Below are positions 1 to 54,404 of a stretch of DNA of 54,404 bases, piece after piece. The DNA lies in the IMG/VR virus record IMGVR_UViG_3300005466_000031, positions 1 to 54,404 of that record. The stretch is one strand, 5' to 3'. The notes under the pieces were generated by a model. The model had not been told where the DNA came from. It made no database searches and saw only the letters and a program-made list of their open reading frames with translations. The DNA is from a virus. Positions within the stretch are counted from its first letter, which is position 1. Each line of letters starts with the position of its first letter. The translations under genes and the position numbers were made by a program.

Positions 1-513
1 ACGGACGAGCGTCCCTTCCCGGCGCATTTCCTCGATGATCTCGGGGCCGTCGAGGTCGTTCAGGGTGATCACAGGCTCGCGCGTCGTCCCGTCGCCCAGC
101 CAGGCGCCCAGCGTGTAGGGCGGGACAGGGAGCGTGACCGGAGTGCCGACGAGCGGCCGGGCTGTCGGTATCCGCCAGCGGTACTGACCACACGACGTAC
201 GGACGGACGCGGCCAGTACTTCGGTAGTGACCGTGATCGCCTTGTCCCAGTGGTCCCGCCAATCGGCGATCTGTCCCTGCTTGCTTCGCGGCCGGAAGCG
301 GAGGTCCAGCACCTGCCACTCGTGGTTGTCCGAGGCGACGATCTCCCCGCCGTCATCGAACCGGACGCGGTAGGTCGCCCGCGACTGGACCTCCGACGTG
401 GCGATGACCCGGGTGGGCAAGCCCTCCTCGGACAGCAAGAGGTCACCGACCTGGATGTCACCCATCGTGGTCCAGCCAGTCGGGGTGGGCAGCGGTGTGT
501 CGAGGGCAACTGC
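1..513 (-). other. Intein, N-terminal segment (class 3 type, LAGLIDADG endonuclease part 1)
   Basis: The intein starts directly after GK of the Walker A motif with Ala instead of Cys or Ser. The start resembles phage terminase inteins (ALDTPLPTPTGW). Block B reads DNHEW, with Trp two residues after the His. The first LAGLIDADG-like helix is LGAWLGDGT. Ala1 plus this Trp, the Cys in TRCVAVD and the Thr in PTHN (C-terminal segment) fit the WCT signature of class 3 inteins, which is established for phage terminase inteins. Confidence 0.85.
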
Positions 514-702
514 CTTGCCCGTCGAGTGGGCCGACCGGACCGCCACCCGGCGATGGTCGCGGACGGCCTCCATGACCTCGCGCTGCCGGGAGTACATCGT
601 CTCGGCCTTGAGCCGGTAGTCCACCCAGCCGACGGGGTCCGTGGTCCAGTCCCGCGCCGTGTCCTCGTAGCGGCGGGCCGCCGCCTCCCACAGTGAGGTC
701 AC
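1..702 (-). CDS. terL: Terminase large subunit, N-terminal part with first half of an intein (gene continues at 54404)
   Basis: This is the start of the DNA-packaging ATPase/nuclease. The GTG start at 702 follows the 705-932 gene. Residues 1-63 are the N-extein and end in the Walker A segment SAHSTGK. Residue 64 (Ala) opens an intein that runs off the window edge in frame. The four bases at 1-4 (acgg) repeat at 54401-54404; joining them leads in frame into the intein remainder, then the C-extein SHVASR, restoring Walker A as STGKS. The spliced enzyme would be about 483 residues (63 + 420). The split across both ends is direct evidence that the map is circular or permuted. Confidence 0.9.
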   Translation of the reverse strand, partial: MTSLWEAAARRYEDTARDWTTDPVGWVDYRLKAETMYSRQREVMEAVRDHRRVAVRSAHSTGKAVALDTPLPTPTGWTTMGDIQVGDLLLSEEGLPTRVIATSEVQSRATYRVRFDDGGEIVASDNHEWQVLDLRFRPRSKQGQIADWRDHWDKAITVTTEVLAASVRTSCGQYRWRIPTARPLVGTPVTLPVPPYTLGAWLGDGTTREPVITLNDLDGPEIIEEMRREGTLVR

Positions 703-704
703 GG

Positions 705-932
705 CTACCGGTAGAGCGCCGGGTCGTTGTACCCGTACGGCAGGTTCCCGTCGCTGGCGCACTGCGCGAGGGTGTCCCAGAACTTGCCGTCGTCCTCGGG
801 GTGGCCGATGCGGGCGCTGAAGTACGCCTGGCAGGTGCGGTAGTCGGGGTGGCGCCTGCCGCATCCGGCGAGCAGGGCGACGAGGCCGATGAGCAGCAGG
901 GCAGCACAGACGGCGGCGACGCGGGCGTTCAC
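705..932 (-). CDS. Small lipoprotein
   Basis: 75 residues, GTG start at 932. A hydrophobic stretch (LLLIGLVALLAGC) ends in a clear lipobox (LAGC), followed by a basic and polar mature part with two more Cys. This predicts a lipid-anchored protein on the outer face of the cytoplasmic membrane. It lies directly upstream of terL with a 2-base gap. Phage lipoproteins sometimes act in superinfection exclusion, but nothing in the sequence proves that here. Confidence 0.7.
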   Translation of the reverse strand: MNARVAAVCAALLLIGLVALLAGCGRRHPDYRTCQAYFSARIGHPEDDGKFWDTLAQCASDGNLPYGYNDPALYR

Positions 933-936
933 GGCG

Positions 937-1143
937 TCACGTCAGGGTCTGCGTGAAGGTGGAGGTCCATGTTCCCTCCCCGGTCTGCACGAGCGGCACG
1001 TCCACGACCTGCACCCACTCGTCCAGCACATCTCCGCGCCCGTAGGTCTCCCGCCAGACCTTCCACGTCTCGCCGTCCCAGGTGCAGACGATCGGCCCGG
1101 CGGGCGTGACGGGCTCCGGCTGGCGTGCGTACGAGCCGCTCAC
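937..1143 (-). CDS. Small hypothetical protein
   Basis: 68 residues, Trp-rich and acidic (CTWDGETWKVW). The GTG start at 1143 overlaps the stop of the upstream gene as GTGA, which argues for translational coupling and decides the start. It is probably a small beta-rich protein. No function is recognised. Confidence 0.6.
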   Translation of the reverse strand: MSGSYARQPEPVTPAGPIVCTWDGETWKVWRETYGRGDVLDEWVQVVDVPLVQTGEGTWTSTFTQTLT

Positions 1144-1364
1144 CGTCGCCCGCCCTTCGGCACGGGCCGGGCCTCGCGCGCGTCCGGCGTCGCCATGAAC
1201 CCAGCCAGCGAAGGCGGGGACGGGTTCGCCAGGAAGTGCGCCAGCGCCCAGCGGACCACCGTGGACTCCCCGACGCCCCACTGCTTCGCGTAGGAGGCGA
1301 GCGCGGCACGACCCTCCGGGGTCATGCGGGTGACGACGCGCTCGGTCCGGCCGTCCCGGCTCAC
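1140..1364 (-). CDS. Small DNA-binding candidate (ribbon-helix-helix-like)
   Basis: 74 residues. The start RVVTRMTPEGRAALASYAK followed by WGVGESTVVRWAL has the strand, helix, Gly-turn, helix pattern of CopG/Arc-type repressors; this is a pattern judgement. The GTG start overlaps the upstream stop (GTGA), and its own stop overlaps the next start. A role in transcriptional regulation is plausible but unproven. Confidence 0.5.
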   Translation of the reverse strand: MSRDGRTERVVTRMTPEGRAALASYAKQWGVGESTVVRWALAHFLANPSPPSLAGFMATPDAREARPVPKGGRR

Positions 1365-1792
1365 GAGGGCTCGTCCTCGACGGTGATGGTGAACCCGTAG
1401 CCGTAGTAGAACGGGTTGCCGCACGACCAGCCCACCGTCAGTTCCAGCACATCACCGGCGTCCGCGTAGATGTGCCACGTCGTGAAGCCGTTCGTGGTGC
1501 CGACGCCCGTGATGACGTGGTCCACCTTGTCCGGGTGGAGCAGGAACGCGTCCACCTCGGTGTAGGCGCAGCAGTCGCTCTCGCCGATGAGCCGCACCCT
1601 CTTGCCGTTGTCGAGCGTGATGATCGTGGCGATCTTGGCGTCGAACGCGTCGCCATAACGGTCCGGCTTGTCGCCTCTGGTGATGCTGACAATCCGGTGA
1701 CCGACCACTGCGTCCCCGAGCGCGGTGAGGCTGCCCACCATGGTGCCGTCGTCGTCGTCCTCGCCGAGAACTTCGGCCGGGTAGAGCGTCAT
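1361..1792 (-). CDS. DUF7448-like phage protein
   Basis: 143 residues, ATG start with GGGAG just upstream. The ESDCCAYTEV segment, the HVITGVGTTNGFTTWHIYAD block and the VGWSCGNPFYYGYGF end match a family common in actinobacteriophages and their hosts, which I recall as DUF7448. Function unknown; the conserved Cys and His residues suggest metal or ligand binding. It heads a GTGA-coupled run of three genes that leads towards terL. Confidence 0.75.
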   Translation of the reverse strand: MTLYPAEVLGEDDDDGTMVGSLTALGDAVVGHRIVSITRGDKPDRYGDAFDAKIATIITLDNGKRVRLIGESDCCAYTEVDAFLLHPDKVDHVITGVGTTNGFTTWHIYADAGDVLELTVGWSCGNPFYYGYGFTITVEDEPS

Positions 1793-1802
1793 GCTCCCTC
1801 GC

Positions 1803-2051
1803 TCACTGGGGGAAGCAGGCGAACGGGTCGTCGGGCACGAACCGCACCTGCGCCACGTTGAGGGAGTGGACGACCAGCGCCCAGGTCTCGTCCGACGCGG
1901 ACTTGAGTCCCGCCGCCTTCAGCGCAAGGGCCTTCGTCTCGTCACTCATCGCAGCGGCCGTCGGTGCGTCGCATCCCGCTTCGCGAAGCACTGCGACCAG
2001 AGCTGTGACCTTCCGCTCCCGCGCGGCCTGCTCGTACACGTTCGTCGTCAT
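1803..2051 (-). CDS. Small hypothetical protein, leaderless start
   Basis: 82 residues, helical and Ala-rich (ERKVTALVAVLREAGCDAPTAA). The ATG at 2051 lies seven bases after a good -10 box (TATCAT) with a -35 box 17 bases further up, so the mRNA probably starts at or next to the ATG. No domain is recognised. Own promoter and codon use support a real gene. Confidence 0.65.
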   Translation of the reverse strand: MTTNVYEQAARERKVTALVAVLREAGCDAPTAAAMSDETKALALKAAGLKSASDETWALVVHSLNVAQVRFVPDDPFACFPQ

Positions 2052-2058
2052 GAGAACA

Positions 2059-2087
2059 ATGATACGCCGTTGGCTGCCACAAGACAA
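2059..2087 (-). promoter_or_regulatory. Leftward sigma70-type promoter for the 2051 gene
   Basis: -35 TTGTCT at 2082-2087, 17-base spacer, -10 TATCAT at 2059-2064, seven bases to the ATG. The short distance predicts a leaderless transcript. Confidence 0.6.
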
Positions 2088-2111
2088 CAGTCGGCATATC
2101 CTGGCGCATCC

Positions 2112-2654
2112 CTACCCGAGCGCCCGCAGCTCCGCCGTCACCGCCTCCACCGCCGCCGGGGACCCCGGGTCGACCCCCAGCCGGGCCAGCACCCCGCGCA
2201 GCACCCCGACCACAGCCTCCACCCGGGCCTCCTCCAACGCCACCTGGCGCTCGGCGATGCCGACCTTCACGCACTCGGCCGCGACCCGGGCGAGATGGGT
2301 GCGCTGCTCGTGCCAGGTGCGCCACGCCGCCGTGTCCACGATCGCCGCGATGTCATCGGCCGCACCGGCGGCCTGGTCGATCTCGCCCCGCAGCCAGGCC
2401 ACGATCCCGGCCGTCTGGTGCAGTTCGTTGAGCAGGGCCTGCGCGGGGTCCACGTCCTGCGGAAGCCCGAGTTTCCGCACGGCGCGGGTGGCGGCCTCGA
2501 CCGCCGCGTGCTCGGCGATGCGCCGCTCGGCCGCTGCGCGCGCCTGGGGGCTGCTTCCGCCGTGTTTGACGCACACGAGCTGCCCTTGCATGGCGACGGC
2601 GCGGCAGGGCATGCCGGTCCGGCTGCTGTGGGCGGTGCAGATGCGCGCGCTCAT
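2112..2654 (-). CDS. terS: Putative terminase small subunit
   Basis: 180 residues, ATG start. The N-terminus carries a small Cys/His motif (CTAHSSRTGMPC then CVKHGG), followed by a long helical, Ala-rich region that could form coiled coils and an oligomer. Proteins of this build (zinc-knuckle start, HGGS motif, helical body) occur in actinophages close to terL and are often called small terminase. Here about 1.4 kb of small genes separates it from terL. It could instead be an unrelated DNA-binding protein. Confidence 0.5.
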   Translation of the reverse strand: MSARICTAHSSRTGMPCRAVAMQGQLVCVKHGGSSPQARAAAERRIAEHAAVEAATRAVRKLGLPQDVDPAQALLNELHQTAGIVAWLRGEIDQAAGAADDIAAIVDTAAWRTWHEQRTHLARVAAECVKVGIAERQVALEEARVEAVVGVLRGVLARLGVDPGSPAAVEAVTAELRALG

Positions 2655-2721
2655 GGGTGCCGGGGGCTTTCGGGCACGTGATGGGTCGCGCGCGCCAGGG
2701 TTGAGTGTCTGTCGCTCATGT

Positions 2722-2937
2722 CTATCCGGGCGGGAGGGCGACGCAGACCATGGTCCACGACTCGTACCCGGTGAAAGTCTCCACCCAGGAGCAGACCGGC
2801 GTGAGCGGGGCCGGGGCGTCGGGGCCGCCGCACTCGCGGGCGGTGAGCTGGGCGGAGTCGTGGGTGACGCAGGCGACGGGGTCGGCGTGGGCGCCCGGCA
2901 TGAAGGCGAGCAGCAGGAGGAGGGGGAGAGTTCTCAC
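2722..2937 (-). CDS. Small secreted protein
   Basis: 71 residues, GTG start at 2937. The signal peptide MRTLPLLLLLAFMPGAHA ends at an Ala-x-Ala cleavage site. The mature part has four Cys (CVTHD, ECGG, VCSW, MVCV), suggesting two disulfides outside the cell. Function unknown; one of several phage genes here predicted to act at or beyond the membrane. Confidence 0.6.
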   Translation of the reverse strand: MRTLPLLLLLAFMPGAHADPVACVTHDSAQLTARECGGPDAPAPLTPVCSWVETFTGYESWTMVCVALPPG

Positions 2938-2956
2938 TCGTGCAGGGTAGCGCGCG

Positions 2957-3163
2957 TCAGTCGCCGAACGCAGCGTCTCGGTCCTCGTAGGAGGCGAACT
3001 CCATCCGGGCGATGATCACCCAGTCGCGCCCGCCGATGAACGTGATGTGCTCGACGGTCCACCCCTCGGTGTACTCGTTGAGGGTGGCTTCCAGCTTGTC
3101 GGTGGTGACCTTCTTCACGTCCCACCCGACGAGTCCCGCTGGCGGTGTCGTCCCGAGGTTCAC
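2957..3163 (-). CDS. Small hypothetical protein
   Basis: 68 residues. The GTG start at 3163 is set by a strong ribosome-binding site (AAGGAGG, seven bases upstream). Pattern: basic helix (WDVKKVTTDKLEATLNEY), then strands (HITFIGGRDWVIIARMEF) and an acidic end, a small alpha/beta fold. No family recognised. Confidence 0.6.
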   Translation of the reverse strand: MNLGTTPPAGLVGWDVKKVTTDKLEATLNEYTEGWTVEHITFIGGRDWVIIARMEFASYEDRDAAFGD

Positions 3164-3258
3164 TGCGCGCCTCCTTGGCGGCTTCCGCCCCGGCGCTGTG
3201 CCGGGTGGCTGTGTCGGACGACCGACGGTGTTTCATGCGTCGAGTACGAGACGGTCAC
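3160..3258 (-). CDS. Possible very small ORF upstream of 3163
   Basis: 32 residues from a GTG at 3258 with GGGAGA about seven bases upstream; its stop overlaps the next start as GTGA. The frame stays open to an ATG at 3393, so a 77-residue form is possible. The composition is polar and basic with no recognisable fold. The coupling is the only real argument for it. The rest of the stretch up to 3468 holds no other convincing gene. Confidence 0.3.
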   Translation of the reverse strand: MTVSYSTHETPSVVRHSHPAQRRGGSRQGGAQ

Positions 3259-3468
3259 GGGGCTCTCCCCCGGCACCATGCCGTGCGGTCGCCCAACGAT
3301 GTGACCGTACACCAGGGCTCCGACGGTCGTCAGCCCCCGGGGATAAGTCCGAGGGCTGACGATGCGCTGATGCGTCCGGTGCGTGGAGGTCATGCCCGGG
3401 CATCACCCCGGACCCCCGGACTCCGACCGCGCGGGCGGGACCGGGTCTGACTGTACCCGTCCAGCGCG

Positions 3469-3858
3469 TCAGGTGCCCGGATCGGGCCCGGCGGCGAGGG
3501 TGCGTCGGCGCAGCTCCCGCTGGCGCTCGTTCTTCGCCGTTCTGCACTCGTCGCACTTGCATCCCCGGCTGTAGCCGCCGTAGCCGTGGCTGGCGATGGC
3601 CCGCTGTCCCCACGCCGGGCCGGGGCCGTAGCGGAGCCGTCGGCGGGTGCCTTCGGTGGTCGCCCCCCAGATGCCTTGCAGCGCGGGCCGCTCCATCGCG
3701 AACTGGAAGCACCGCGCGACGACGGGGCAGTCCCGGCAGAGCCGGAGCGCCCGGCGGTTGTGCTCGCCGAAGACGCCTTTCGCCGGGAAGAAGTCCTCCG
3801 GCTCGACGGTGGTGCAGGGCAGGTGAACGTCCGGCGGGGGGAAGGCGTCGTCGTCCAC
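3469..3858 (-). CDS. whiB: WhiB-family transcriptional regulator with zinc-like C-terminal extension
   Basis: 129 residues, GTG start. WhiB signature: Cys15, then Cys41, Cys44 and Cys50 (LCRDCPVVARC) to hold a 4Fe-4S cluster, followed by GIWGATT (62-68), the turn that contacts the principal sigma factor, and a basic patch (TRRRLRYG). WhiB proteins act with host RNA polymerase, and phage copies are known to modulate host genes. Unusual is the C-terminal extension (about 90-129) with three closely spaced Cys (GCKCDEC) and a basic helix. First of the genes downstream of the resolvase-like gene. Confidence 0.85.
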   Translation of the reverse strand: MDDDAFPPPDVHLPCTTVEPEDFFPAKGVFGEHNRRALRLCRDCPVVARCFQFAMERPALQGIWGATTEGTRRRLRYGPGPAWGQRAIASHGYGGYSRGCKCDECRTAKNERQRELRRRTLAAGPDPGT

Positions 3859-3861
3859 CGG

Positions 3862-4191
3862 CTACGTCATGTGGTCGTAGATGGTGGTCTCGACGCCGCC
3901 GGTGGTGACGGCCCCCTTGCGCGCCTTCGGCTTCGCGACCTTCGGCTTGACCCGCCTGCTGTCGATGCCCGGCGGCGGGGTGAGGCGCAGGTGGTCCTTG
4001 GCGATGCGCTCCGGCGTACCGTCCCCGAGCGTGACGAGGATGCGCCCGTAGGGGTCGGGGGCCTCGTCGGCGATGACCATGCCGACGCCGTACTCGCCGT
4101 ACTTGCGGCCGGGCACCGCCCCGTCCCAGGTGTTCGCGAACCACACGCGGTGCCCGGCCGTCCAGCCGACGATCTTCTTCCGGTCAACCAC
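3862..4191 (-). CDS. Hypothetical protein with basic tail
   Basis: 109 residues. The GTG start at 4191 overlaps the upstream gene by eight bases. The first 75 residues look beta-rich (WTAGHRVWFANTWDG, GRILVTLGDG), possibly an SH3-like barrel; residues 76-100 are Lys/Arg-rich (KPKVAKPKARKG), as in nucleic-acid binders. No family recognised. Confidence 0.55.
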   Translation of the reverse strand: MVDRKKIVGWTAGHRVWFANTWDGAVPGRKYGEYGVGMVIADEAPDPYGRILVTLGDGTPERIAKDHLRLTPPPGIDSRRVKPKVAKPKARKGAVTTGGVETTIYDHMT

Positions 4192-4603
4192 CGGACACCT
4201 CAACGGGCGGGTAGACGCGCAGCATCGGCGGCTTACGGCTGCCACTGACCTTCTCGCCGAGCAGAAAGAAGTAGGCGGGGACGAACCGGCGGCCCTCCTT
4301 CACCCGCTTGACCAGGACGGCGGGGGTGTCGGAGGTGCGCGCGAGGCCGTACAGTACGTTCCACTCGTCGGGATCGAGGCGCCCGTCAACCTTCGCCTGC
4401 ACGAGAAGGGCGGGCAGCCAGCGACCACCACCGTCGGCGGTGGTCCAGGTCCAGCCGGGACTCGGCAACGGCCGCGCCCAGAGCGCCACCAGGTCCAGCG
4501 GGCTTTTGCTCGCCGTCGAACGTACGACGATGTACCCGCGCTTCGCCAGGTCGTCGCGGACGGCTCGCTCGAAGCCAGTTCCGCGTTGAGCGTTCGTGAC
4601 CAC
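4184..4603 (-). CDS. Holliday-junction-resolvase-like nuclease (PD-(D/E)XK fold)
   Basis: 139 residues, GTG start at 4603. Motifs in order: RGTGFERAVRDDLAKRGY (helix with Glu), RSTASKSPLDLVAL (catalytic Asp) and LLVQAKVDGRL (a QAK in place of E-x-K), the layout of Hjc/RusA-type and VRR-type nucleases. It probably cuts branched DNA or works in recombination or packaging. The second catalytic acid is replaced by Gln, as in some resolvase relatives, so activity is not certain. Confidence 0.6.
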   Translation of the reverse strand: MVTNAQRGTGFERAVRDDLAKRGYIVVRSTASKSPLDLVALWARPLPSPGWTWTTADGGGRWLPALLVQAKVDGRLDPDEWNVLYGLARTSDTPAVLVKRVKEGRRFVPAYFFLLGEKVSGSRKPPMLRVYPPVEVSGG

Positions 4604-4605
4604 TG

Positions 4606-4848
4606 TCAGGCGCCTTCGATCCGCTTCGCCACCACATCCAGGTCCACGTTCTTGATGGTGATGAGGCCGAAATCGAAGAACACCTCAACGTCCTGGCCGC
4701 ACAACTCGGTGAGCAGGGCGAGGAAGGCTGCGACCTCGGGCAGCCGGTTCCAGTACGCCGACTGCTGCATGTCGTCGGTGTCAGCGCGGAAGTCGAGAGC
4801 GAGTGAGACCTTGCCCTTGCCGTCGGAGTAGTGGTGGTCCTTCGCCAT
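4606..4848 (-). CDS. Small hypothetical protein, first gene of the leftward unit
   Basis: 80 residues, ATG at 4848, seven bases after the -10 box of a strong promoter, so probably translated from a leaderless mRNA. An N-terminal His/Lys patch (MAKDHHYSDGKGK) precedes an amphipathic mixed fold. No family recognised. As first gene it may be expressed early. Confidence 0.6.
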   Translation of the reverse strand: MAKDHHYSDGKGKVSLALDFRADTDDMQQSAYWNRLPEVAAFLALLTELCGQDVEVFFDFGLITIKNVDLDVVAKRIEGA

Positions 4849-4855
4849 GCCGGGG

Positions 4856-4884
4856 ACGGTACCGGGCCGCACCTGGGTCGTCAA
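4856..4884 (-). promoter_or_regulatory. Leftward promoter with conserved upstream element
   Basis: -35 TTGACG at 4879-4884, 17-base spacer, -10 TACCGT at 4856-4861, seven bases to the ATG at 4848. The -35 box is the end of a 17-base element (CGTCGGTCAGCCTTGAC) that recurs before other early genes. Confidence 0.7.
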
Positions 4885-4909
4885 GGCTGACCGACGAGGC
4901 GAGGCAGCA

Positions 4910-4938
4910 GTGAACGGGTCCCCTGGCGGTGGTAGCCT
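4910..4938 (+). promoter_or_regulatory. Candidate rightward promoter for the replication operon
   Basis: -35 GTGAAC at 4910-4915, 17 bases, -10 TAGCCT at 4933-4938. It is weaker than the leftward promoter it faces. The transcript would have a structured leader of about 75 bases before the ATG at 5021. Confidence 0.4.
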
Positions 4939-4950
4939 GCCCCCGGAAAC

Positions 4951-4989
4951 GACGAACGCCCCCGGCTCGGACAGTCAAGGGCGCTCGTC
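4951..4989 (+). promoter_or_regulatory. Leader hairpin before the replication initiator
   Basis: GACGAACGCCC (4951-4961) pairs with GGGCGCTCGTC (4979-4989) with one mismatch, followed by TTCGTC. A long GC stem in the 5' leader could be an attenuator or an RNA-stability element. Confidence 0.45.
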
Positions 4990-5020
4990 TTCGTCTAACG
5001 CGACGGGAGCAGTGTACCGC

Positions 5021-5809
5021 ATGAGCGTCAAGGCAATCTCCTGGGTTTGGGACCACTCCCGCGCCGAGGGTTTGGATCGTTTCGTTCTCGTCGCCATCGC
5101 CGACTGTGCGAACGACCAAGGCCAGCAGGCATACCCCTCCACGGCCAGCCTGGCCACCAAGACCGGGCTCTCGGTTCGCTCTATTCAGCGGAGCGTCGCG
5201 GCCCTCGTCGCGCTGGGCGAGCTGACTTGCGAGCAGAACGCGGGTAGGCGCGGGACGAACCTCTACGGTCTGCCGATGAGACCCCCGTCACAGAGTCACC
5301 CCCGTCAGCCTGACACCCCCGTCACACAGTCGCGAACCCCCGTCAGGCTGACGGGGACCCCCGTCACACAGTCGCCGAACCCCCGTCAGCCTGACACCCG
5401 AACCGTCAGAGACCCGTCAGAGACCCGTCAGGAACCGTCACCTTCATGTCCGGTGTCGTCGCGAGCCGACGTTGAGGCGGTCTGCGTCGCCATGGCCGAC
5501 GCAGTCGAAGCGAACGGCTCCAAGCGCCCGACGATCACACAGCGGTGGAGAACCGAGGCCAGGCTACTGCTCGACAAGGACGGGCGAAGCGAGGCGCAGG
5601 TGTTAGCCGCTATCGCCTGGTGCCAGGCGGACGACTTCTGGAAGGCTGTCGTGCTCTCGCTCCCGAAGCTACGGGAGAAGTACGACCAGATGCGTCTGGC
5701 GGCTCAACGGCAGGGCAACGAGCCGACCCGACGCAAGGGAGCGTCGGCGATAGCCCGCGAGGTCGCGGAGCGAACCAGGGCCAACCTGCACGCTGTGGGT
5801 GAGCAGTGA
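5021..5809 (+). CDS. Replication initiator (winged-helix N-terminus, replisome-organiser-like C-terminus)
   Basis: 262 residues, ATG at 5021. Residues 1-88 form a winged helix (YPSTASLATKTGLSVRSIQR). Residues 88-145 are a Pro/Thr/Ser/Arg-rich linker coded by a dense array of direct repeats. Residues 148-262 resemble the C-terminal domains of phage replisome organisers (W-R-x-E-A-R-x-L-L, DGR, FWKAVVLSLPKLREKY). By analogy with lambda O it would bind iterons in its own gene and recruit a helicase loader. The next gene overlaps it (GTGA). No phage polymerase or helicase is visible. Confidence 0.7.
   Translation: MSVKAISWVWDHSRAEGLDRFVLVAIADCANDQGQQAYPSTASLATKTGLSVRSIQRSVAALVALGELTCEQNAGRRGTNLYGLPMRPPSQSHPRQPDTPVTQSRTPVRLTGTPVTQSPNPRQPDTRTVRDPSETRQEPSPSCPVSSRADVEAVCVAMADAVEANGSKRPTITQRWRTEARLLLDKDGRSEAQVLAAIAWCQADDFWKAVVLSLPKLREKYDQMRLAAQRQGNEPTRRKGASAIAREVAERTRANLHAVGEQ
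5282..5440 (+). repeat. Iteron-like array inside the initiator gene (candidate replication origin)
   Basis: CCCCCGTCA occurs six times (starting at 5282, 5299, 5316, 5337, 5358 and 5380, spaced 17, 17, 21, 21 and 22 bases). Four shorter CCGTCA copies follow, ending at 5408, 5419, 5430 and 5440, spaced 10-11 bases (one helical turn). The palindromes GTCAGCCTGAC and GTCAGGCTGAC sit between copies. Placement in the linker-coding part of the initiator gene matches the lambda O/ori arrangement. There is no AT-rich tract. Confidence 0.55.
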
Positions 5810-6231
5810 ACGCCGCCGAGGCGGCGGACCTCCTGGTGCTGGCGGCGACGTTCGACGGCCGGACTGTGGAGGACGGCGATCCACAGGCTTGGGCGCGGGT
5901 CCTCGGGAACATGACGTTCGCGACGGCCAGGTCCGCCCTGGAGTCCCACTACGCCACTACCCACCGCCGCGTGATGCCGTCCGACCTGTGGGCGCTCGTC
6001 AAGGCCGGGACGCCCGAGCACCTCGGCGAGCAGCAGGGCAAGTGCCCCTTCCGTGACTGCCGGTGCTCACACACCGCGCCGTGCAGCCGTGGTTGGATCG
6101 AGAACGATAGCGGCGTCAGCCCGTGTCCTACCTGCCGACCGGAGCAGGCGCGGATCGTTGCCGAGTCGGCGGGCCGCGACGCCGGGCCAGGGCGACTCGC
6201 GGACCTACGGGACCGTGGGCGACGGCGCTAA
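5806..6231 (+). CDS. Replication-operon protein with C-terminal zinc-like motif (helicase-loader candidate)
   Basis: 141 residues, GTG start overlapping the initiator stop (GTGA). The N-terminal 70 residues are helical (AAEAADLLVLAATFDGRTV then HRRVMPSDLWALVKAG), as in small phage proteins that follow replisome organisers. The C-terminal part has eight Cys (CPFRDCRCSHTAPC, SPCPTCRPEQA) suited to one or two zinc sites. A helicase-loader or primosome role is inferred only from position. Confidence 0.6.
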   Translation: MNAAEAADLLVLAATFDGRTVEDGDPQAWARVLGNMTFATARSALESHYATTHRRVMPSDLWALVKAGTPEHLGEQQGKCPFRDCRCSHTAPCSRGWIENDSGVSPCPTCRPEQARIVAESAGRDAGPGRLADLRDRGRRR

Positions 6232-6450
6232 GAGGGATCGGCGAAACGGGTAACCGCAGGTCAGGCGGTGCGCCCGGCGCGGTCCCGGTGAGGTCGTACC
6301 CCATGGACGATCACTCCTGACCCCGAGAGGGCTTCGCGGACTGTCGCAGGTGCCGCCGAGCGTCGAGCACGCGCCCCGACAGGGCGCCGCCCGCCCCCGG
6401 CGGCAACCGGGAGACGGGCGACTTGACGAGTCACCCGGAAGTGACCGCCC
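6232..6450 (+). other. Non-coding gap in the replication operon
   Basis: 219 bases without a credible gene. At 6415-6428 there is a partial match to the shared promoter element (GGGCGACTTGACG), but no -10 box lies at the right distance before the ATG at 6451. I see no tRNA. Confidence 0.5.
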
Positions 6451-6894
6451 ATGGCAACCTACGTCTACAGCACCGGCCCCAACGCGAAGGTCACGCACTA
6501 CGGCACCGTCGAGTCCACGGCCTGCTACCGCGTGTTCCTGTCGTCGTTCAAGGCGTCGGACACCCCGCCGCCCGACCGTCCGATGTGCAAGTCCTGCGTA
6601 CGGCGTCTCGCCCAGACAAGCCGCAGCGAGGCCCGCACGATCCGCTTGGAGCAGAACCTCGCGCTCCGACGCGAAGCCGCCGCGCAGGCGTGGGCCCGCC
6701 GCAACGCCGCACGCGACGCGGCCCTTGTCGCAGTGCTGGCCGAGGGGCTGACCAATCACGCCGTCATGCGGCGCCTCGGCCTGCCCAGCCGCACCCTGTG
6801 CCGCCGCACCAGCGCCGCGATGCGCCGCGCCGGGGCGCGGACCATGTTCGAGTGGGGCTACAAGACCGGCCGCGCAGAGGTCGAACGCGGCTGA
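6451..6894 (+). CDS. LuxR-type helix-turn-helix protein
   Basis: 147 residues, ATG start. The C-terminal 55 residues match a LuxR/response-regulator HTH (LAEGLTNHAVMRRLGLPSRT, then RTSAAMRRAGARTMFEWG). The N-terminal 65 residues hold Cys residues (TACYRV, MCKSCVRRL) that may bind metal. Likely a DNA-binding regulator of phage or host genes. A hairpin terminator follows. Confidence 0.7.
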   Translation: MATYVYSTGPNAKVTHYGTVESTACYRVFLSSFKASDTPPPDRPMCKSCVRRLAQTSRSEARTIRLEQNLALRREAAAQAWARRNAARDAALVAVLAEGLTNHAVMRRLGLPSRTLCRRTSAAMRRAGARTMFEWGYKTGRAEVERG

Positions 6895-6920
6895 CCCTGC
6901 CCTGACCCGCACCGACCGAC

Positions 6921-6949
6921 AGCGCCCGGAGAGCACGCCGCCGGGCGCT
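6921..6949 (+). terminator. Hairpin after the HTH gene
   Basis: AGCGCCCGG (6921-6929) and CCGGGCGCT (6941-6949) form a perfect 9-bp stem with an 11-base loop, 27 bases after the stop. There is no long T-run, so this is a GC-rich actinobacterial-style terminator. Confidence 0.55.
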
Positions 6950-7010
6950 TCGTCGTGTCGCGGTAGCGTCCGGCTCACGGCGTACTCCCTCCCATGAACG
7001 GGGCGACGGG

Positions 7011-7826
7011 GTGACTCGGCGAGAGCGGGATTCTGAGGGCGTGTGGGCCAAGATTATCCGGGCAGAGGAACACCTCGCAGCGATAAAGGCAGAGGTCGCT
7101 CTCTACGGGGAACTTGATCCATATGACCTGATTCGCGAGTTCAACGACGAGGGAACCGAATGCACCGTACGCCTCGTCATCTTGGAGGAACCGACTATCC
7201 GGCTCCCGCTTCTGATCGGTGACTTCGCCCACAATCTCCGCTCGGCCCTCGACCATCTCGCCGCGTGGCTCGTCGCCCGCAACAACGGAACGGTGACCGA
7301 AGAAACGACCTTCCCGATCCGAGTTGACCTCGTCAACAAGAGAGGCCGTCCGTGGTCCGGCCCTGTAACCATCACCCCGCCCGTCTCCGACGAAGCCATG
7401 GCAGTGATCGAGCCGTTGCAGCCGTACCACGGAGGGGACACGGCAGCGAGGAACAAACTTGCCCTGCTGCGCAGCATCAACAACGCCGACAAGCACCGCA
7501 ACCTCCTGGTCGCGTCCTCCTTCATGGCCGATGCAGATGTGGGCGTCTTCCTCTACGGGAAGCGCCTTGCCTTCCAGCACGTTACCGGTCGGTTCTATGA
7601 CGGCGCAGTATTCGCGGTCTACCAGTTCACTGAACCTATCCCCCTGAGCGTGCGGAACCATGTGCAAGTGAAGGCGTACGCCCACCCGCTCGTAACGCTC
7701 TCCGATATCAGCCTGCCAGGCCGTTATCCTGTCGTGGAGACGCTGACCGCGATCCTCGACTACGTGCGAGACGAAGTCGTCCGGCCCATCGAACAGGCCG
7801 AGGCGACGCGCGGACCGATCTTGTGA
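7011..7826 (+). CDS. HEPN-like protein (candidate defence or toxin-type moron)
   Basis: 271 residues, GTG start at 7011 (a six-codon ATG ORF lies just upstream at 6994). The core is LIGDFAHNLRSALDHLAAWL; RSALDH fits the R-x4-H motif of HEPN ribonuclease domains. LRSINNADKHRNLL follows in the middle. Proteins with this helix pair are widespread in bacteria and mostly uncharacterised. Base composition is visibly less GC-rich than in neighbours, and the gene stands alone between two hairpins, both signs of transfer. Nuclease activity is inference; it may be a non-catalytic relative. Confidence 0.6.
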   Translation: MTRRERDSEGVWAKIIRAEEHLAAIKAEVALYGELDPYDLIREFNDEGTECTVRLVILEEPTIRLPLLIGDFAHNLRSALDHLAAWLVARNNGTVTEETTFPIRVDLVNKRGRPWSGPVTITPPVSDEAMAVIEPLQPYHGGDTAARNKLALLRSINNADKHRNLLVASSFMADADVGVFLYGKRLAFQHVTGRFYDGAVFAVYQFTEPIPLSVRNHVQVKAYAHPLVTLSDISLPGRYPVVETLTAILDYVRDEVVRPIEQAEATRGPIL

Positions 7827-7855
7827 GTCGGGGCGTCTCATGACATCGCCCCGAC
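7827..7855 (+). terminator. Terminator of the HEPN-like gene
   Basis: GTCGGGGCG (7827-7835) pairs perfectly with CGCCCCGAC (7847-7855), directly after the stop codon and followed by CAAAAA. On the opposite strand it would end in a T-run, so it may also stop leftward transcripts. Confidence 0.65.
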
Positions 7856-7867
7856 CAAAAACCTGTC

Positions 7868-7935
7868 ACACCCTGCCTGTAGATTCAGGGTGTCAGCAAA
7901 TAGCGGCGCCCGCGAGGCTGGAACCTCCGGGCGCC
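7868..7935 (+). promoter_or_regulatory. Two further hairpins in the leader of the 7958 gene
   Basis: ACACCCTG/CAGGGTGT (7868-7875, 7886-7893) and GGCGCCCG/CGGGCGCC (7905-7912, 7928-7935, the latter extended inward by GAGG/CCTC). With the terminator at 7827 this makes three hairpins in about 110 bases before a small gene. They may be an attenuator, operators or remains of a mobile-element end. Confidence 0.45.
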
Positions 7936-7957
7936 TGGACCAAGAGGACGCAACCTC

Positions 7958-8290
7958 ATGGCCGAGGCCAAGGTAACACCCGCGCGCGACGCGGAACATG
8001 TCCGGCTCCTGCTCGACGTGCCCGAGGTTCGGGCGCTGGTCAGGGAGCTGGACGACGCCCGCTGGACGGGCCGCACGGGCTACGGCTCCCGTGCGCTGGT
8101 CGGCATGGCGTTCGTGAAGGCCGTGTACGCGCTGCCGACGTGGACCCGCACGGTGCGCCTCGTGCGCGACCATGCGGCGCTGCGCGGCGTGCGCGGCCTC
8201 GACCGGGTGCGCGTCCACGCGGACCTGACGATCCTCGCCCGCCTTGCCACCGCGCTCGCCAAGGCCAAGGCTGTGCCGCTCGCAGCGTAG
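7958..8290 (+). CDS. Stand-alone transposase N-terminal (DUF772-like) domain protein
   Basis: 110 residues, ATG start. LDVPEVRALVRELDDARWTG followed by GYGSRALVGMAFVKAVYALPTWTRTVRLVRDHAAL closely resembles the N-terminal domain of IS5/IS1182-type actinobacterial transposases (DUF772/InsH N-terminus). No DDE catalytic domain follows and the ORF ends cleanly. It is either a decayed element or a domesticated DNA-binding domain. It lies downstream of three hairpins. Confidence 0.65.
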   Translation: MAEAKVTPARDAEHVRLLLDVPEVRALVRELDDARWTGRTGYGSRALVGMAFVKAVYALPTWTRTVRLVRDHAALRGVRGLDRVRVHADLTILARLATALAKAKAVPLAA

Positions 8291-8295
8291 GCGGG

Positions 8296-8667
8296 TCATC
8301 GCGACCCTCGCGAGTAGCGTCGCGCGGCATGGGCGAGGAACTTCGGAAGGCGCAGGTACGCGACGCATTGGGTCTGCTCACCGCGATGCGCGACCAGCAG
8401 CCCGACACGCTGACCGCCTACCTGGCGGACACCAGCAGCCCAGCCGAGCAGGTGCAGCGCCTTCTCGGACTGGTCGGCGTCGCGAACCTGCTGGTCCAGT
8501 GGGTCGCGAAGGTCACCGGCAAGAGCGAGCGCGAGGTGTTGCAGGACTTGGCGCTCCTGATCCAGTGACGCCGGGGTGCGCGGCCCGAACAGTCGCTCAC
8601 CGATCCTGTCGGCGAACGCCGCTGCCTCGCGTACGTCGGCGATGAAGCGCGCCTCGTCTGGCGTCAT
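8296..8667 (-). CDS. Possible gene antisense to 8329-8568
   Basis: The ATG at 8667 overlaps the stop of the 8664-9461 gene as ATGA, the normal coupling in this genome. The first 37 residues (MTPDEARFIADVREAAAFAD) look like a genuine protein. The rest, to 123 residues, runs antisense through all of the 8329-8568 gene and looks like shadow sequence. Either a real convergent overlap exists or the true stop was lost. Confidence 0.4.
   Translation of the reverse strand: MTPDEARFIADVREAAAFADRIGERLFGPRTPASLDQERQVLQHLALALAGDLRDPLDQQVRDADQSEKALHLLGWAAGVRQVGGQRVGLLVAHRGEQTQCVAYLRLPKFLAHAARRYSRGSR
8315..8320 (+). promoter_or_regulatory. Candidate -10 box for the 8329 gene
   Basis: TAGCGT, eight bases before the ATG. 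No clear -35 box (GGGTCA at 8293-8298 is the nearest). Spacing fits the leaderless pattern seen elsewhere in this genome. Confidence 0.35.
8329..8568 (+). CDS. Small helical protein
   Basis: 79 residues, ATG start behind a -10-like box. Two helical halves: KAQVRDALGLLTAMRDQQPD and SPAEQVQRLLGLVGVANLLV, ending in a segment (TGKSEREVLQDLALLIQ) typical of small phage regulatory or adaptor proteins. No family recognised. It is the last rightward gene of this unit. Confidence 0.6.
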   Translation: MGEELRKAQVRDALGLLTAMRDQQPDTLTAYLADTSSPAEQVQRLLGLVGVANLLVQWVAKVTGKSEREVLQDLALLIQ

Positions 8668-9461
8668 GGCCGACCAAGCCGACGGGCGAGTGTTACCTCA
8701 CCCGTTTCGCCGGTCGAATCGCCGAACCCTCCAAGGGAGACCGGGCGAAGGTCGGCGACCGGACAGCCGCTGTTTACGTCGTCGCCGAACGGACGCCAGA
8801 CGCCGTTCCCGGCGACGCGCCCGAAGTACACCCCGAGCCGTCCGTCCCGGTGCGCCACCGGCTGGCCCGGCGTCAACGCGGCGGCGTCGCGGGCCAGCCG
8901 TTCCAGGTCTCCCTCGGAGTCGTCGTAGGTGAGGGCGGGCCCAGTCAGTGTCGTCGCGGGCAAGTCCACCGCGAAGTCTCCGCCCTCGGCTTCTCGCCGG
9001 AGCGTGCCCTGCCCGCCGTCCCGCGCTGCGGCCAGGTGCTCGCCGCGCTCGATGGCGTCGGCGATGAGGACGCTACCCGCCGCCTCGCGAAGCCAGGTCA
9101 CGACAGCGGCCCGCTCCTGCGCTGCCTCGCTGCCCTCCGGCACAAGCCGGGCCAGCGGACGGACGGGCACCCCAGCGTTGCTGGGTCGGACCGGTGTCGA
9201 GCCACTCCACCAAGTCCCATCGGCGTAGAGGTATATCTCCCCCACCGCGTCCTGAACCACGTCGCCCTGCTGCCACTCGGGCTCCGGCTCCTCGCGAGGC
9301 TCCGGGTCCGGCAGTAGTTCGGCGGGCAGGGCGACCCGGCGCTGGTACTCGTCGCGGAGCATGACGTCCTCGTCGCCGTCCTCCGGCTCGTCCGGCAACT
9401 CGACCGTCAGCCGGTGCCCGTTGAGCACCACCACGTCACCGACTGCGAAGCGTTCGCTCAT
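8664..9461 (-). CDS. Hypothetical protein with beta-rich modules
   Basis: 265 residues; the ATG at 9461 lies six bases after a -10-like box. Segments: an SH3/KOW-like start (RFAVGDVVVLNGHRLTVELP), an acidic Pro/Glu linker, a second small beta module (QQGDVVQDAVGEIYLYADG), a helical middle and a third beta module (VAHRDGRLGVYFGRVAGNGVW). The repeated modules of about 40 residues with GDVV starts suggest an adaptor or nucleic-acid-associated protein. Function unknown. Confidence 0.6.
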   Translation of the reverse strand: MSERFAVGDVVVLNGHRLTVELPDEPEDGDEDVMLRDEYQRRVALPAELLPDPEPREEPEPEWQQGDVVQDAVGEIYLYADGTWWSGSTPVRPSNAGVPVRPLARLVPEGSEAAQERAAVVTWLREAAGSVLIADAIERGEHLAAARDGGQGTLRREAEGGDFAVDLPATTLTGPALTYDDSEGDLERLARDAAALTPGQPVAHRDGRLGVYFGRVAGNGVWRPFGDDVNSGCPVADLRPVSLGGFGDSTGETGEVTLARRLGRP

Positions 9462-9467
9462 GAGGCC

Positions 9468-9496
9468 ATCTTCCCCTCGGCCCGCCCGACTGTCAA
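9468..9496 (-). promoter_or_regulatory. Leftward promoter with conserved upstream element
   Basis: -35 TTGACA at 9491-9496, 17 bases, -10 GAAGAT at 9468-9473, six bases to the ATG at 9461. The -35 box ends the shared element CGTCGGGCGCACTTGAC. Confidence 0.6.
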
Positions 9497-9520
9497 GTGC
9501 GCCCGACGTGTCGTGGTCCG

Positions 9521-9631
9521 TCACAGCCCCTGCGGGTACTCTCTCGGGTAGACGCCGTACCGCTCCTTGTACACCTCGCGGTAGAGGGCCTCGCGGACGC
9601 GCTGCTCGTCGGCCTCATAGATGTCCGTCAC
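9521..9631 (-). CDS. Microprotein, 36 residues
   Basis: GTG start overlapping the upstream stop (GTGA). One acidic/basic helix (ADEQRVREALYREVYKERYG), then YPREYPQGL. Last gene of the leftward unit that starts at 11670; its stop lies just above the promoter at 9496. Confidence 0.5.
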   Translation of the reverse strand: MTDIYEADEQRVREALYREVYKERYGVYPREYPQGL

Positions 9632-9840
9632 AGCGCGACCAGGGCCTCGTCCAGCGCGTCCTCCTGCCGCCGGGCCGACGAGTGCAGGTGCCGCACCGGG
9701 GCCGTCTCGGCGGCGAGGGTGCGGATGTCGGTGCCGCGGAGCCGGGCGGACTCGGTGAGGAGCTGGTAGCCGAGGTCCCGGTAGCGGTCGGCGAGTGCGA
9801 GGCGCCGCCGGTTGGCGGTGCGCGCCGGGTCAGCGCCCAT
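9628..9840 (-). CDS. Small basic helical protein
   Basis: 70 residues, ATG at 9840. Very Arg-rich (TANRRRLALADRYRDLGYQL) with amphipathic helices and a C-terminal QEDALDEALVAL. Could bind nucleic acid. No family recognised. Coupled to the next gene by GTGA. Confidence 0.5.
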   Translation of the reverse strand: MGADPARTANRRRLALADRYRDLGYQLLTESARLRGTDIRTLAAETAPVRHLHSSARRQEDALDEALVAL

Positions 9841-9955
9841 CGCCAGTCTCCCGGCTGTTCGCGGCGGCACGACGGCTCGACCAGACGAGCTGGGTCTGCG
9901 GCTCACCCGGCATCACGTCATGGCCGTAGTCGATGCCCTCGACCAGAAACTCCAC
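9830..9955 (-). CDS. Microprotein, 41 residues
   Basis: GTG at 9955 inside the end of the upstream gene; overlaps the next start by 11 bases. Sequence EFLVEGIDYGHDVMPGEPQT then a basic tail. Support comes only from the close overlaps and sensible codon use. Confidence 0.4.
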   Translation of the reverse strand: MEFLVEGIDYGHDVMPGEPQTQLVWSSRRAAANSRETGDGR

Positions 9956-10137
9956 TTCTCGTGCGGGTAACCGCCCGGCTCGTCCGATAAGTCGATCTTC
10001 GGATGCTCGGCGGCCACCGCTCGCAGAACCGCCGCCAGTGCGTGAGCGTACGGTGCCCCCGACCGCGAGAGGGAGGCGTCCAAGATCGCGGCGTCCCGCT
10101 TGATTCCCTCGGCCCACTCCGTCAGGTCACGCACCAC
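9913..10137 (-). CDS. Small helical hypothetical protein
   Basis: 74 residues, tandem GTG codons at 10137. RDLTEWAEGIKRDAAILDAS and ALAAVLRAVAAEHP resemble the many short helical proteins of actinophage early regions. Function unknown. Confidence 0.5.
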   Translation of the reverse strand: MVRDLTEWAEGIKRDAAILDASLSRSGAPYAHALAAVLRAVAAEHPKIDLSDEPGGYPHEKWSFWSRASTTAMT

Positions 10138-10468
10138 GGCGGGTCTCCTCGGTTCGCAGGGACGCCACAAGGTCAGCGGCGCGGTTCCAGCCGCGCGCGG
10201 CGCCTTCGGTCAGCTCGGCGGGTGCGATCCCTGGCAATGCTCGGCTCGCCGTCTCAGCCGCGTCCCGTAGCGCCTTCTCTGCCCGGTCCAGGGCCGCACG
10301 CTCGGCAAGAGGCCAGACGGCGGCGACCACGGCGGCTGACACATCGCGGGTCCTGGCGCAGCGGACGCACCCGTCATCGAAGCCGGTGCAGGTGTCAAAG
10401 CCGTAGGCGATCTCGGCTCGCGCCGCTTCGACGGCTTGCTCTCTCAGGTCCGGTGCCTCAGCGCCCAT
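10127..10468 (-). CDS. Hypothetical protein with Cys cluster
   Basis: 113 residues, ATG start. Helical start (REQAVEAARAEIAYG), a Cys segment (TCTGFDDGCVRCART) that may bind metal, then a long helix (VVAAVWPLAERAALDRAEKA). Similar in build to the next two upstream genes, which suggests paralogy. Function unknown. Confidence 0.5.
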   Translation of the reverse strand: MGAEAPDLREQAVEAARAEIAYGFDTCTGFDDGCVRCARTRDVSAAVVAAVWPLAERAALDRAEKALRDAAETASRALPGIAPAELTEGAARGWNRAADLVASLRTEETRRGA

Positions 10469-10940
10469 CGTCGCTCCCCTCCCCGGAAGCCGCCGCGCAC
10501 TGCGAGCAGTCGATCAAGTCGATGCCCGGCGGGGCGTGCTCGCAAGTTGTTCGGTCCGTTTCCTCCGCGCCGGACGCAACAACTTCGGCCCCGGCGTCAC
10601 CGGCAAGAGCAGCGCGGAGCGCGACATAGGGGTTGTAGTCCCCGGCTTCCTCGTACTCGCCGAGGATGTCCAGAGTTCCGGCGATCCGCCGCTGCGGGTC
10701 GGCCAGGGCAGCAGCAAGGCGGGTGCACTCGGCCTGCTTCTCGATGCCGATTGTGAACGCTTCGCGCCATCCTTCGCGCTGGGCCCGTAGGTGAGCCGTG
10801 ACCTCCGGGGCGTTCAGGGCAGCGCGGGCCATCGCCTCGGACGATGACGTGGTCATCCGCGCCTCGTAGACCGCGCGACCGGCGGCTTCAGCCACGTCGT
10901 CCGGCCATAGCGGGCCGGGTGGGGCAGAGGACTCGGTCAC
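10458..10940 (-). CDS. Hypothetical helical protein with C-terminal Cys motif
   Basis: 160 residues, GTG at 10940 overlapping the upstream stop (GTGA). Helical N-terminal half (DDVAEAAGRAVYEARM, EAMARAALNAPEV), coiled-coil-like middle (EKQAECTRLAAALAD), and a C-terminus with three Cys (CEHAPPGIDLIDCSQC). Related in composition to 10127-10468 and 11083-11463. Function unknown. Confidence 0.5.
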   Translation of the reverse strand: MTESSAPPGPLWPDDVAEAAGRAVYEARMTTSSSEAMARAALNAPEVTAHLRAQREGWREAFTIGIEKQAECTRLAAALADPQRRIAGTLDILGEYEEAGDYNPYVALRAALAGDAGAEVVASGAEETDRTTCEHAPPGIDLIDCSQCAAASGEGSDDGR

Positions 10941-11086
10941 GTCGCGGCTCCTTCGCGCTCCGTCGTCCACGTCGGACACTGCTCGTCAGCGCAGCGCCTC
11001 ATGACGACCGGATTGCCTGGACCTCGTGACTCGCGGCCCTTGCAGCCCATCGGACCGCCACACGTCGGGCACGTCTCCCCGCTCAT
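10937..11086 (-). CDS. Zinc-ribbon microprotein
   Basis: 49 residues, ATG at 11086, coupled on both sides (ATGA upstream, GTGA downstream). CPTCGGPMGCKGRE, then RRCADEQCPTW, supplies two Cys pairs for one zinc ribbon. Such proteins usually bind nucleic acid or a protein partner; target unknown. Confidence 0.6.
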   Translation of the reverse strand: MSGETCPTCGGPMGCKGRESRGPGNPVVMRRCADEQCPTWTTEREGAAT

Positions 11087-11463
11087 CCCGCCTCCGGTGT
11101 CTCAGGGCTCGCGCCGGTCCACTGCTCGATCAGGTCAGCCGCCGCGAGGAAGCGGTGAGCGTCGATGACCTCGGCCGCCGCCCACGCGGAGTTGCCAGAG
11201 GTCCGCGCCGCATCGGCCGCGTCCCGCTTGCCCTGCGCGTACGCTCGGAGTCGTTCGGCGATGCCCCTCCCGGCGGTCCTCTGCCCGGAGCGCCATGCGG
11301 AGAGGCAGGCGGCATCGAACTCGGACTCTACGACGCCGTTCGCGAGGACGAGACCCGCCGCGTAGGTAGCGGGGCCATCGACCATCGACGCGATCCGGCG
11401 CGCAGCGGCGTCTACCGCCTCGTCGCTGAACCTCGGGGTGGGGGAACGGCGGACCTCAGTCAC
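11083..11463 (-). CDS. Hypothetical helical protein
   Basis: 126 residues, GTG start at 11463. SDEAVDAAARRIASMVDG, LSAWRSGQRTAGRGIAERL and EVIDAHRFLAAADLIEQW form amphipathic helices. No family recognised. Overlaps the upstream gene by eight bases. Confidence 0.5.
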   Translation of the reverse strand: MTEVRRSPTPRFSDEAVDAAARRIASMVDGPATYAAGLVLANGVVESEFDAACLSAWRSGQRTAGRGIAERLRAYAQGKRDAADAARTSGNSAWAAAEVIDAHRFLAAADLIEQWTGASPETPEAG

Positions 11464-11656
11464 TCCGGCCCGCCCTCTCCCGGCGCATCTTCCGCAGATA
11501 CCCGGCGTGCGCCGCCACCGCTATCGCCCGGCGCACCGGGTCCGTCTCCGTCTGCGCGGCCCGGCCCCACTCGTCGGCGAGCGCCGCCGTCTCCGGGCTC
11601 GGCGGCAGCCCGCCCCGGCGTCCGTAGGTGAACGGTACGTCCGGCAGGGTGGTCAT
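11456..11656 (-). CDS. Small hypothetical protein, first main gene of the leftward unit
   Basis: 66 residues. The ATG at 11656 overlaps the stop of a five-codon leader ORF (ATGA). Pro-rich start, then helices (ETAALADEWGRAAQTE, RRAIAVAAHAGYLRKMRRER). Function unknown. Confidence 0.55.
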   Translation of the reverse strand: MTTLPDVPFTYGRRGGLPPSPETAALADEWGRAAQTETDPVRRAIAVAAHAGYLRKMRRERAGRSD

Positions 11657-11670
11657 CGGGTTCCGCTCAT
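11653..11670 (-). CDS. Candidate five-residue leader peptide MSGTR
   Basis: ATG at 11670, six bases after the -10 box, hence at the predicted transcript 5' end; its TGA overlaps the ATG at 11656. Translation of this mini-ORF would load ribosomes for the next gene. Confidence 0.35.
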   Translation of the reverse strand: MSGTR

Positions 11671-11676
11671 GCCGGA

Positions 11677-11706
11677 ACGCTACCGGACCCCGGGCTTGCC
11701 CGTCAA
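11677..11706 (-). promoter_or_regulatory. Leftward promoter with conserved upstream element
   Basis: -35 TTGACG at 11701-11706, 18 bases, -10 TAGCGT at 11677-11682, six bases to an ATG. Upstream element CGTCGGCCGCCCTTGAC. Confidence 0.7.
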
Positions 11707-11773
11707 GGGCGGCCGACGTGGCCCCTGTGGACAGGCTGTCCACACCCTGTGGACTACCGCTTGTCGGCCAGAC

Positions 11774-11802
11774 TTGACAGCACGCGGGGTGGCGCGTAGC
11801 GT
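11774..11802 (+). promoter_or_regulatory. Rightward promoter with conserved upstream element
   Basis: -35 TTGACA at 11774-11779, 17 bases, -10 TAGCGT at 11797-11802. The shared element reads TGTCGGCCAGACTTGAC. Unlike the others it has a leader of about 37 bases with a GAGGGAG ribosome site before the ATG at 11846. Confidence 0.75.
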
Positions 11803-11845
11803 CTGTCGTGAAGGAACCGCAGACCCCAAGTGAGGGAGTGTCGCG

Positions 11846-12103
11846 ATGAGGACCGAGACCTACAGCCGGGACCACGAGGGCACCGACCATGTCCACACGC
11901 TCGCCGGGCAGTCCCTCTGCCACGCCCACCCCGGCGGTGAGAGTGCGCACGGGTACTTTGAGCACGAGCAGGACGTGGCCTACCAGGCGTACGCGACCCC
12001 CTGGGGGCCGACGTACGGTGACCGCACGGGCCGGGACTTCTCCCGCGCCGTGTCCTTCGCGTGCGACCCGTTCAACACGCCCGCCGCGAGCGTGACCCGA
12101 TGA
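11846..12103 (+). CDS. Small His-rich hypothetical protein
   Basis: 85 residues, ATG with GAGGGAG upstream. Many His and acidic residues (DHEGTDHVHTLAG, LCHAHPGGESAHGYFEHEQD), which may bind metal. First gene of the rightward unit 11846-15508. No family recognised. Confidence 0.6.
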   Translation: MRTETYSRDHEGTDHVHTLAGQSLCHAHPGGESAHGYFEHEQDVAYQAYATPWGPTYGDRTGRDFSRAVSFACDPFNTPAASVTR

Positions 12104-12351
12104 GCAGAGTGCCCACCCCGGCACAGACCGGCATCCTCCGCCTGGCATCGCGTGAGGACGGGCCTCACGGCGGCGGCTTCGGACCGCTCGGCGCGGACCG
12201 TCGCCCCTACGACGCCTGCCTACGTCGCGGCTGGACCGAAGAGGTTGCCGTCGAACGCGGCTTCGGCTTGGGCCCTGGGGTGATCTGCCGGATTACCCCG
12301 GCCGGGCGTGACGCGCTCGCGAGCGTGGCAGTGAGGCAAGGGGAAGGCTGA
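12100..12351 (+). CDS. Small winged-helix-like protein
   Basis: 83 residues, ATG overlapping the upstream stop (ATGA). TPAQTGILRLASRE, YDACLRRGWTEE and the wing-like VICRITPAGRDALASV match short phage proteins with a winged-helix fold. A regulatory role is plausible. An 84-base gap with a small hairpin follows. Confidence 0.5.
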   Translation: MSRVPTPAQTGILRLASREDGPHGGGFGPLGADRRPYDACLRRGWTEEVAVERGFGLGPGVICRITPAGRDALASVAVRQGEG

Positions 12352-12435
12352 CCTGCCCGGTGCGGCCCTGTGACCCCCGCAGGGTCGTGCCGAGAAGGCC
12401 AGGCGCACCGAGAGACCCCAGGAAGGGAGTCCGGA

Positions 12436-12792
12436 ATGGCAAGGACCAAGATCGACAAGGACGTGGAGACCGGCGGGATGGTCCGCACGACCGCTGCCGT
12501 CAACGGCCGGGCGATGACGCTCGACCCGCTCGCGCAAGGGCCGCTCGCCGTGACCGCGATCCGGCCGGAGAGCACGCTCCCCTGCGGGCTTCGACAGCAG
12601 TGGATCGATGGCACAGGCGAAGCGGAGGACGGGACACCCGTGACCTTCGACCTTACCTGCGGCGCCGGGGTCGGCTCGCCCTATCTGATCTTGTCCGTGG
12701 AGGGTCACGGCTCCGAGTACGTGGACATGCGCGACGTGATGCAGGGCTGGATCGACGGGCTCTTGGCCCGCGAGAAGGAAGTGTCCTCGTGA
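12436..12792 (+). CDS. Hypothetical protein
   Basis: 118 residues, ATG with GGAAGGGAG upstream. Mostly beta (TTAAVNGRAMTLDPL, VTFDLTCGAGVGSPYLILSV) with a helical, acidic C-terminus (RDVMQGWIDGLLAREKE). Function unknown. Coupled to the next gene by GTGA. Confidence 0.55.
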   Translation: MARTKIDKDVETGGMVRTTAAVNGRAMTLDPLAQGPLAVTAIRPESTLPCGLRQQWIDGTGEAEDGTPVTFDLTCGAGVGSPYLILSVEGHGSEYVDMRDVMQGWIDGLLAREKEVSS

Positions 12793-13109
12793 CCACCACC
12801 ACGGCGGCCAGCGAGGCCCTGGCCCGGCTACGGGAGGTCGTGAAGCCCGGCGAGACCCTGTACGTCACCGAGAAGCGGTCGCGCTCCGGCGACACATGCC
12901 GCATGCAACTGCGCGCCGTCTGGCACCCCGAAGGGGCCAACGTGCTCGCGCGGCTGACCGGCAACATCGCACAGGCACTCGATCTTCAGATGGCCGGAGG
13001 CGACGGGGCGCTCGTCGTCCCTGGCGACGTCACCCTGTCTGACCTGCTCGACCGCCTGTCCGTCGCCCTGTTCGGCGCGCCGGGCCAGATCAAGGGGGAG
13101 TACCTGTAG
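12789..13109 (+). CDS. Hypothetical protein
   Basis: 106 residues, GTG overlapping the upstream stop. AALARLREVVKPGETLYV-like start, basic KRSRSGDTCRMQLRAVW, and a helical C-terminus (LSDLLDRLSVALFG). Function unknown; may work with the preceding gene. Confidence 0.5.
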   Translation: MTTTTAASEALARLREVVKPGETLYVTEKRSRSGDTCRMQLRAVWHPEGANVLARLTGNIAQALDLQMAGGDGALVVPGDVTLSDLLDRLSVALFGAPGQIKGEYL

Positions 13110-13291
13110 TGGCTGCCGTCACCCGTAGCGCGGCCGAGATCGACGCCGTGTTCGACAGGGCACTCCGCGCCTCCCACCTCGGCGACCGGTTCGAGCGTGA
13201 CGACTACGCCGAAGGTGCGCTCGCCACACTCCAATGGATCACAGGGCAGGGCGACGAACCCGAGTTCCGAACCATCGAGGACTACCGGTGA
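13109..13291 (+). CDS. Small acidic helical protein
   Basis: 60 residues, GTG sharing its G with the upstream TAG. RSAAEIDAVFDRALRASHLG and EGALATLQWITGQGDEP. Function unknown. Confidence 0.5.
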   Translation: MAAVTRSAAEIDAVFDRALRASHLGDRFERDDYAEGALATLQWITGQGDEPEFRTIEDYR

Positions 13292-13491
13292 CCGCCCCTC
13301 TGCTCCGGTGGGCACGCTCCGGGGACCGGCGCACCAACCCGGACCGGCGCGGGGCGCTGACGGAGGCCGAGGCCCTGCGAGCCGCCGCCCTGACGGCCCT
13401 GCGCCTCGGTGACGCGGCGGCGGCGGGAAGGCTCGTTGCCGAGTCGGACCTGCTCGACCCGCCGACGGCGGTGCGCCGTGAACATGCGTAG
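13288..13491 (+). CDS. Small Arg/Ala-rich protein
   Basis: 67 residues, GTG overlapping the upstream stop (GTGA). Basic start (RWARSGDRRTNPDRRG), then an Ala/Leu helix (EAEALRAAALTALRLGDAAA). Function unknown. Confidence 0.45.
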   Translation: MTAPLLRWARSGDRRTNPDRRGALTEAEALRAAALTALRLGDAAAAGRLVAESDLLDPPTAVRREHA

Positions 13492-13762
13492 CCGGGTCGC
13501 GGTGGACCTTCTCGCCGGGGGCGCCGTCGTCGCCGGGGCGCTCGCCTTCCCCAGCCACCGGGTGACCCCGCGCACCCCGCTCCAGACGTGCCTCGCCGCC
13601 GCGAACACGCCGGGACCGTCCGGCTTCGCCAGCGAGGTCTGCGAGCCTCTCGCACCGGGCTTTCGGCCCTCCCCGTGGGTGCGGATCGCGGAGACCTGCC
13701 GGACCGCCAGCGAACCGGCGAAGTGCATCCAGGACGAGATCGACAGGGAGAACGCCCGATGA
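13478..13762 (+). CDS. Membrane-anchored or secreted small protein
   Basis: 94 residues, GTG at 13478 (an ATG lies two codons later). Basic start then a hydrophobic stretch (VDLLAGGAVVAGALAF), then a polar part with four Cys (TCLAA, EVCEPL, TCRTA, KCIQDE) that could form disulfides outside the cell. Overlaps both neighbours. Function unknown. Confidence 0.5.
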   Translation: MNMRSRVAVDLLAGGAVVAGALAFPSHRVTPRTPLQTCLAAANTPGPSGFASEVCEPLAPGFRPSPWVRIAETCRTASEPAKCIQDEIDRENAR

Positions 13763-14322
13763 GCGACGTGAGAACCTGGACGCTGGCCGAGATCGACCGG
13801 CGGGTCGCGGCGGCACAGGCGGCGACCGCCGGGCCTTGGCGCATTGCTGGCTACGCCGGGACAGACTCCATCGTCGCAGACGGGGAGCCACCTGCGGACG
13901 ACGGCGACGGGACCGTGATGGTCGCTGACATCTACGAAGAGGACGACCTCCACTACCTCGTCGGGCTTTCGCCAGACCGCATGGTCGCCCTCTACGAGTG
14001 GATGCGCGGGGAGGTCGGGAAGCACAAGCGGCAGGGCTGCCCCGAGTGCTCGTTCACCTACGACGGCTGCGAGTGCGGCGACGAGTGGTCGGACGACGGC
14101 TGCCCCTTCCTCGCTGGCCTTGCCTCTGCTCTCGGCTACCCGGGAAGCGGGGAGGGCGAGGACATCGTCTGCCGGGACTACCCGAACTGCGACCGCGAGC
14201 ACGCTGGCGGCGCCGGGGGCGTTCCGGTGCACCCGCCCGTCGGTTCGCGGATCAGCGGCGACGAAGCGCTCATCCCTGCCGCCCCGCCCGCCGCCCCGGT
14301 GCAGAGCGGGGGTCGGCCGTGA
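13759..14322 (+). CDS. Ea22-like early protein with Cys-rich centre
   Basis: 187 residues, ATG overlapping the upstream stop. The start (LAEIDRRVAAAQAATAGPW) is the hallmark of Ead/Ea22-type phage early proteins. The middle has a Cys cluster (QGCPECSFTYDGCECGDE, GCPFLAG) suited to zinc, and the C-terminus is Pro/Ala-rich. Function unknown. Confidence 0.6.
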   Translation: MSDVRTWTLAEIDRRVAAAQAATAGPWRIAGYAGTDSIVADGEPPADDGDGTVMVADIYEEDDLHYLVGLSPDRMVALYEWMRGEVGKHKRQGCPECSFTYDGCECGDEWSDDGCPFLAGLASALGYPGSGEGEDIVCRDYPNCDREHAGGAGGVPVHPPVGSRISGDEALIPAAPPAAPVQSGGRP

Positions 14323-14609
14323 CGGAGTGGGGAATCCGCGATGTCGCGTCTGGCGTGATCACACCCTGCGAACGCGGTGAGAGGTACGTCCGCTGGTTCT
14401 GCTCGAAGGTCTGGCCGACGGGTAAAGAGCCGGTCTTCCGTGAAGCAGGAGACTGGCGACCCGCCACCCCGGCGCAGAGTGAGTGCGTCTACCTCTACCC
14501 GTATGGCGGTGCCTGCGGGCAACCGGCCGCCGACCACTGCCACGGCGGGATCGAGTCGCACGACTTCGCCGCGCCCGCCAACCCTGAGGAGGGCCGTACC
14601 GATGGATGA
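14319..14609 (+). CDS. Hypothetical protein
   Basis: 96 residues, GTG overlapping the upstream stop. Trp, Cys and His residues are spread along it (RWFCSKVW, GGACGQPAADHCHGG), so a metal site is possible. Function unknown. Confidence 0.5.
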   Translation: MTEWGIRDVASGVITPCERGERYVRWFCSKVWPTGKEPVFREAGDWRPATPAQSECVYLYPYGGACGQPAADHCHGGIESHDFAAPANPEEGRTDG

Positions 14610-15123
14610 GGGACTCGTGAGGCGGAGGACAGCGGAGGACGACATTCCCTCGGTCCGCTGTGCGGACTTCACGGTCCATGAGCCGCACTACCACCGACCC
14701 CCGCCGCAGTACCAGACGCTTCGGTGCCGGGGGCGTTCCGAGTCCGAGCGGGACACCGGAGAGCCGAGGTCCGACTGCCCGTTCTGTGGGACCGAAGCGG
14801 ACCCGGGCGCGTTCCTCAACTGCGGCAGCGAGTGCCGCGAGGCCGGGGAGCACACGCAGGAGCCGGGGTGCTTCTACGTCGGCGCCGCGCTGGAACCGTG
14901 CTGCCCGCGCGCCCCGTACCGCTTCGCCCTGCTCGCCGCCCGTGAGGTACTGAGCAAGGCGGATGAGGTGCTGTCAGTCCGGCGTCTACGCGGCGGCGTG
15001 ACCGTGATCCGCTGGACCTCGGGCACGGCGTACATGGAGGTCGGCCTGGAGCGAGAGCCGCTGGCGCTTCTCACCGAGGACGAGCGTGCCCGACTCGACC
15101 GATTGGAGGCGTCCGATGGGTGA
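14602..15123 (+). CDS. Hypothetical protein with zinc-finger-like motif
   Basis: 173 residues, ATG. An N-terminal His/Pro segment (FTVHEPHYHRPPPQYQ), a Cys motif (DCPFCGTEADPGAFLNCG, with a further Cys shortly after) and a C-terminal helix (LLTEDERARLDRLEASDG). Function unknown. Confidence 0.55.
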   Translation: MDEGLVRRRTAEDDIPSVRCADFTVHEPHYHRPPPQYQTLRCRGRSESERDTGEPRSDCPFCGTEADPGAFLNCGSECREAGEHTQEPGCFYVGAALEPCCPRAPYRFALLAAREVLSKADEVLSVRRLRGGVTVIRWTSGTAYMEVGLEREPLALLTEDERARLDRLEASDG

Positions 15124-15373
15124 GCAGCTCGCGCGGGCGCGCACCAGGCTGGCGGCCTTGGCGAGCGACGAACCGCCGCACGTACTCGACAGCGAGACAC
15201 GCACGATGCTTCGACTTGTGCTCGCCGACACGCCGTCGCTGGATGGGGCGGCGCTGTGGCGGGAGTGTTACGACCTGCTTGACGGCCTTGTCGGCGACGA
15301 CCTGGCCAACCAAGCGGTCGAGGCGTTGTTCCGTGGCCCGCTTGCGCCCTTGCTCGGCGGCTCCGATGGGTGA
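15116..15373 (+). CDS. Small helical hypothetical protein
   Basis: 85 residues, ATG overlapping the upstream gene. Leu/Ala-rich helices (GEQLARARTRLAALASDE, ETRTMLRLVLADTP) and a C-terminus GPLAPLLGG that is partly repeated in the broken ORF just downstream. Function unknown. Confidence 0.5.
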   Translation: MGEQLARARTRLAALASDEPPHVLDSETRTMLRLVLADTPSLDGAALWRECYDLLDGLVGDDLANQAVEALFRGPLAPLLGGSDG

Positions 15374-15508
15374 CACCACGATGCCGGGCGGGACGGCGGG
15401 CTGGCGGGAACGGCTGGCGGCAATCGCGGGCGACGTGTCGTCGGTCAGTTGCTCGCGGACGACGGCCCTCTCGCTCCCCTGCTCGGTAGCCCAGGGGAGA
15501 CGGCGTGA
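15366..15508 (+). pseudogene. Frameshifted small gene, partial repeat of the upstream gene end
   Basis: An ATG at 15366 opens MGDTTMPGGTAGWRERLAA; from about 15430 the sensible sequence continues in another frame (VVGQLLADDGPLAPLL) and ends with TGA at 15506-15508. Its GPLAPLLG end copies that of the 15116 gene. A single-base change in the gacgtgtcgtcggtc stretch would rejoin the frames. It may be decay, programmed shifting or a sequencing error. Confidence 0.4.
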
Positions 15509-16462
15509 TCAGCCGGGCCTTCGCTCCACCACGGTCCGCTTGCTGCCCCGGCGCTCCGCTGTCGGACCCACCACCTGCTGGCTGACCTTCACCACCTCGT
15601 CCGGCGTGACGTGGACCACGCCGTCAACGTGGCGGATCATCGCCTTCGCCGCCTCCTCACGTCGTGCCGCGTCCAAACGAACCTGACGCCAGTGTTCAGC
15701 CTCCAACGCGGCGGCGCGCATCGTCGGGTCGGGAATCTCAAGGTCCACCGGCGCCGCGTAGTCACCCCGGCAGGCGGAGACGAAGCGGCAGAAGGATAAA
15801 CACCAACGAACCGGCATGTCGCGGGGGACCGAGTCCAGCACCCGGTGACGCGCCTCGGCCAGATTCAGCCCTTGGGCTAACAGGGGCTCAACCTCGGCCC
15901 GTACGTCCGCCTGCTCGACCCACATCGCCGCCTCGCGGGTCCAGTGGCCGACGTCCACCTCGCAGACCGCCGACTCCTCCAAGCCGCCCTCGCCGGGCAG
16001 GTACAGGACGAACGCCTGCTCCGCTCCGATCGCCGATGCGGCGATGGAGACCTGCATGGCGTGGTCCGGCGCGGCGCCGTGGTCCTGGTGCCAGCGACAC
16101 TCGTTCCGGCTGCGCGTCTTCATCTCAACCGGGATGCCGTCGAGCAGGAAGTCGGTCTCCCCGGTGATGACAAGGTCAGAGCCGGGCACCTGCCAGGCGA
16201 ACCGCCGTCCCCGCTGATCGGCGAACCCCGGATCGACCTCGGCCAGCATGTCGTTGAGCGCCCCGTGCAGTGCCGAGCCCCGCCACGCCCGGAACGTGTC
16301 GCCCTCGGAGCCTTCCGGTTCCTCCAAGAGCACCCGGGCCGCCAGACTCAGGCACCCGCCGACCCGGCTCGCGGTCAGCCCGGCCGGGCGGTCGGCGTTG
16401 CGGAGCGCATGGGCGACCCGGAAGTCGGCGGCGAGGCGGGCGGTTAGGTCGTCAGCGTTCAC
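15509..16462 (-). CDS. Fe-S PD-(D/E)XK exonuclease (RecB/Cas4-like)
   Basis: 317 residues, GTG start. The nuclease core shows GETDFLLDGIPVEMKTRSR (catalytic Asp and E-x-K). Cys37 near the N-terminus and three Cys near the C-terminus (WCLSFCRFVSACRG) match the 4Fe-4S cluster layout of Cas4/AddB-type nucleases. It probably resects double-strand ends for recombination with the annealing protein in the same operon. Last gene of the 20928-15509 unit. Confidence 0.8.
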   Translation of the reverse strand: MNADDLTARLAADFRVAHALRNADRPAGLTASRVGGCLSLAARVLLEEPEGSEGDTFRAWRGSALHGALNDMLAEVDPGFADQRGRRFAWQVPGSDLVITGETDFLLDGIPVEMKTRSRNECRWHQDHGAAPDHAMQVSIAASAIGAEQAFVLYLPGEGGLEESAVCEVDVGHWTREAAMWVEQADVRAEVEPLLAQGLNLAEARHRVLDSVPRDMPVRWCLSFCRFVSACRGDYAAPVDLEIPDPTMRAAALEAEHWRQVRLDAARREEAAKAMIRHVDGVVHVTPDEVVKVSQQVVGPTAERRGSKRTVVERRPG

Positions 16463-17147
16463 GGACTGCCGCCATGAGCCGCTCCCCGACGTGCCGGGTG
16501 TACGCCGGGGGGATCGCCTCCTTGATGTCGTCCCAGCGGGTCATCCAGCCGATGCCCATGAGCTCGCCCGCCTCGCGCACCGACGAGCAGGTCTGGCCGC
16601 CAGCCGGGATGTCGTCGGCGGGGGTGCCGTAGACGCCGAGCGGGCGCCCGAGCGTGTGGTCGCAACTCGGCTGGGGACCGAGGTCCACGTTGGACTCGAA
16701 CAGCCGGTGCCGCTTCAACGGCCGATACCGGTCCCCGCGCATGACGTGAAGACCGAACATCGTCCCGCACAGGGTCAGGTCCGCCCGCATGTCCGCTCCC
16801 GGCACGTTCTCGATGACGTACGGGCGTCCCCAGGCGCCCAGCAGCTCGCGGACCGGTCCGATCATGTCGTGGCCGTTCTCCTTCACCGATCCGCCCTGTG
16901 CGTTGCGCAGGTGCTGCAGCCGGGTGTTGGCCTGGCATGGTGGGCTGGCGTGGATGGCGGCGAACAGGGCGAGAAACGCCCGGTCGCGCAGCACGTCGAG
17001 CATGTCGGCGCGGACCAGGGTGTATGGGTACGCGCCGCGAGGGGTCAGGTCCACGCCCCACACGTCGAACCCGGCGTCCGCGTACCCACGGCTGGCAGCC
17101 CCGGCACAGCAGCCGAGGTCCAGCAGTCTCGGGCGGTCAGTGTTCAC
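16452..17147 (-). CDS. DNA cytosine-5 methyltransferase-like protein
   Basis: 231 residues, GTG start. SAM-binding motif LLDLGCCAGAASRGYADAG, catalytic PCQ loop in HASPPCQANT, and the ENV motif in PYVIENVPGA. Shorter than typical Dcm enzymes, with a reduced target-recognition region (KRHRLFESN then QPSCDHTLGRP). Likely modifies phage DNA to evade restriction. Actinophages often carry this type. Confidence 0.85.
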   Translation of the reverse strand: MNTDRPRLLDLGCCAGAASRGYADAGFDVWGVDLTPRGAYPYTLVRADMLDVLRDRAFLALFAAIHASPPCQANTRLQHLRNAQGGSVKENGHDMIGPVRELLGAWGRPYVIENVPGADMRADLTLCGTMFGLHVMRGDRYRPLKRHRLFESNVDLGPQPSCDHTLGRPLGVYGTPADDIPAGGQTCSSVREAGELMGIGWMTRWDDIKEAIPPAYTRHVGERLMAAVRER

Positions 17148-17367
17148 CGGCCGCCTCGGCCATTGTCCAGACCTCCAAGCGGTCGAGCAGCACCGCCGGT
17201 TCGACGCCGGAGTGGCGGCTCATCTGTTGCAGCAGCTCGGCCGTCAGCCCCGCCAGGTACTCGATGATCGCCAGTTGCAGGTGCCGGTCGATGTGGTGGT
17301 CCCGGCCGTCGAGGGCGGCGCGGACCAAGGCCAAGCCCTGCGAGGCGGCGTCCGCTTCGACGCTCAC
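17137..17367 (-). CDS. Small helical protein
   Basis: 76 residues, GTG overlapping the upstream stop. Helices DAASQGLALVRAALDGRD and LQLAIIEYLAGLTAELLQQM, ending acidic. May be a partner of a neighbouring enzyme. No family recognised. Confidence 0.5.
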   Translation of the reverse strand: MSVEADAASQGLALVRAALDGRDHHIDRHLQLAIIEYLAGLTAELLQQMSRHSGVEPAVLLDRLEVWTMAEAAGEH

Positions 17368-17525
17368 CGTCGCGGACCTCGGACCGTGAACGCCTGCTTG
17401 TGCCCGCAGCCGGGGCAGACGTGCTCGTATACGCCGTCCCGGTAGACCATGTGCGCGGGCGGGTTGTGCTCCGGGTTCATGCACGTCTCGTCCGGCGGCA
17501 GGTCGGCGATCTTCTTGGTCGGCAT
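17364..17525 (-). CDS. Zinc-finger microprotein
   Basis: 53 residues, ATG overlapping the HNH stop (ATGA). ETCMNPEHNPPAH and YEHVCPGCGHKQAF provide Cys/His ligands for one zinc site. Function unknown. Confidence 0.6.
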   Translation of the reverse strand: MPTKKIADLPPDETCMNPEHNPPAHMVYRDGVYEHVCPGCGHKQAFTVRGPRR

Positions 17526-17938
17526 CACGCCAACTCCTCGTAACGTCCGTCGTCGGTCAGCAGCACCCGCCGACCGTCTCCAAGCGTGACAGGCACCTGC
17601 GACGGATCGGCTCGGCGGCCCACCAGCCAGCCGTAACCAGCGCCGTCGCCCGGCCAGTTGTGGACGAAGTGATGGTGCTTGGCGCAGAGCAGGCCGAGGT
17701 TCGTCACGACGCTGCGCCCGCCGAACTGCACCGGCAGCCGGTGGTGTGCGTGGACGCGGCCCTGACAGCCGAGGCTCCGGTAGCCGAGGGTCCCGAGTTC
17801 GCAACGCCCCCCGGCGCGCCGTACCAGCGCCTCGTACACCTCCGGCACGACAGGATCGGCCGACCGCTTCGACGGCTTGCGGGACGGACGCAGGGTGGAG
17901 AAGGCGCCGGGGCGGAAGGGGCGGCGGGCGAGGGTCAC
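17525..17938 (-). CDS. HNH endonuclease
   Basis: 137 residues, GTG start. A helical start (YEALVRRAGGRCELG), then the HNH core: RVHAHHRLPVQFGG, TNLGLLCAKHHHFVH. The Cys/His pairs hold the structural zinc. Phage HNH proteins either assist packaging or act as nicking/homing nucleases; its place in a DNA-metabolism operon favours nuclease work on replicating DNA. Confidence 0.85.
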   Translation of the reverse strand: MTLARRPFRPGAFSTLRPSRKPSKRSADPVVPEVYEALVRRAGGRCELGTLGYRSLGCQGRVHAHHRLPVQFGGRSVVTNLGLLCAKHHHFVHNWPGDGAGYGWLVGRRADPSQVPVTLGDGRRVLLTDDGRYEELA

Positions 17939-18432
17939 GGGGAGGCTCCGTCGGGCCTGTAGACGACGATCCCAGCCGCCTCAGCGCGCCTGATCATGTC
18001 GTAGGTGCCGCGTGAGCGTGGCGTAGGAAAAGCCAGGCATACATCGGCCCCAGCGTCGGCCATGTCCTGATTGCGGGCGTGTCCGGCAAGCGGGCAGTAG
18101 GTCGCGCCGTCGCGGACTCGTCGGTGCTTCCCGCCGTCATCCGGGCAGAGGCGCCCGCAGGTCGGCCAGTCGGCCGGGTGCCGTTCTAACACGGGTCGGC
18201 AGTAGCACTGTCCCGGACCGTCCTCGTCATCGTCGTGGCATCGTGGCCCGTGCTCCTTGGCGACGAACGACAGGCACCACTCGTCGGCGTGATGGTCGGC
18301 GCCAGTCGGGCAGTGTCCGTGGACGAGCGTCAGACGCTCGGTGGGCCCGCACAGGGCCAGCCACCTATCGAGGTTCTCCCAGACGAGGGCTCGGTCAGCG
18401 TGGTCGCGACCGCCCGTCACGATCACCCTCAT
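17935..18432 (-). CDS. YspA-like SLOG-family protein with Cys-rich insertion
   Basis: 165 residues, ATG. The Rossmann start MRVIVTGGRD, then LVHGHCPTGADHHADEW and, near the end, GHARNQDMADAGADVCLAFP and GTYDMIRRAEAAGI are typical of the YspA (DUF2493) branch of SLOG proteins, which bind nucleotide ligands. A roughly 50-residue Cys/His-rich insertion (about 62-115: CHDDDEDGPGQCYCRP, TCGRLCPDDGGKHR) interrupts the domain and may bind zinc. SLOG domains often sense nucleotide signals in conflict systems; here the role is unknown. Confidence 0.75.
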   Translation of the reverse strand: MRVIVTGGRDHADRALVWENLDRWLALCGPTERLTLVHGHCPTGADHHADEWCLSFVAKEHGPRCHDDDEDGPGQCYCRPVLERHPADWPTCGRLCPDDGGKHRRVRDGATYCPLAGHARNQDMADAGADVCLAFPTPRSRGTYDMIRRAEAAGIVVYRPDGASP

Positions 18433-19340
18433 GGCTTCGCCGCCTTGAGTCTCGCCGCCGCGAGGGTCCGCAGCGCCACCACCTCCCCGGTCTCGTCGGC
18501 CACCTGGGCCTCACCGAGCGAGGCCAACTCCAAGCCGCGCATCAGGCCGATGACCGCCGGCTTCGTGTCGGCCGCGACCAGTTCGTCGCGGTACTCGTCG
18601 GCCGTCTTGCCGGTCGGCGCGGGCTCCCCCGCCACCCCAGGGGGTGAAGGTGGCGGGGGAGTGTCTGCGGGGGTCGGTTCGGGGTCGGGCGGGGTGGCGC
18701 CCGGGTCGTCGTCCGGCCGAGGGACGCGGGCGCGCAGTTCGGTCAGGAACGCCACCAGCATCTCCGGGGTGGCCGACGACGACTCGACGCCATGGGTCTG
18801 CACGAACTCCTGCCCGAGCACCGTCAGGTCCCAGCCGTGCGTCTGGGCGAGACTGGCGATGTCGAGGCGCAACTGCCGGACCTGCTGCTTCTCCCGGCTC
18901 ACGTCCCCGCCGGGCGCGTCGTGCTGACCTTCCGTCAGCGACTCCTTGGCCCATAGGTCGAGCCCGACGCCGAAGCGCATCGCGGCGTTGCGGATGGCGT
19001 CGCCGATCCTCTCCTTGCTGTTCTGCCCGTCGCCGACGCCGACGCGGGTGACGCCACAGACCGTCATCCTGATCCACAGGTCTCCCCCGACAACGAGCGG
19101 GCCTCCGGTGCTCGGGTCCGTCGCCATCGGCTCCCAGGTCCAGTCAGGGTCCACCGACAGCAGCCTGTCGGTGACATGGGCGTGGCCGACGAACGACAGG
19201 TGCATGGCGGGCAGGCCGTGGCGCTGCCCGCACTCGCCGCAGTTCCCCTTGGGCGAGTCCTTCTTGTACGGCTGCGGCTTCTTGCCAATCTGCTCCGGCG
19301 GGAAGGGGGCGCGGAGAGCAAGGGCCTGCTCGGGGGTCAT
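18429..19340 (-). CDS. Rad52/Sak-like single-strand annealing protein
   Basis: 303 residues, ATG at 19340. N-terminal Cys motif (NCGECGQRHGLPAMHLSFVG), then HAHVTDRLLSVDPDWTWEPM, GGDLWIRMTVCGVTRVGVGD and the highly conserved KERIGDAIRNAAMRFGVGLD, as in actinophage annealing proteins of Rad52/Sak type. The C-terminal half is Pro/Asp-rich, then helical. With the Fe-S nuclease in the same operon it would form a two-component recombination system. Confidence 0.65.
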   Translation of the reverse strand: MTPEQALALRAPFPPEQIGKKPQPYKKDSPKGNCGECGQRHGLPAMHLSFVGHAHVTDRLLSVDPDWTWEPMATDPSTGGPLVVGGDLWIRMTVCGVTRVGVGDGQNSKERIGDAIRNAAMRFGVGLDLWAKESLTEGQHDAPGGDVSREKQQVRQLRLDIASLAQTHGWDLTVLGQEFVQTHGVESSSATPEMLVAFLTELRARVPRPDDDPGATPPDPEPTPADTPPPPSPPGVAGEPAPTGKTADEYRDELVAADTKPAVIGLMRGLELASLGEAQVADETGEVVALRTLAAARLKAAKP

Positions 19341-19951
19341 GCGCTCCTCGCCTTCTTGGCCGCGTAGGCGCGGCGTGCCGACTCGCGGTTGGCCTTCCTG
19401 CGGCACGCTCGACACTCGCGCCTGCCGTCCTTGTGGACGTAGAGGTTGTCGCCGGACAGTGGATGCTCACGCGGGCAGTGCGTCCGTGACGCAGGCGAGC
19501 GGTCCACCGGGTTCGCGGCGCGGTAAGCGCGCCTCTTGCGTTCACGGATGCAGGCACGACACTCACGCCCGCCGTTGCTGGCGTTGATGCGCAGGTTGGC
19601 CCCCTCATACGCGTGTCCGCGAGGGCAGTGCGTGGCCGCCCCGAATCGGCCTCGCCGCATGTTCTCGGCGTGCGTCACGACTTCGAGGTGATTCGGATTG
19701 CAGCACGGCGGGTTCCGGCAGAGGTGGTCCACCTCACGCCCAGGGGGTATCGGTGATCCAGACATTCGCTCGACCATGACCCGATGCACGTACTGCATTC
19801 GTCCGTCGAGGTAGGCGTGCCCGTATCCGGCCGACGTGCGACCGCCTTGCCACTCCCAGCAGCCAGCCTCCGTGACGCGCACCCGCAGTCTGATCGGCGC
19901 CAGGAGCACCCCGATCTGCTCCGGGATGAGGTACGAGAGGTTGTCGGCCAT
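19337..19951 (-). CDS. HNH homing-type endonuclease with two zinc modules
   Basis: 204 residues, ATG at 19951 sharing one base with the upstream stop. N-terminal HNH domain: GCWEWQGGRTSAGYGHAY, VDHLCRNPPCCNPNHLEV, THAENMRRG. Two similar Cys modules follow (THCPRGHAYEGANLRIN with CRAC; THCPREHPLSGDNLYVH with CRAC), as in phage homing HNH proteins. It may be a selfish insertion between the annealing gene and the small zinc protein. Confidence 0.85.
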   Translation of the reverse strand: MADNLSYLIPEQIGVLLAPIRLRVRVTEAGCWEWQGGRTSAGYGHAYLDGRMQYVHRVMVERMSGSPIPPGREVDHLCRNPPCCNPNHLEVVTHAENMRRGRFGAATHCPRGHAYEGANLRINASNGGRECRACIRERKRRAYRAANPVDRSPASRTHCPREHPLSGDNLYVHKDGRRECRACRRKANRESARRAYAAKKARSA

Positions 19952-20115
19952 CAGAGTTCTCCTCGGCTGGCGGCGTACGCCTCCTGGTAGTCCGCGTCCT
20001 CGGTCTGCCGACGCTCGACGCAGCCGACGCAGCCGCCGCGCCGGTCCACGACGACGCCGCAGGCGGGGCAGAGGCCGAGGACTTCGGTCGCGTCCTCGAA
20101 GTCGTCGGGGCTCAC
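19951..20115 (-). CDS. Zinc-ribbon microprotein
   Basis: 54 residues, GTG overlapping the upstream stop (GTGA). LCPACGVVVDRRGGCVGCVE gives two Cys pairs; acidic start and end. Likely a protein-protein or nucleic-acid adaptor. Confidence 0.6.
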   Translation of the reverse strand: MSPDDFEDATEVLGLCPACGVVVDRRGGCVGCVERRQTEDADYQEAYAASRGEL

Positions 20116-20342
20116 GGCTCAGTCCGCGACGCGCGCGGCCACGTCGCGCTGTTCCCGCTTGCCGTGTCGGTCCACACGAACTGTGGCGCGGCCCTCCCCA
20201 CCGCCGTGTACATGGCCGTCACGGCGGCTTCGGCGCGAGGCCGGTCACAGGGCTCGGTAGACAAGCCCACCGCCAGCCACTCGCCGCGAAGGCGGCGGAC
20301 CTGCGCCCACTGCGCGTCGGTGAGGCTCTCGACCCTGCTCAT
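20112..20342 (-). CDS. Small hypothetical protein
   Basis: 76 residues, ATG overlapping the upstream stop (ATGA). Helical start (DAQWAQVRRLRGEWLAVGL), centre PCDRPRAEAAVTAMYTAVGR. Resembles short actinophage proteins of unknown function. Confidence 0.55.
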   Translation of the reverse strand: MSRVESLTDAQWAQVRRLRGEWLAVGLSTEPCDRPRAEAAVTAMYTAVGRAAPQFVWTDTASGNSATWPRASRTEP

Positions 20343-20518
20343 CGGCTCTCCTCGAACCACGGGTCGCACATCGGGTCGGAGCAGGTGGACTGCCGGTGGC
20401 AGCGGATGTGGCACGGCCCGGCCTCCGGGCAGTCGAGCATCTCGTCGTCCTCCACCGGGAACGAGCAGACGCCGCAGTCGAGCAGGTCCGGTGCCTCGTC
20501 GGCGGTCGGCGTGGTCAC
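20339..20518 (-). CDS. Cys-rich microprotein
   Basis: 59 residues, GTG overlapping the upstream stop. CGVCSFPVEDDEMLDC, then CHIRCHRQSTCSDPMC: eight Cys and two His, enough for a RING-like double zinc site. Acidic. Target unknown. Confidence 0.6.
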   Translation of the reverse strand: MTTPTADEAPDLLDCGVCSFPVEDDEMLDCPEAGPCHIRCHRQSTCSDPMCDPWFEESR

Positions 20519-20928
20519 GGTTCGAGCGCCTTGCGGAGCGTCGCCAGCCGACGTTCGGCGGTGAGCGCGCGCTGACGCCAGACCCGGCCGTCCTCCGCGT
20601 CCCGGGCGAGGGCGAGGAGTTCGCGAAGCGGAAGGTCCAGCAGTGCCGCCGAGGTCACGGTCGCGTCCGGGGGGTGCCTGCGGCGGCGCAGGTTGCGGAG
20701 CGACACCTCTCCTGGGTGCTCCTGGACCCGGTGCCCGAGCGTCACGGATTGCACCGTGTCGCCGACGTGGGGGCAGGAGCCGCAGCCCGCCACCGTCGAT
20801 CCGTCCGACAGGGTGACGCGGTAGACCTTGGTGGTGGTCCGCCCGATGCCTGTCGGGGCAGGCTCCCACGAGACGACGGGCTCGGGTGTCTTCCAGTCCT
20901 GCGGGGGTGCGCTCTCGTCGGTCGTCAT
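20515..20928 (-). CDS. Hypothetical protein, first gene of the DNA-metabolism operon
   Basis: 137 residues; the ATG at 20928 is six bases after the -10 box (leaderless). The N-terminal 75 residues are beta-rich (TTTKVYRVTLSDGSTVAGCG, CPHVGDTVQSVTLGHRV) with a possible Cys pair; the rest is helical and basic (RQRALTAERRLATLRKAL). May be an early regulator. No family recognised. Confidence 0.6.
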   Translation of the reverse strand: MTTDESAPPQDWKTPEPVVSWEPAPTGIGRTTTKVYRVTLSDGSTVAGCGSCPHVGDTVQSVTLGHRVQEHPGEVSLRNLRRRRHPPDATVTSAALLDLPLRELLALARDAEDGRVWRQRALTAERRLATLRKALEP

Positions 20929-20934
20929 GCTCTG

Positions 20935-20964
20935 ACCGTACCGGGACGGTGTGACAGGTGTCAA
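20935..20964 (-). promoter_or_regulatory. Leftward promoter of the DNA-metabolism operon
   Basis: -35 TTGACA at 20959-20964, 18 bases, -10 TACGGT at 20935-20940, six bases to the ATG. The shared element CGTCGGGCACCCTTGAC ends in the -35 box; a second copy (CGTCGGGCGGCCTTGAC) lies at 20984-21000. Confidence 0.75.
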
Positions 20965-20981
20965 GGGTGCCCGACGAGTCG

Positions 20982-21011
20982 TGGTCAAGGCCGCCCGACG
21001 TGCGCTACCAT
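20982..21011 (+). promoter_or_regulatory. Rightward promoter for the 21019 gene, overlapping the second element copy
   Basis: -35 TGGTCA at 20982-20987, 18 bases, -10 TACCAT at 21006-21011, seven bases to the ATG. Its spacer contains the second copy of the shared element, so one regulator could control both directions. Confidence 0.55.
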
Positions 21012-21018
21012 CGCCCGC

Positions 21019-21267
21019 ATGAGCCCGCAGGAGCGCCTCAAGCGCATCGTCACCCTCTACCGGCGGCGCCAGCGCAGCAAGGAGACGTTCAGCCGGGACG
21101 CGGAGGCGTTCGCCGAGGAGGTGCAGGCCGCGCTCGCCGACGCCGACGCGAAACTGACCTACGGCCTCATCGCCGAGGGGCTGTGCGAGGCCATGGGTGA
21201 GCGGGTGCTGTCCCGGCAGGCGCTGTGGGACCTCGTGCGTACCCGGGACCGGAGCAAGGCGTCGTAG
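21019..21267 (+). CDS. Small basic helical protein
   Basis: 82 residues, leaderless ATG. Basic start (QERLKRIVTLYRRRQRSKET), then SRDAEAFAEEVQAALADADA and a recognition-helix-like VLSRQALWDLVRTRDRSKAS. Could be a small DNA-binding protein. It diverges from the DNA-metabolism operon and converges on the late region. Confidence 0.6.
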   Translation: MSPQERLKRIVTLYRRRQRSKETFSRDAEAFAEEVQAALADADAKLTYGLIAEGLCEAMGERVLSRQALWDLVRTRDRSKAS

Positions 21268-21335
21268 GCGGGTAGTGGGTCAGTCTGATTCCACAGGCGC
21301 TGGCGGACCCTGACCCGTCGTGCAACCATCAGGCC

Positions 21336-21527
21336 ATGTCCCGCCCCACCGACCTGAACCAGCTTGCGCACCGGCTCGTCGCCGAGAGCGTCGGGGAGGC
21401 GGAGCGCACCGACCCGCCCGAGGGCGAGAACTCGATGCCGATGTACCAGGCCGGGACTGTGTCCTCGATCGTCCAGGGGCGCCGGAAGTCAGAGCAGGTC
21501 CGCGAGCCTGACGAAGTAGTGCCGTAG
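21336..21527 (+). CDS. Small hypothetical protein
   Basis: 63 residues; the ATG lies six bases after an AACCAT -10-like box (21324-21329), repeating the leaderless spacing of the gene before it. TDLNQLAHRLVAESVGEAER, then a Glu/Pro segment. Function unknown. Confidence 0.5.
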   Translation: MSRPTDLNQLAHRLVAESVGEAERTDPPEGENSMPMYQAGTVSSIVQGRRKSEQVREPDEVVP

Positions 21528-21553
21528 GACCCACGGCTCGTAGGCGCCACTAC
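21516..21553. terminator. Possible bidirectional hairpin at the late-region end
   Basis: GTAGTG (21516-21521) pairs with CACTAC (21548-21553) with an inner CCGT/ACGG pair, between convergent genes ending at 21527 and 21550. Weak, and it overlaps both gene ends. Confidence 0.3.
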
Positions 21554-21816
21554 TCGCGGGGCCGCTTCCGGGGTCGCCGCCGCCGGACGACGGGCGGCAC
21601 GGGGCGCAGGAACCCCCGGCCGATGCGGTTCTCCTCCCACCGTTGCAGGAAGCACACGACCCCGGCGCCGAGCGGCATGATGGCGGTCACCTGCTCCGGG
21701 GTGAGCCGGACCACCTTGAACGCGAGCAGAGCCCCGAGGCCCAGGCCGAACGTGCCCGCCTGCGTCGTGGTGCGGGTGGAGCCCTGCAACGCGTCCAGGC
21801 GCGGCCTGACGGTCAC
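21550..21816 (-). CDS. Holin-like membrane protein
   Basis: 88 residues, GTG overlapping the endolysin stop (GTGA). Two hydrophobic stretches (AGTFGLGLGALLAFKVV and VTAIMPLGAGVVCFL) and a strongly basic tail (RRRRPRKRPRE), the build of small phage holins. Position right after the endolysin supports a lysis role. Confidence 0.55.
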   Translation of the reverse strand: MTVRPRLDALQGSTRTTTQAGTFGLGLGALLAFKVVRLTPEQVTAIMPLGAGVVCFLQRWEENRIGRGFLRPVPPVVRRRRPRKRPRE

Positions 21817-22673
21817 GGCCCGGCGTCCCCGGCCTTCCTGAACGCCGCCAGCACGCCGCGCTCCACCGCGTCGGCGATCACCTGCGGGTCCACCCCGCCG
21901 GAGCCGATGGCGTCGATCTTCGCCGACACCTCCGCCACGCTGGCCGCGACCCCCGCGATCTTCTTCTCCAGCGCCGCGCGGGTCGCGGCGACCGTGTAGG
22001 GGTGGGTGACATCGGCGGCGACAGCCCCGACGACCCGGTTCACGTCCTCGGTGGTCAGCGGCATGTCGGGCTCTCCTTCGATGAGGGCAAGGAACGTGTC
22101 GATGGTGCCACGGTGAACCGAGCAGTCCCCGCCGCCAGCCAGGCCCGGCACCGGGTAGCGGTCGGTGAACTGCCAGAGGGACTCGCCGATGCCCGGCTGT
22201 CCGGCCGGGTCCGGGGTGTGGTCCCTGTACCGGGCCACCCACAGCGGCCGGTCCCGCAGCAGGGCGGCGGGGGCGTCCTTGAGCTGCCTCCCGCCGTACA
22301 GCCACGTCGTCCGGCCAAGGACGCGGTCGGTGTGGTTGACGAACGCCTGGTAGGCCGTCCAGTCGGTCCCGGTCTCCACGTCGAGGATCAGCCACTCGGC
22401 GGGGGTGGTCTTCAGCGACCCGAACCCGGCGACCGCGTTCTCCGCCTGCCGGAGCGGGTCGGCCCCGGGCGTGTAGAAGTGGAAGCCCCCGAAGGCCCGC
22501 AGCCTCGCCCGTTCGGCTCCGGCGCGGTGCCTCGTGAACGACGGCGCCAGGTAGTCGGTGCCTTCGGTCATCTTCGCGATGAGCACCGGGGAGAACCTGG
22601 CGTAGGCCACCCAGTCCTCGATCAGGTGGGCGTTGTTCGCGTCGGCGATCAGCAGGTCCGCCACGTTTCCCAC
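21813..22673 (-). CDS. lys: Endolysin, GH25 lysozyme (muramidase)
   Basis: 286 residues. GH25 features: active-site start (ADANNAHLIEDWVAYARF), VLIAKMTEGTDYLAPSFTRH, GGFHFYTPGADPLRQAEN and the Asp/Glu of LILDVETG, then WQFTDRYPVPG. It would cut the glycan backbone of host peptidoglycan. The catalytic domain spans about 1-200. The C-terminal 85 residues are helical (RAALEKKIAGVAASVAEVSA) and may bind the wall or oligomerise. No second lysin (amidase, LysB) is visible. Confidence 0.85.
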   Translation of the reverse strand: MGNVADLLIADANNAHLIEDWVAYARFSPVLIAKMTEGTDYLAPSFTRHRAGAERARLRAFGGFHFYTPGADPLRQAENAVAGFGSLKTTPAEWLILDVETGTDWTAYQAFVNHTDRVLGRTTWLYGGRQLKDAPAALLRDRPLWVARYRDHTPDPAGQPGIGESLWQFTDRYPVPGLAGGGDCSVHRGTIDTFLALIEGEPDMPLTTEDVNRVVGAVAADVTHPYTVAATRAALEKKIAGVAASVAEVSAKIDAIGSGGVDPQVIADAVERGVLAAFRKAGDAGP

Positions 22674-22680
22674 GGTACCG

Positions 22681-23016
22681 CTACTTCGCCCACACCTTCA
22701 CGAGGTTCGCGACCCCGATGGCGCCGACGAGGATCAGGCCTCCGGTGATCTTGGCCTGGAACTTCTCCACCGCCCCGATCCGCCGGTCCACCGACTCCTT
22801 GAAGTCGTCGAGCCCGCGCTGTGAGGCGAACTCGGCCTCCCTGTCGCGCATCTGGCGGATCAGGCCGTTGTGCGACGCCAGACGGTCCTTGCTCTCCCCG
22901 TCGGCGACGAGGACCGCCTTCTCGGCGGTCGCGAGGGCTGCCTGCAACGCTTCCAGGTCAGCCGCGCGGAGCGCCTGGAAGTGCTCCAGAAGCGTCGCGA
23001 CAGTCCATTCGGTCAC
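22681..23016 (-). CDS. Coiled-coil protein with C-terminal membrane anchor (lysis-associated)
   Basis: 111 residues, GTG at 23016. A long coiled-coil-prone region (LRAADLEALQAALATAEKAV, RQMRDREAEFASQRGLDDF) ends in one membrane segment (ITGGLILVGAIGVANLVKV) near the C-terminus. This resembles tail-anchored phage membrane proteins beside endolysins, possibly a holin partner or antiholin. Confidence 0.55.
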   Translation of the reverse strand: MTEWTVATLLEHFQALRAADLEALQAALATAEKAVLVADGESKDRLASHNGLIRQMRDREAEFASQRGLDDFKESVDRRIGAVEKFQAKITGGLILVGAIGVANLVKVWAK

Positions 23017-23022
23017 GGCGCG

Positions 23023-23169
23023 TCACGCCGGGCGGTGCCAGGGACGCCAGTCGCCGACCGCGTGGTGCAGGGCGAGGAGCAGCAGCCCGAGGGTGACGAA
23101 GTTCACCTCGCCGAGGTGGCCGTGGAACAGGGCGACGGCGAACGAGATCGCTGCCAGCAAGGCGAACAT
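23023..23169 (-). CDS. Small membrane protein (holin candidate)
   Basis: 48 residues, ATG with GGGGAGG upstream. Two hydrophobic stretches (MFALLAAISFAVALF and FVTLGLLLLALHHAV) joined by a short polar turn. Very small two-pass proteins in lysis clusters are often holins or antiholins. Confidence 0.5.
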   Translation of the reverse strand: MFALLAAISFAVALFHGHLGEVNFVTLGLLLLALHHAVGDWRPWHRPA

Positions 23170-23220
23170 GGTGGCCTCCCCATGTCGGGACTTCCCTCTA
23201 CGGTACTCGCGGTGCGTCGG

Positions 23221-23328
23221 TCACAGCGGGCGGCAGCCCCAGATCAGGTGCAGCACCACGTCCACGAGCGCGAAGACGGCGGAGCCGATCAGCAGCCCGG
23301 CGGCCATGTCCCGGCTCGGGAGCCTCAC
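23221..23328 (-). CDS. Membrane microprotein, 35 residues
   Basis: GTG overlapping the upstream stop (GTGA). One membrane helix (AAGLLIGSAVFALVDVVLHL) with basic residues before it. Support: coupling, and the run of membrane genes it belongs to. Confidence 0.45.
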   Translation of the reverse strand: MRLPSRDMAAGLLIGSAVFALVDVVLHLIWGCRPL

Positions 23329-23483
23329 AGCAAACAGATTTCGGGCGGATCGACCGTGTACGGACCCACGTCCACAGCGCCCGGGTTGACGCAGATCAAC
23401 GGGTCGGCGATGGCCTGCGCCGGGGCGGTGAGCACGGCGCAGGTGGCGGTCAGGGCGGCGGCGATGAGGTAACGGGGGTTCAT
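23325..23483 (-). CDS. Small secreted protein
   Basis: 52 residues, ATG. Signal peptide (MNPRYLIAAALTATCAVLTA) with an Ala-rich cleavage region; the mature part of about 27 residues has two Cys. Lies between the sigma-factor gene and the membrane microproteins. Confidence 0.5.
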   Translation of the reverse strand: MNPRYLIAAALTATCAVLTAPAQAIADPLICVNPGAVDVGPYTVDPPEICLL

Positions 23484-23520
23484 GCCTACCGCTACGGGTC
23501 CGGCGCGGCCTTCCCCCAGG

Positions 23521-24402
23521 CTATTTGCAGACGACCCGGGTTGACCCCGACGTGTCCACCATGATCTTGAAGCCGTTGTGGACGCAGCGCTCCACGCGCC
23601 CCACCGGGTCCGTCTCGTCGGTGGTGATGGTGCTCGGGTGGGCGTGGACCGGGCCGACCCGCACATCCGGGGTTGTCAGCGCGGGGCGGCGCGGCGACAC
23701 TGTCCGCGCACCGTCGAGCACACGGTGAAGTCGTGCGGACGGGACCGCGAGGGGTGCTTTGTGCAGGCTCCCGGCCGTCCCGTCCGCACGCACCACCTGA
23801 ACCCGGCGCACGGCGGGCGCCTGCTGCTGGTTCGTCCACGGGCCGCAGCGGGCCGCGACGACCACCGCCACCCCGGCCACCGCCAGCAGCGGCCACGAGC
23901 CTCTGCGGCGCGGCCACAGCAGCGCCAGGGTGCGCGCCCACACGTCGCGCATCTTCCGCCTCGCCCGGCCGAGGAGGCCTTCCGCCGCCCGGTACGTCAC
24001 GCCGAGAGCGTCCGCCGTCTCGGTGAGGGTCAGGCCTAGCATCCGCGCCGTGAGGACCGCCCGCTCCGGGTCGGTGAGGCGCGCCATCTCGGCCGCCAGC
24101 CACATCGCCTCCGCCCGATCCAGCACGTCACCGATGTCATCGGACGGTGGGTCGAGCAGACGAGGGGCGACACGGTCCGCGACGACCCGCGCGCGCAGCC
24201 GGTCCACGCACAGCCTCAACGTGACGGCGGTGAGCATCGCGGCGAGCCGCCCCGGGTCGAGGTTCGGGTGGGTGGCGCAGCGCAGCGTCGCCTCGGAGAC
24301 CACCTCCTCCGCATCGGCGCGGTTGCGGGAATGCCGACGGGCGATGCGGAGCAGCCGGTCCCGCTCCTGCCAGGCGGCGTGCCACAGAGCTGCGTCGGTC
24401 AT
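23521..24402 (-). CDS. ECF-type sigma factor with transmembrane segment and external C-terminal domain
   Basis: 293 residues, ATG overlapping the upstream stop (ATGA). Residues 5-75 fit sigma region 2 (RDRLLRIARRHSRNRADAEE then VVSEATLRCATHP). Residues 108-157 fit region 4 (LTDPERAVLTARMLGLTLTE, TADALGVTYRAAEGLLGRAR). A hydrophobic helix follows at about 168-186 (SWPLLAVAGVAVVVAARC), with basic residues on the cytoplasmic side, then about 105 residues predicted outside with two Cys. Such a protein could link an external signal to RNA polymerase. Its place between tail and lysis genes is unusual. Confidence 0.75.
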   Translation of the reverse strand: MTDAALWHAAWQERDRLLRIARRHSRNRADAEEVVSEATLRCATHPNLDPGRLAAMLTAVTLRLCVDRLRARVVADRVAPRLLDPPSDDIGDVLDRAEAMWLAAEMARLTDPERAVLTARMLGLTLTETADALGVTYRAAEGLLGRARRKMRDVWARTLALLWPRRRGSWPLLAVAGVAVVVAARCGPWTNQQQAPAVRRVQVVRADGTAGSLHKAPLAVPSARLHRVLDGARTVSPRRPALTTPDVRVGPVHAHPSTITTDETDPVGRVERCVHNGFKIMVDTSGSTRVVCK

Positions 24403-24791
24403 CGGTGCCCGGGGAGGTGGGCGGCGTGAAGGCACCCGACCGGCGACGGCAGGGGGCAGGCCGGGCTCGGGCTGCCCGTCGGCGTGTGCGTCGGCGTGGG
24501 ACGGGTCGGCTGCGCGGTGATGGGCGCCGGGCTGATGATCACCGTGGTGCGGCCGGGTTCGCGGATCACCGTGGGCACGACGGTGACGTGGGTGACGACG
24601 ACCCTCGGTGACGGCACGGTGGTCACGGTGACGACGGGGCACGCGGTCGCGCTCGGTGACGGGCTGTGACCTGCGACGGCCGGGCAGGGTGTCACGGCGG
24701 GGCGGTCGGCGTGGGACACGATGAGCACCGTGAGCGCGGCCAGCACGAGTCCGACGCTGACGACCACCGGCAGCCCGGGTCTCATCTTCAC
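24399..24791 (-). CDS. Membrane-anchored Thr/Pro/Val-rich protein
   Basis: 130 residues, GTG overlapping the upstream stop (GTGA). N-terminal membrane helix (LPVVVSVGLVLAALTVLIVS), then a low-complexity Thr/Pro/Val region (TVTTVPSPRVVVTHVTVVP, TAQPTRPTPTHTPTG), typical of an extended, possibly glycosylated external stalk. Could be a spanin-like or partner protein for the sigma factor after it. Function unknown. Confidence 0.5.
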   Translation of the reverse strand: MKMRPGLPVVVSVGLVLAALTVLIVSHADRPAVTPCPAVAGHSPSPSATACPVVTVTTVPSPRVVVTHVTVVPTVIREPGRTTVIISPAPITAQPTRPTPTHTPTGSPSPACPLPSPVGCLHAAHLPGHR

Positions 24792-25042
24792 GGCGTGTCC
24801 TCCCGGTCCGACATCTCGCGGGTGAACCGTTCGCTCGCCCCGAGGATGGCGTTGACGATCCGGTAGAGGGACGCGAGGCTCGGCGCCGCCATCAGCGCCA
24901 CGCTGAACGCCAGGGCGAGCGGGTCGGGGTGGGACACCCTGGTGGTGAGGACCCAGAACACCCAGGCACCGAGGCAGCACAGCGCCAGGTCCCGCAGGCT
25001 CTTGAAGCCGGTGTCCACGCGGCGCCGTGTGCGCTGGTTCAC
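24788..25042 (-). CDS. Two-pass membrane protein
   Basis: 84 residues, GTG at 25042. Basic start, then two hydrophobic segments (LALCCLGAWVFWVLTTRV; LALAFSVALMAAPSLASLY) and an acidic tail. First of the lysis-side membrane genes after the tail genes; a holin role is possible. Confidence 0.5.
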   Translation of the reverse strand: MNQRTRRRVDTGFKSLRDLALCCLGAWVFWVLTTRVSHPDPLALAFSVALMAAPSLASLYRIVNAILGASERFTREMSDREDTP

Positions 25043-25095
25043 CCCGACCCCCGTGTGTCCACTATGTCAGGCTACGCGGCTGGTTGGGTTCATCG

Positions 25096-25704
25096 TCACA
25101 CTAGGTAGGTCGGGCCGATGATCGCCGCATCAGGCTGGGGCATCCCGATCCGCGACACCGCGATCCCCAGCACAAACGAGCGGGTGTCGGCCAGGTCACG
25201 GTGATGCACCGCCACGATCATGCTGCTCGGGCTGGTGGGGAACGACCGGATCGCGAACATGCCGGTCCCGGCCGCGCCTGCGAGGGTCGCATCCTGTACC
25301 ACGGGGACGTTGACGCTGCCGTTCGCCGACAGCACGGCGGTCACAACCTCATCCGCGACAGAGTCCCCGGCGACAGTGAGCCGACACAGGTGGTAGCCGG
25401 GCGCCGTGAAGGCGATCCAGTTGCCGCCGAACAGCGAGCCTGCGACCTCCGGCGGCTTGGCGCCCCGGTGCGTGTACGGCCCCGGCGTGTCCCACAGCAC
25501 GTAGGTGAGACCAGACCCGGGGCCGACGCTCACCGACGCGGCGAACGACGCCCACATGTCCTCCACCATGCCGCCGCCCTCGACGGTCACCGCCTGCAAC
25601 GGCGGAGGGACCACCGTGCCCGGCAGTCGTCGAATGTTGCGGATGTCCTCCTCCACCTGCGCCACCCGCTGCGACAGGGTCGGCGCCGGGCCGCGAGTTG
25701 TCAT
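25096..25704 (-). CDS. Minor tail protein with N-terminal coiled coil
   Basis: 202 residues, ATG overlapping the upstream stop. N-terminal heptad pattern (LSQRVAQVEEDIRNIRRLPG), then a beta-rich C-terminus (GGNWIAFTAPGYHLCRLTVA, SSMIVAVHHRDLADTRSF) like C1q/TNF-type or fibre-knob domains. A trimeric fibre or baseplate component is likely from its position. Confidence 0.6.
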   Translation of the reverse strand: MTTRGPAPTLSQRVAQVEEDIRNIRRLPGTVVPPPLQAVTVEGGGMVEDMWASFAASVSVGPGSGLTYVLWDTPGPYTHRGAKPPEVAGSLFGGNWIAFTAPGYHLCRLTVAGDSVADEVVTAVLSANGSVNVPVVQDATLAGAAGTGMFAIRSFPTSPSSMIVAVHHRDLADTRSFVLGIAVSRIGMPQPDAAIIGPTYLV

Positions 25705-26696
25705 CAGACCTCCACCGGGACGAACGTCCCCGACACACCCAGCCTGCCTGGTTCCGCGTTGAACGTCACCGACACCAGCCGGTAGTCCCCCAGCAGGTCC
25801 CGCACCCCGGCGTTCACCGCGACCCGGCAAATCCGGTTCGGCACCAGATCGGCCCACGGCGCCCAGCCCGGCAGCAGGGTCGCGGTGAACGGCAGACCGG
25901 GGGACGCGTCGAGCGCGGTCAGGGCGGCGTGCCGCGCCGAGACCTTGTCCAGCACCGCCGGTTCGTTCACCACCACCTGCAACAGGCCTTCCGGCGGCGC
26001 GTCCCGGGTGGCGGTGGCGACGACCTGCGACCCGTCGGCGCGGGTCACCCCCAGGATCGTGACCTCCGTCGCCACGTCCGCCGGGGGCGCCGTGGATGGA
26101 CCGTCCGCGAGGTGGCCGGCGAGGACCGGCAGCCGGGTCCCCGGGCTGCGGGACGACGACAGCACCAGCTCCCGGCCGTTCATGGTGAAGTCCACCCCGG
26201 AGCGGCACAGTTCGCGCATCGCGTCCCCCGCGTACTGCCGCTGCTTCGCGGTGACGACGCGGTCTCCGCCGATCCCTACCGAGGTGGGACTGACGGTGAT
26301 GCCGGGGCTGTCGTCGCGGCGCATCGCGTCCGCCGCGTGGCCGGTGAAGATGATGCCCAGGTCGGTGGCCCGGTAGGTGCGGTCCACCCCGAGCACCCGG
26401 TGATCGAACCAGGCGAACAGGTCTTTGCCGGTGAGCGTCACCGCCTCCCGGGTGAAGGCGGGCGGCATCAGCGGCCCCACCCACAGCAGAGACCTGTCGT
26501 CGTACACGGCCAGTTCGTCCCGCCAGGCGGTCGCGTCGCCGAGTTTGCGCCGTGCGTCGTCGTTCAGCCCGCCCACCGGCACGGCGAGGCTCACCGAGCC
26601 GACCTCGTTCGCGAGCCTCGTGGCGGTCAGGGTGGAGTACGGCAGTTCCGCCAGGCTCGGGGCTCCGCCGCGCCGGGTGAGGGTGGCGCGCAGCAT
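25704..26696 (-). CDS. Minor tail protein (baseplate hub, Gp37-like)
   Basis: 330 residues. Pattern: LNDDARRKLGDATAWRDEL, DRSLLWVGPLMPPAFTREAV, VTLTGKDLFAWFDHRVL, QYAGDAMRELCRSGVDFTM, and a C-terminal beta part (LGDYRLVSVTFNAEPGRL). This matches the siphoviral minor tail proteins that follow the distal tail protein (ReqiPepy6 Gp37-like). It would sit at the tail tip. Confidence 0.7.
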   Translation of the reverse strand: MLRATLTRRGGAPSLAELPYSTLTATRLANEVGSVSLAVPVGGLNDDARRKLGDATAWRDELAVYDDRSLLWVGPLMPPAFTREAVTLTGKDLFAWFDHRVLGVDRTYRATDLGIIFTGHAADAMRRDDSPGITVSPTSVGIGGDRVVTAKQRQYAGDAMRELCRSGVDFTMNGRELVLSSSRSPGTRLPVLAGHLADGPSTAPPADVATEVTILGVTRADGSQVVATATRDAPPEGLLQVVVNEPAVLDKVSARHAALTALDASPGLPFTATLLPGWAPWADLVPNRICRVAVNAGVRDLLGDYRLVSVTFNAEPGRLGVSGTFVPVEV

Positions 26697-27791
26697 CTAC
26701 AGCTCCCGCGCGACCGAGGTCACCGTGACCGTCGTGTCACCGTCGGTGAACGATCCGCCGCCGACTGTCACGCACACGGTGGTGCAGGCCCCGGCCTCGA
26801 TCCAGCGGAACAGCCCGTCGAAGGTGAGGGCGTCCATCCCGCCGACGACCAGCCCGGACGATGTCTCGGTGACGGTGACCTCACGGCGGGCCGAGTCGAT
26901 CCGCAGCGACCGGTTCGGGCCGAGGGTAACGGTGCAGAAGGCGAACGGGGCACGGTCGGTGGGGCACTCCCCCGCCACCGGCACAGCGGCGCTCACCGTC
27001 AGACCATCCACCCCGGCGCCTGTGACGACCTCCACGACCACCGCCACGTCGCCGGTCCACTCCGGCCCGGTCACCAGCGCGGAGACCGTCTCCGCCTCGC
27101 TGGTGAGGCTTCCCGACGCCTCCTGCTCGGGCAGGTGCTCCAACCACGGCAGCGGCGACGCCAGCTGGAAGGCAGCCTGCTGCAACAGGCAGTCCGGGAC
27201 CCTGTCGCCGGAGGGTGAGAGGATCACCCCCGGTTCCAGAATCCCCGCCCACGGCAGCACCCGCTCCGTGTCCGGGTCGCACGCCAGCAGGACGTGCAGG
27301 TCGGAGCCCCGGTCGCAGTCCGAACCGGACAGCACGTCGTTCAGCCACCGCTCCCCGAAGCGCATCCCGCGCTCCGACGACGCGAACATGGTTCCGGTGA
27401 ACGAGACGACCCGCTGCGCCCGCCGCAACGGCCCGAGCGACGCGCCGAGAGTCCGTGGCGTGACGGAACGTCCGATCACCGACCCGACCCTCACGTCGGT
27501 CAGGTGCAGCCCCAGGAACTCGGCGGAGTCGGCGCGGGACGACGTGTACCACGGCGCCGGGTCGTCGGCGGGGCTCCGGTAGGTGACGGTCTCCGGGGTG
27601 CGGGCGTCGTCCTCGATCGCGGCGCAGAACGCGGCCAGGTTCTCCGGGACAGGGCCGTCCGGCTCCGGGATCAAGGCGGCGGCGAGCGCGATAGTCAGGC
27701 GCGGGTCACCGCTGGCGCGGGCGTAGGTGAGGGCTCTGTTGCCGTTGGCGACCTCGTCGCCTCCGTAGCAACTCCAAGAAACCCCGCTCAT
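26697..27791 (-). CDS. Minor tail protein (distal-tail-like)
   Basis: 364 residues, ATG overlapping the tape-measure stop (ATGA). Position directly after the tape measure is that of the distal tail protein. FLGLHLTDVRVGSVIGRSV and SLGPLRRAQRVVSFTGTMF are followed by a Cys pair region (GSDCDRGSDLHVLLACDPD) and a C-terminal beta domain. Assigned by position and size. Confidence 0.65.
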   Translation of the reverse strand: MSGVSWSCYGGDEVANGNRALTYARASGDPRLTIALAAALIPEPDGPVPENLAAFCAAIEDDARTPETVTYRSPADDPAPWYTSSRADSAEFLGLHLTDVRVGSVIGRSVTPRTLGASLGPLRRAQRVVSFTGTMFASSERGMRFGERWLNDVLSGSDCDRGSDLHVLLACDPDTERVLPWAGILEPGVILSPSGDRVPDCLLQQAAFQLASPLPWLEHLPEQEASGSLTSEAETVSALVTGPEWTGDVAVVVEVVTGAGVDGLTVSAAVPVAGECPTDRAPFAFCTVTLGPNRSLRIDSARREVTVTETSSGLVVGGMDALTFDGLFRWIEAGACTTVCVTVGGGSFTDGDTTVTVTSVAREL

Positions 27792-30700
27792 CGGCCCGCC
27801 CTCGCGCCGAGCATCGCGTCCACCGCGCGGGCAGTCGCGACCGGGTCGTTGGCCACCTCGTTGACGATGATGTCCCGCACCCCCGACACGCCCGCCCCGG
27901 CGACGGTCGGCGCCGGACCCGTCGCGGCAGTGTTCGCGGTGGTCTGCGCGGACGGCAGGTTGAGCACCATCCGCCGCGCCAGCCGGACAGCGGCGGCGTC
28001 CACCTGTGCGGCGGAAGCGTCCAGGCCCGACGCGGCCGACGTTCCGGCGTTCAGGCCGTAGCCGAGGAACACCTTCGACGGGGACGAGATTTGCAGCTCC
28101 CGCGCGAAGCCCGCCTTGGCCGCACGTCCGGCGCGCTCGGCGGCGCGGAAGATCGCGGGCTGCGACAGGTCCAGCCCCGTGCCGATCGACTCCCCGAGAT
28201 GACGGCCCGACACCTCAAAGTCGTGCGCGGCGTGCTGCAACGCCGAATCCGCGTAGCCAAGCGCCAGCTTGATCGGCCTGGTCAGGTCCGGCGGCTTCAC
28301 GTGTCCCACCCGGTCCACGGTGTGCTGCGCGTCGTCGGCGATCTGCTCGCCGATGGTCCGCAGTTCCGCCGCCTTGCGGGCCGCGACCGCCACGTCCGCC
28401 TTGCGCTGCTCCTCCCGCCGGGCGAGTTCCGCGTCGCCGAGAGTGGCGGCCTTGCGGGCCTCCGTCGCCGCGCCGATACCAGCCTCGTCGAAGGTCTTCG
28501 CGAGTTCGGTCGCGCCGCGCCGCTCCAAGGTGACGATGCTGTCCACGAACCGCGCCTCGTCCAGGGTCTTCTGGTGCAGGCTGTCGAGGAACTTCGCGAG
28601 GCTGTGGTCCTTCGCCAGTTCTGCGCTGGCCCCGGTGATCTGCGGCAGGCCCTGCACGAACCCGTTCACGAACTCGTCGGTCTGCTGCTTCGCCTCCGTG
28701 AGCGCGTTGCCGAGTTCCGACGCCGTCAGCCCGGTGTTGGCGAGCACGTTCGCGAAGTCGTCCCCGGTGAGGGTGCCGCGCCGGAACTGGTCGATCACCC
28801 CGCCCAGGGACGGTCCGGCCTTCGCCTGCGCGATGGCGATGGCGTCGGTGCCGACCCGGATGCTTTCGAGCTGGGCGGCGTAGCCCTGCACCAGCAGCGC
28901 CGCCTGGTCGGTGGCGGTGCCGAGCACGACCGTGCCGTCGGCGGCCTGCACCTGCAACGGCAGCAGCTCGCCGAGCACCTTGGTGTAGTCGATCGTCCCG
29001 TCGATCACCCGCGCGTTCGCGACAGCGGCGTCGCGCTGGGCCTGGGAGAACTTGCCGTGCGCCTGCGCGCTGTCCAGCGCCGCCTCCGCCTCCTTCGACG
29101 CCGAGCCTTGCAGTTTCACGAACGTGCGGACCAGGCCCTCATTGGTCAGGGACAGCCCGACACCGCGCCGCTGCGCCTCCTCGAAAGCCTGGTCGAGACT
29201 CAACCCCTGCTCGGCGAGCTGACCGAGCAGCGCGGCCCCGCGCTGGCTGATCTCCCCGCCCCTCGCGAGCGCGTCGAGGAACCGCTCGTAGCCGCCGGTG
29301 CCTTTCAGCGCCAGGTCGGTGAAGTTGTCGATGGTCAGCCCGAGCCGGACGAGGTCGTCATTCTGGTGCTTGTGGGAAGTGGTGGAGTCCGCCTCGGCGG
29401 AGATGGTGTCGCGGAACGACTTCTCCTGCTTCGCGAGCGCCTCCCCCACCTCCTCGATGTGCCGTCGTTCCTCCTTCAGCTTGGCGTTGTGCGCCGACAC
29501 CGCCGTGACCAGCGCCGCGACCCCCACCAGGGCGAGCGTCGCCGGGTTCAGCAGCCCCGTCAGCGCCGAACCCACCCCGCTGATCGCCGACCCGCCTGCG
29601 GCGGAGGTGGTGGCGAGCCCGGTGACCGCAGCCTGCACCCCGGACAGGACCGGGCTGACCAGTCGGCCCGCCTTCTGCAAGGCGAGGAACACCCCGATCG
29701 TCGCCAGCACCGGGGCGGGAATGTCGTCCACCACGTCCACCAGGCCCTGTAGTACCGGGGACAGGTCTTCCACGACGACGAGGGCGCCGTGCAGTGCCGG
29801 GGTCGCCACGCCGATCAGGGACGCCGCCAGCGGCAGCACGTCCACTGCGAGTTCCCCGAAGATCGATGCGAGGTCCACCAGCGCAGGCTCACCCCGGCGC
29901 AGTTCTTCCAGCACCGGTTCCAGCAGCGGCTTGCCGACGACTTCCAGGGCGTTCTGGAACTCCTCCTTGACGCTGCGCAGCCCGATCACCGTCTGCTCGG
30001 TGCCGCGCTGGAAGTCCGGCCCGAGGTTCCCGCCGAGCTGCTCCACCGCGAGCGCGGCACCGGCGGCGCTCTTCTCGAACAGGTTCAGCGAAGCCGCGTC
30101 GTCCTTACCGGTGTCGGCGAGCGCGCGGGCGTTGATCTCCGCAGCGGTGAGGGCGAGCCCGAACGGGGCGAGCGCCCGGCCGCCACGGGCGAAGCCGGTG
30201 GTGAGACGCGCGGCGATGTCACCGGCCTCGCCGAGTGTCGGGTTCACCACGGACAGCCGCAGCGCGAGGGCGGCAATGTCCTGGCTGACCTGCACGATCT
30301 GGTTGTCGCTGGCCCCGCCGGAGCGGCCGAGTTCCGCAAGCCGGGCGATGGACAGTTTCAGCGCCTCGTCGGAGGAGCCCGCTCTCTCGGCAAGCGCGGT
30401 GAGGTCCCCGGTGAGCCCGCCCACGTCGATCTGCTGCACGCTGTCAGCGAGGTCGCCGAACGTGCTGGCGAGCCGGGCGTCGGCGATCTCCGCCTCGTCG
30501 GCGGCGTGGAAGGCCTCCGTCGCCCCCACCGCGACAGCGGCAAGCCCGGCGGCGACACCGCCGAGGGACGACTCCTCCGGCAGGGCCTCCTTCAGGCTGC
30601 CGAGTTCACCGGCGGCCAGCCCGGCGGCCACGTCGAGGGCGCGGGTGGAGGTGGTGACCCCTTCGATGCTGGCGCTGCTGGCGTCCGCCGCCGCGCCGAG

Positions 30701-31120
30701 GTCGGCGATCTCCGCCGCCGCGCCTTCCACGTCGGCCTGCACGGTGATGGTGCTGTCGGCGGAGGTGACGGCGTCGCTCACCTCGGAGGTGACCGCGTCG
30801 AGCCCGGTCGCCGTGACGGTCACGGCGGTGTCGGCGGAGGCGACCCCGGCGTCGATCGCGTCGCTGACCGATGCGGTGGCGGCGTCGAGCCCGTCCAGGC
30901 TCACGGCGGCGACAGCGTCAGCCCCCGCGACCGCCTGCTCCACCGACGAGGCCAGGCCCGGCCCGTCGATCGTCACCTCGGCCGGGGTTCGCAGCACGTC
31001 CAGTGCGTCGGCGAGCGCGACCTTGAACGCCGACGCCGCCTGGGTAAGCGCGTCGTCCACGCGGTCCACGCCGCGCAGCGCCTCCGCCACGTCGAGTTCA
31101 AGCGTCTCCTGCAGCGCCAC
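27788..31120 (-). CDS. Tape measure protein
   Basis: 1110 residues, GTG start. An N-terminal Asp/Val/Ala-rich region with loose repeats (DAVTSEVSDAVTSADSTITV), long helical stretches, a hydrophobic part at about 430-560 (VLATIGVFLALQKAGRLVSP, TLALVGVAALVTAV) and a coiled-coil C-terminal half (DEARFVDSIVTLERRGATEL). At about 0.15 nm per residue this predicts a flexible tail of roughly 165 nm. Follows the frameshifted chaperone pair, as usual. Confidence 0.95.
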   Translation of the reverse strand: MALQETLELDVAEALRGVDRVDDALTQAASAFKVALADALDVLRTPAEVTIDGPGLASSVEQAVAGADAVAAVSLDGLDAATASVSDAIDAGVASADTAVTVTATGLDAVTSEVSDAVTSADSTITVQADVEGAAAEIADLGAAADASSASIEGVTTSTRALDVAAGLAAGELGSLKEALPEESSLGGVAAGLAAVAVGATEAFHAADEAEIADARLASTFGDLADSVQQIDVGGLTGDLTALAERAGSSDEALKLSIARLAELGRSGGASDNQIVQVSQDIAALALRLSVVNPTLGEAGDIAARLTTGFARGGRALAPFGLALTAAEINARALADTGKDDAASLNLFEKSAAGAALAVEQLGGNLGPDFQRGTEQTVIGLRSVKEEFQNALEVVGKPLLEPVLEELRRGEPALVDLASIFGELAVDVLPLAASLIGVATPALHGALVVVEDLSPVLQGLVDVVDDIPAPVLATIGVFLALQKAGRLVSPVLSGVQAAVTGLATTSAAGGSAISGVGSALTGLLNPATLALVGVAALVTAVSAHNAKLKEERRHIEEVGEALAKQEKSFRDTISAEADSTTSHKHQNDDLVRLGLTIDNFTDLALKGTGGYERFLDALARGGEISQRGAALLGQLAEQGLSLDQAFEEAQRRGVGLSLTNEGLVRTFVKLQGSASKEAEAALDSAQAHGKFSQAQRDAAVANARVIDGTIDYTKVLGELLPLQVQAADGTVVLGTATDQAALLVQGYAAQLESIRVGTDAIAIAQAKAGPSLGGVIDQFRRGTLTGDDFANVLANTGLTASELGNALTEAKQQTDEFVNGFVQGLPQITGASAELAKDHSLAKFLDSLHQKTLDEARFVDSIVTLERRGATELAKTFDEAGIGAATEARKAATLGDAELARREEQRKADVAVAARKAAELRTIGEQIADDAQHTVDRVGHVKPPDLTRPIKLALGYADSALQHAAHDFEVSGRHLGESIGTGLDLSQPAIFRAAERAGRAAKAGFARELQISSPSKVFLGYGLNAGTSAASGLDASAAQVDAAAVRLARRMVLNLPSAQTTANTAATGPAPTVAGAGVSGVRDIIVNEVANDPVATARAVDAMLGARAGR

Positions 31121-31126
31121 CGGCGG

Positions 31127-31881
31127 CTACCCCACTCGTAGGTTTCTGCGGGCTACGGTAGCGGACACGGGTCCCGCTGTGGGGTCCGGCGGCGGTCGGC
31201 CTTCCCGCGCCGCCGCGACACGCTCCGCCAGCAGGTCCCCTCCGGTGTCGGGTTTGATCCCGAGCGCGGCGGCGACCTGCCACACCTCCATCCGGTCCAC
31301 CACGTCAGGGCTGACCTGTCCGGCGTGCCACATCGTCTCGTACAGGTCGGCGAACAGCCCCAGCGGGCCGGGCAGCGCGGAGGGGGCGGTGGGGCGGTCG
31401 GTGGCGGTTACCGGCCGCCATGGTCCAAAGGGACGTTCTGCCAGTGGTTCACCAGCGCCACCGCCGTACGGGTGTCCACCGCCCATGTCGGAAGGTCCGC
31501 GACCGGTCCGGCGGGGAGCGGCTTGTCGCCGAGCATCTCGACCACTTGTCGCGACCATGCGCCGCGCCGCTCGTCCAGTTCGATCGTCGCCTTCCGGTCG
31601 ATGTTCCGCCACTCGTCCCGTGCCTCTGCGTACGCGGAGTAGGCGTCGGCGTACTCCGCGTCGTCCTGCCCGGGGGGACGGACCGGGGGGACGGGCTTCT
31701 CCGGGTGGGCGTGCAGCAGGTCCCGGACCTCGTCGTTGGTCTGCTCCAACGCCTCGTGCAGCACCCGCAACTCCCCGACCCGGGGGCGGCGCAGCGTAGT
31801 CGTCGCGCCGGTCTTGCCGTCGAGCGCAAGGCGCACCCGGCCGTCCGGCAGCAAGGTCACGGGCATGTCAGTGTCGGGCAC
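31127..31881 (-). CDS. Tail assembly chaperone, long form made by -1 frameshift
   Basis: Translation starts at the GTG at 31881 and shifts to the -1 frame at CCCTTTG (31426-31432). The product has about 251 residues: 152 of the short form, then 99 including PLGLFADLYETMWHAGQVSP and RMEVWQVAAALGIKPDTGG, ending at the TAG at 31127. As in lambda G/GT, the long form would bind the tape measure. The second frame has no good start of its own and lies just before the tape measure gene. Confidence 0.8.
31408..31881 (-). CDS. Tail assembly chaperone, short form
   Basis: 157 residues from the GTG at 31881 (TAGGAG six bases upstream). An ATG five codons later is possible. LPDGRVRLALDGKTGATTTL and RPRVGELRVLHEALEQTND are typical of siphoviral G-type chaperones; the middle is acidic and Pro-rich. 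Ends in TAA at 31408 shortly after the slippery site. Confidence 0.75.
   Translation of the reverse strand: MPDTDMPVTLLPDGRVRLALDGKTGATTTLRRPRVGELRVLHEALEQTNDEVRDLLHAHPEKPVPPVRPPGQDDAEYADAYSAYAEARDEWRNIDRKATIELDERRGAWSRQVVEMLGDKPLPAGPVADLPTWAVDTRTAVALVNHWQNVPLDHGGR
31426..31432 (-). promoter_or_regulatory. Programmed -1 frameshift site CCCTTTG
   Basis: In zero frame it reads C CCT TTG, an exact X-XXY-YYZ heptamer. Slipping one base back places GGA CCA TGG next, which is the open downstream frame; zero frame stops six codons later. Confidence 0.8.
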
Positions 31882-31889
31882 GGTCGCTC

Positions 31890-32378
31890 CTACGAGGTGG
31901 CGGTGGGGCGGGACAGTTCGATGTCGAGCAGCAGTTGCCAGCCCGCCATGCCCCCGGCGGGACCCAGCGGGGTGAGGCTCACCAGCGCGGACTTCGCCGA
32001 CGGACCGTCGGGCAGCAGGGTGCCGTTGCCGCGCCGGAACACCACCCCGTCCCAGATGGCGAGCGCGTCGGTGAGCGAGGCAAGCGAGGCGGCGGTGATC
32101 GTGTCCGCGCCGGGCGGCATCGCGGCGGGGGCGCAACGCCACGTCTGGAAGGCGAACCGGCCCTGCGGCACGATCGCGCACCCTTCGGTGACACGCGGGT
32201 TGCTGTTGAGCTGGTGCGGCGTCACCGACTGGAGGTACACGGCGAGCAGGGAGCAGACCCCGATGTCCACGGCGGGCGCACCGTGGGACAGGATCGCGCT
32301 CTCCGGCGGGGCGGGGAGGTCGCCGGTCGCGTCGGTGAGCAACTTCTGCAGGATCGGCACCGGGTCCATGTCAGCCAT
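31890..32378 (-). CDS. Tail terminator candidate
   Basis: 162 residues, ATG overlapping the gp10-like stop. MDPVPILQKLLTDATGDLPA followed by VCSLLAVYLQSVTPH and FAFQTWRCAPAA matches siphoviral proteins between the neck and the tail chaperone. Position strongly supports tail terminator; the sequence alone is not decisive. Confidence 0.6.
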   Translation of the reverse strand: MADMDPVPILQKLLTDATGDLPAPPESAILSHGAPAVDIGVCSLLAVYLQSVTPHQLNSNPRVTEGCAIVPQGRFAFQTWRCAPAAMPPGADTITAASLASLTDALAIWDGVVFRRGNGTLLPDGPSAKSALVSLTPLGPAGGMAGWQLLLDIELSRPTATS

Positions 32379-32772
32379 CCCACCCGCTCGACAGCGCCTC
32401 TTGCAACCGGGCGGGCCAGAACGACACGGCGTTGTCGAACCAGTGAGTGCCTGATGTCCCCGGGTGGTTGACGCGCTTCGCGAACACCACCCCGCCCGGC
32501 CCGGTCCAGCGCAGCGCCTTCGCCACCACCGGCAGGATCACATGCGGCCGGGTGCCGTCGTTCACCCACGCACCCTGCGGGGTCGCCGAGGTGACGGTGG
32601 CGGACGGTCGCAGCGGGTCCCCGCCGAGCGTCCCGGTGATGCCCCGGTACGTGTCGCCGCTACGGTACGGGGCGTCGTGCTGCAACTGGTCGAGCAGCGC
32701 GTCGGTGGAGCGGTCCACGGCGCGCGCGGAGCCGTCGATGATGCGCTGACGCAGCGCGGACGAGTCAGCCAT
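32371..32772 (-). CDS. HK97 gp10-like neck/tail-completion protein
   Basis: 133 residues, ATG at 32772. LDQLQHDAPYRSGDTYRGIT, then VTSATPQGAWVNDGTRPHVI and TGPGGVVFAKRVNHPGTSGT with HWFDNAV. These are the hallmarks of the gp10 family (APxxTG-like start; R-V-x-HPG-x-x-x-x-F core). Confidence 0.8.
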   Translation of the reverse strand: MADSSALRQRIIDGSARAVDRSTDALLDQLQHDAPYRSGDTYRGITGTLGGDPLRPSATVTSATPQGAWVNDGTRPHVILPVVAKALRWTGPGGVVFAKRVNHPGTSGTHWFDNAVSFWPARLQEALSSGWDG

Positions 32773-32992
32773 CGCCTGACCCGATCCGCCACGGCCCCGG
32801 TCCGTCCGGGGCCAGGTCCGCCCACCAGTCGGGGGCCAGGCGCAACGTGTGCTCGTCATTCACCGCGAGAGTGACCGCCCTGTCGTTGTGGGTGATCTGC
32901 TCGGATGTCTGCGGCAGGACCGCGACGTGGAACTCGTGCTCACTCGGGTACAACTCGCGAAGCAGGCGCCACAGGAAACTCTTGCTAGCCAC
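32765..32992 (-). CDS. Small neck-region protein
   Basis: 75 residues, ATG overlapping the upstream gene by eight bases. FLWRLLRELYPSEHEFHVAV and NDEHTLRLAPDWWADLAPDG. Similar position to small head-tail connector proteins. No family recognised. Confidence 0.5.
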   Translation of the reverse strand: MASKSFLWRLLRELYPSEHEFHVAVLPQTSEQITHNDRAVTLAVNDEHTLRLAPDWWADLAPDGPGPWRIGSGDG

Positions 32993-33224
32993 GTCCGTAC
33001 ACCTCGCTCCGGGTCGCGATCCCGTACAGCACCGCAGGCGGGAGATGGCCGAGGTGCCATGCGGTGCCGCACGGGTACGCGCTCAGGTGCTGCCCGGCGG
33101 CACGCCGCTTCGCGATCTGCCTGGCGATCCGGCGCGACGGGTAGCGGACCAGGGGCTTGCCGCAGCACCGGCACGGTGTGCGCTCCGTCGGCGGGACGCG
33201 GTCGTGTTCGCTCGTCGCTCTCAC
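32985..33224 (-). CDS. Small zinc-binding protein
   Basis: 79 residues. CRCCGKPLVRYPS and YPCGTAWHLGHLP supply Cys/His ligands; a basic helix lies between (RRIARQIAKRRAAGQ). The C-x-x-C...YPC-W-H-x-G-H pattern recurs in small actinophage proteins. Last gene of the cassette inserted in the neck region. Confidence 0.6.
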   Translation of the reverse strand: MRATSEHDRVPPTERTPCRCCGKPLVRYPSRRIARQIAKRRAAGQHLSAYPCGTAWHLGHLPPAVLYGIATRSEVYGRG

Positions 33225-34195
33225 CCTCCCCTGCTCACCGTCACGGTCTCACGGATCGCGTCCGCCGCGCGTCTCGCCGCGCACCCGTCCAGCAGGTCGC
33301 CGAACAGGTCCGCCACCACCGCCCTGCGCCGCTCCCGGGCCGGGTCGGCGATCGACTCGCCGACGGCGTCCGCCAGTTCCCCCGGCCCGCTCACCCGCAG
33401 CCCCACGTCGGCATGGGACCAGAACCGCAGCCCGTGCTCCACGTTCCGCCGGTACCACGGCGCGTCCAGAACCACGACAGGGCGGTCCGTCGCGGCCCAT
33501 TCGTAGATGATCGAGCTGTTGTCACACACCAGGATGTCGGATCGGTCGAGCACCCGCCCGAAGTCCGGCTCGTACTCGGCGCCCACCCACTCCCAGGTCC
33601 GGCGCATCACCTTCTCCGCGCGCGGGTGACCGTGCCCGAGCAGTGTCCACCGGCTGTCCGCCGCCAGGCCCGGCAGGGCGGCGCGGTAGTGCGGCAGCGC
33701 GGAGCGGGTCTCCGGGACGAAGTCGGAGTCCCAGTGGAAGGCGACCGCCACCGTCGGGCGCTCCGGCATGCGGCGCGGCCACTGGTCGTCCAGTCGCGGT
33801 ATCCCGACGACGACGCTCGGGGTGCGCGGGTAGCGCGCCCGGTTCAGGTCGGCGGCCCGCTGCGTGGGGCACAGGAACAGAGCGACGTTCCCCCGCTGCG
33901 GCCCCCCGGCGAACGCCCCGTGCGGTCGCGTGTAGGTCTGACCGATGCCGTGCTCCATCAGGATCGTGGGCCGGGGGGCGACCCGACGGGAGTCCCAGAA
34001 GGAGGCGACAAGCACCGGGTGTCCGCGCCGGGTCGGCATCCCGACCGCATGGCCGTCGGGGAGCAGCGCGGCGCGGCTGTGCGCGACGGCGGGGGTGACG
34101 TAGAGGGTGCCGCGCTCGTCGGGGCGCAGGGCCTGCCAGACGGGCAGCAGGTGGTCGAGGTAGTGGCGCTCCGACGCGTAGGCATCAAGGCTCAC
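33221..34195 (-). CDS. TagF-like (CDP-glycerol-type) transferase
   Basis: 324 residues. The GTG at 34195 has a GTGGAG site and overlaps the EndoVII end by 11 bases. A GT-B-like C-terminal half: WTLLGHGHPRAEKVMRRTWE, RSDILVCDNSSIIYEWAATD, RPVVVLDAPWYRRN, LFGDLLDGCAARRAADAI. TILMEHGIGQTYT lies in the middle. These match teichoic-acid glycerophosphotransferases (Glyphos_transf). In a virion gene region it may decorate a virion protein or host wall polymer. Substrate unknown. Confidence 0.7.
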   Translation of the reverse strand: MSLDAYASERHYLDHLLPVWQALRPDERGTLYVTPAVAHSRAALLPDGHAVGMPTRRGHPVLVASFWDSRRVAPRPTILMEHGIGQTYTRPHGAFAGGPQRGNVALFLCPTQRAADLNRARYPRTPSVVVGIPRLDDQWPRRMPERPTVAVAFHWDSDFVPETRSALPHYRAALPGLAADSRWTLLGHGHPRAEKVMRRTWEWVGAEYEPDFGRVLDRSDILVCDNSSIIYEWAATDRPVVVLDAPWYRRNVEHGLRFWSHADVGLRVSGPGELADAVGESIADPARERRRAVVADLFGDLLDGCAARRAADAIRETVTVSRGG

Positions 34196-34682
34196 GGAGG
34201 TACTCCACTGCCACGGTGAGAATGTCCGCGTCGTCGTGGAGCATGCCGAGTCCTGTATTGCATTTGCTGCACAAGAGCCCACGGATGCGTCCCGATCCGT
34301 GGGCGTGATCCACCACGAGGCGCCCCTTGACCGCGTCCGTCTCGCTGATCCCACAGAGCGCGCACCTGTGACCCTGGGCAGCGCTGAGTGCGTCCCGCTC
34401 GGCCAACGTCAGCCCGTAGTGATCACGAAGCCGGGCACCCCGCCAGTTGGCCACCGCGCGGTCGGGATTCGCGCGAGCCCATCGTTTGGCTCTCGCGACT
34501 GTTCTGGCCCGAAATACCGGGTCCTGCTGCCGGACCCTCTCCCTGACGCGATGGCACGTCTTACAGGCGTACCATCGCGTCCCCGTGCGTGTTCCTCCAC
34601 GGACGCCGGTGTACCAGTTCTCCGGCGTCCGTGGATGCCCGCAGCTTCTGAAGATCACCTCATCCACGTACCGGGCGCTCAT
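34185..34682 (-). CDS. Recombination endonuclease VII-like HNH protein
   Basis: 165 residues, ATG overlapping the upstream stop (ATGA). EndoVII core: HRCALCGISETDAVKGRLVV, DHAHGSGRIRGLLCSKCN, TGLGMLHDDADILTVAVEYL. Cys pairs bind zinc and the His is catalytic. The N-terminal part is a Cys/Arg-rich DNA-binding module. It may resolve branched DNA before packaging or be a homing-type insertion in the cassette. Confidence 0.85.
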   Translation of the reverse strand: MSARYVDEVIFRSCGHPRTPENWYTGVRGGTRTGTRWYACKTCHRVRERVRQQDPVFRARTVARAKRWARANPDRAVANWRGARLRDHYGLTLAERDALSAAQGHRCALCGISETDAVKGRLVVDHAHGSGRIRGLLCSKCNTGLGMLHDDADILTVAVEYLREP

Positions 34683-34867
34683 GTGGCGCTACCCGACGGT
34701 GATCGCGTTGGTGAGCAGGCCCGCAAGGCCTCGGGGGCGGGTCCTGCGCCTGGCCCGCCCCCGAGGTTCGTCCCGGCATCGTTGACGCGAACACCGGTCC
34801 CCTCGCCCGCCTGGGCCCCTTCCCCGGCGGCTGTAGCGGACGAGAAGTCTGTAGGTGGGGTGTTCAC
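34679..34867 (-). CDS. Low-complexity Gly/Ala/Ser-rich protein
   Basis: 62 residues, GTG at 34867. Rich in Gly, Ala, Pro and Thr (TAAGEGAQAGEGTGVRVN, GTNLGGGPGAGPAPEAL). Its stop overlaps the EndoVII start (ATGA), the main support. Probably disordered. Function unknown. Confidence 0.45.
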   Translation of the reverse strand: MNTPPTDFSSATAAGEGAQAGEGTGVRVNDAGTNLGGGPGAGPAPEALRACSPTRSPSGSAT

Positions 34868-34886
34868 TCGATCACCCCGGCTGTGA

Positions 34887-35087
34887 CTACGACGCAGCAC
34901 TGTGCGTGCCCCGGCCCGGCCGCTTCGCCTGCCAGCGTTCGATCGCCGACCGGCGCCACAGCGGAGTTGGTCCGAACCTGGCTCCCGGTTCCGGGAGCAG
35001 CCCCCGGCTGCGGTACGTGTACACGGTGCTCCGTCGCACCCCGAGCAGGTCCGCCACGTCGGCGGAGGTCAGCCACGGGTCGCTCAC
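34887..35087 (-). CDS. Excisionase/AlpA-like helix-turn-helix protein
   Basis: 66 residues, GTG overlapping the upstream stop (GTGA). LTSADVADLLGVRRSTVYTY, then RSRGLLPEPGARFGPTPLWR and SAIERWQAKRPG: a MerR/excisionase-type winged HTH. With no integrase present it is more likely a regulator of the cassette. Confidence 0.75.
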   Translation of the reverse strand: MSDPWLTSADVADLLGVRRSTVYTYRSRGLLPEPGARFGPTPLWRRSAIERWQAKRPGRGTHSAAS

Positions 35088-35260
35088 GCGGGCACCAGCC
35101 CGCGCGCCAGCCACGCCGCCGCGTCCTCCGGGGACAGACCACGGAACCCGGCGAGGTCCACCGCCAGGTGGTCGAACGCCTCCCGCTGCTCCGGGATGAG
35201 CGCGGCGATGCCCTCCGCCTCGCGTGGATGCCCGGCTGCGACGCGGGTCAGGTCGATCAC
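35084..35260 (-). CDS. Small hypothetical protein
   Basis: 58 residues, GTG overlapping the upstream stop (GTGA). PREAEGIAALIPEQREAFDH, then GLSPEDAAAWLARGLVPA. Two amphipathic helices. Function unknown. Confidence 0.5.
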   Translation of the reverse strand: MIDLTRVAAGHPREAEGIAALIPEQREAFDHLAVDLAGFRGLSPEDAAAWLARGLVPA

Positions 35261-35418
35261 GGGAACAACCACTTCACACCCCGGTTCACCGCGCGGCGGG
35301 ACAGCCGCAGCCCCCGCTTGCGAACCACCCGCCGCGCGGTGGCTTTCGGGCCGCGTGACACGGCGCGCAGGTCGTTGCTGAACGACAGCGCCCGGTACAG
35401 AGCGGACCGGAGGGTCAT
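35257..35418 (-). CDS. Small very basic protein
   Basis: 53 residues, ATG overlapping the upstream stop (ATGA). LSFSNDLRAVSRGPKATARR then RKRGLRLSRRAVNRGVKW, about one third Arg/Lys. Resembles small basic phage proteins of unknown role that may bind nucleic acid. Confidence 0.55.
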   Translation of the reverse strand: MTLRSALYRALSFSNDLRAVSRGPKATARRVVRKRGLRLSRRAVNRGVKWLFP

Positions 35419-35681
35419 CGCTGCACCGGCTCGGGCACGCGGTAGGTGTCGGCGGGAACCCAGCGGTTGTCGATCCGGTAGTAGCAGCCGGACGGGAAGT
35501 CGTAGCGGCGCTCCACCCCGAGCCTGGCGGCGGCCTGTCGGCACTCGGCCCTGTCGAGTGCGGTGAGCCCCCACACGATCCCGCCGACGACAATCGTCCC
35601 CAGGGCAAGGACCAGGAGTCCCGCCAGCACCCACCCCACAGCGTCCAGGCAGACATCCACGAACCGATCCCAGAGGTCCAT
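35415..35681 (-). CDS. Small membrane protein with Cys-containing tail
   Basis: 88 residues, ATG. One membrane segment (VGWVLAGLLVLALGTIVVGG), then a soluble part with two Cys (ECRQAAARLGVERRYDFPSG, CYYRIDNRW). A promoter-like sequence with the genome's early spacing lies just upstream. Function unknown. Confidence 0.55.
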   Translation of the reverse strand: MDLWDRFVDVCLDAVGWVLAGLLVLALGTIVVGGIVWGLTALDRAECRQAAARLGVERRYDFPSGCYYRIDNRWVPADTYRVPEPVQR

Positions 35682-35687
35682 GCCCGC

Positions 35688-35716
35688 AGGGTGGGCTACC
35701 GCAGCGACTTAGTCAA
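35688..35716 (-). promoter_or_regulatory. Weak internal promoter candidate of the neck cassette
   Basis: -35 TTGACT at 35711-35716, 17 bases, poor -10 CACCCT at 35688-35693, six bases to the ATG at 35681. The bases before the -35 box (TGTCGAGCGGGGCTTGAC) resemble the shared early element with one extra base. Confidence 0.35.
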
Positions 35717-36238
35717 GCCCCGCTCGACATTCTCTCCCGCGCGGGCACTGCCGGACAGGCGCACCAGCACCGCCCCCATCTCGGAGCGATCCGCCTCCAC
35801 CCGGTCCCCGAAGTCAGACACCGACCACAGCGAGACGTGATCCTCCGTCGGCGGCAGGTCCGGCCCGTTGGAGAAGAACTCCGCCGGGGTGCACACCACC
35901 ACCGGGCAGCGCACCCGGGACAGCAGCGCCAGCGCCGCCCCCTTTTCCATGTGCTCGATCACCTCCACCATCAGCACGAGGTCGTAGCGGCCCAGCACCT
36001 CGTCCGACAGCGTCAGTGCATCAGCGACCAGCACGTCGTCGTAGGCGGCACGCAGCCGGTCCGTGACATAGCCGGGCCACGCCTCCACTGCGTCCACCGT
36101 CACTGCCGGATCGACGTACTCCCGGAGCAGGCCCGCCGCCTTGCCCCAGCCCGGCCCCACGTCCAGCACCCGCGCCGGTTTCACCTCCCACACGAGGTGC
36201 AGGATCGACGGCCACAGCGCCAGGTTAGAGGTTGGCAT
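35696..36238 (-). CDS. SAM-dependent methyltransferase (class I)
   Basis: 180 residues, ATG at 36238, 14 bases inside the glycosyltransferase gene. Motif I is ARVLDVGPGWGKAAGLL, motif II-like VDAVEAWPGYV, acidic motif III DVLVADAL, and post-IV YDLVLMVEVIEHMEKG, as in Methyltransf_11/23 enzymes that act on small molecules or sugars rather than DNA. Coupling to the GT4 gene suggests it methylates the transferred sugar or its precursor (inference). Confidence 0.75.
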   Translation of the reverse strand: MPTSNLALWPSILHLVWEVKPARVLDVGPGWGKAAGLLREYVDPAVTVDAVEAWPGYVTDRLRAAYDDVLVADALTLSDEVLGRYDLVLMVEVIEHMEKGAALALLSRVRCPVVVCTPAEFFSNGPDLPPTEDHVSLWSVSDFGDRVEADRSEMGAVLVRLSGSARAGENVERGLTKSLR

Positions 36239-37193
36239 CGACCAGCCGCTGCAACGCACGCTCGAAGGTCTCGCACTCGGCGACCGGGTCGAGCGCGGCG
36301 CTGCGCGCGCGGGACGCTGCCGCCGCCTTCTTGTACGCGGTGGGCTTGTCCAGCCTCCTGATCGCCTCCACCCACGCACCGGGGTCGGCGCGGTCCGCGA
36401 AGATACCCGCCGGGCCGAGCGACTCACGCAGGCCCGGCGTCGGGTGGGCGATGGTGGGGATACCCGACGCGGCGGCCTCCACCGCGACCCGGCCCCACGA
36501 CTCGTAGTCCGACGGCATGAGCAGCACCCGTGTCGCCCCGTACACGTCGCGCATCGCCGGGGTGTTGTCGCGGATCGTCACGTTGCCCGGCAGGGCGGCG
36601 GGCACGACCTGCTGGGCGTAGGAGCCGCGCACCCCGAGGAACCGGTGGTCGGGAAGCCGTCGTGCCAGGTCGTAGAACACCTCCGCGCCTTTCGACAGCG
36701 ACAGGTTCACCAGCGTCAGGCACTCCCCCGGCGTCGTGCGGTAGTCCTCCGCCACCACGGGCGGGCGCACCACCACCGACTCGCCCGCCCACGCCGAGCT
36801 GTCCGCGATCCACTCGCTGTTGAACACCGCCAGCACCCCGGGCCGGGGGGTCACGCGGTGGTAGGCGAGCTGCCGGTCGTTGTGGACGATGTGCGCCAGG
36901 GGCTTGCGGTTCGCTATGGCCATGCTGCTCGCCGTGCGCGTGAGGTCCAGATGCGTGACGGCGACAGTGCACCAGCGGAACCAGCGGGCCAGTTCGTGGC
37001 GGGTGACCCCGCGCGAGTACGTGACCCCCCCGTGGACGTACTCCCGCTCCGGGGTGCGGGACAGCAGCACCCTCACCTCGTGCCCGTTGCGTACGAGGTG
37101 ACGGAGCAGCGTGTGGATCATCATCTCGGCCCCGGCGTTGTGGTGGGGGGGGGCCATGTGGATGACGGCGAGCACGCGCAGCGGCGGGGTCAC
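36225..37193 (-). CDS. GT4-type glycosyltransferase
   Basis: 322 residues. GT-B fold: N-terminal nucleotide-fold start (RVLAVIHMAPPHHNAGAEMM, IHTLLRHLVRNGHEVRVLLS), acceptor region, then the C-terminal donor domain with LTLVNLSLSKGAEVFYDLAR and the E-x7-E motif in SDYESWGRVAVEAAASGIP. These are signatures of retaining family-4 transferases. Its start overlaps the head-tail adaptor gene by four bases, so it is co-expressed with virion proteins. The likely target is a virion protein. Confidence 0.85.
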   Translation of the reverse strand: MTPPLRVLAVIHMAPPHHNAGAEMMIHTLLRHLVRNGHEVRVLLSRTPEREYVHGGVTYSRGVTRHELARWFRWCTVAVTHLDLTRTASSMAIANRKPLAHIVHNDRQLAYHRVTPRPGVLAVFNSEWIADSSAWAGESVVVRPPVVAEDYRTTPGECLTLVNLSLSKGAEVFYDLARRLPDHRFLGVRGSYAQQVVPAALPGNVTIRDNTPAMRDVYGATRVLLMPSDYESWGRVAVEAAASGIPTIAHPTPGLRESLGPAGIFADRADPGAWVEAIRRLDKPTAYKKAAAASRARSAALDPVAECETFERALQRLVDANL

Positions 37194-38017
37194 GGGCCGG
37201 TGTCCCGCGCCACCCGGGGACGACCGGGGACGTGGATCGTCGCGGGCCGGTGCTTCGGGTAGCGGCCGACGAACAGGTCCACCGAGTACACACCGAACCC
37301 GCCGGAGGCGACGATCGCCAGCGGGTCGATGAGCGCCACCTGCACGCCCTGGCGGATCATCGACGTGACCCTCGGCGGCAGGGCGCAGTCACCGCCCGCG
37401 CTGCCCTTCGCCAGTTCCAGCGCCAGATCGACGCAGGCCAGCACCCCGTCCGACGGCGGCAGGGTGCCGTAGGTGAACGTGACCTGCCAGGTGCCGTCCT
37501 CCGTGGCGGGCTTCGACAGGTCTTGGCAGCAACCGAAGCGCAGCAGCGTCCCGTCGTCCTTGCGGAGCCCCACCAGCCAGCGGTTGTCGTGGACCGTGTA
37601 CCACGCCGGGGGGATCACCTGGCCGTCGATCAGCACCTCCACGACGGAGGTCAGCGGTTCTCCGCCGAGGGTGACCTGTGACAGCCCGACGCAGGAGCAC
37701 TGCCGCGACAGCGGCATGTTGCACGCGCAACCACCCCAGGAGCGCTGCCAGTCCTGCGCCCAGCCGAGCGCGAAGGCGCCGTCGAGCACGGTCCCGTGGT
37801 AGGCGGGTCCGAACGCCGACCCTGCCCAGCGCCCGCACGGCCTGACCGTGTCCTCGCAGGAGCCGGGCCAGCGACCCCCTGTCGCCTCGTACAGCAGGTC
37901 GGTGGCAACCGCCAGCAAGTCCTCCAACGGCGCGTCGAGAGAGGCAGTGGGCCGCAGCCTGGCCACGTCGGCGATCTTCGCCCACGGGGAGCACGCCGAC
38001 TGGCAGGGCGCTGACAT
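37190..38017 (-). CDS. Head-to-tail adaptor
   Basis: 275 residues, ATG start. Features typical of actinophage head-tail adaptors: LLAVATDLLYEATGGRWPGS, SSVGLSQV-like Cys region (CNMPLSRQCSCVGLSQVTLG), VVEVLIDGQVIPPAWYTVHD, LRFGCCQDLSKPATEDGTW, LACVDLALELAKGSAGG. Follows the capsid block and precedes the neck genes, apart from the inserted cassette. Confidence 0.75.
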   Translation of the reverse strand: MSAPCQSACSPWAKIADVARLRPTASLDAPLEDLLAVATDLLYEATGGRWPGSCEDTVRPCGRWAGSAFGPAYHGTVLDGAFALGWAQDWQRSWGGCACNMPLSRQCSCVGLSQVTLGGEPLTSVVEVLIDGQVIPPAWYTVHDNRWLVGLRKDDGTLLRFGCCQDLSKPATEDGTWQVTFTYGTLPPSDGVLACVDLALELAKGSAGGDCALPPRVTSMIRQGVQVALIDPLAIVASGGFGVYSVDLFVGRYPKHRPATIHVPGRPRVARDTGP

Positions 38018-38026
38018 GCCCCGATG

Positions 38027-41000
38027 CTAGCGGACGGAGGCGACAGCGGGAGCCCCTGACCGGACAGTGCCCGGCGTGACCGTCGTGCGACGGCTGGTCC
38101 CGGAGGCCGGGTCGGTGTGTCGCGGGCTCGCCTCCGGGACCAGGCAGGTCCGGCCGCTGGCCAGGGTGAGGTCGCAGTGCCGGGGGTGACGGGGCGGGCG
38201 GGTCGCCGTCGCGGACCCGGTGATGGTGATGTGTCCGCTCGCACCGACCGAGACGACGGCACCGGCAGACCCGGTGAGGACGATCGTCCCGGTAGCGGTG
38301 AACGGGGCGGCAAGCACCGAGCCCGCGAGAACCAGGACGCCGGTCGCACCGATGTGCGCGGCGGCGATCGCCGACCCGGACAGGGTCAGGGTGCCGTGCG
38401 CGGACACCCGCGCCCGCGCCGTCGCGGCGCCACCCAAGGTGAGCGAGCCGGTGGCGCTGACCCTGGCCTTCGCCGTGGCGGTCCCCGTGAGCGTCAGGGT
38501 CCCGGTGGCACCGGCCGAGACGCTCGTCGTGACGGCACCGCCGAGCGTCACCGAACCCGACGCCGCGCCGGAGGTCGTAGCAGCGACCGCCCCGGCGACG
38601 GTGATGCTCCCGGCGGCGACGACCCGCCCGGCTGCCGTCGCCGCCGCGTTGAGAGTGAGCGCGCCGGTGGCTGCGCCGGACGGTGTGACGCTCCCGGAGC
38701 CGTCGAGGCTGATCGCGCCGGACGCGGTGACGGCGGCGACAGAGGAGGCCGTACCGGTGAGGAGCAGCGACCCGGACGCGGCGGCGTTCGCCGTGACCGT
38801 CACGGCGCCGTCGAAGGTCAGCGAGCCGGTCGCCGAAGCATCGCCCGACGCCGTCACGGTGCCGGTGAGGGTGACGAACCCGGTGGTCTCGCCGGAGTGG
38901 AAGGCGAACGCCGTCCCGTCGAAGTCCAGTGAACCCGTGGCGGACACGACGGCCTGGCCGGTGACGGTGCCGGTGAAGGTCAGGGCCCCGGTGACGCCGA
39001 GCACGACCCACGACGCAGCGCCGGTCAGGTCGAGGGAACCGGTGGCGGTCACGGTGGCGGAGGCCGATGCGGACCCGGCCAGGGTGAGGGACCCGGTAGC
39101 GACACCGGTCCACGTCGCGGCGCCGGTCAGGTCGAGCGACCCCGCCGCGCCGACGCCTGCCGCAGCGGTCGCCGCACCGGACAGGACGACCGCGCCCGTG
39201 GCGGCCGGGACGACCCACGCCGCCGCGCCGGTGAGGTCGATGGAGCCGGTCGCGGAGCCTGTCGTGGCCGCGACCGCAGACCCAGCGAGAGTCAGCGACC
39301 CGGACGCCGACGTATCGGCGGAGGCGACGACCGACCCGGTCAGGATGATCGAGCCGGTGGCAGTGCCGCTCGCGCTCGCCAACGACGCGCCCGCCACGTC
39401 GAGGAACCCTGCGGCGGACAGCGCGGCGCTCGCGGACGCCGACCCGGACACGTCGATGCTGCCGGTGACCAGCGGAACGAGCCAGGCGGCCGAACCGGTG
39501 AGGTCCAGTACTCCCGCCACGCCGACCTGCGCGGACGCTGCGGCCGACCCAGCCAGCTCCACCGTGCCGGACCCGCTGGCCGGGGCTGCGGGACTCGCCG
39601 ATCCTGCCAGAGTGAGCGACCCGGACGCGCTCCCGGGCGCGGCTGCGTCCGCGCTGCCTGCCAGGGTCAGCGACCCGGACGCGGCAGCCGCTGCCTGCGC
39701 GCCCGCAGAGCCGCCAATCTCGATGGCCCCGGTGACGGGGGCTACGGCGACAGCCGTCACCCCGACCGTCCACTTGACCGCGAACGCGGTCTCCGACGGG
39801 CCACCGGCCGCGCCCACGCCGGTGACGGTGCGGGAGTAGGTCCCGGCAGTGAGGGCGCGGTCGGAGTCGAACACCGCCACGTCAAGGTCGGTGCCCTCGG
39901 TGGTGTCCACCGCCTCGCCGCGCAGCACGTCCAGCGGGTCGGACGACGACAGTGCTGGCGGGGCCACCCCGGCGCTGGTGAAGTACACCGCCACCAGCGC
40001 CGTGACCAGCCACGCCGTGCCGGTGGTGGTCACGGGCGGGGTCGCGTGTGTGTCGGTGGAGTCCGGCTCGTCGCTCGACGCCGACACGTCAACCGGGCCT
40101 GCGTCGGCGTAGGCCACCACCACGCCGCTGAACGGTCCGCCCGCGCTCCACGTCCAGGTGTAGTCGGCGGGTTCGCTCGACGCGGTCCGTGTGTACACGA
40201 GGCTGCGGACAAGGTCTGTCAGGTCGCCGAGCAGCGTCCAGCCTGCGGGTGGGGTGACGGTGCTCGACGGCGGGGAGCCGAGGAACGCCAGCATGAAGTC
40301 GCCGTCAAGCACTCCGGTGGGCACGTCGAGCGTGAGACTGGTGCTGCTCGACGTCACCGCAGCGGTGGACGCCCCGCGGAACGCCCCGCCTGTCGGTGCG
40401 ACGAGCGCACCCGCGCCTGCTGACCCGGTGAGGGCCAGGGAGCCGGTTGCGCTGGCTGGGGTGGACTCGACCCCCGTCGCCGACCCAGCCAGGTCGAGGG
40501 ACCCGGCGGCGGACGGCGACGCGTCGGCGGCAGCCGACCCAGCCACGTCCAGCGAGCCGGTCGCCGACACGGAGGCCTGACCGTCGGCAGCCCCGCCGAG
40601 GGCCAGCGACCCGGACGACGTGCCCGGTGCGACCGCCTCTGTGCTCCCTGCGAGCGTCAGCGACCCGGCCACCGCAGGTACAGCCCACGCCGCCGACCCC
40701 CCCAGGGCCAGGGCACCGGACGCGGCGGCGGGAGCCTTCGCTGTGCCCGCTCCGCCCAGCGTCAGCGACCCGGACGGTGTCGCCGTCCAACCGGCCGTGC
40801 CGGTCAGCGTCACGGAGCCTGTCGGCTTCGCGGTCCACGCCGCCGACCCGGCGAACGCCAGGGAACCTGTCGCCGTGGTGGACGGTGTTGCCGCCCCGCT
40901 CAACGTCACCGACCCGGACGGGAGCGGCGTCCACGACGCTGCGGCACTGAACGTCAGCGAACCGGACGCCGACACGGGGGCGGCGGCGCTGGCAGACCCG

Positions 41001-41728
41001 GCCAGGGCGATCGAGCCGGTCGCCGTGGCCGGGGCGGGCGCCTGCCAGAGGGCGGTGATCCACGCCTTGGCGCCGGACCCCGCCGTCAAACCTGCGGTAA
41101 TCGCCGACGCAGCGACCCCCGTCTTCGACCAGGACGTCTGCGCTTGCGTGATGTTGGAGGCGCCGCTGCTCCCGGAGGTGCCCAGTGTGTTGCTCGACGT
41201 GACGCCGTTGGTCCAGCCGGACGGGTCTGTGTTCGTCACCGCCGCCGACGCGCCCTCCAACCCGAGGAACGCGACCAACGCGCAGTCGGCACCGGGGGTA
41301 GTGGGGGTAAGCGACGGTTCGACGGAGGTCGATGACGCCGCGACCTGCACCGGGGTCGTCGGGTCCGCCCCCGTCACCTTCCCGATCACTCCGGCGCGAG
41401 CGACCGCAGTCGGATGCGTGACGGTGACCGCCAGCACCCCGGCCGCGTACGCGGCAGTGATCTTCGCGTAAGCCAGGACCGCCCGCACGCCGGAGGCGCC
41501 GGAGCCGTTGGTGACATCACAGTTCGGCGGGATGACGAACGCGCCCACCGACCCGCCAGCGCCGGTCGCCGCGAAGGTCACCGCCCCCGCCGCCGGGTCC
41601 ATCGCGAAATAGACGACCACGTAGTCGCCGACGGCGAAGGCGTCGACGGTGTCCGTCAGGTTGAGAGTGGTGCCGCTGACCTTGCTGTTGCCGACGGTGC
41701 CGTTGACGGACAGGACGGGAACGGCCAC
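38027..41728 (-). CDS. Giant repeat protein, probable virion surface fibre or decoration
   Basis: 1233 residues. Layout: beta domain 1 (1-235), repeat block 1 (about 236-446, 12 units), beta domain 2 (about 447-665; ADYTWTWSAGGPFSGVVVAY), repeat block 2 (about 666-1182, about 29 units), and a short basic Pro/Arg-rich tail. Each unit of 16-18 residues follows (S/T)GSLTLAGSAxAxAxVxA. Alternating small and hydrophobic residues with a Gly turn suggest a beta-solenoid or stacked beta-rod. The two beta domains resemble each other (TLNLTDTVDAFAVGDYVVVY; LTLDVPTGVLDGDFMLAFLG). Ser and Thr are abundant. No enzyme motif. Confidence 0.75.
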   Translation of the reverse strand: MAVPVLSVNGTVGNSKVSGTTLNLTDTVDAFAVGDYVVVYFAMDPAAGAVTFAATGAGGSVGAFVIPPNCDVTNGSGASGVRAVLAYAKITAAYAAGVLAVTVTHPTAVARAGVIGKVTGADPTTPVQVAASSTSVEPSLTPTTPGADCALVAFLGLEGASAAVTNTDPSGWTNGVTSSNTLGTSGSSGASNITQAQTSWSKTGVAASAITAGLTAGSGAKAWITALWQAPAPATATGSIALAGSASAAAPVSASGSLTFSAAASWTPLPSGSVTLSGAATPSTTATGSLAFAGSAAWTAKPTGSVTLTGTAGWTATPSGSLTLGGAGTAKAPAAASGALALGGSAAWAVPAVAGSLTLAGSTEAVAPGTSSGSLALGGAADGQASVSATGSLDVAGSAAADASPSAAGSLDLAGSATGVESTPASATGSLALTGSAGAGALVAPTGGAFRGASTAAVTSSSTSLTLDVPTGVLDGDFMLAFLGSPPSSTVTPPAGWTLLGDLTDLVRSLVYTRTASSEPADYTWTWSAGGPFSGVVVAYADAGPVDVSASSDEPDSTDTHATPPVTTTGTAWLVTALVAVYFTSAGVAPPALSSSDPLDVLRGEAVDTTEGTDLDVAVFDSDRALTAGTYSRTVTGVGAAGGPSETAFAVKWTVGVTAVAVAPVTGAIEIGGSAGAQAAAAASGSLTLAGSADAAAPGSASGSLTLAGSASPAAPASGSGTVELAGSAAASAQVGVAGVLDLTGSAAWLVPLVTGSIDVSGSASASAALSAAGFLDVAGASLASASGTATGSIILTGSVVASADTSASGSLTLAGSAVAATTGSATGSIDLTGAAAWVVPAATGAVVLSGAATAAAGVGAAGSLDLTGAATWTGVATGSLTLAGSASASATVTATGSLDLTGAASWVVLGVTGALTFTGTVTGQAVVSATGSLDFDGTAFAFHSGETTGFVTLTGTVTASGDASATGSLTFDGAVTVTANAAASGSLLLTGTASSVAAVTASGAISLDGSGSVTPSGAATGALTLNAAATAAGRVVAAGSITVAGAVAATTSGAASGSVTLGGAVTTSVSAGATGTLTLTGTATAKARVSATGSLTLGGAATARARVSAHGTLTLSGSAIAAAHIGATGVLVLAGSVLAAPFTATGTIVLTGSAGAVVSVGASGHITITGSATATRPPRHPRHCDLTLASGRTCLVPEASPRHTDPASGTSRRTTVTPGTVRSGAPAVASVR
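38183..39733 (-). repeat. Repeat block 2: about 29 units of 54 bases
   Basis: Most units are 54 bases (18 codons), some 48 or 51. Units share TGSLTL-GSA at the protein level but differ in many bases, so the array is old or selected for diversity. Edges are approximate. Confidence 0.75.
40391..41023 (-). repeat. Repeat block 1: about 12 units
   Basis: Units of 48-60 bases. Several contain Trp at the same place (SAAWTAKP, TAGWTATP, AASWTPLP). Same consensus as block 2. Edges are approximate. Confidence 0.75.
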
Positions 41729-41763
41729 TCAGTCACCGCCCCGTCACTGGCCCAGAAGGTAAC

Positions 41764-42135
41764 CTACGACGCGGAGTACGAGATCGCGCCCGCCGCGATG
41801 GTGATGGACGCCGCCGTCACGCTGGACGCCAGCGCGGCGCCGATGGCGTAGTTGCCCGCGCCGTACGTGGCCGACGACCACTGCCCCACATGGGTGACCG
41901 CGACCGTGCCGAGGGTGGAGAACGTGAGCGCCCCCGAGTTGGTCATCGCACCGCCCGATGCGGTGTTCCACGACGTGGCCTGCCGGGCGTAGGAGCCGCT
42001 GTTGGCGTTCTCGTTGGCGCCGGTGGTGCTCGGGGACGCGGTGTGCAGCGCCGTGTCGGGGATGACGTTGGTGGAGCCGACGCCCGCGAGCCCGTTGAGG
42101 GCCGCATTCGCGCCCGCTGTGCCGAGAAGCGCCAT
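41764..42135 (-). CDS. Small beta-rich virion protein (decoration-like)
   Basis: 123 residues, ATG. Ala/Ser/Thr/Gly-rich strands: SGALTFSTLGTVAVTHVGQW, SSATYGAGNYAIGAALASSV, TAASITIAAGAISYSAS. Proteins ending this way occur as head decoration or minor virion proteins in actinophages. Lies between capsid-region genes and the giant repeat protein. Confidence 0.6.
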   Translation of the reverse strand: MALLGTAGANAALNGLAGVGSTNVIPDTALHTASPSTTGANENANSGSYARQATSWNTASGGAMTNSGALTFSTLGTVAVTHVGQWSSATYGAGNYAIGAALASSVTAASITIAAGAISYSAS

Positions 42136-42138
42136 CGG

Positions 42139-42552
42139 TTAGCCCTCCTTGCTCGGGGTCGCACGAGCCGCGTCGAGAACGGCCTGCGGACTGGAATCCT
42201 TCTCGGGCGCCGCGTGCTCGTGAACGAGGTCCGCGAACTCGGCGCGCGGCGTGCCGTCCTGGTTGTGCGTCACCTCCGGCGGGATGTGCACGAACGGCTG
42301 GTCCGGATCGTGCAGCGGGTGCCCGTCGGCGGCGTGACGTTCCCCGATGGCGTGGGACACGAGCAGCTCGTGACCGATGTCCACCTCGATGATGTCCGGG
42401 CTCACGTCGTAGGTGGTGCCGTCCGGCAGCGTCACCGGGCCGCGAATCCACGGCCCGGTGTAGACGAGGGCCTTCGTGGGGTCGTCGGAGCGCACGTCGA
42501 ACAGCGGCGTGCCGTCCTCCTTGTCGGCGAGCCTCGTGTAGATGATCGTCAT
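42139..42552 (-). CDS. Hypothetical capsid-region protein
   Basis: 137 residues, ATG. RLADKEDGTPLFDVRSDDP, then VEVDIGHELL-like (DIIEVDIGHELLVSHAIGER), His/Asp/Pro-rich middle and a charged tail. No family recognised; probably virion-associated by position. Confidence 0.55.
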   Translation of the reverse strand: MTIIYTRLADKEDGTPLFDVRSDDPTKALVYTGPWIRGPVTLPDGTTYDVSPDIIEVDIGHELLVSHAIGERHAADGHPLHDPDQPFVHIPPEVTHNQDGTPRAEFADLVHEHAAPEKDSSPQAVLDAARATPSKEG

Positions 42553-42561
42553 GACGGGCTC

Positions 42562-43209
42562 CTAGGAGGCGAGGGTCTGGTAGCCGCACACACCGGCGGG
42601 CAGGGTGTCATCCAGGAACCACGCGCCCGGCTCCGACACCTCCTGCGGCCAGTCCGCCATCGGCCCGGTGCCGAACTGCGGGTTACGCACCGCCGTGCCG
42701 GTGAGCTTCAGGCGCAGCAGGTCGTTGCCGAACGTCTGGTCTGTCACCCGCCAGGTGGTCTTCTCGTAGGCGAAGCGCATGTACAGCGGCACCCCGCCCT
42801 CCACCGCCTGCGCGGTGTTGTCCCACGCCTTCGCCCACGTCTCGATCGAACAGCCCTCGTACGGGCCTGCGGACGCGGGGCGAGGCTCGAAGCCGACGGT
42901 GCGGCCGTCCTTCACGATGAGCGTGCCGCCGGTCATGACCTCGGCGAGCTCCGCGTCGAGCTGGCACAGCTCGGTGGTGAGCGTCCACTTCTCGATCGTC
43001 GGGTCGCCCTCGTAGGAGAAGCACGACGTGTCGCAGCCGTTCTTCACGTTCACCGAGGTGCCAGCGGTCTCCTGCGGGGTGGCGACGAACGACAGCGGCG
43101 CCACCGCCTCGTACAGCCCGCTGGCGCCGTAGTCGAACCCGGCCCCGGAGGTGAGCCGGGCGGCGCGGATCGCGCAGATGAACGCGGCGGAGTAGCACGG
43201 CTCGGTCAT
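42562..43209 (-). CDS. Structural protein (possible major tail protein)
   Basis: 215 residues. CYSAAFICAIRAARLTSGAG, VNVKNGCDTSCFSYEGDPTI, EKWTLTTELCQLDAELAEVM, TTWRVTDQTFGNDLLRLKLT. The strand-rich pattern and the GDPTIEKW-type turn could fit a tail-tube or head protein, but the gene lies in the capsid block far from the tail genes. No major tail protein is otherwise identified. Confidence 0.5.
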   Translation of the reverse strand: MTEPCYSAAFICAIRAARLTSGAGFDYGASGLYEAVAPLSFVATPQETAGTSVNVKNGCDTSCFSYEGDPTIEKWTLTTELCQLDAELAEVMTGGTLIVKDGRTVGFEPRPASAGPYEGCSIETWAKAWDNTAQAVEGGVPLYMRFAYEKTTWRVTDQTFGNDLLRLKLTGTAVRNPQFGTGPMADWPQEVSEPGAWFLDDTLPAGVCGYQTLAS

Positions 43210-43225
43210 CGGGTGCTCCTTGTGG

Positions 43226-44191
43226 TCATGCGGTGCGCTCCGGGATGCCGGTGATCGCCACGCCCAGATCGACGTTGATGCCGTAGTGGCGGCAGCGTTC
43301 CCACGACGCGGCGACGATCCGCTCGGCGCGGGTCTCCACCGTGTTCTTGCTGCGGTCCAGCACGTCCCACGGGAACCTGCCGACCGCGACGATGCCGCCG
43401 ACGAACACGTCCGCCACGTCGGTGGCGTACGCCCACGCGTTCCGGCCTGCCGGGTCGGTCTCGCCGCCGCCGGTCACGGTTCCGTTGCCGTCGCGCTCGA
43501 CAGGCGAGGAGCCGTCGTAGCCGGTGCCGGGGACCACGATGTTGTCGAACTCGTCGTAGATGGTGAGACCTTCACGGCGCAGCCCCGAGTGGCTGGCGAA
43601 CCACGCGTCCACGGTGCGGTGCGTGGCGTGGATCATGCCCCGCCCGCCGGTCCCGGTGTTGGCGAGGGCCTGCTGCAACGCGCCCAGTGCCGCCAGCGCG
43701 GGCACAGCGGTGCCGCCGTTCAGCGCGTTCCCCGGCGGTAGGTCGGCGAGGAACGGGTTCGGCCAGCCTTGCGCGGTGGTGATGTCGCCGCGCCAGAACT
43801 CCCGCTCCACCTCGTGCGCCGTGGAGGCGTCGAGCAGACCGGAGGCGCGGGCCTCCAAGTCCTCGCCGTTGGGCAGCGACGAGCAGACGTCCCCCGCCCA
43901 CGCGTACCACGGGACGACGGAGACGATCTCGTCCAGCCCGGCGACCAGAACCTTTTCCGTCTGGGAGTCGTCGCCACAGGTGACCCCCGCCCCCGCAGTG
44001 CCGCAGGCGCGGGTGCGGTAGCCATAGCCGCCGATCCACGGGGGGACCGTCCCGCCGGTGAGTTCGTTCGGCCGCCCCTCCAAGGGCTGCCCGTCCTCCC
44101 CGACCAGGACACCCGGCCGGGCGGAGGTGAGCAGGCTGACGCGGGGGGCCTCCGGCAGAGGACCCCTCGCGACAGTTCCGCCGAACACCAC
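43226..44191 (-). CDS. Structural protein of the capsid block
   Basis: 321 residues, GTG start four bases after the capsid stop. Features: PPWIGGYGYRTRACGTAGAG, LVAGLDEIVSVVPWYAWAGD, ARGSGLLDASTAHEVEREFW-like segment, GMIHATHRTVDAWFASHSGL, AERIVAASWERCRHYGINVD. Directly after the major capsid gene and of similar style; may be a second capsid-type, vertex or portal-associated protein. Confidence 0.55.
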   Translation of the reverse strand: MVFGGTVARGPLPEAPRVSLLTSARPGVLVGEDGQPLEGRPNELTGGTVPPWIGGYGYRTRACGTAGAGVTCGDDSQTEKVLVAGLDEIVSVVPWYAWAGDVCSSLPNGEDLEARASGLLDASTAHEVEREFWRGDITTAQGWPNPFLADLPPGNALNGGTAVPALAALGALQQALANTGTGGRGMIHATHRTVDAWFASHSGLRREGLTIYDEFDNIVVPGTGYDGSSPVERDGNGTVTGGGETDPAGRNAWAYATDVADVFVGGIVAVGRFPWDVLDRSKNTVETRAERIVAASWERCRHYGINVDLGVAITGIPERTA

Positions 44192-44194
44192 CGG

Positions 44195-46036
44195 CTAGGA
44201 CGCCGTCGTACCGCAGATCGCGGTGGTGTCCACCGCGTCCGCCACCGAGCCGTCCGCGCACAGCTCCTGCCGCACCCAGACCGAGCCCTTCGCCGGGCCG
44301 ATGTAGGCGTGGCCCTGGAATGACTCGGAGAACACGCGGGCGTTGTTCTTGGAGTTGAGCACCGAGTCCCGCACCAGGCCCAGGTTCAGCTCCGGCGCTT
44401 CGAGCTGGATGTGCGCGCCCGGCACCGACAGGCCCCACTCGGCGTGGGTGGGCAGCTCGGCGACCGGGTCGCCGTCGTCGGCGACCTCCGGAATCTGCCC
44501 GGCCCCGGTGGGGGAGTCCACGTAGAACGTGGGCACGATGCCGCGCGAGCGGAACAGCGCCATCAGCCGCTCGACGGAGAAGTCCCAGGAGGTCTCGCCG
44601 GGGAACATGGAGCGCAGCACGTCGATCCGGCAGGCCTCGATCAGCCAGTCGGGGCCCAGCCACACCAGCGGGGAGTCGAGCGCCGGGTTACCGGCCTCCA
44701 TCCGCTGCTGGGCGCGGATCGCCGCCGCCGCCAGGTCGAGCGCGGCGAAGAAGTCCTTGGCCGCGCCAAGCGCACGGGCGCGGGTGTTGAACACCGAGTC
44801 GGCCTTGATCGCGTCGAGCAGCAACGTCTCGGTGCGGCGGTCGTGCGCCACGTCCGCCAGCTCCGTCGCCTGCGCGAACAGCTCCGGGTAGGACATCTGG
44901 CCGAGGTTGCCGTACTCGATGCAGATGCCGACGGCGCTGATGAGTTCCTCGCGGAACTCGTCGCAGTCGATGTGCCAGCACGGCTTCGTCTCGTCGCCGT
45001 CCTGCGCCGCGATGTCCTGCGCGTTGGTCCAGTCGAACACCGCGTCCCCGGCGTTGTTGCCGACCGGGATGTCCGACAGGCTGAACGGGCTGGCGAAGCG
45101 AATCCCGGCCCGGGGGGCCTGCATGGAGATGGTGTAGCCGTCGCGCACCGGACGACCGCGCTGGGCGACGGTGAGCCGGTCGTAGTACGGGGTGGTGATG
45201 CCGCAGAACCCGCCCGCCGCGACCATCGCCGCCGGGGTCTGGCGCAGGAACTCGCGGGCCCGGTCCCCGACCTCGGTGCGGGCCGCTTCCAGGCGGGCGG
45301 CGTTCACGGTGGGGTCGTCGGTGAGAGTCCGGTCCGCCGGGTACTCGCGGACGGCGGAGGCGACGACGACCTTGTCCTCGCTGGTGCCCCGGCCGGGGCC
45401 GAGGTTGCGGGCCCGCTCCTTCATGAGTGCGCCGAGAGTCTTGCGGTCGGTGATCTCCGCGCCTTCGCGCACGATGCCGGGGGCACCGGCGGCGGCGACG
45501 AGCGAGATCCCGTGCCGGTCCGCGACCGGGGTGGTCCCGGCGGGCTGCATGGCGTTGAGCGCGGAGAGAGAGGCACGGCGGGGCCGGGGAGCGGCGGAGG
45601 CGGCGACCGGCTCGGCCGTGGCCTCGGCGGTCGTCTCCGTCGTCTCGGTCGTGGCCTCCGGCTCGGCCGGTGCGTCGCCGGTCTCGGCCTCGGTCTCGTC
45701 CGGGGTCTCCTCGGCGGTCTCGGCGGGCGGGTTCACCTCGGCGAGCAGGGCGGCGGCGTCCGCGTCGAGCTGCGCCTGCGCCTCGTCGCGACGGGAGGTC
45801 TCCGCCGTCACCGCCACGATGCCGTCGCGCAAGGTCCGCATCTGCGCGACGGTGTCCGCGCTGCGCGGCTCCGCGTTCGCCGCGTCCATCTGCGCGCGCA
45901 GCGCCGCGTCCAGCTCGGACAGCTCGTCGGCGGACAGGGCGGCGAGAGCGTCGTTCAGCTCGGTCTCGGCGGCGGTCCGCTCGTCGTCGGTGGTGGCTGC
46001 GGCGAGGCGGTTCAGCAGGGCGAGGATCGCGTCCAT
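44195..46036 (-). CDS. Major capsid protein with scaffold-like N-terminus
   Basis: 613 residues, ATG with GGAAGG upstream. Residues 1-150 are acidic and coiled-coil-rich (LLNRLAAATTDDERTAAETE, AEETPDETEAETGD), a delta domain expected to act as scaffold and be removed by the protease. The HK97-like body follows: ITDRKTLGALMKERARNLGP, GISFASPF-like RAGIRFASPFSLSDIPVGN, DVAHDRRTETLLLDAIKADS, LVWLGPDWLIEACRIDVLRS, SVWVRQELCADGS near the end. Confidence 0.85.
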   Translation of the reverse strand: MDAILALLNRLAAATTDDERTAAETELNDALAALSADELSELDAALRAQMDAANAEPRSADTVAQMRTLRDGIVAVTAETSRRDEAQAQLDADAAALLAEVNPPAETAEETPDETEAETGDAPAEPEATTETTETTAEATAEPVAASAAPRPRRASLSALNAMQPAGTTPVADRHGISLVAAAGAPGIVREGAEITDRKTLGALMKERARNLGPGRGTSEDKVVVASAVREYPADRTLTDDPTVNAARLEAARTEVGDRAREFLRQTPAAMVAAGGFCGITTPYYDRLTVAQRGRPVRDGYTISMQAPRAGIRFASPFSLSDIPVGNNAGDAVFDWTNAQDIAAQDGDETKPCWHIDCDEFREELISAVGICIEYGNLGQMSYPELFAQATELADVAHDRRTETLLLDAIKADSVFNTRARALGAAKDFFAALDLAAAAIRAQQRMEAGNPALDSPLVWLGPDWLIEACRIDVLRSMFPGETSWDFSVERLMALFRSRGIVPTFYVDSPTGAGQIPEVADDGDPVAELPTHAEWGLSVPGAHIQLEAPELNLGLVRDSVLNSKNNARVFSESFQGHAYIGPAKGSVWVRQELCADGSVADAVDTTAICGTTAS

Positions 46037-46133
46037 AGGTGTGCCTTCCGGGCGTGACGGGTCGGGTTATACCTGACCTGCTCACCCGGGCGGCTCCCTG
46101 TCCGGCCCGCGATGGCGGTGCGTGTTCGACGCC

Positions 46134-46161
46134 ACCATAGCGCACCGGATGGCGCGCGCAA
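46134..46161 (-). promoter_or_regulatory. Candidate internal promoter before the major capsid gene
   Basis: -35 TTGCGC at 46156-46161, 16 bases, -10 TATGGT at 46134-46139, in the 132-base gap between the 46903 gene and the capsid gene. Leader of about 97 bases with a GGAAGG ribosome site. Confidence 0.4.
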
Positions 46162-46168
46162 GCGGGCG

Positions 46169-46903
46169 TCAGATTTCGGTGACGGCGATGCTGGACGTGA
46201 TGTCGGTGTCCATGTCGATGACGGTGGTGCCGTCGATGCCGGAGACGCAGCGGGCCACGAGGTACCACTTGTAGTCGCCTTCGGGCAGGCCGCTGCCCTC
46301 GTAGGCGAGGTACGAGCCGCCCTGGCCTCCCGCCCCCGCCGTGGGTGAGGTGGAGTCGCCGGACCCGGTCCACGAGGTGAGCATCTCCGGGTTGGAGCCG
46401 TCGTCGTCGGTGCGCTTGATCCCCATGCGGAACGAGCCTGCGGTGTTCTCCGCCTTCGGCCACGACGCGGCGATCTGCAACACCCGACCGCCGTCGGGGA
46501 CGTGCGCGCTGGCGCCGATGACGTTCGTGTAGGAGGTGGTGGCGTTGCTGTACGAGGTGTCGCGGGACCCGAACCCGATGAGGCCCTTCGGGGCGAGCCG
46601 CTTCCAGGTGGTGCCGTTCCACTTCCACACGAGGTCGGTGTCGGTCTCGTCCAGCAGCACTCTCACCCCGGCGGCGGGGACGATCCCCGGCCGTTCGGCG
46701 GAGGTCGCCACGATCATGCCGGGCACGAACAGCCCGGAGGCGGACACGCTGGCGGTGTTGCCGTCGTCCGGGTCGAGCACCAGGGACGAGAGGTACGGGT
46801 CCCCGACCGCACCCGAGCCGGTGACCGCCACCGCATCGGTAGAGCCGAGCAGGCAAGCGCACTCGTCGTTGTTGATCGCGGTGCCGCAGGCGCAGCGGGC
46901 CAT
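46169..46903 (-). CDS. Head-region structural protein
   Basis: 244 residues. Cys-rich start (ARCACGTAINNDECACLLG), then beta-rich parts (VLLDETDTDLVWKWNGTTWK, VPDGGRVLQIAASWPKAENT, SYLAYEGSGLPEGDYKWYLV). The WKWNGTTWK motif is common in phage fibre and decoration proteins. Located between protease and capsid; exact role unknown. Confidence 0.6.
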   Translation of the reverse strand: MARCACGTAINNDECACLLGSTDAVAVTGSGAVGDPYLSSLVLDPDDGNTASVSASGLFVPGMIVATSAERPGIVPAAGVRVLLDETDTDLVWKWNGTTWKRLAPKGLIGFGSRDTSYSNATTSYTNVIGASAHVPDGGRVLQIAASWPKAENTAGSFRMGIKRTDDDGSNPEMLTSWTGSGDSTSPTAGAGGQGGSYLAYEGSGLPEGDYKWYLVARCVSGIDGTTVIDMDTDITSSIAVTEI

Positions 46904-48381
46904 CAGGCCCGCCGGTTGAGGGCGAAGGCGGCGAGGTCACGGCGGATCGAGTCGGCGACGTTCGCCTTCGGCGGGCCGGGCGGCAGCGACGCCACCACCG
47001 TGTCGGCGGCCAGCGGCAGCAGCTCCCGCAGCGGCGCGAGGTCCGCGACCTGCCGGGCCAGCGCCTCGTACTGCCGCACCAGGAACGGGACGATCGCGGG
47101 GTGCAGGCCCGTGCCACCTGATGCGACCAGGGGTCGCGCCGCGAAGCCGGGCGTCGGGACGACGTGCAGTGCCGCCATCCGCGACACTCCCCCGACCGGC
47201 TGCCAGTGCGGAGACACCTGGGCGCACGCAGCGATCTCCCACAGGTGGTCCTCGCTCAGACCGGGGCGCAGCATCCCGGCGTACCACGTGTAGCCGTCGC
47301 CGTGCCCAAGGGTGACGAGCCCGGCGACGGTGGCGGTGTTGTCGTAGGACGCGCGCACCGCCGCGATGGACAGGCTCGGGTTGGCGACGTGCGCCGAGCC
47401 CTGGAAGGTGAGCGGACCGGCCATCACCTTCGACCCGTCGTCCAGGGTGACGGGGGTCAGCAGGAACTCGGAGAAGTCCGGGTCCACGGGCGCGGTCTGG
47501 CAGCGGTCTGGGAGCCCCCGATGGCACTCCTCCATCGGGTAGGCGCCGTAGAACGACCCGTCCGCGCAGAGGGTGAGCGGCGTTGGGCCCGTGACGCCGT
47601 CCGGGCGCCGGAACGCCGCCGCCGGGTAGGTGGGCAGCGCCAGCGCGGCGGTCAATGCGCGCACCGTCTGCGCGGAGGCGACAATCACCACCTCCTCGCA
47701 CTCGCAGTCCGGGACGGGGCGCTCCACCGCAGGCGGAGCAGCGGTGGCGGTCACGGTGGGGAAGCCGTCGAGCGACACCCGCGCCTGGGAGAAGGCGCCG
47801 AGGCCGCACATGGTGGCGCCGCCGATCGCGATGCGCGGTGCGCGCATCCTCGCCCGCACGCACCACTCCGGGTTCTCCGGGTCCCACTCGGTGCATTCGT
47901 CCACCGTGGGCTCCTCGTACGAATAGTCCACGCTGACTGCGTTGGCGCCGTTGCTCATGCCATCGAGCGCGGCCTTCGTCTCCTCCACGGTGTTGTCGAA
48001 CGAGCCGGTGCCGAGCACCGCGCGGACACCGTCGGCCACGTCCTCGATGTGGAACTCGTCCAGCCGCCCCACCAGCGCGAGTTCGCCTTCTCCGTGCGCG
48101 GAGGACACCTCCCACCACAGCGGCATCGGGAACTCGCGGCGCGGCACCGCCTGGTCGAACAGCCGGTTGAACTCCGGGTCCTCGTCGGTCTCCGCGCCGA
48201 GCAGCATCAGTACCGCGTAGAACGGGGTGCGGTCCTCACCGGGTGCGGGTGCGATGGCGGCGACGAGAGCGGTCGCGTCGTTGAGGCTGGCGAGTCCGCG
48301 GGTGGCGCCGTCGGGGCGGCGGACGCTGAACGTGCCGTCGGTGTTGCGTCGGACGCGCAGCGCCCTGGTCGGTGTCGTCAC
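46903..48381 (-). CDS. Capsid maturation protease (putative)
   Basis: 492 residues, ATG overlapping the upstream stop by four bases. RREFPMPLWWEVSSAHGEGE, LALVGRLDEFHIEDVADGVR, AVLGTGSFDN resemble the core of actinophage prohead proteases (substrate strand, G-x-I/L-D, G-x-F-D). A long C-terminal part includes CECEEVVIVASAQTVRALTA and helical segments. Genome order portal, protease, capsid supports it. Catalytic residues are not certain from sequence alone. Confidence 0.6.
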   Translation of the reverse strand: MTTPTRALRVRRNTDGTFSVRRPDGATRGLASLNDATALVAAIAPAPGEDRTPFYAVLMLLGAETDEDPEFNRLFDQAVPRREFPMPLWWEVSSAHGEGELALVGRLDEFHIEDVADGVRAVLGTGSFDNTVEETKAALDGMSNGANAVSVDYSYEEPTVDECTEWDPENPEWCVRARMRAPRIAIGGATMCGLGAFSQARVSLDGFPTVTATAAPPAVERPVPDCECEEVVIVASAQTVRALTAALALPTYPAAAFRRPDGVTGPTPLTLCADGSFYGAYPMEECHRGLPDRCQTAPVDPDFSEFLLTPVTLDDGSKVMAGPLTFQGSAHVANPSLSIAAVRASYDNTATVAGLVTLGHGDGYTWYAGMLRPGLSEDHLWEIAACAQVSPHWQPVGGVSRMAALHVVPTPGFAARPLVASGGTGLHPAIVPFLVRQYEALARQVADLAPLRELLPLAADTVVASLPPGPPKANVADSIRRDLAAFALNRRA

Positions 48382-48716
48382 GGCACGTCCTCCGGTGGTG
48401 TGGTGAGGTCAGGATGCCACCGCCGCGTCGGCTGCTGCACGACCCGGCCCATCATCGTCTTCCGGGTGGCGGCGTGACGGTCGCGCTCCGCCTTCACCCG
48501 GGCGATCTTCGCCGGGTCGATCTGCCCGACACCGAAGATCATGCCTTCCGGGTCGGCGCGGTAGTCCCACACGCCACCGATGACCTCGGACCCGTCCTCG
48601 TTGACGACGACTTCCAGCGCAAGTCCCAGCGGGTGCAGGAAGCAGCGGTTGACCTCCTGCAAGAAGCCCTCCGAGCGGAACTCGGCCGCCGGGATGTAGC
48701 GCGCGCCGTCGGTCAT
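48378..48716 (-). CDS. Small portal-adjacent protein
   Basis: 112 residues, ATG at 48716 overlapping the portal stop (ATGA) and itself overlapping the protease start. YIPAAEFRSEGFLQEVNRCF, LHPLGLALEVVVNEDGSEVI, GVWDYRADPEGMIFGVGQID. This small family is common between portal and protease in actinophages. Function unknown. Confidence 0.65.
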   Translation of the reverse strand: MTDGARYIPAAEFRSEGFLQEVNRCFLHPLGLALEVVVNEDGSEVIGGVWDYRADPEGMIFGVGQIDPAKIARVKAERDRHAATRKTMMGRVVQQPTRRWHPDLTTPPEDVP

Positions 48717-51082
48717 GCCGCATCCTCCGCGTCGTCTTGGTACGCCAGCAGCCGGGAGAAGGAGCACGAGCACGCAGCGTGATCGCCCGGTCGCAGATAG
48801 GGGATACCCAGCCAGTCGGCGTCCGGCGGGGTCGCCAGCATCTCGTCGTCCCAGAACTGGAACTCCGCCCCGTCCAGTGCCTCGTGCGGTTCGAACGGGC
48901 GGGCCGGGTCGCCGTGCTCCCACACCCAGCCCGAGGTCACCACACCGGACGCGGCGAAGACCGCCATGACATCCGGGCCGTTCGCCACCCCCGCGACTGG
49001 CTGGCCGTCGGTGTCCACCACCCCGCCCGCCGAGGTGACGGTCGGGTTCGCGCCCCCGGCGGTGGCGAGGGCGGAGCGCACCAGCGCGGTCGGGACGCGG
49101 ATCGTCGGGTCGTGCTCCCCCAGCGGCGGGGCGGACGGGTGCGGGTCGTAGAGCCGCTCCCGTGCCAGCGTGAGCAGCCCGGCTGTGAGCAGGCCTGCGG
49201 CAGCGGCGCGGCGCTCCGCCGACTGCTCCACCAGCCGGTCCTGCTCCGCCACCGACATGCCGGTCACCCCGGCGGCGATCCGCAGCGCCCGGCGGTACGC
49301 GTCGGTGGTCCAGGTGACGAACTTGTCGGACAGGCCGTTGAACGCGCCCGCCAGCAGTTCGTTGTCGGTCATGCCGAGGTTCCCGCCGACGAACTCCTCG
49401 CCCAGCGCCGCGACGATGGCGTCGGGCGGCGGGAACTCCATCGTCGCCGCGACGGAGCGGGGCATGGAGTTGCGTGCCCGGGTCCCGGCGCGGCTCAGTG
49501 CGGCGGTGAGGGCGTCGTCGCAGCCGATGAGGCAGCGGACCAGCACCTCCCGGTCCAACGCCGCGAGTCTCCGGCCTGCCGCCGCGAGACGCTCGACGCG
49601 CGTCATCGACGCCACCACCGGGGCGGCGTTGCCACCGGCGGGGACCTGCGCCACGTCCTCCGCCGTGTTCGACGCCGGGTCTACCTTCGACTTCGACAGG
49701 CGCAGCCATTCCAGGCGCCGCAGAATCTCGTCGTCGTCCGGCATGTCCGCCTCGCTGTAGCCGAGGTCCCGGAGACGGCGCTTCATGGAGATGAGGAACT
49801 CGTCATACGCCTGCTTGCTGTTCTCCATCTGGTCCGGCACCGCGACCAGGCCGGACGGGTCGTGCCAGATCACCAGCCGCGACACCAGTTCCGCCGGAAG
49901 CCCGGCGAGTCGCCAGGCGGGGCGGAACAGCCCGGAGGTGAGGGAGGCGCACAGCAGCTCCACGTCGGGCTTCGCGTGCTGGTCGAACACGTTCTGCGTG
50001 ATCTGCGCCGCGCTCCAATGGTTCGTGGTGCCCAGCCCCTCCACCATCTCCGGGGGCAGCGGCAGCCCCTCCACGATCGCGCCCTTCGACTCGGCGCGCA
50101 GTTCCGCCGCGACCTTGTCCATGGGGCGGTTCGCTTCGACCAGCCCCGCCACGGCGGACGGGATCAGCTCCGAGGGCATCGTGATCACGGTCTTGGCGAC
50201 CGCCCCCGGCGCCCCCTCGTCGGTAACCGGGTCCAGGTACGCGCCGTCCAGCTCCTCCAGCGTCGGCGACTCGTCCGGGCGGGTCGGGTCCGGCGCGGGC
50301 TTCAGCGCCTCCTGTGGGAAGAACTGCACCCCGGCCGACATGCGTGAGCGCATCTGCGAACGCACCATCCGGGTGGACACGTTCAGCGTGTCGCAGGATT
50401 CCAGAATCCCGCGCATCGGCGCGTCCGGCTCCCAGGAGCGACGCGGGTGGGGCCGCCACACCCGCAGTGCGAACGTGCCCGGCGGCAGCAGCTCCCACCG
50501 GCCGGTCGGGCCCAGCCTGCTGTACCGGGGGCCGGTCTCGTCGGCGGGGGCCTGGCGCAGTTCCTCCACCGAGAGGACAGTCCACTCCTCGTCGGCGGTG
50601 GTGAGGTCGTTCTGCTCCAACGGGTAGCCGACAAGGTTGCACTCCCCGGCGATCTGCAGGTTGAGGTCCAGGTCGTGCAGGATCGCCGCCTGCCCGCCCT
50701 GGGTTGCTTGCAGCCGGTCCAGCTCATCGACGGCGACTCGGGCCTGCGCGACGGTGAGCGCGTTGGGCCGCCCCGGGTTGCCCTGGTCGTCGGGCTCGAC
50801 AGGCCTGGTGGCTTCGGTCATCACCTCGGTGGGGCGCTCCTCCTCGTCGGAGACGACGTAGCCGACGTAGAGCCGCACCCGCGCCACGAGGTCCGCGTGG
50901 AGGTTGAGGCCTTTCTTCACCAGCCAGACGAGGTCGTAGTAGTCGTACGCGTCGGACTGCCACTCCTTCGGCTTGCGGACGGTGACCGCGTCGGTGCCGG
51001 TGGCCGCTGCCCGGGGGGTCTTGTAGGGGACGGCTGCGGCGACGACGGGCTCAGGCTTGCGGCGGGTGAAAGGCCAGGCCAC
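48713..51082 (-). CDS. Portal protein fused to a MuF-like C-terminal domain
   Basis: 789 residues, GTG start. Residues 1-480 fit a portal (YDYYDLVWLVKKGLNLHADL, CDTLNVSTRMVRSQMRSRMS, VITMPSELIPSAVAGLVEAN). From about 490 a helical linker leads to a MuF-type end: GVVTSGWVWEHGDPARPFEP, HEALDGAEFQFWDDEM, RPGDHAACSCSFSRLL (the H-x-x-C-x-C end typical of MuF). The MuF part may be packaged or help capsid assembly. Single-gene fusions are known but not universal. Confidence 0.8.
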   Translation of the reverse strand: MAWPFTRRKPEPVVAAAVPYKTPRAAATGTDAVTVRKPKEWQSDAYDYYDLVWLVKKGLNLHADLVARVRLYVGYVVSDEEERPTEVMTEATRPVEPDDQGNPGRPNALTVAQARVAVDELDRLQATQGGQAAILHDLDLNLQIAGECNLVGYPLEQNDLTTADEEWTVLSVEELRQAPADETGPRYSRLGPTGRWELLPPGTFALRVWRPHPRRSWEPDAPMRGILESCDTLNVSTRMVRSQMRSRMSAGVQFFPQEALKPAPDPTRPDESPTLEELDGAYLDPVTDEGAPGAVAKTVITMPSELIPSAVAGLVEANRPMDKVAAELRAESKGAIVEGLPLPPEMVEGLGTTNHWSAAQITQNVFDQHAKPDVELLCASLTSGLFRPAWRLAGLPAELVSRLVIWHDPSGLVAVPDQMENSKQAYDEFLISMKRRLRDLGYSEADMPDDDEILRRLEWLRLSKSKVDPASNTAEDVAQVPAGGNAAPVVASMTRVERLAAAGRRLAALDREVLVRCLIGCDDALTAALSRAGTRARNSMPRSVAATMEFPPPDAIVAALGEEFVGGNLGMTDNELLAGAFNGLSDKFVTWTTDAYRRALRIAAGVTGMSVAEQDRLVEQSAERRAAAAGLLTAGLLTLARERLYDPHPSAPPLGEHDPTIRVPTALVRSALATAGGANPTVTSAGGVVDTDGQPVAGVANGPDVMAVFAASGVVTSGWVWEHGDPARPFEPHEALDGAEFQFWDDEMLATPPDADWLGIPYLRPGDHAACSCSFSRLLAYQDDAEDAA

Positions 51083-51161
51083 CGCTACGCCTCCGTGGTG
51101 TGTCGGGCGGGTTCACCCGAAGGGTAGTGCCTCGGGGGTCACTTGTGGGTAGCGCGTCCCG

Positions 51162-51464
51162 TCACCCACGGTTCAGCCGTTCCTCCATGCCGGTGAGCAG
51201 CCCGGCCACGGCGGACACCGCGAGCGCCAGGGATGCGGCCCGCCATGCCCGGGGTGCGACCTTGCGCGCGGCGACGATCCCGAGCCCCACGTACGTCGAG
51301 GCGCACCACGCGCATTCCAGTACCTGCCCCCACGGCGGGTGCTGCGCCAGCGTCTTCTCCGCGCGGTCGCGGAGCCCGGCGAGGGGCGGGAAGTCGCGGG
51401 AGTCGTCCAGCGCCACCCGGGTCAGGCGGTAACCGGCGAGCAGGTCGCAGAGAAGGTCACGCAT
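51162..51464 (-). CDS. DUF1360-like membrane protein
   Basis: 100 residues, ATG. LLAGYRLTRVALDDSRDFPP, ECAWCASTYVGLGIVAARKV, LALAVSAVAGLLTGMEERLN: the C-x-W-C pair followed by membrane helices matches DUF1360, a small membrane protein family seen in phages and bacteria. Function unknown. Confidence 0.7.
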   Translation of the reverse strand: MRDLLCDLLAGYRLTRVALDDSRDFPPLAGLRDRAEKTLAQHPPWGQVLECAWCASTYVGLGIVAARKVAPRAWRAASLALAVSAVAGLLTGMEERLNRG

Positions 51465-51843
51465 CGGCTCGGATCGACTCCATAACCCGCCGCGCTCGCC
51501 GCGTACCCGCCTTGCGCTGCTGCCAGCGGGTCGGTCGCCCAGCCGACGCAGCGACGGCGTCGCGCACCATCTTGCGATGCGCGGCTCGCGCTGTCAGGCC
51601 CCGGCGAGCGAACCGGCACTGCTCGGACTCTGCCTGCCACGGACGGTGCGGTCGGCGCAGCAGTCGCAGATCACGGGCCATCTGGCGCAGCCAGACCGCG
51701 CGTCCGACGTACCGGCTTCCGTTGTCGGCCCGGGGACTGGCCTGCCGCCCCGTGATCAGGCCCCGCACGTTGTACCCGCAAGGCCACCAGCGATGCGTCC
51801 ACCAGCCGATCCGGTACGGAGCCATCGAGCCGTGGACCTTCAT
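51457..51843 (-). CDS. Arg/Trp-rich hypothetical protein
   Basis: 128 residues, ATG. Trp-rich start (YRIGWWTHRWWPCGYNVRGL), then a strongly basic body (RQMARDLRLLRRPHRPWQAE, RWQQRKAGTRRARRVMESI). Probably binds nucleic acid or membrane. Upstream, a 14-codon ORF (51840-51884) links it to the previous gene by ATGA overlaps on both sides. Confidence 0.5.
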   Translation of the reverse strand: MKVHGSMAPYRIGWWTHRWWPCGYNVRGLITGRQASPRADNGSRYVGRAVWLRQMARDLRLLRRPHRPWQAESEQCRFARRGLTARAAHRKMVRDAVAASAGRPTRWQQRKAGTRRARRVMESIRADA

Positions 51844-51880
51844 GTCGCTACCCCTTCTGCCGCGAGCGCACCGGGAGTCG

Positions 51881-52096
51881 TCATCGCGTGGCCCCGCCCT
51901 TGACGCCCTGACCGCCCACGTCCAGCCCTGACGCGACAGGCGTGCGGCGCGGCCAGAAGCGCGCCAGCCACACCGCCGCCAGCAGCGGCCACGCCGGGAC
52001 GAGCAGCATCTTCGCCGCCGTCCGTGCCCGCTCGCCCGGTGCCTCGGTGAGGATCAGCAGCACCCCGCCGACGGTCAGCCACCAGCCCCAGATCAC
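51881..52096 (-). CDS. Two-pass membrane protein
   Basis: 71 residues, GTG overlapping the upstream stop (GTGA). Membrane segments IWGWWLTVGGVLLILTEAPG and MLLVPAWPLLAAVWLARFW; basic loop and tail. Function unknown. Confidence 0.5.
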   Translation of the reverse strand: MIWGWWLTVGGVLLILTEAPGERARTAAKMLLVPAWPLLAAVWLARFWPRRTPVASGLDVGGQGVKGGATR

Positions 52097-52428
52097 GCGT
52101 CCACCCGCTCCGGCACGCTCATCGTCGCGAGCGCCGCCGGGACCCCGCCGGAGCAGCCGCAGCCGCGCTCCACCTTCCACTCACCTTCGGGGGTGAGCAG
52201 CGTCCACGGCCGGGACCGTGCCGGTGCTTGCGGGCTCCGGCCGGTGTCGATGGAGGTCACGTCGGACGCGTAGCGCAGCACCGCCGTCTTGCCGTCGGCG
52301 CCGTACGCCTCCACCCGGTCCGGCCAGATGAACACCCGCAGGTTGCCGTGGGCCTTGCCGTCGGCGGTGCGAAGAACGGCGGGCTTCACGTCCGCGAGCA
52401 GCGTCACGACGTCTCTCGCAGGAGCCAT
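52093..52428 (-). CDS. Hypothetical protein of the packaging region
   Basis: 111 residues, ATG. ARDVVTLLADVKPAVLRTAD, GNLRVFIWPDRVEAYGADGK, WTLLTPEGEWKVERGCGCSG. Small beta-rich protein; the GCGCSG end is typical of several actinophage proteins between terminase and portal. Function unknown. Confidence 0.6.
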   Translation of the reverse strand: MAPARDVVTLLADVKPAVLRTADGKAHGNLRVFIWPDRVEAYGADGKTAVLRYASDVTSIDTGRSPQAPARSRPWTLLTPEGEWKVERGCGCSGGVPAALATMSVPERVDA

Positions 52429-52598
52429 CCGGGTTCCCTTGCCAGCACCTCGGCCAAGTCCGCCAGGTTCGTGTTCTCGGGTACAGGCACGTTCAGGTAG
52501 TCGTGCTGCTCGGTCAGCACGGCCCCCGACTCGCTGACCGCAGTAAGTGTGACCGGCACGGCGATCACCCGGCGTCCGCCGGTTGCCGCAGGGCCCAT
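52404..52598 (-). CDS. Small hypothetical protein
   Basis: 64 residues, ATG at 52598, 17 bases after the terL stop; overlaps the next gene by 25 bases. RVIAVPVTLTAVSESGAVLT, then LADLAEVLAREPGWLL. Function unknown. Confidence 0.5.
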   Translation of the reverse strand: MGPAATGGRRVIAVPVTLTAVSESGAVLTEQHDYLNVPVPENTNLADLAEVLAREPGWLLRETS

Positions 52599-52615
52599 GC
52601 CGGGACTGTACCGCC

Positions 52616-54404
52616 TCACCCCAGCCCCCGGCCACGGACTGTCGGGGTCTTCCCCACCCGGCGGGCGCTCCTGTGCACCACCGCCGGACCGCCCCGGGTG
52701 TAGAACGCCAGCAGCAGCGCGTCCGCGTCGTCCGGCGAGCGGCCGATCCGCTTCCGCGTGTCGTCCTTGTCCTCCACCTTCACCCGGCCCGACGAGTCGA
52801 TGCCGTACTTCGGGGCGGTGAGCTGCGCGATCGTCGCGTCGTCCACCGCCGAGAGGTCCCAGCCGCCGCTCTCGGTCAGCTCGCGGCCGATCTCCCACCA
52901 GATCTGGTCGCGCAGCTTGGGGAACATCTGCGGCCGGGTCGAGGAGCGGCCGACGTTCACCGCCTCCACCCGGGCCTGGTGCTTGCCTTCCCGCCGCAGT
53001 TCTTCCAGGCGGTCGGCGACGCCCTGGCCGATGCCGATGCTGTCCACCTTGACCGCCGTGGCGCCGGTCTCGGTGATCGCCGCCATCACCTTGCCGACGA
53101 CCAGCATGGTGTCGGTGCCGTGGTCCTTCCACACCCGGCCCGCGACCGGGCCCCGGCGTTCCCGGATCACCGTCTCGTCGCCGCCGCCGCCCACGTCCAC
53201 GCCGAGTTCCACCGGGTTGCCGGGCTCCATCGGGGTGCGCTGGCATTCCAGGGCCTTCGACAGCCGGACGACGGTGTCCTCGGCGTTGTCGGGGAACATC
53301 CCGAGCACCTTGCTCTGGTACAGCGGGCTGTTCTCGCCCCACTCGGTGCGCTTCTCCTCCACCCACTCGGCTGCGACGAGCACCTTCCGCAGATGGTCGG
53401 GGACCTCCTCGCCGGTCAGGTTCGGGGTGTCGAACGCCGACAGGCCGATGACGTGCCAGCCGGAGTCGGGCTTGCACACCTCCGCGAAGTGGCTCCCCGG
53501 GTCGTCGGGGTTGCCGATGGCGAGAATCCGGCAGTTGTCCGGGTGGTTGGAGGTGAGGGAGTCGGCGGCGTCCCAAAGGTCTTTCGGCACCCCGCAGGCC
53601 TCGTCCACGACGACGAGGACGTGCAGCGCGTGGATGCCCTGGAAGGCGGCGGGGTCGGTGTCGGCGGGCTTGCGGCCGAACGCGACCATCTCCTCGCCCA
53701 GCCACCACTCCGTCTGGTTGACCCGGCCGGGCAGCCCGCCCTTGCGGTGCATCTGCCCGATGTAGCGCCACAGGATCGCCCGGACCTGGTCGAACGTCGG
53801 GGCGGTCGAGACGACGAACGCCGAACCGGGCGGGTGGGCGTCGAGCCACCAGCCGGTGATGCGGCTGGCCACGTGCGAGTTGTGCGTCGGCACCATCTGC
53901 TCGCCCGCGAGGTAGAGGTGACTCGGCGAGTCCACCGCCACGCAGCGGGTCGGCACGACGGGGCAGGGCTCGACGGAGACGACGGTCCTGATCGTTGGCC
54001 GCGAGGAGAGCCCTGGGCGCATCCCTGCTGGGCGCCGGGACGTGCGGAACACTGGGAGGTTCGGGGTGAACCACAGCCGGTACACCTCGCCGACGTCACG
54101 GCCGTTCAGCATCGCTCGCTTGCGGCCTCGGTGTGCTTTCCACCCCAGGCTGACCACGAGGGCAGCGACACCGCCCGCGAGTCGTTCGTTCATGAGGTCG
54201 ATGCCCACCGAGCGCCCGCCCGAGAGGAAGCCGTCCGTGTCCATGATCCCTTGGAGAACCGCGAGACGGGTGCCCTGATCGGCACGCAGCACCGCATCCG
54301 GAACGTGCTTGTTGTTCAGCACGCCCATCTCCCGAAGTCCCGCCCCTAGCCCTAGGAGCCCGTAGCCTGCGCAGTTCGGGCGGCGCTGGCTCGGCCTGGC
54401 ACGG
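52616..54404 (-). CDS. terL: Terminase large subunit, second part: intein remainder and C-extein
   Basis: Continuation of the gene starting at 702. Read in frame from 54403, it completes the intein (to Asn at 53879-53881), then the C-extein from Ser at 53876-53878. The ATPase continues with SHVASRITGWWLDAHPPGSA, SAPTFDQVRAIL-like helix, Walker B LHVLVVVDEACGVP and the coupling motif NCRILAIGNPDD. The nuclease domain shows VELGVDVGGGGDE, AVKVDSIGIGQG and SPDDADALLLA (acidic metal ligands). The C-extein is 420 residues. This is the motor and cutter for headful or site-specific packaging. Confidence 0.95.
   Translation of the reverse strand, partial: RARPSQRRPNCAGYGLLGLGAGLREMGVLNNKHVPDAVLRADQGTRLAVLQGIMDTDGFLSGGRSVGIDLMNERLAGGVAALVVSLGWKAHRGRKRAMLNGRDVGEVYRLWFTPNLPVFRTSRRPAGMRPGLSSRPTIRTVVSVEPCPVVPTRCVAVDSPSHLYLAGEQMVPTHNSHVASRITGWWLDAHPPGSAFVVSTAPTFDQVRAILWRYIGQMHRKGGLPGRVNQTEWWLGEEMVAFGRKPADTDPAAFQGIHALHVLVVVDEACGVPKDLWDAADSLTSNHPDNCRILAIGNPDDPGSHFAEVCKPDSGWHVIGLSAFDTPNLTGEEVPDHLRKVLVAAEWVEEKRTEWGENSPLYQSKVLGMFPDNAEDTVVRLSKALECQRTPMEPGNPVELGVDVGGGGDETVIRERRGPVAGRVWKDHGTDTMLVVGKVMAAITETGATAVKVDSIGIGQGVADRLEELRREGKHQARVEAVNVGRSSTRPQMFPKLRDQIWWEIGRELTESGGWDLSAVDDATIAQLTAPKYGIDSSGRVKVEDKDDTRKRIGRSPDDADALLLAFYTRGGPAVVHRSARRVGKTPTVRGRGLG
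53879..54404 (-). other. Intein, C-terminal segment with second LAGLIDADG helix and splice end
   Basis: Contains GLGAGLREMGVLNNKHVP, the second endonuclease helix LAVLQGIMDTDGFLS, and the splice end TRCVAVDSPSHLYLAGEQ then MVPTHN before Ser. The Cys in place of the usual Asp (block F) and PTHN complete the WCT set of class 3 inteins. With the left segment the intein has 345 residues. Confidence 0.85.

Follow-up and report, generated by a model that had tools for sequence, protein, structure and literature searches.

A phage protein with 41 tandem repeats, encoded in an accessory slot of a head module: a candidate head- or neck-attached beta rod

We describe here a 1233-residue protein composed largely of short tandem repeats and encoded in the window, the 54,404-nucleotide stretch of viral DNA (IMG/VR record IMGVR_UViG_3300005466_000031) analyzed throughout, which derives from a phage with an actinobacterium-like host. 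The repeats belong to an uncatalogued family that is blank in both Pfam and PHROGs and, at the sensitivity of our sequence searches, appears to be confined to phages. We favor, with somewhat better than even confidence, the interpretation that the protein is an accessory beta-rod adhesin or decoration encoded in the head module and attached to the head or neck through its N-terminus.

The repeat gene is on the minus strand at 38027-41728, with a GTG start at 41728. Its product begins with a beta domain (residues 1-233; 41030-41728) that aligns with the N-terminal domains of relatives, and is followed by a first repeat block of 12 units (residues 237-446; 40391-41020), a middle beta domain (residues 447-665; 39734-40390) supported by tblastn matches and by strands modelled by AlphaFold2 (AF2), a second repeat block of 29 units (residues 666-1180; 38189-39733), and a non-repeat C-terminal tail of about 53 residues (1181-1233; 38030-38188) that is rich in Arg, His and Pro; the blocks were defined by autocorrelation and unit count. 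A preliminary description of the DNA had placed a 1233-residue protein with about 41 repeats at 38183-41023, in two blocks flanking a beta domain, and this is borne out: the open reading frame has that length, the arrays lie in essentially that interval, and the units total exactly 41. GC content by codon position is 0.65/0.70/0.89, which by itself does not settle whether this frame or a 539-aa open reading frame on the plus strand is the coding one. The possibility that the repeat frame is an antisense artefact of the latter was rejected, because its identified neighbours share its strand and a like protein pattern is encoded in independent relatives. Profile searches with the repeat protein gave no family match in Pfam or PHROGs, and comparison of the alignment profiles A2 and A3 with PDB sequences gave no meaningful match and no homology to a known capsid-docking or decoration domain. 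Inspection by eye of the protein, which starts MAVPVLSVNG, revealed no evident signal peptide or membrane segment.

The units conform to the consensus T-G-S-L-T-L-A-G-S-A-T-A-x-A-S-V-S-A. Most (28) are 18 residues long, with six of 17, five of 16, and one each of 19 and 20, such that the range of 16-18 residues initially proposed describes the great majority but does not hold strictly. In block 2 the autocorrelation is strong relative to shuffled sequences at lags of 18, 36 and 54 (z = 13.5, 10.1 and 5.3, respectively), and there is a weak six-residue periodicity (lag 6, z = 4.0), in spite of which no hexapeptide-repeat model in Pfam matched the protein. Among the 18-residue units Gly2 is invariant (28/28) and Gly8 nearly so (27/28); collagen-like Gly-X-Y triplets are absent, the glycines being at positions 2 and 8 of the unit with no triplet period. 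The mean pairwise identity of the units is 43% as protein and 56% as DNA, indicating that these are old, diverged repeats rather than recent tandem copies of DNA. Units that are neighbours in the array resemble each other no more than units far apart do (0.430 versus 0.426), which also points to an old array, and recent growth of the window array by tandem duplication of DNA is therefore rejected.

Each unit has two faces, with Gly, Leu, Val and Ala at even positions and Ser, Thr and charged residues at odd positions. Charged residues in the window units fall 21 times at odd (outward) and never at even (inward) positions, and over 187 units from 24 loci the counts are 81 and 5; the bias persists at positions 9-18, which lie outside the unit definition. 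An AF2 model of nine units with 18 aligned rows is a beta-solenoid in which most units form two strands (mean pLDDT 82, pTM 0.78), whereas in a second run, on the middle domain and four units, the units stayed unstructured (pLDDT about 56) and the first half of the middle domain was modelled as beta strands (pLDDT about 80). Foldseek matches to the solenoid model are mostly beta-solenoids, the best being tapirin at an E value of 0.1, and no Foldseek match was as good as 0.001. When repeats are perfect, AF2 is known to predict solenoids that are confident yet unrealistic, and charges pointing inward are a reason to distrust such models (Pratt et al. 2025, PMC11795689); the window repeats, in contrast, are diverged and have no inward charges. 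They share with the tapirin C-terminal domain, ice-binding proteins, autotransporters and FapA a length of about 18 residues per repeat and an inward face of small and hydrophobic residues, but have neither a significant structural match nor a sequence relationship to any of these. One relative, L020, has a weak, sub-threshold match to FapA. We thus treat a single-chain beta-solenoid as the leading model of the arrays and not as a result. The suggestion of a beta-solenoid or stacked rod in the preliminary description gains from the residue alternation, the lack of inward charges in the window, the AF2 solenoid and the whole-unit indels described below, and is tempered by the bias of AF2 toward solenoids and by the second run.

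Relatives were sought in IMG/VR using a back-translated DNA pattern of the unit, and about 20 other viral contigs carry it in chains of 5-24 units; shuffled control proteins never exceeded two consecutive units. A search with the whole protein recovered no relatives, and tblastn against known phages found nothing when queried with the repeat protein, with the N-terminal domain, or with relatives L100, L102 and L021, although BLAST masks low-complexity sequence, so that absence from cultured phages is not implied. A profile of the unit matched 23 of the 27 contigs examined, some of which had supplied the profile, and only one of 396 actinobacterial genomes, this being a phage contig binned in a metagenome-assembled genome (MAG); at this sensitivity the family is thus in essence confined to viruses. 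A second back-translated pattern run against 84,980 bacterial and archaeal genomes yielded 68 stretches, of which one was a convincing member: L148, a phage contig from the Frankiales MAG that was also the single genome to score among the 396. The unit profile matched none of eleven further actinobacterial genomes on the list of hits. Four further candidates were rejected as having different repeats: L139 and L136 are hexapeptide look-alikes, and L081 and L067 are collagen-like tail proteins. In most relatives a beta domain is followed by an array, but L021 has the same domain-array-domain-array layout as the window protein, and L020 carries, coupled to the array, an apiosidase-like glycosidase (PF13204, E = 1.7e-28). 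Homologues differ by whole-unit insertions and deletions of 18 and 70 residues, as in the four-unit, 70-residue insertion in L050 relative to L104 and L094, and in the 18-residue steps that, among other indels, separate L054, L042 and L066; this agrees with the variable unit number that had been anticipated.

In the window the order of genes, all those with coordinates being on the minus strand, is major capsid (44195-46036; phrog_777, E = 4e-56, resembling the major capsid hexamer proteins of actinophages), a 321-aa protein (phrog_779, annotated as capsid pentamer at the matching position in some related phages), major tail (42562-43209; phrog_792, E = 1.6e-15), a 137-aa protein that has no Pfam or PHROG match (42139-42552), a 123-aa protein (41764-42135), the repeat protein, the head-tail adaptor (37190-38017; phrog_783, E = 5.5e-42), a group 1 glycosyltransferase (36225-37193; PF13692, E = 1e-13) and a methyltransferase of uncertain start that overlaps it (35696-36427; PF13489, E = 1e-6). 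Across the flanking head block the closest relative, L002, matches the window at 96% DNA identity, but it has unrelated 479-aa and 89-aa proteins in the slot between major tail and adaptor, and different glycosyltransferase and methyltransferase genes after the adaptor. The cultured relatives Kozie, GTE6, Hans and Maih have major tail and adaptor genes adjacent with the slot empty, EMoore has a hydrolase, a small gene and an esterase, and AnClar has a polysaccharide-deacetylase-like protein. Because its contents vary in this way, we interpret the slot as an accessory cassette. The 123-aa neighbour belongs to the family of phrog_240 ('head protein') and PF23140 (podophage GP4 fiber I gp80), hinting that the cassette encodes fibre or head accessories, but this assignment is to the neighbour and not to the repeat protein, whose N-terminal domain it does not resemble.

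Placement in the head module recurs across different capsid families. The repeat gene lies 0-62 bp upstream of the head-tail adaptor in the window (G000) and in L036, L148/L058, L066 and L092 (G003, G009, G012 and G016); between the maturation protease and the scaffold and major capsid protein (MCP) genes in L173/L050 (G006); upstream of both MCP and adaptor in L084 (G014); directly before an MCP that, like that of the window, belongs to phrog_777, in L057 (G008); and directly before neck or connector genes in L041. In L062, L100 and L021 it directly precedes terminase or terminase and portal genes, a weaker placement because a gene in that position could end another module. The exceptions (G013, G015 and G017) are L088, where the gene is beside tail-spike genes, and L082 and L097, where it is 30 and 22 kb from the MCP, and several contigs are too short or unplaceable for its position to be read. 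The position had previously been called unusual for a fibre, which is half right: the interval between major tail and adaptor is an accessory slot in this type of phage, and other members of the family are also found in head modules. Together, the slot and the head-module location of other members argue for a head- or neck-associated appendage.

The middle domain was thought to resemble the N-terminal one, and direct comparison shows this likeness to be weak (BLASTP E = 0.063), although both align with the N-terminal domains of relatives in alignment A3, with 25% identity between them, and the layout of L021 lends some further support. In tblastn searches of known phages the middle domain matches Rhodococcus phage minor tail proteins (best E = 2e-6), sharing a 'PAGWT' beta domain with Madraxi gp26, Shagrat gp22 and REQ1 Orf79 at 31-33% identity. 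In contrast to the repeat gene, these genes follow the tape measure gene in the tail module, and Shagrat gp22, the one translated, has no repeat arrays.

A different fold of the arrays would leave the role in the virion the same. Phage fibres are often trimeric, and the invariant Gly turn, the alternating residues and the loops of variable length seen in these units of 16-20 residues would also fit the shaft of a three-chain, triple beta-spiral-like fibre, as in adenovirus and reovirus, or another oligomeric beta rod; we regard this as unlikely, given that AF2 folds a single-chain solenoid with fair confidence, a weak objection since only monomers were modelled. It is improbable, in our estimation, that the arrays are instead disordered or loose mucin-like spacers, glycosylated by the neighbouring enzyme and serving as a coat of glycans instead of a rigid rod. 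Their composition (29% Ser and Thr, 26% Ala, and 31 charged residues among 725) is of this kind, and the unstructured units of the second AF2 run are as such spacers would have it, but strict inward/outward alternation and invariant Gly residues are not expected of disorder. A glycosyltransferase lies close to the repeat gene both in the window, where it adjoins the adaptor and is followed by the methyltransferase, and in L066, where it is two genes beyond the adaptor; capsid and tail-tube proteins of mycobacteriophages are glycosylated, according to the citation of Freeman et al. 2023 in PMC12363180. The window enzyme could possibly be one that glycosylates virions, and the Ser/Thr richness together with its proximity raises the possibility that the arrays are modified, but L002 has glycosyltransferases and no repeat protein, which counts against the spacer reading and weakens any case for an enzyme specific to the repeat protein.

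The location within the virion can also be read differently. A neck whisker or tail-attached fibre would suit a gene between major tail protein and adaptor, a middle domain related to those of minor tail proteins, and the tail-spike neighbourhood in L088; against this, in L173, L084 and L057 it precedes the capsid gene within the head module, and we consider a neck or tail fibre in place of a head decoration to be improbable as well. Some accessory genes within structural operons are non-structural and the presence of the repeat protein in virions is itself inferred, so a late cell-surface or secreted protein that modifies the host surface or excludes superinfection deserves mention. It seems very improbable, as there is no signal peptide or membrane segment by eye and the gene is recurrently coupled to adaptor and capsid genes.

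Under the favored interpretation of a head- or neck-attached rod, the N-terminal beta domain would most likely dock the protein on the capsid or the head-tail junction, and the 12- and 29-unit arrays would be stiff beta rods, most likely beta-solenoids of a single chain in which each unit makes one turn, giving lengths of about 6 and 14 nm at 0.48 nm per turn. These would space out the middle domain, which may touch the host surface or its glycans; its kinship to minor tail proteins and the glycosidase domain of L020 both count in favor of a surface appendage. The protein would presumably be dispensable for assembly; its gene is swapped between phages as a cassette, and its length changes among relatives by gain or loss of whole units. 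Known head accessories offer partial parallels. T4 Hoc, T5 pb10, N4 gp17 and phi29 gp8.5 are likewise accessory and elongated, Hoc, pb10 and gp17 being beta-rich with Ig folds, and Hoc, pb10 and gp8.5 enhance binding to cell surfaces, as proposed via carbohydrates (PMC7602432); they differ in being Ig-domain chains or a coiled coil with no sequence match, and the window protein is known from its gene alone. Rosebush gp17 and other actinophage capsid accessory proteins are similarly encoded among structural genes (PMC7150772), but their descriptions, which do not report tandem-repeat rods, set them apart. If the window protein is on the head, the family adds a further type of rod to the Ig chains, coiled coils and collagen of other phage head appendages. 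The 18-residue unit, together with a gene that often precedes the adaptor, provides a ready definition for annotating large phage proteins that are blank in Pfam and PHROGs.

The N-terminal domain is found with other partners. Among relatives, N-terminal domains that share 69-75% identity with the one in L050 are joined to wholly different C-terminal parts: an AGAGAV 18-residue array in L175, a Gly-rich region in L174, and longer PQPFRPVTVYxR repeats in L176. In L174 and L175 (G021 and G022) only 65-80 bp separate the end of the gene from the adaptor, which we count in favor of a docking domain whose rods can be exchanged. A domain that stays the same while its rods change, encoded at an unchanging genomic place, is how a virion-docking domain would be expected to look, and by these comparisons the N-terminal domain is probably an anchor or display domain. 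More tentatively, and as less likely than not, we raise the possibility of a phage-specific class of head-anchored beta-solenoid fibres, in which one docking domain carries interchangeable rods (GSLTL 18-mers, AGAGAV 18-mers, Gly-rich and others) that evolve in length by whole turns and may be glycosylated by adaptor-adjacent enzymes. Because a countable unit sets the length and the docking domain appears to accept different rods, roles of head fibres such as host search, sticking to surfaces and glycan shielding could be tested with natural variants. At the extreme N-terminus, the MAVPVL start of the window protein resembles the AVP starts of its relatives L050 and L054.

In L002, the closest relative (96% DNA identity across the flanking head block), the region between the major tail gene and the head-tail adaptor gene (L002:7261-8998) encodes a 479-aa protein, with the N-terminus 'VASVNGQTGAVVL' and what looks like a putative lectin-type domain at its C-terminal end, and an 89-aa protein. 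Glycosyltransferase and methyltransferase genes come after the adaptor gene in the window (35696-37193), and in L002 other genes take their place, two for glycosyltransferases and one for an FkbM methyltransferase; the cassette thus varies together with the fibre slot. The structural block of the window also includes an endonuclease VII gene (34185-34682; phrog_2914).

Three relatives (L174, L175, and L176) share roughly 70% identity with the array-bearing locus L050 in the N-terminal domain, which in them is joined to other repeats: AGAGAV 18-mers in L175 (5986-8844), a Gly-rich part in L174 (5995-9081), and PQPFRPVTVYxRxPH...W repeats in L176 (5995-7572). The adaptor gene immediately follows the fusion gene in L174 and L175.

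Among other array-bearing loci, L020 (6544-9513) has its array fused to two Pfam domains, PF13204 (apiosidase-like glycosidase) and PF12904. The 148-kb virus record containing L045 (contig G005; 147,685 bases) has arrays in two separate genes, at about 7.8-12 kb and 139.3-139.9 kb. Short Arg/Trp/His-rich tails terminate the arrays in L036, L057, L062, L100, and the window (38030-38188), and some have their own 10-12-residue repeats, such as RATWDAGPPGRAWTAGP in L062. The phages of L036 and L148 each have both a repeat rod gene and a capsid gene (L036:4919-6178; L148:4142-5401). Toward its C-terminal end, the capsid gene product matches the major-tail-protein families phrog_10909/117; this part is possibly an Ig-like extension.
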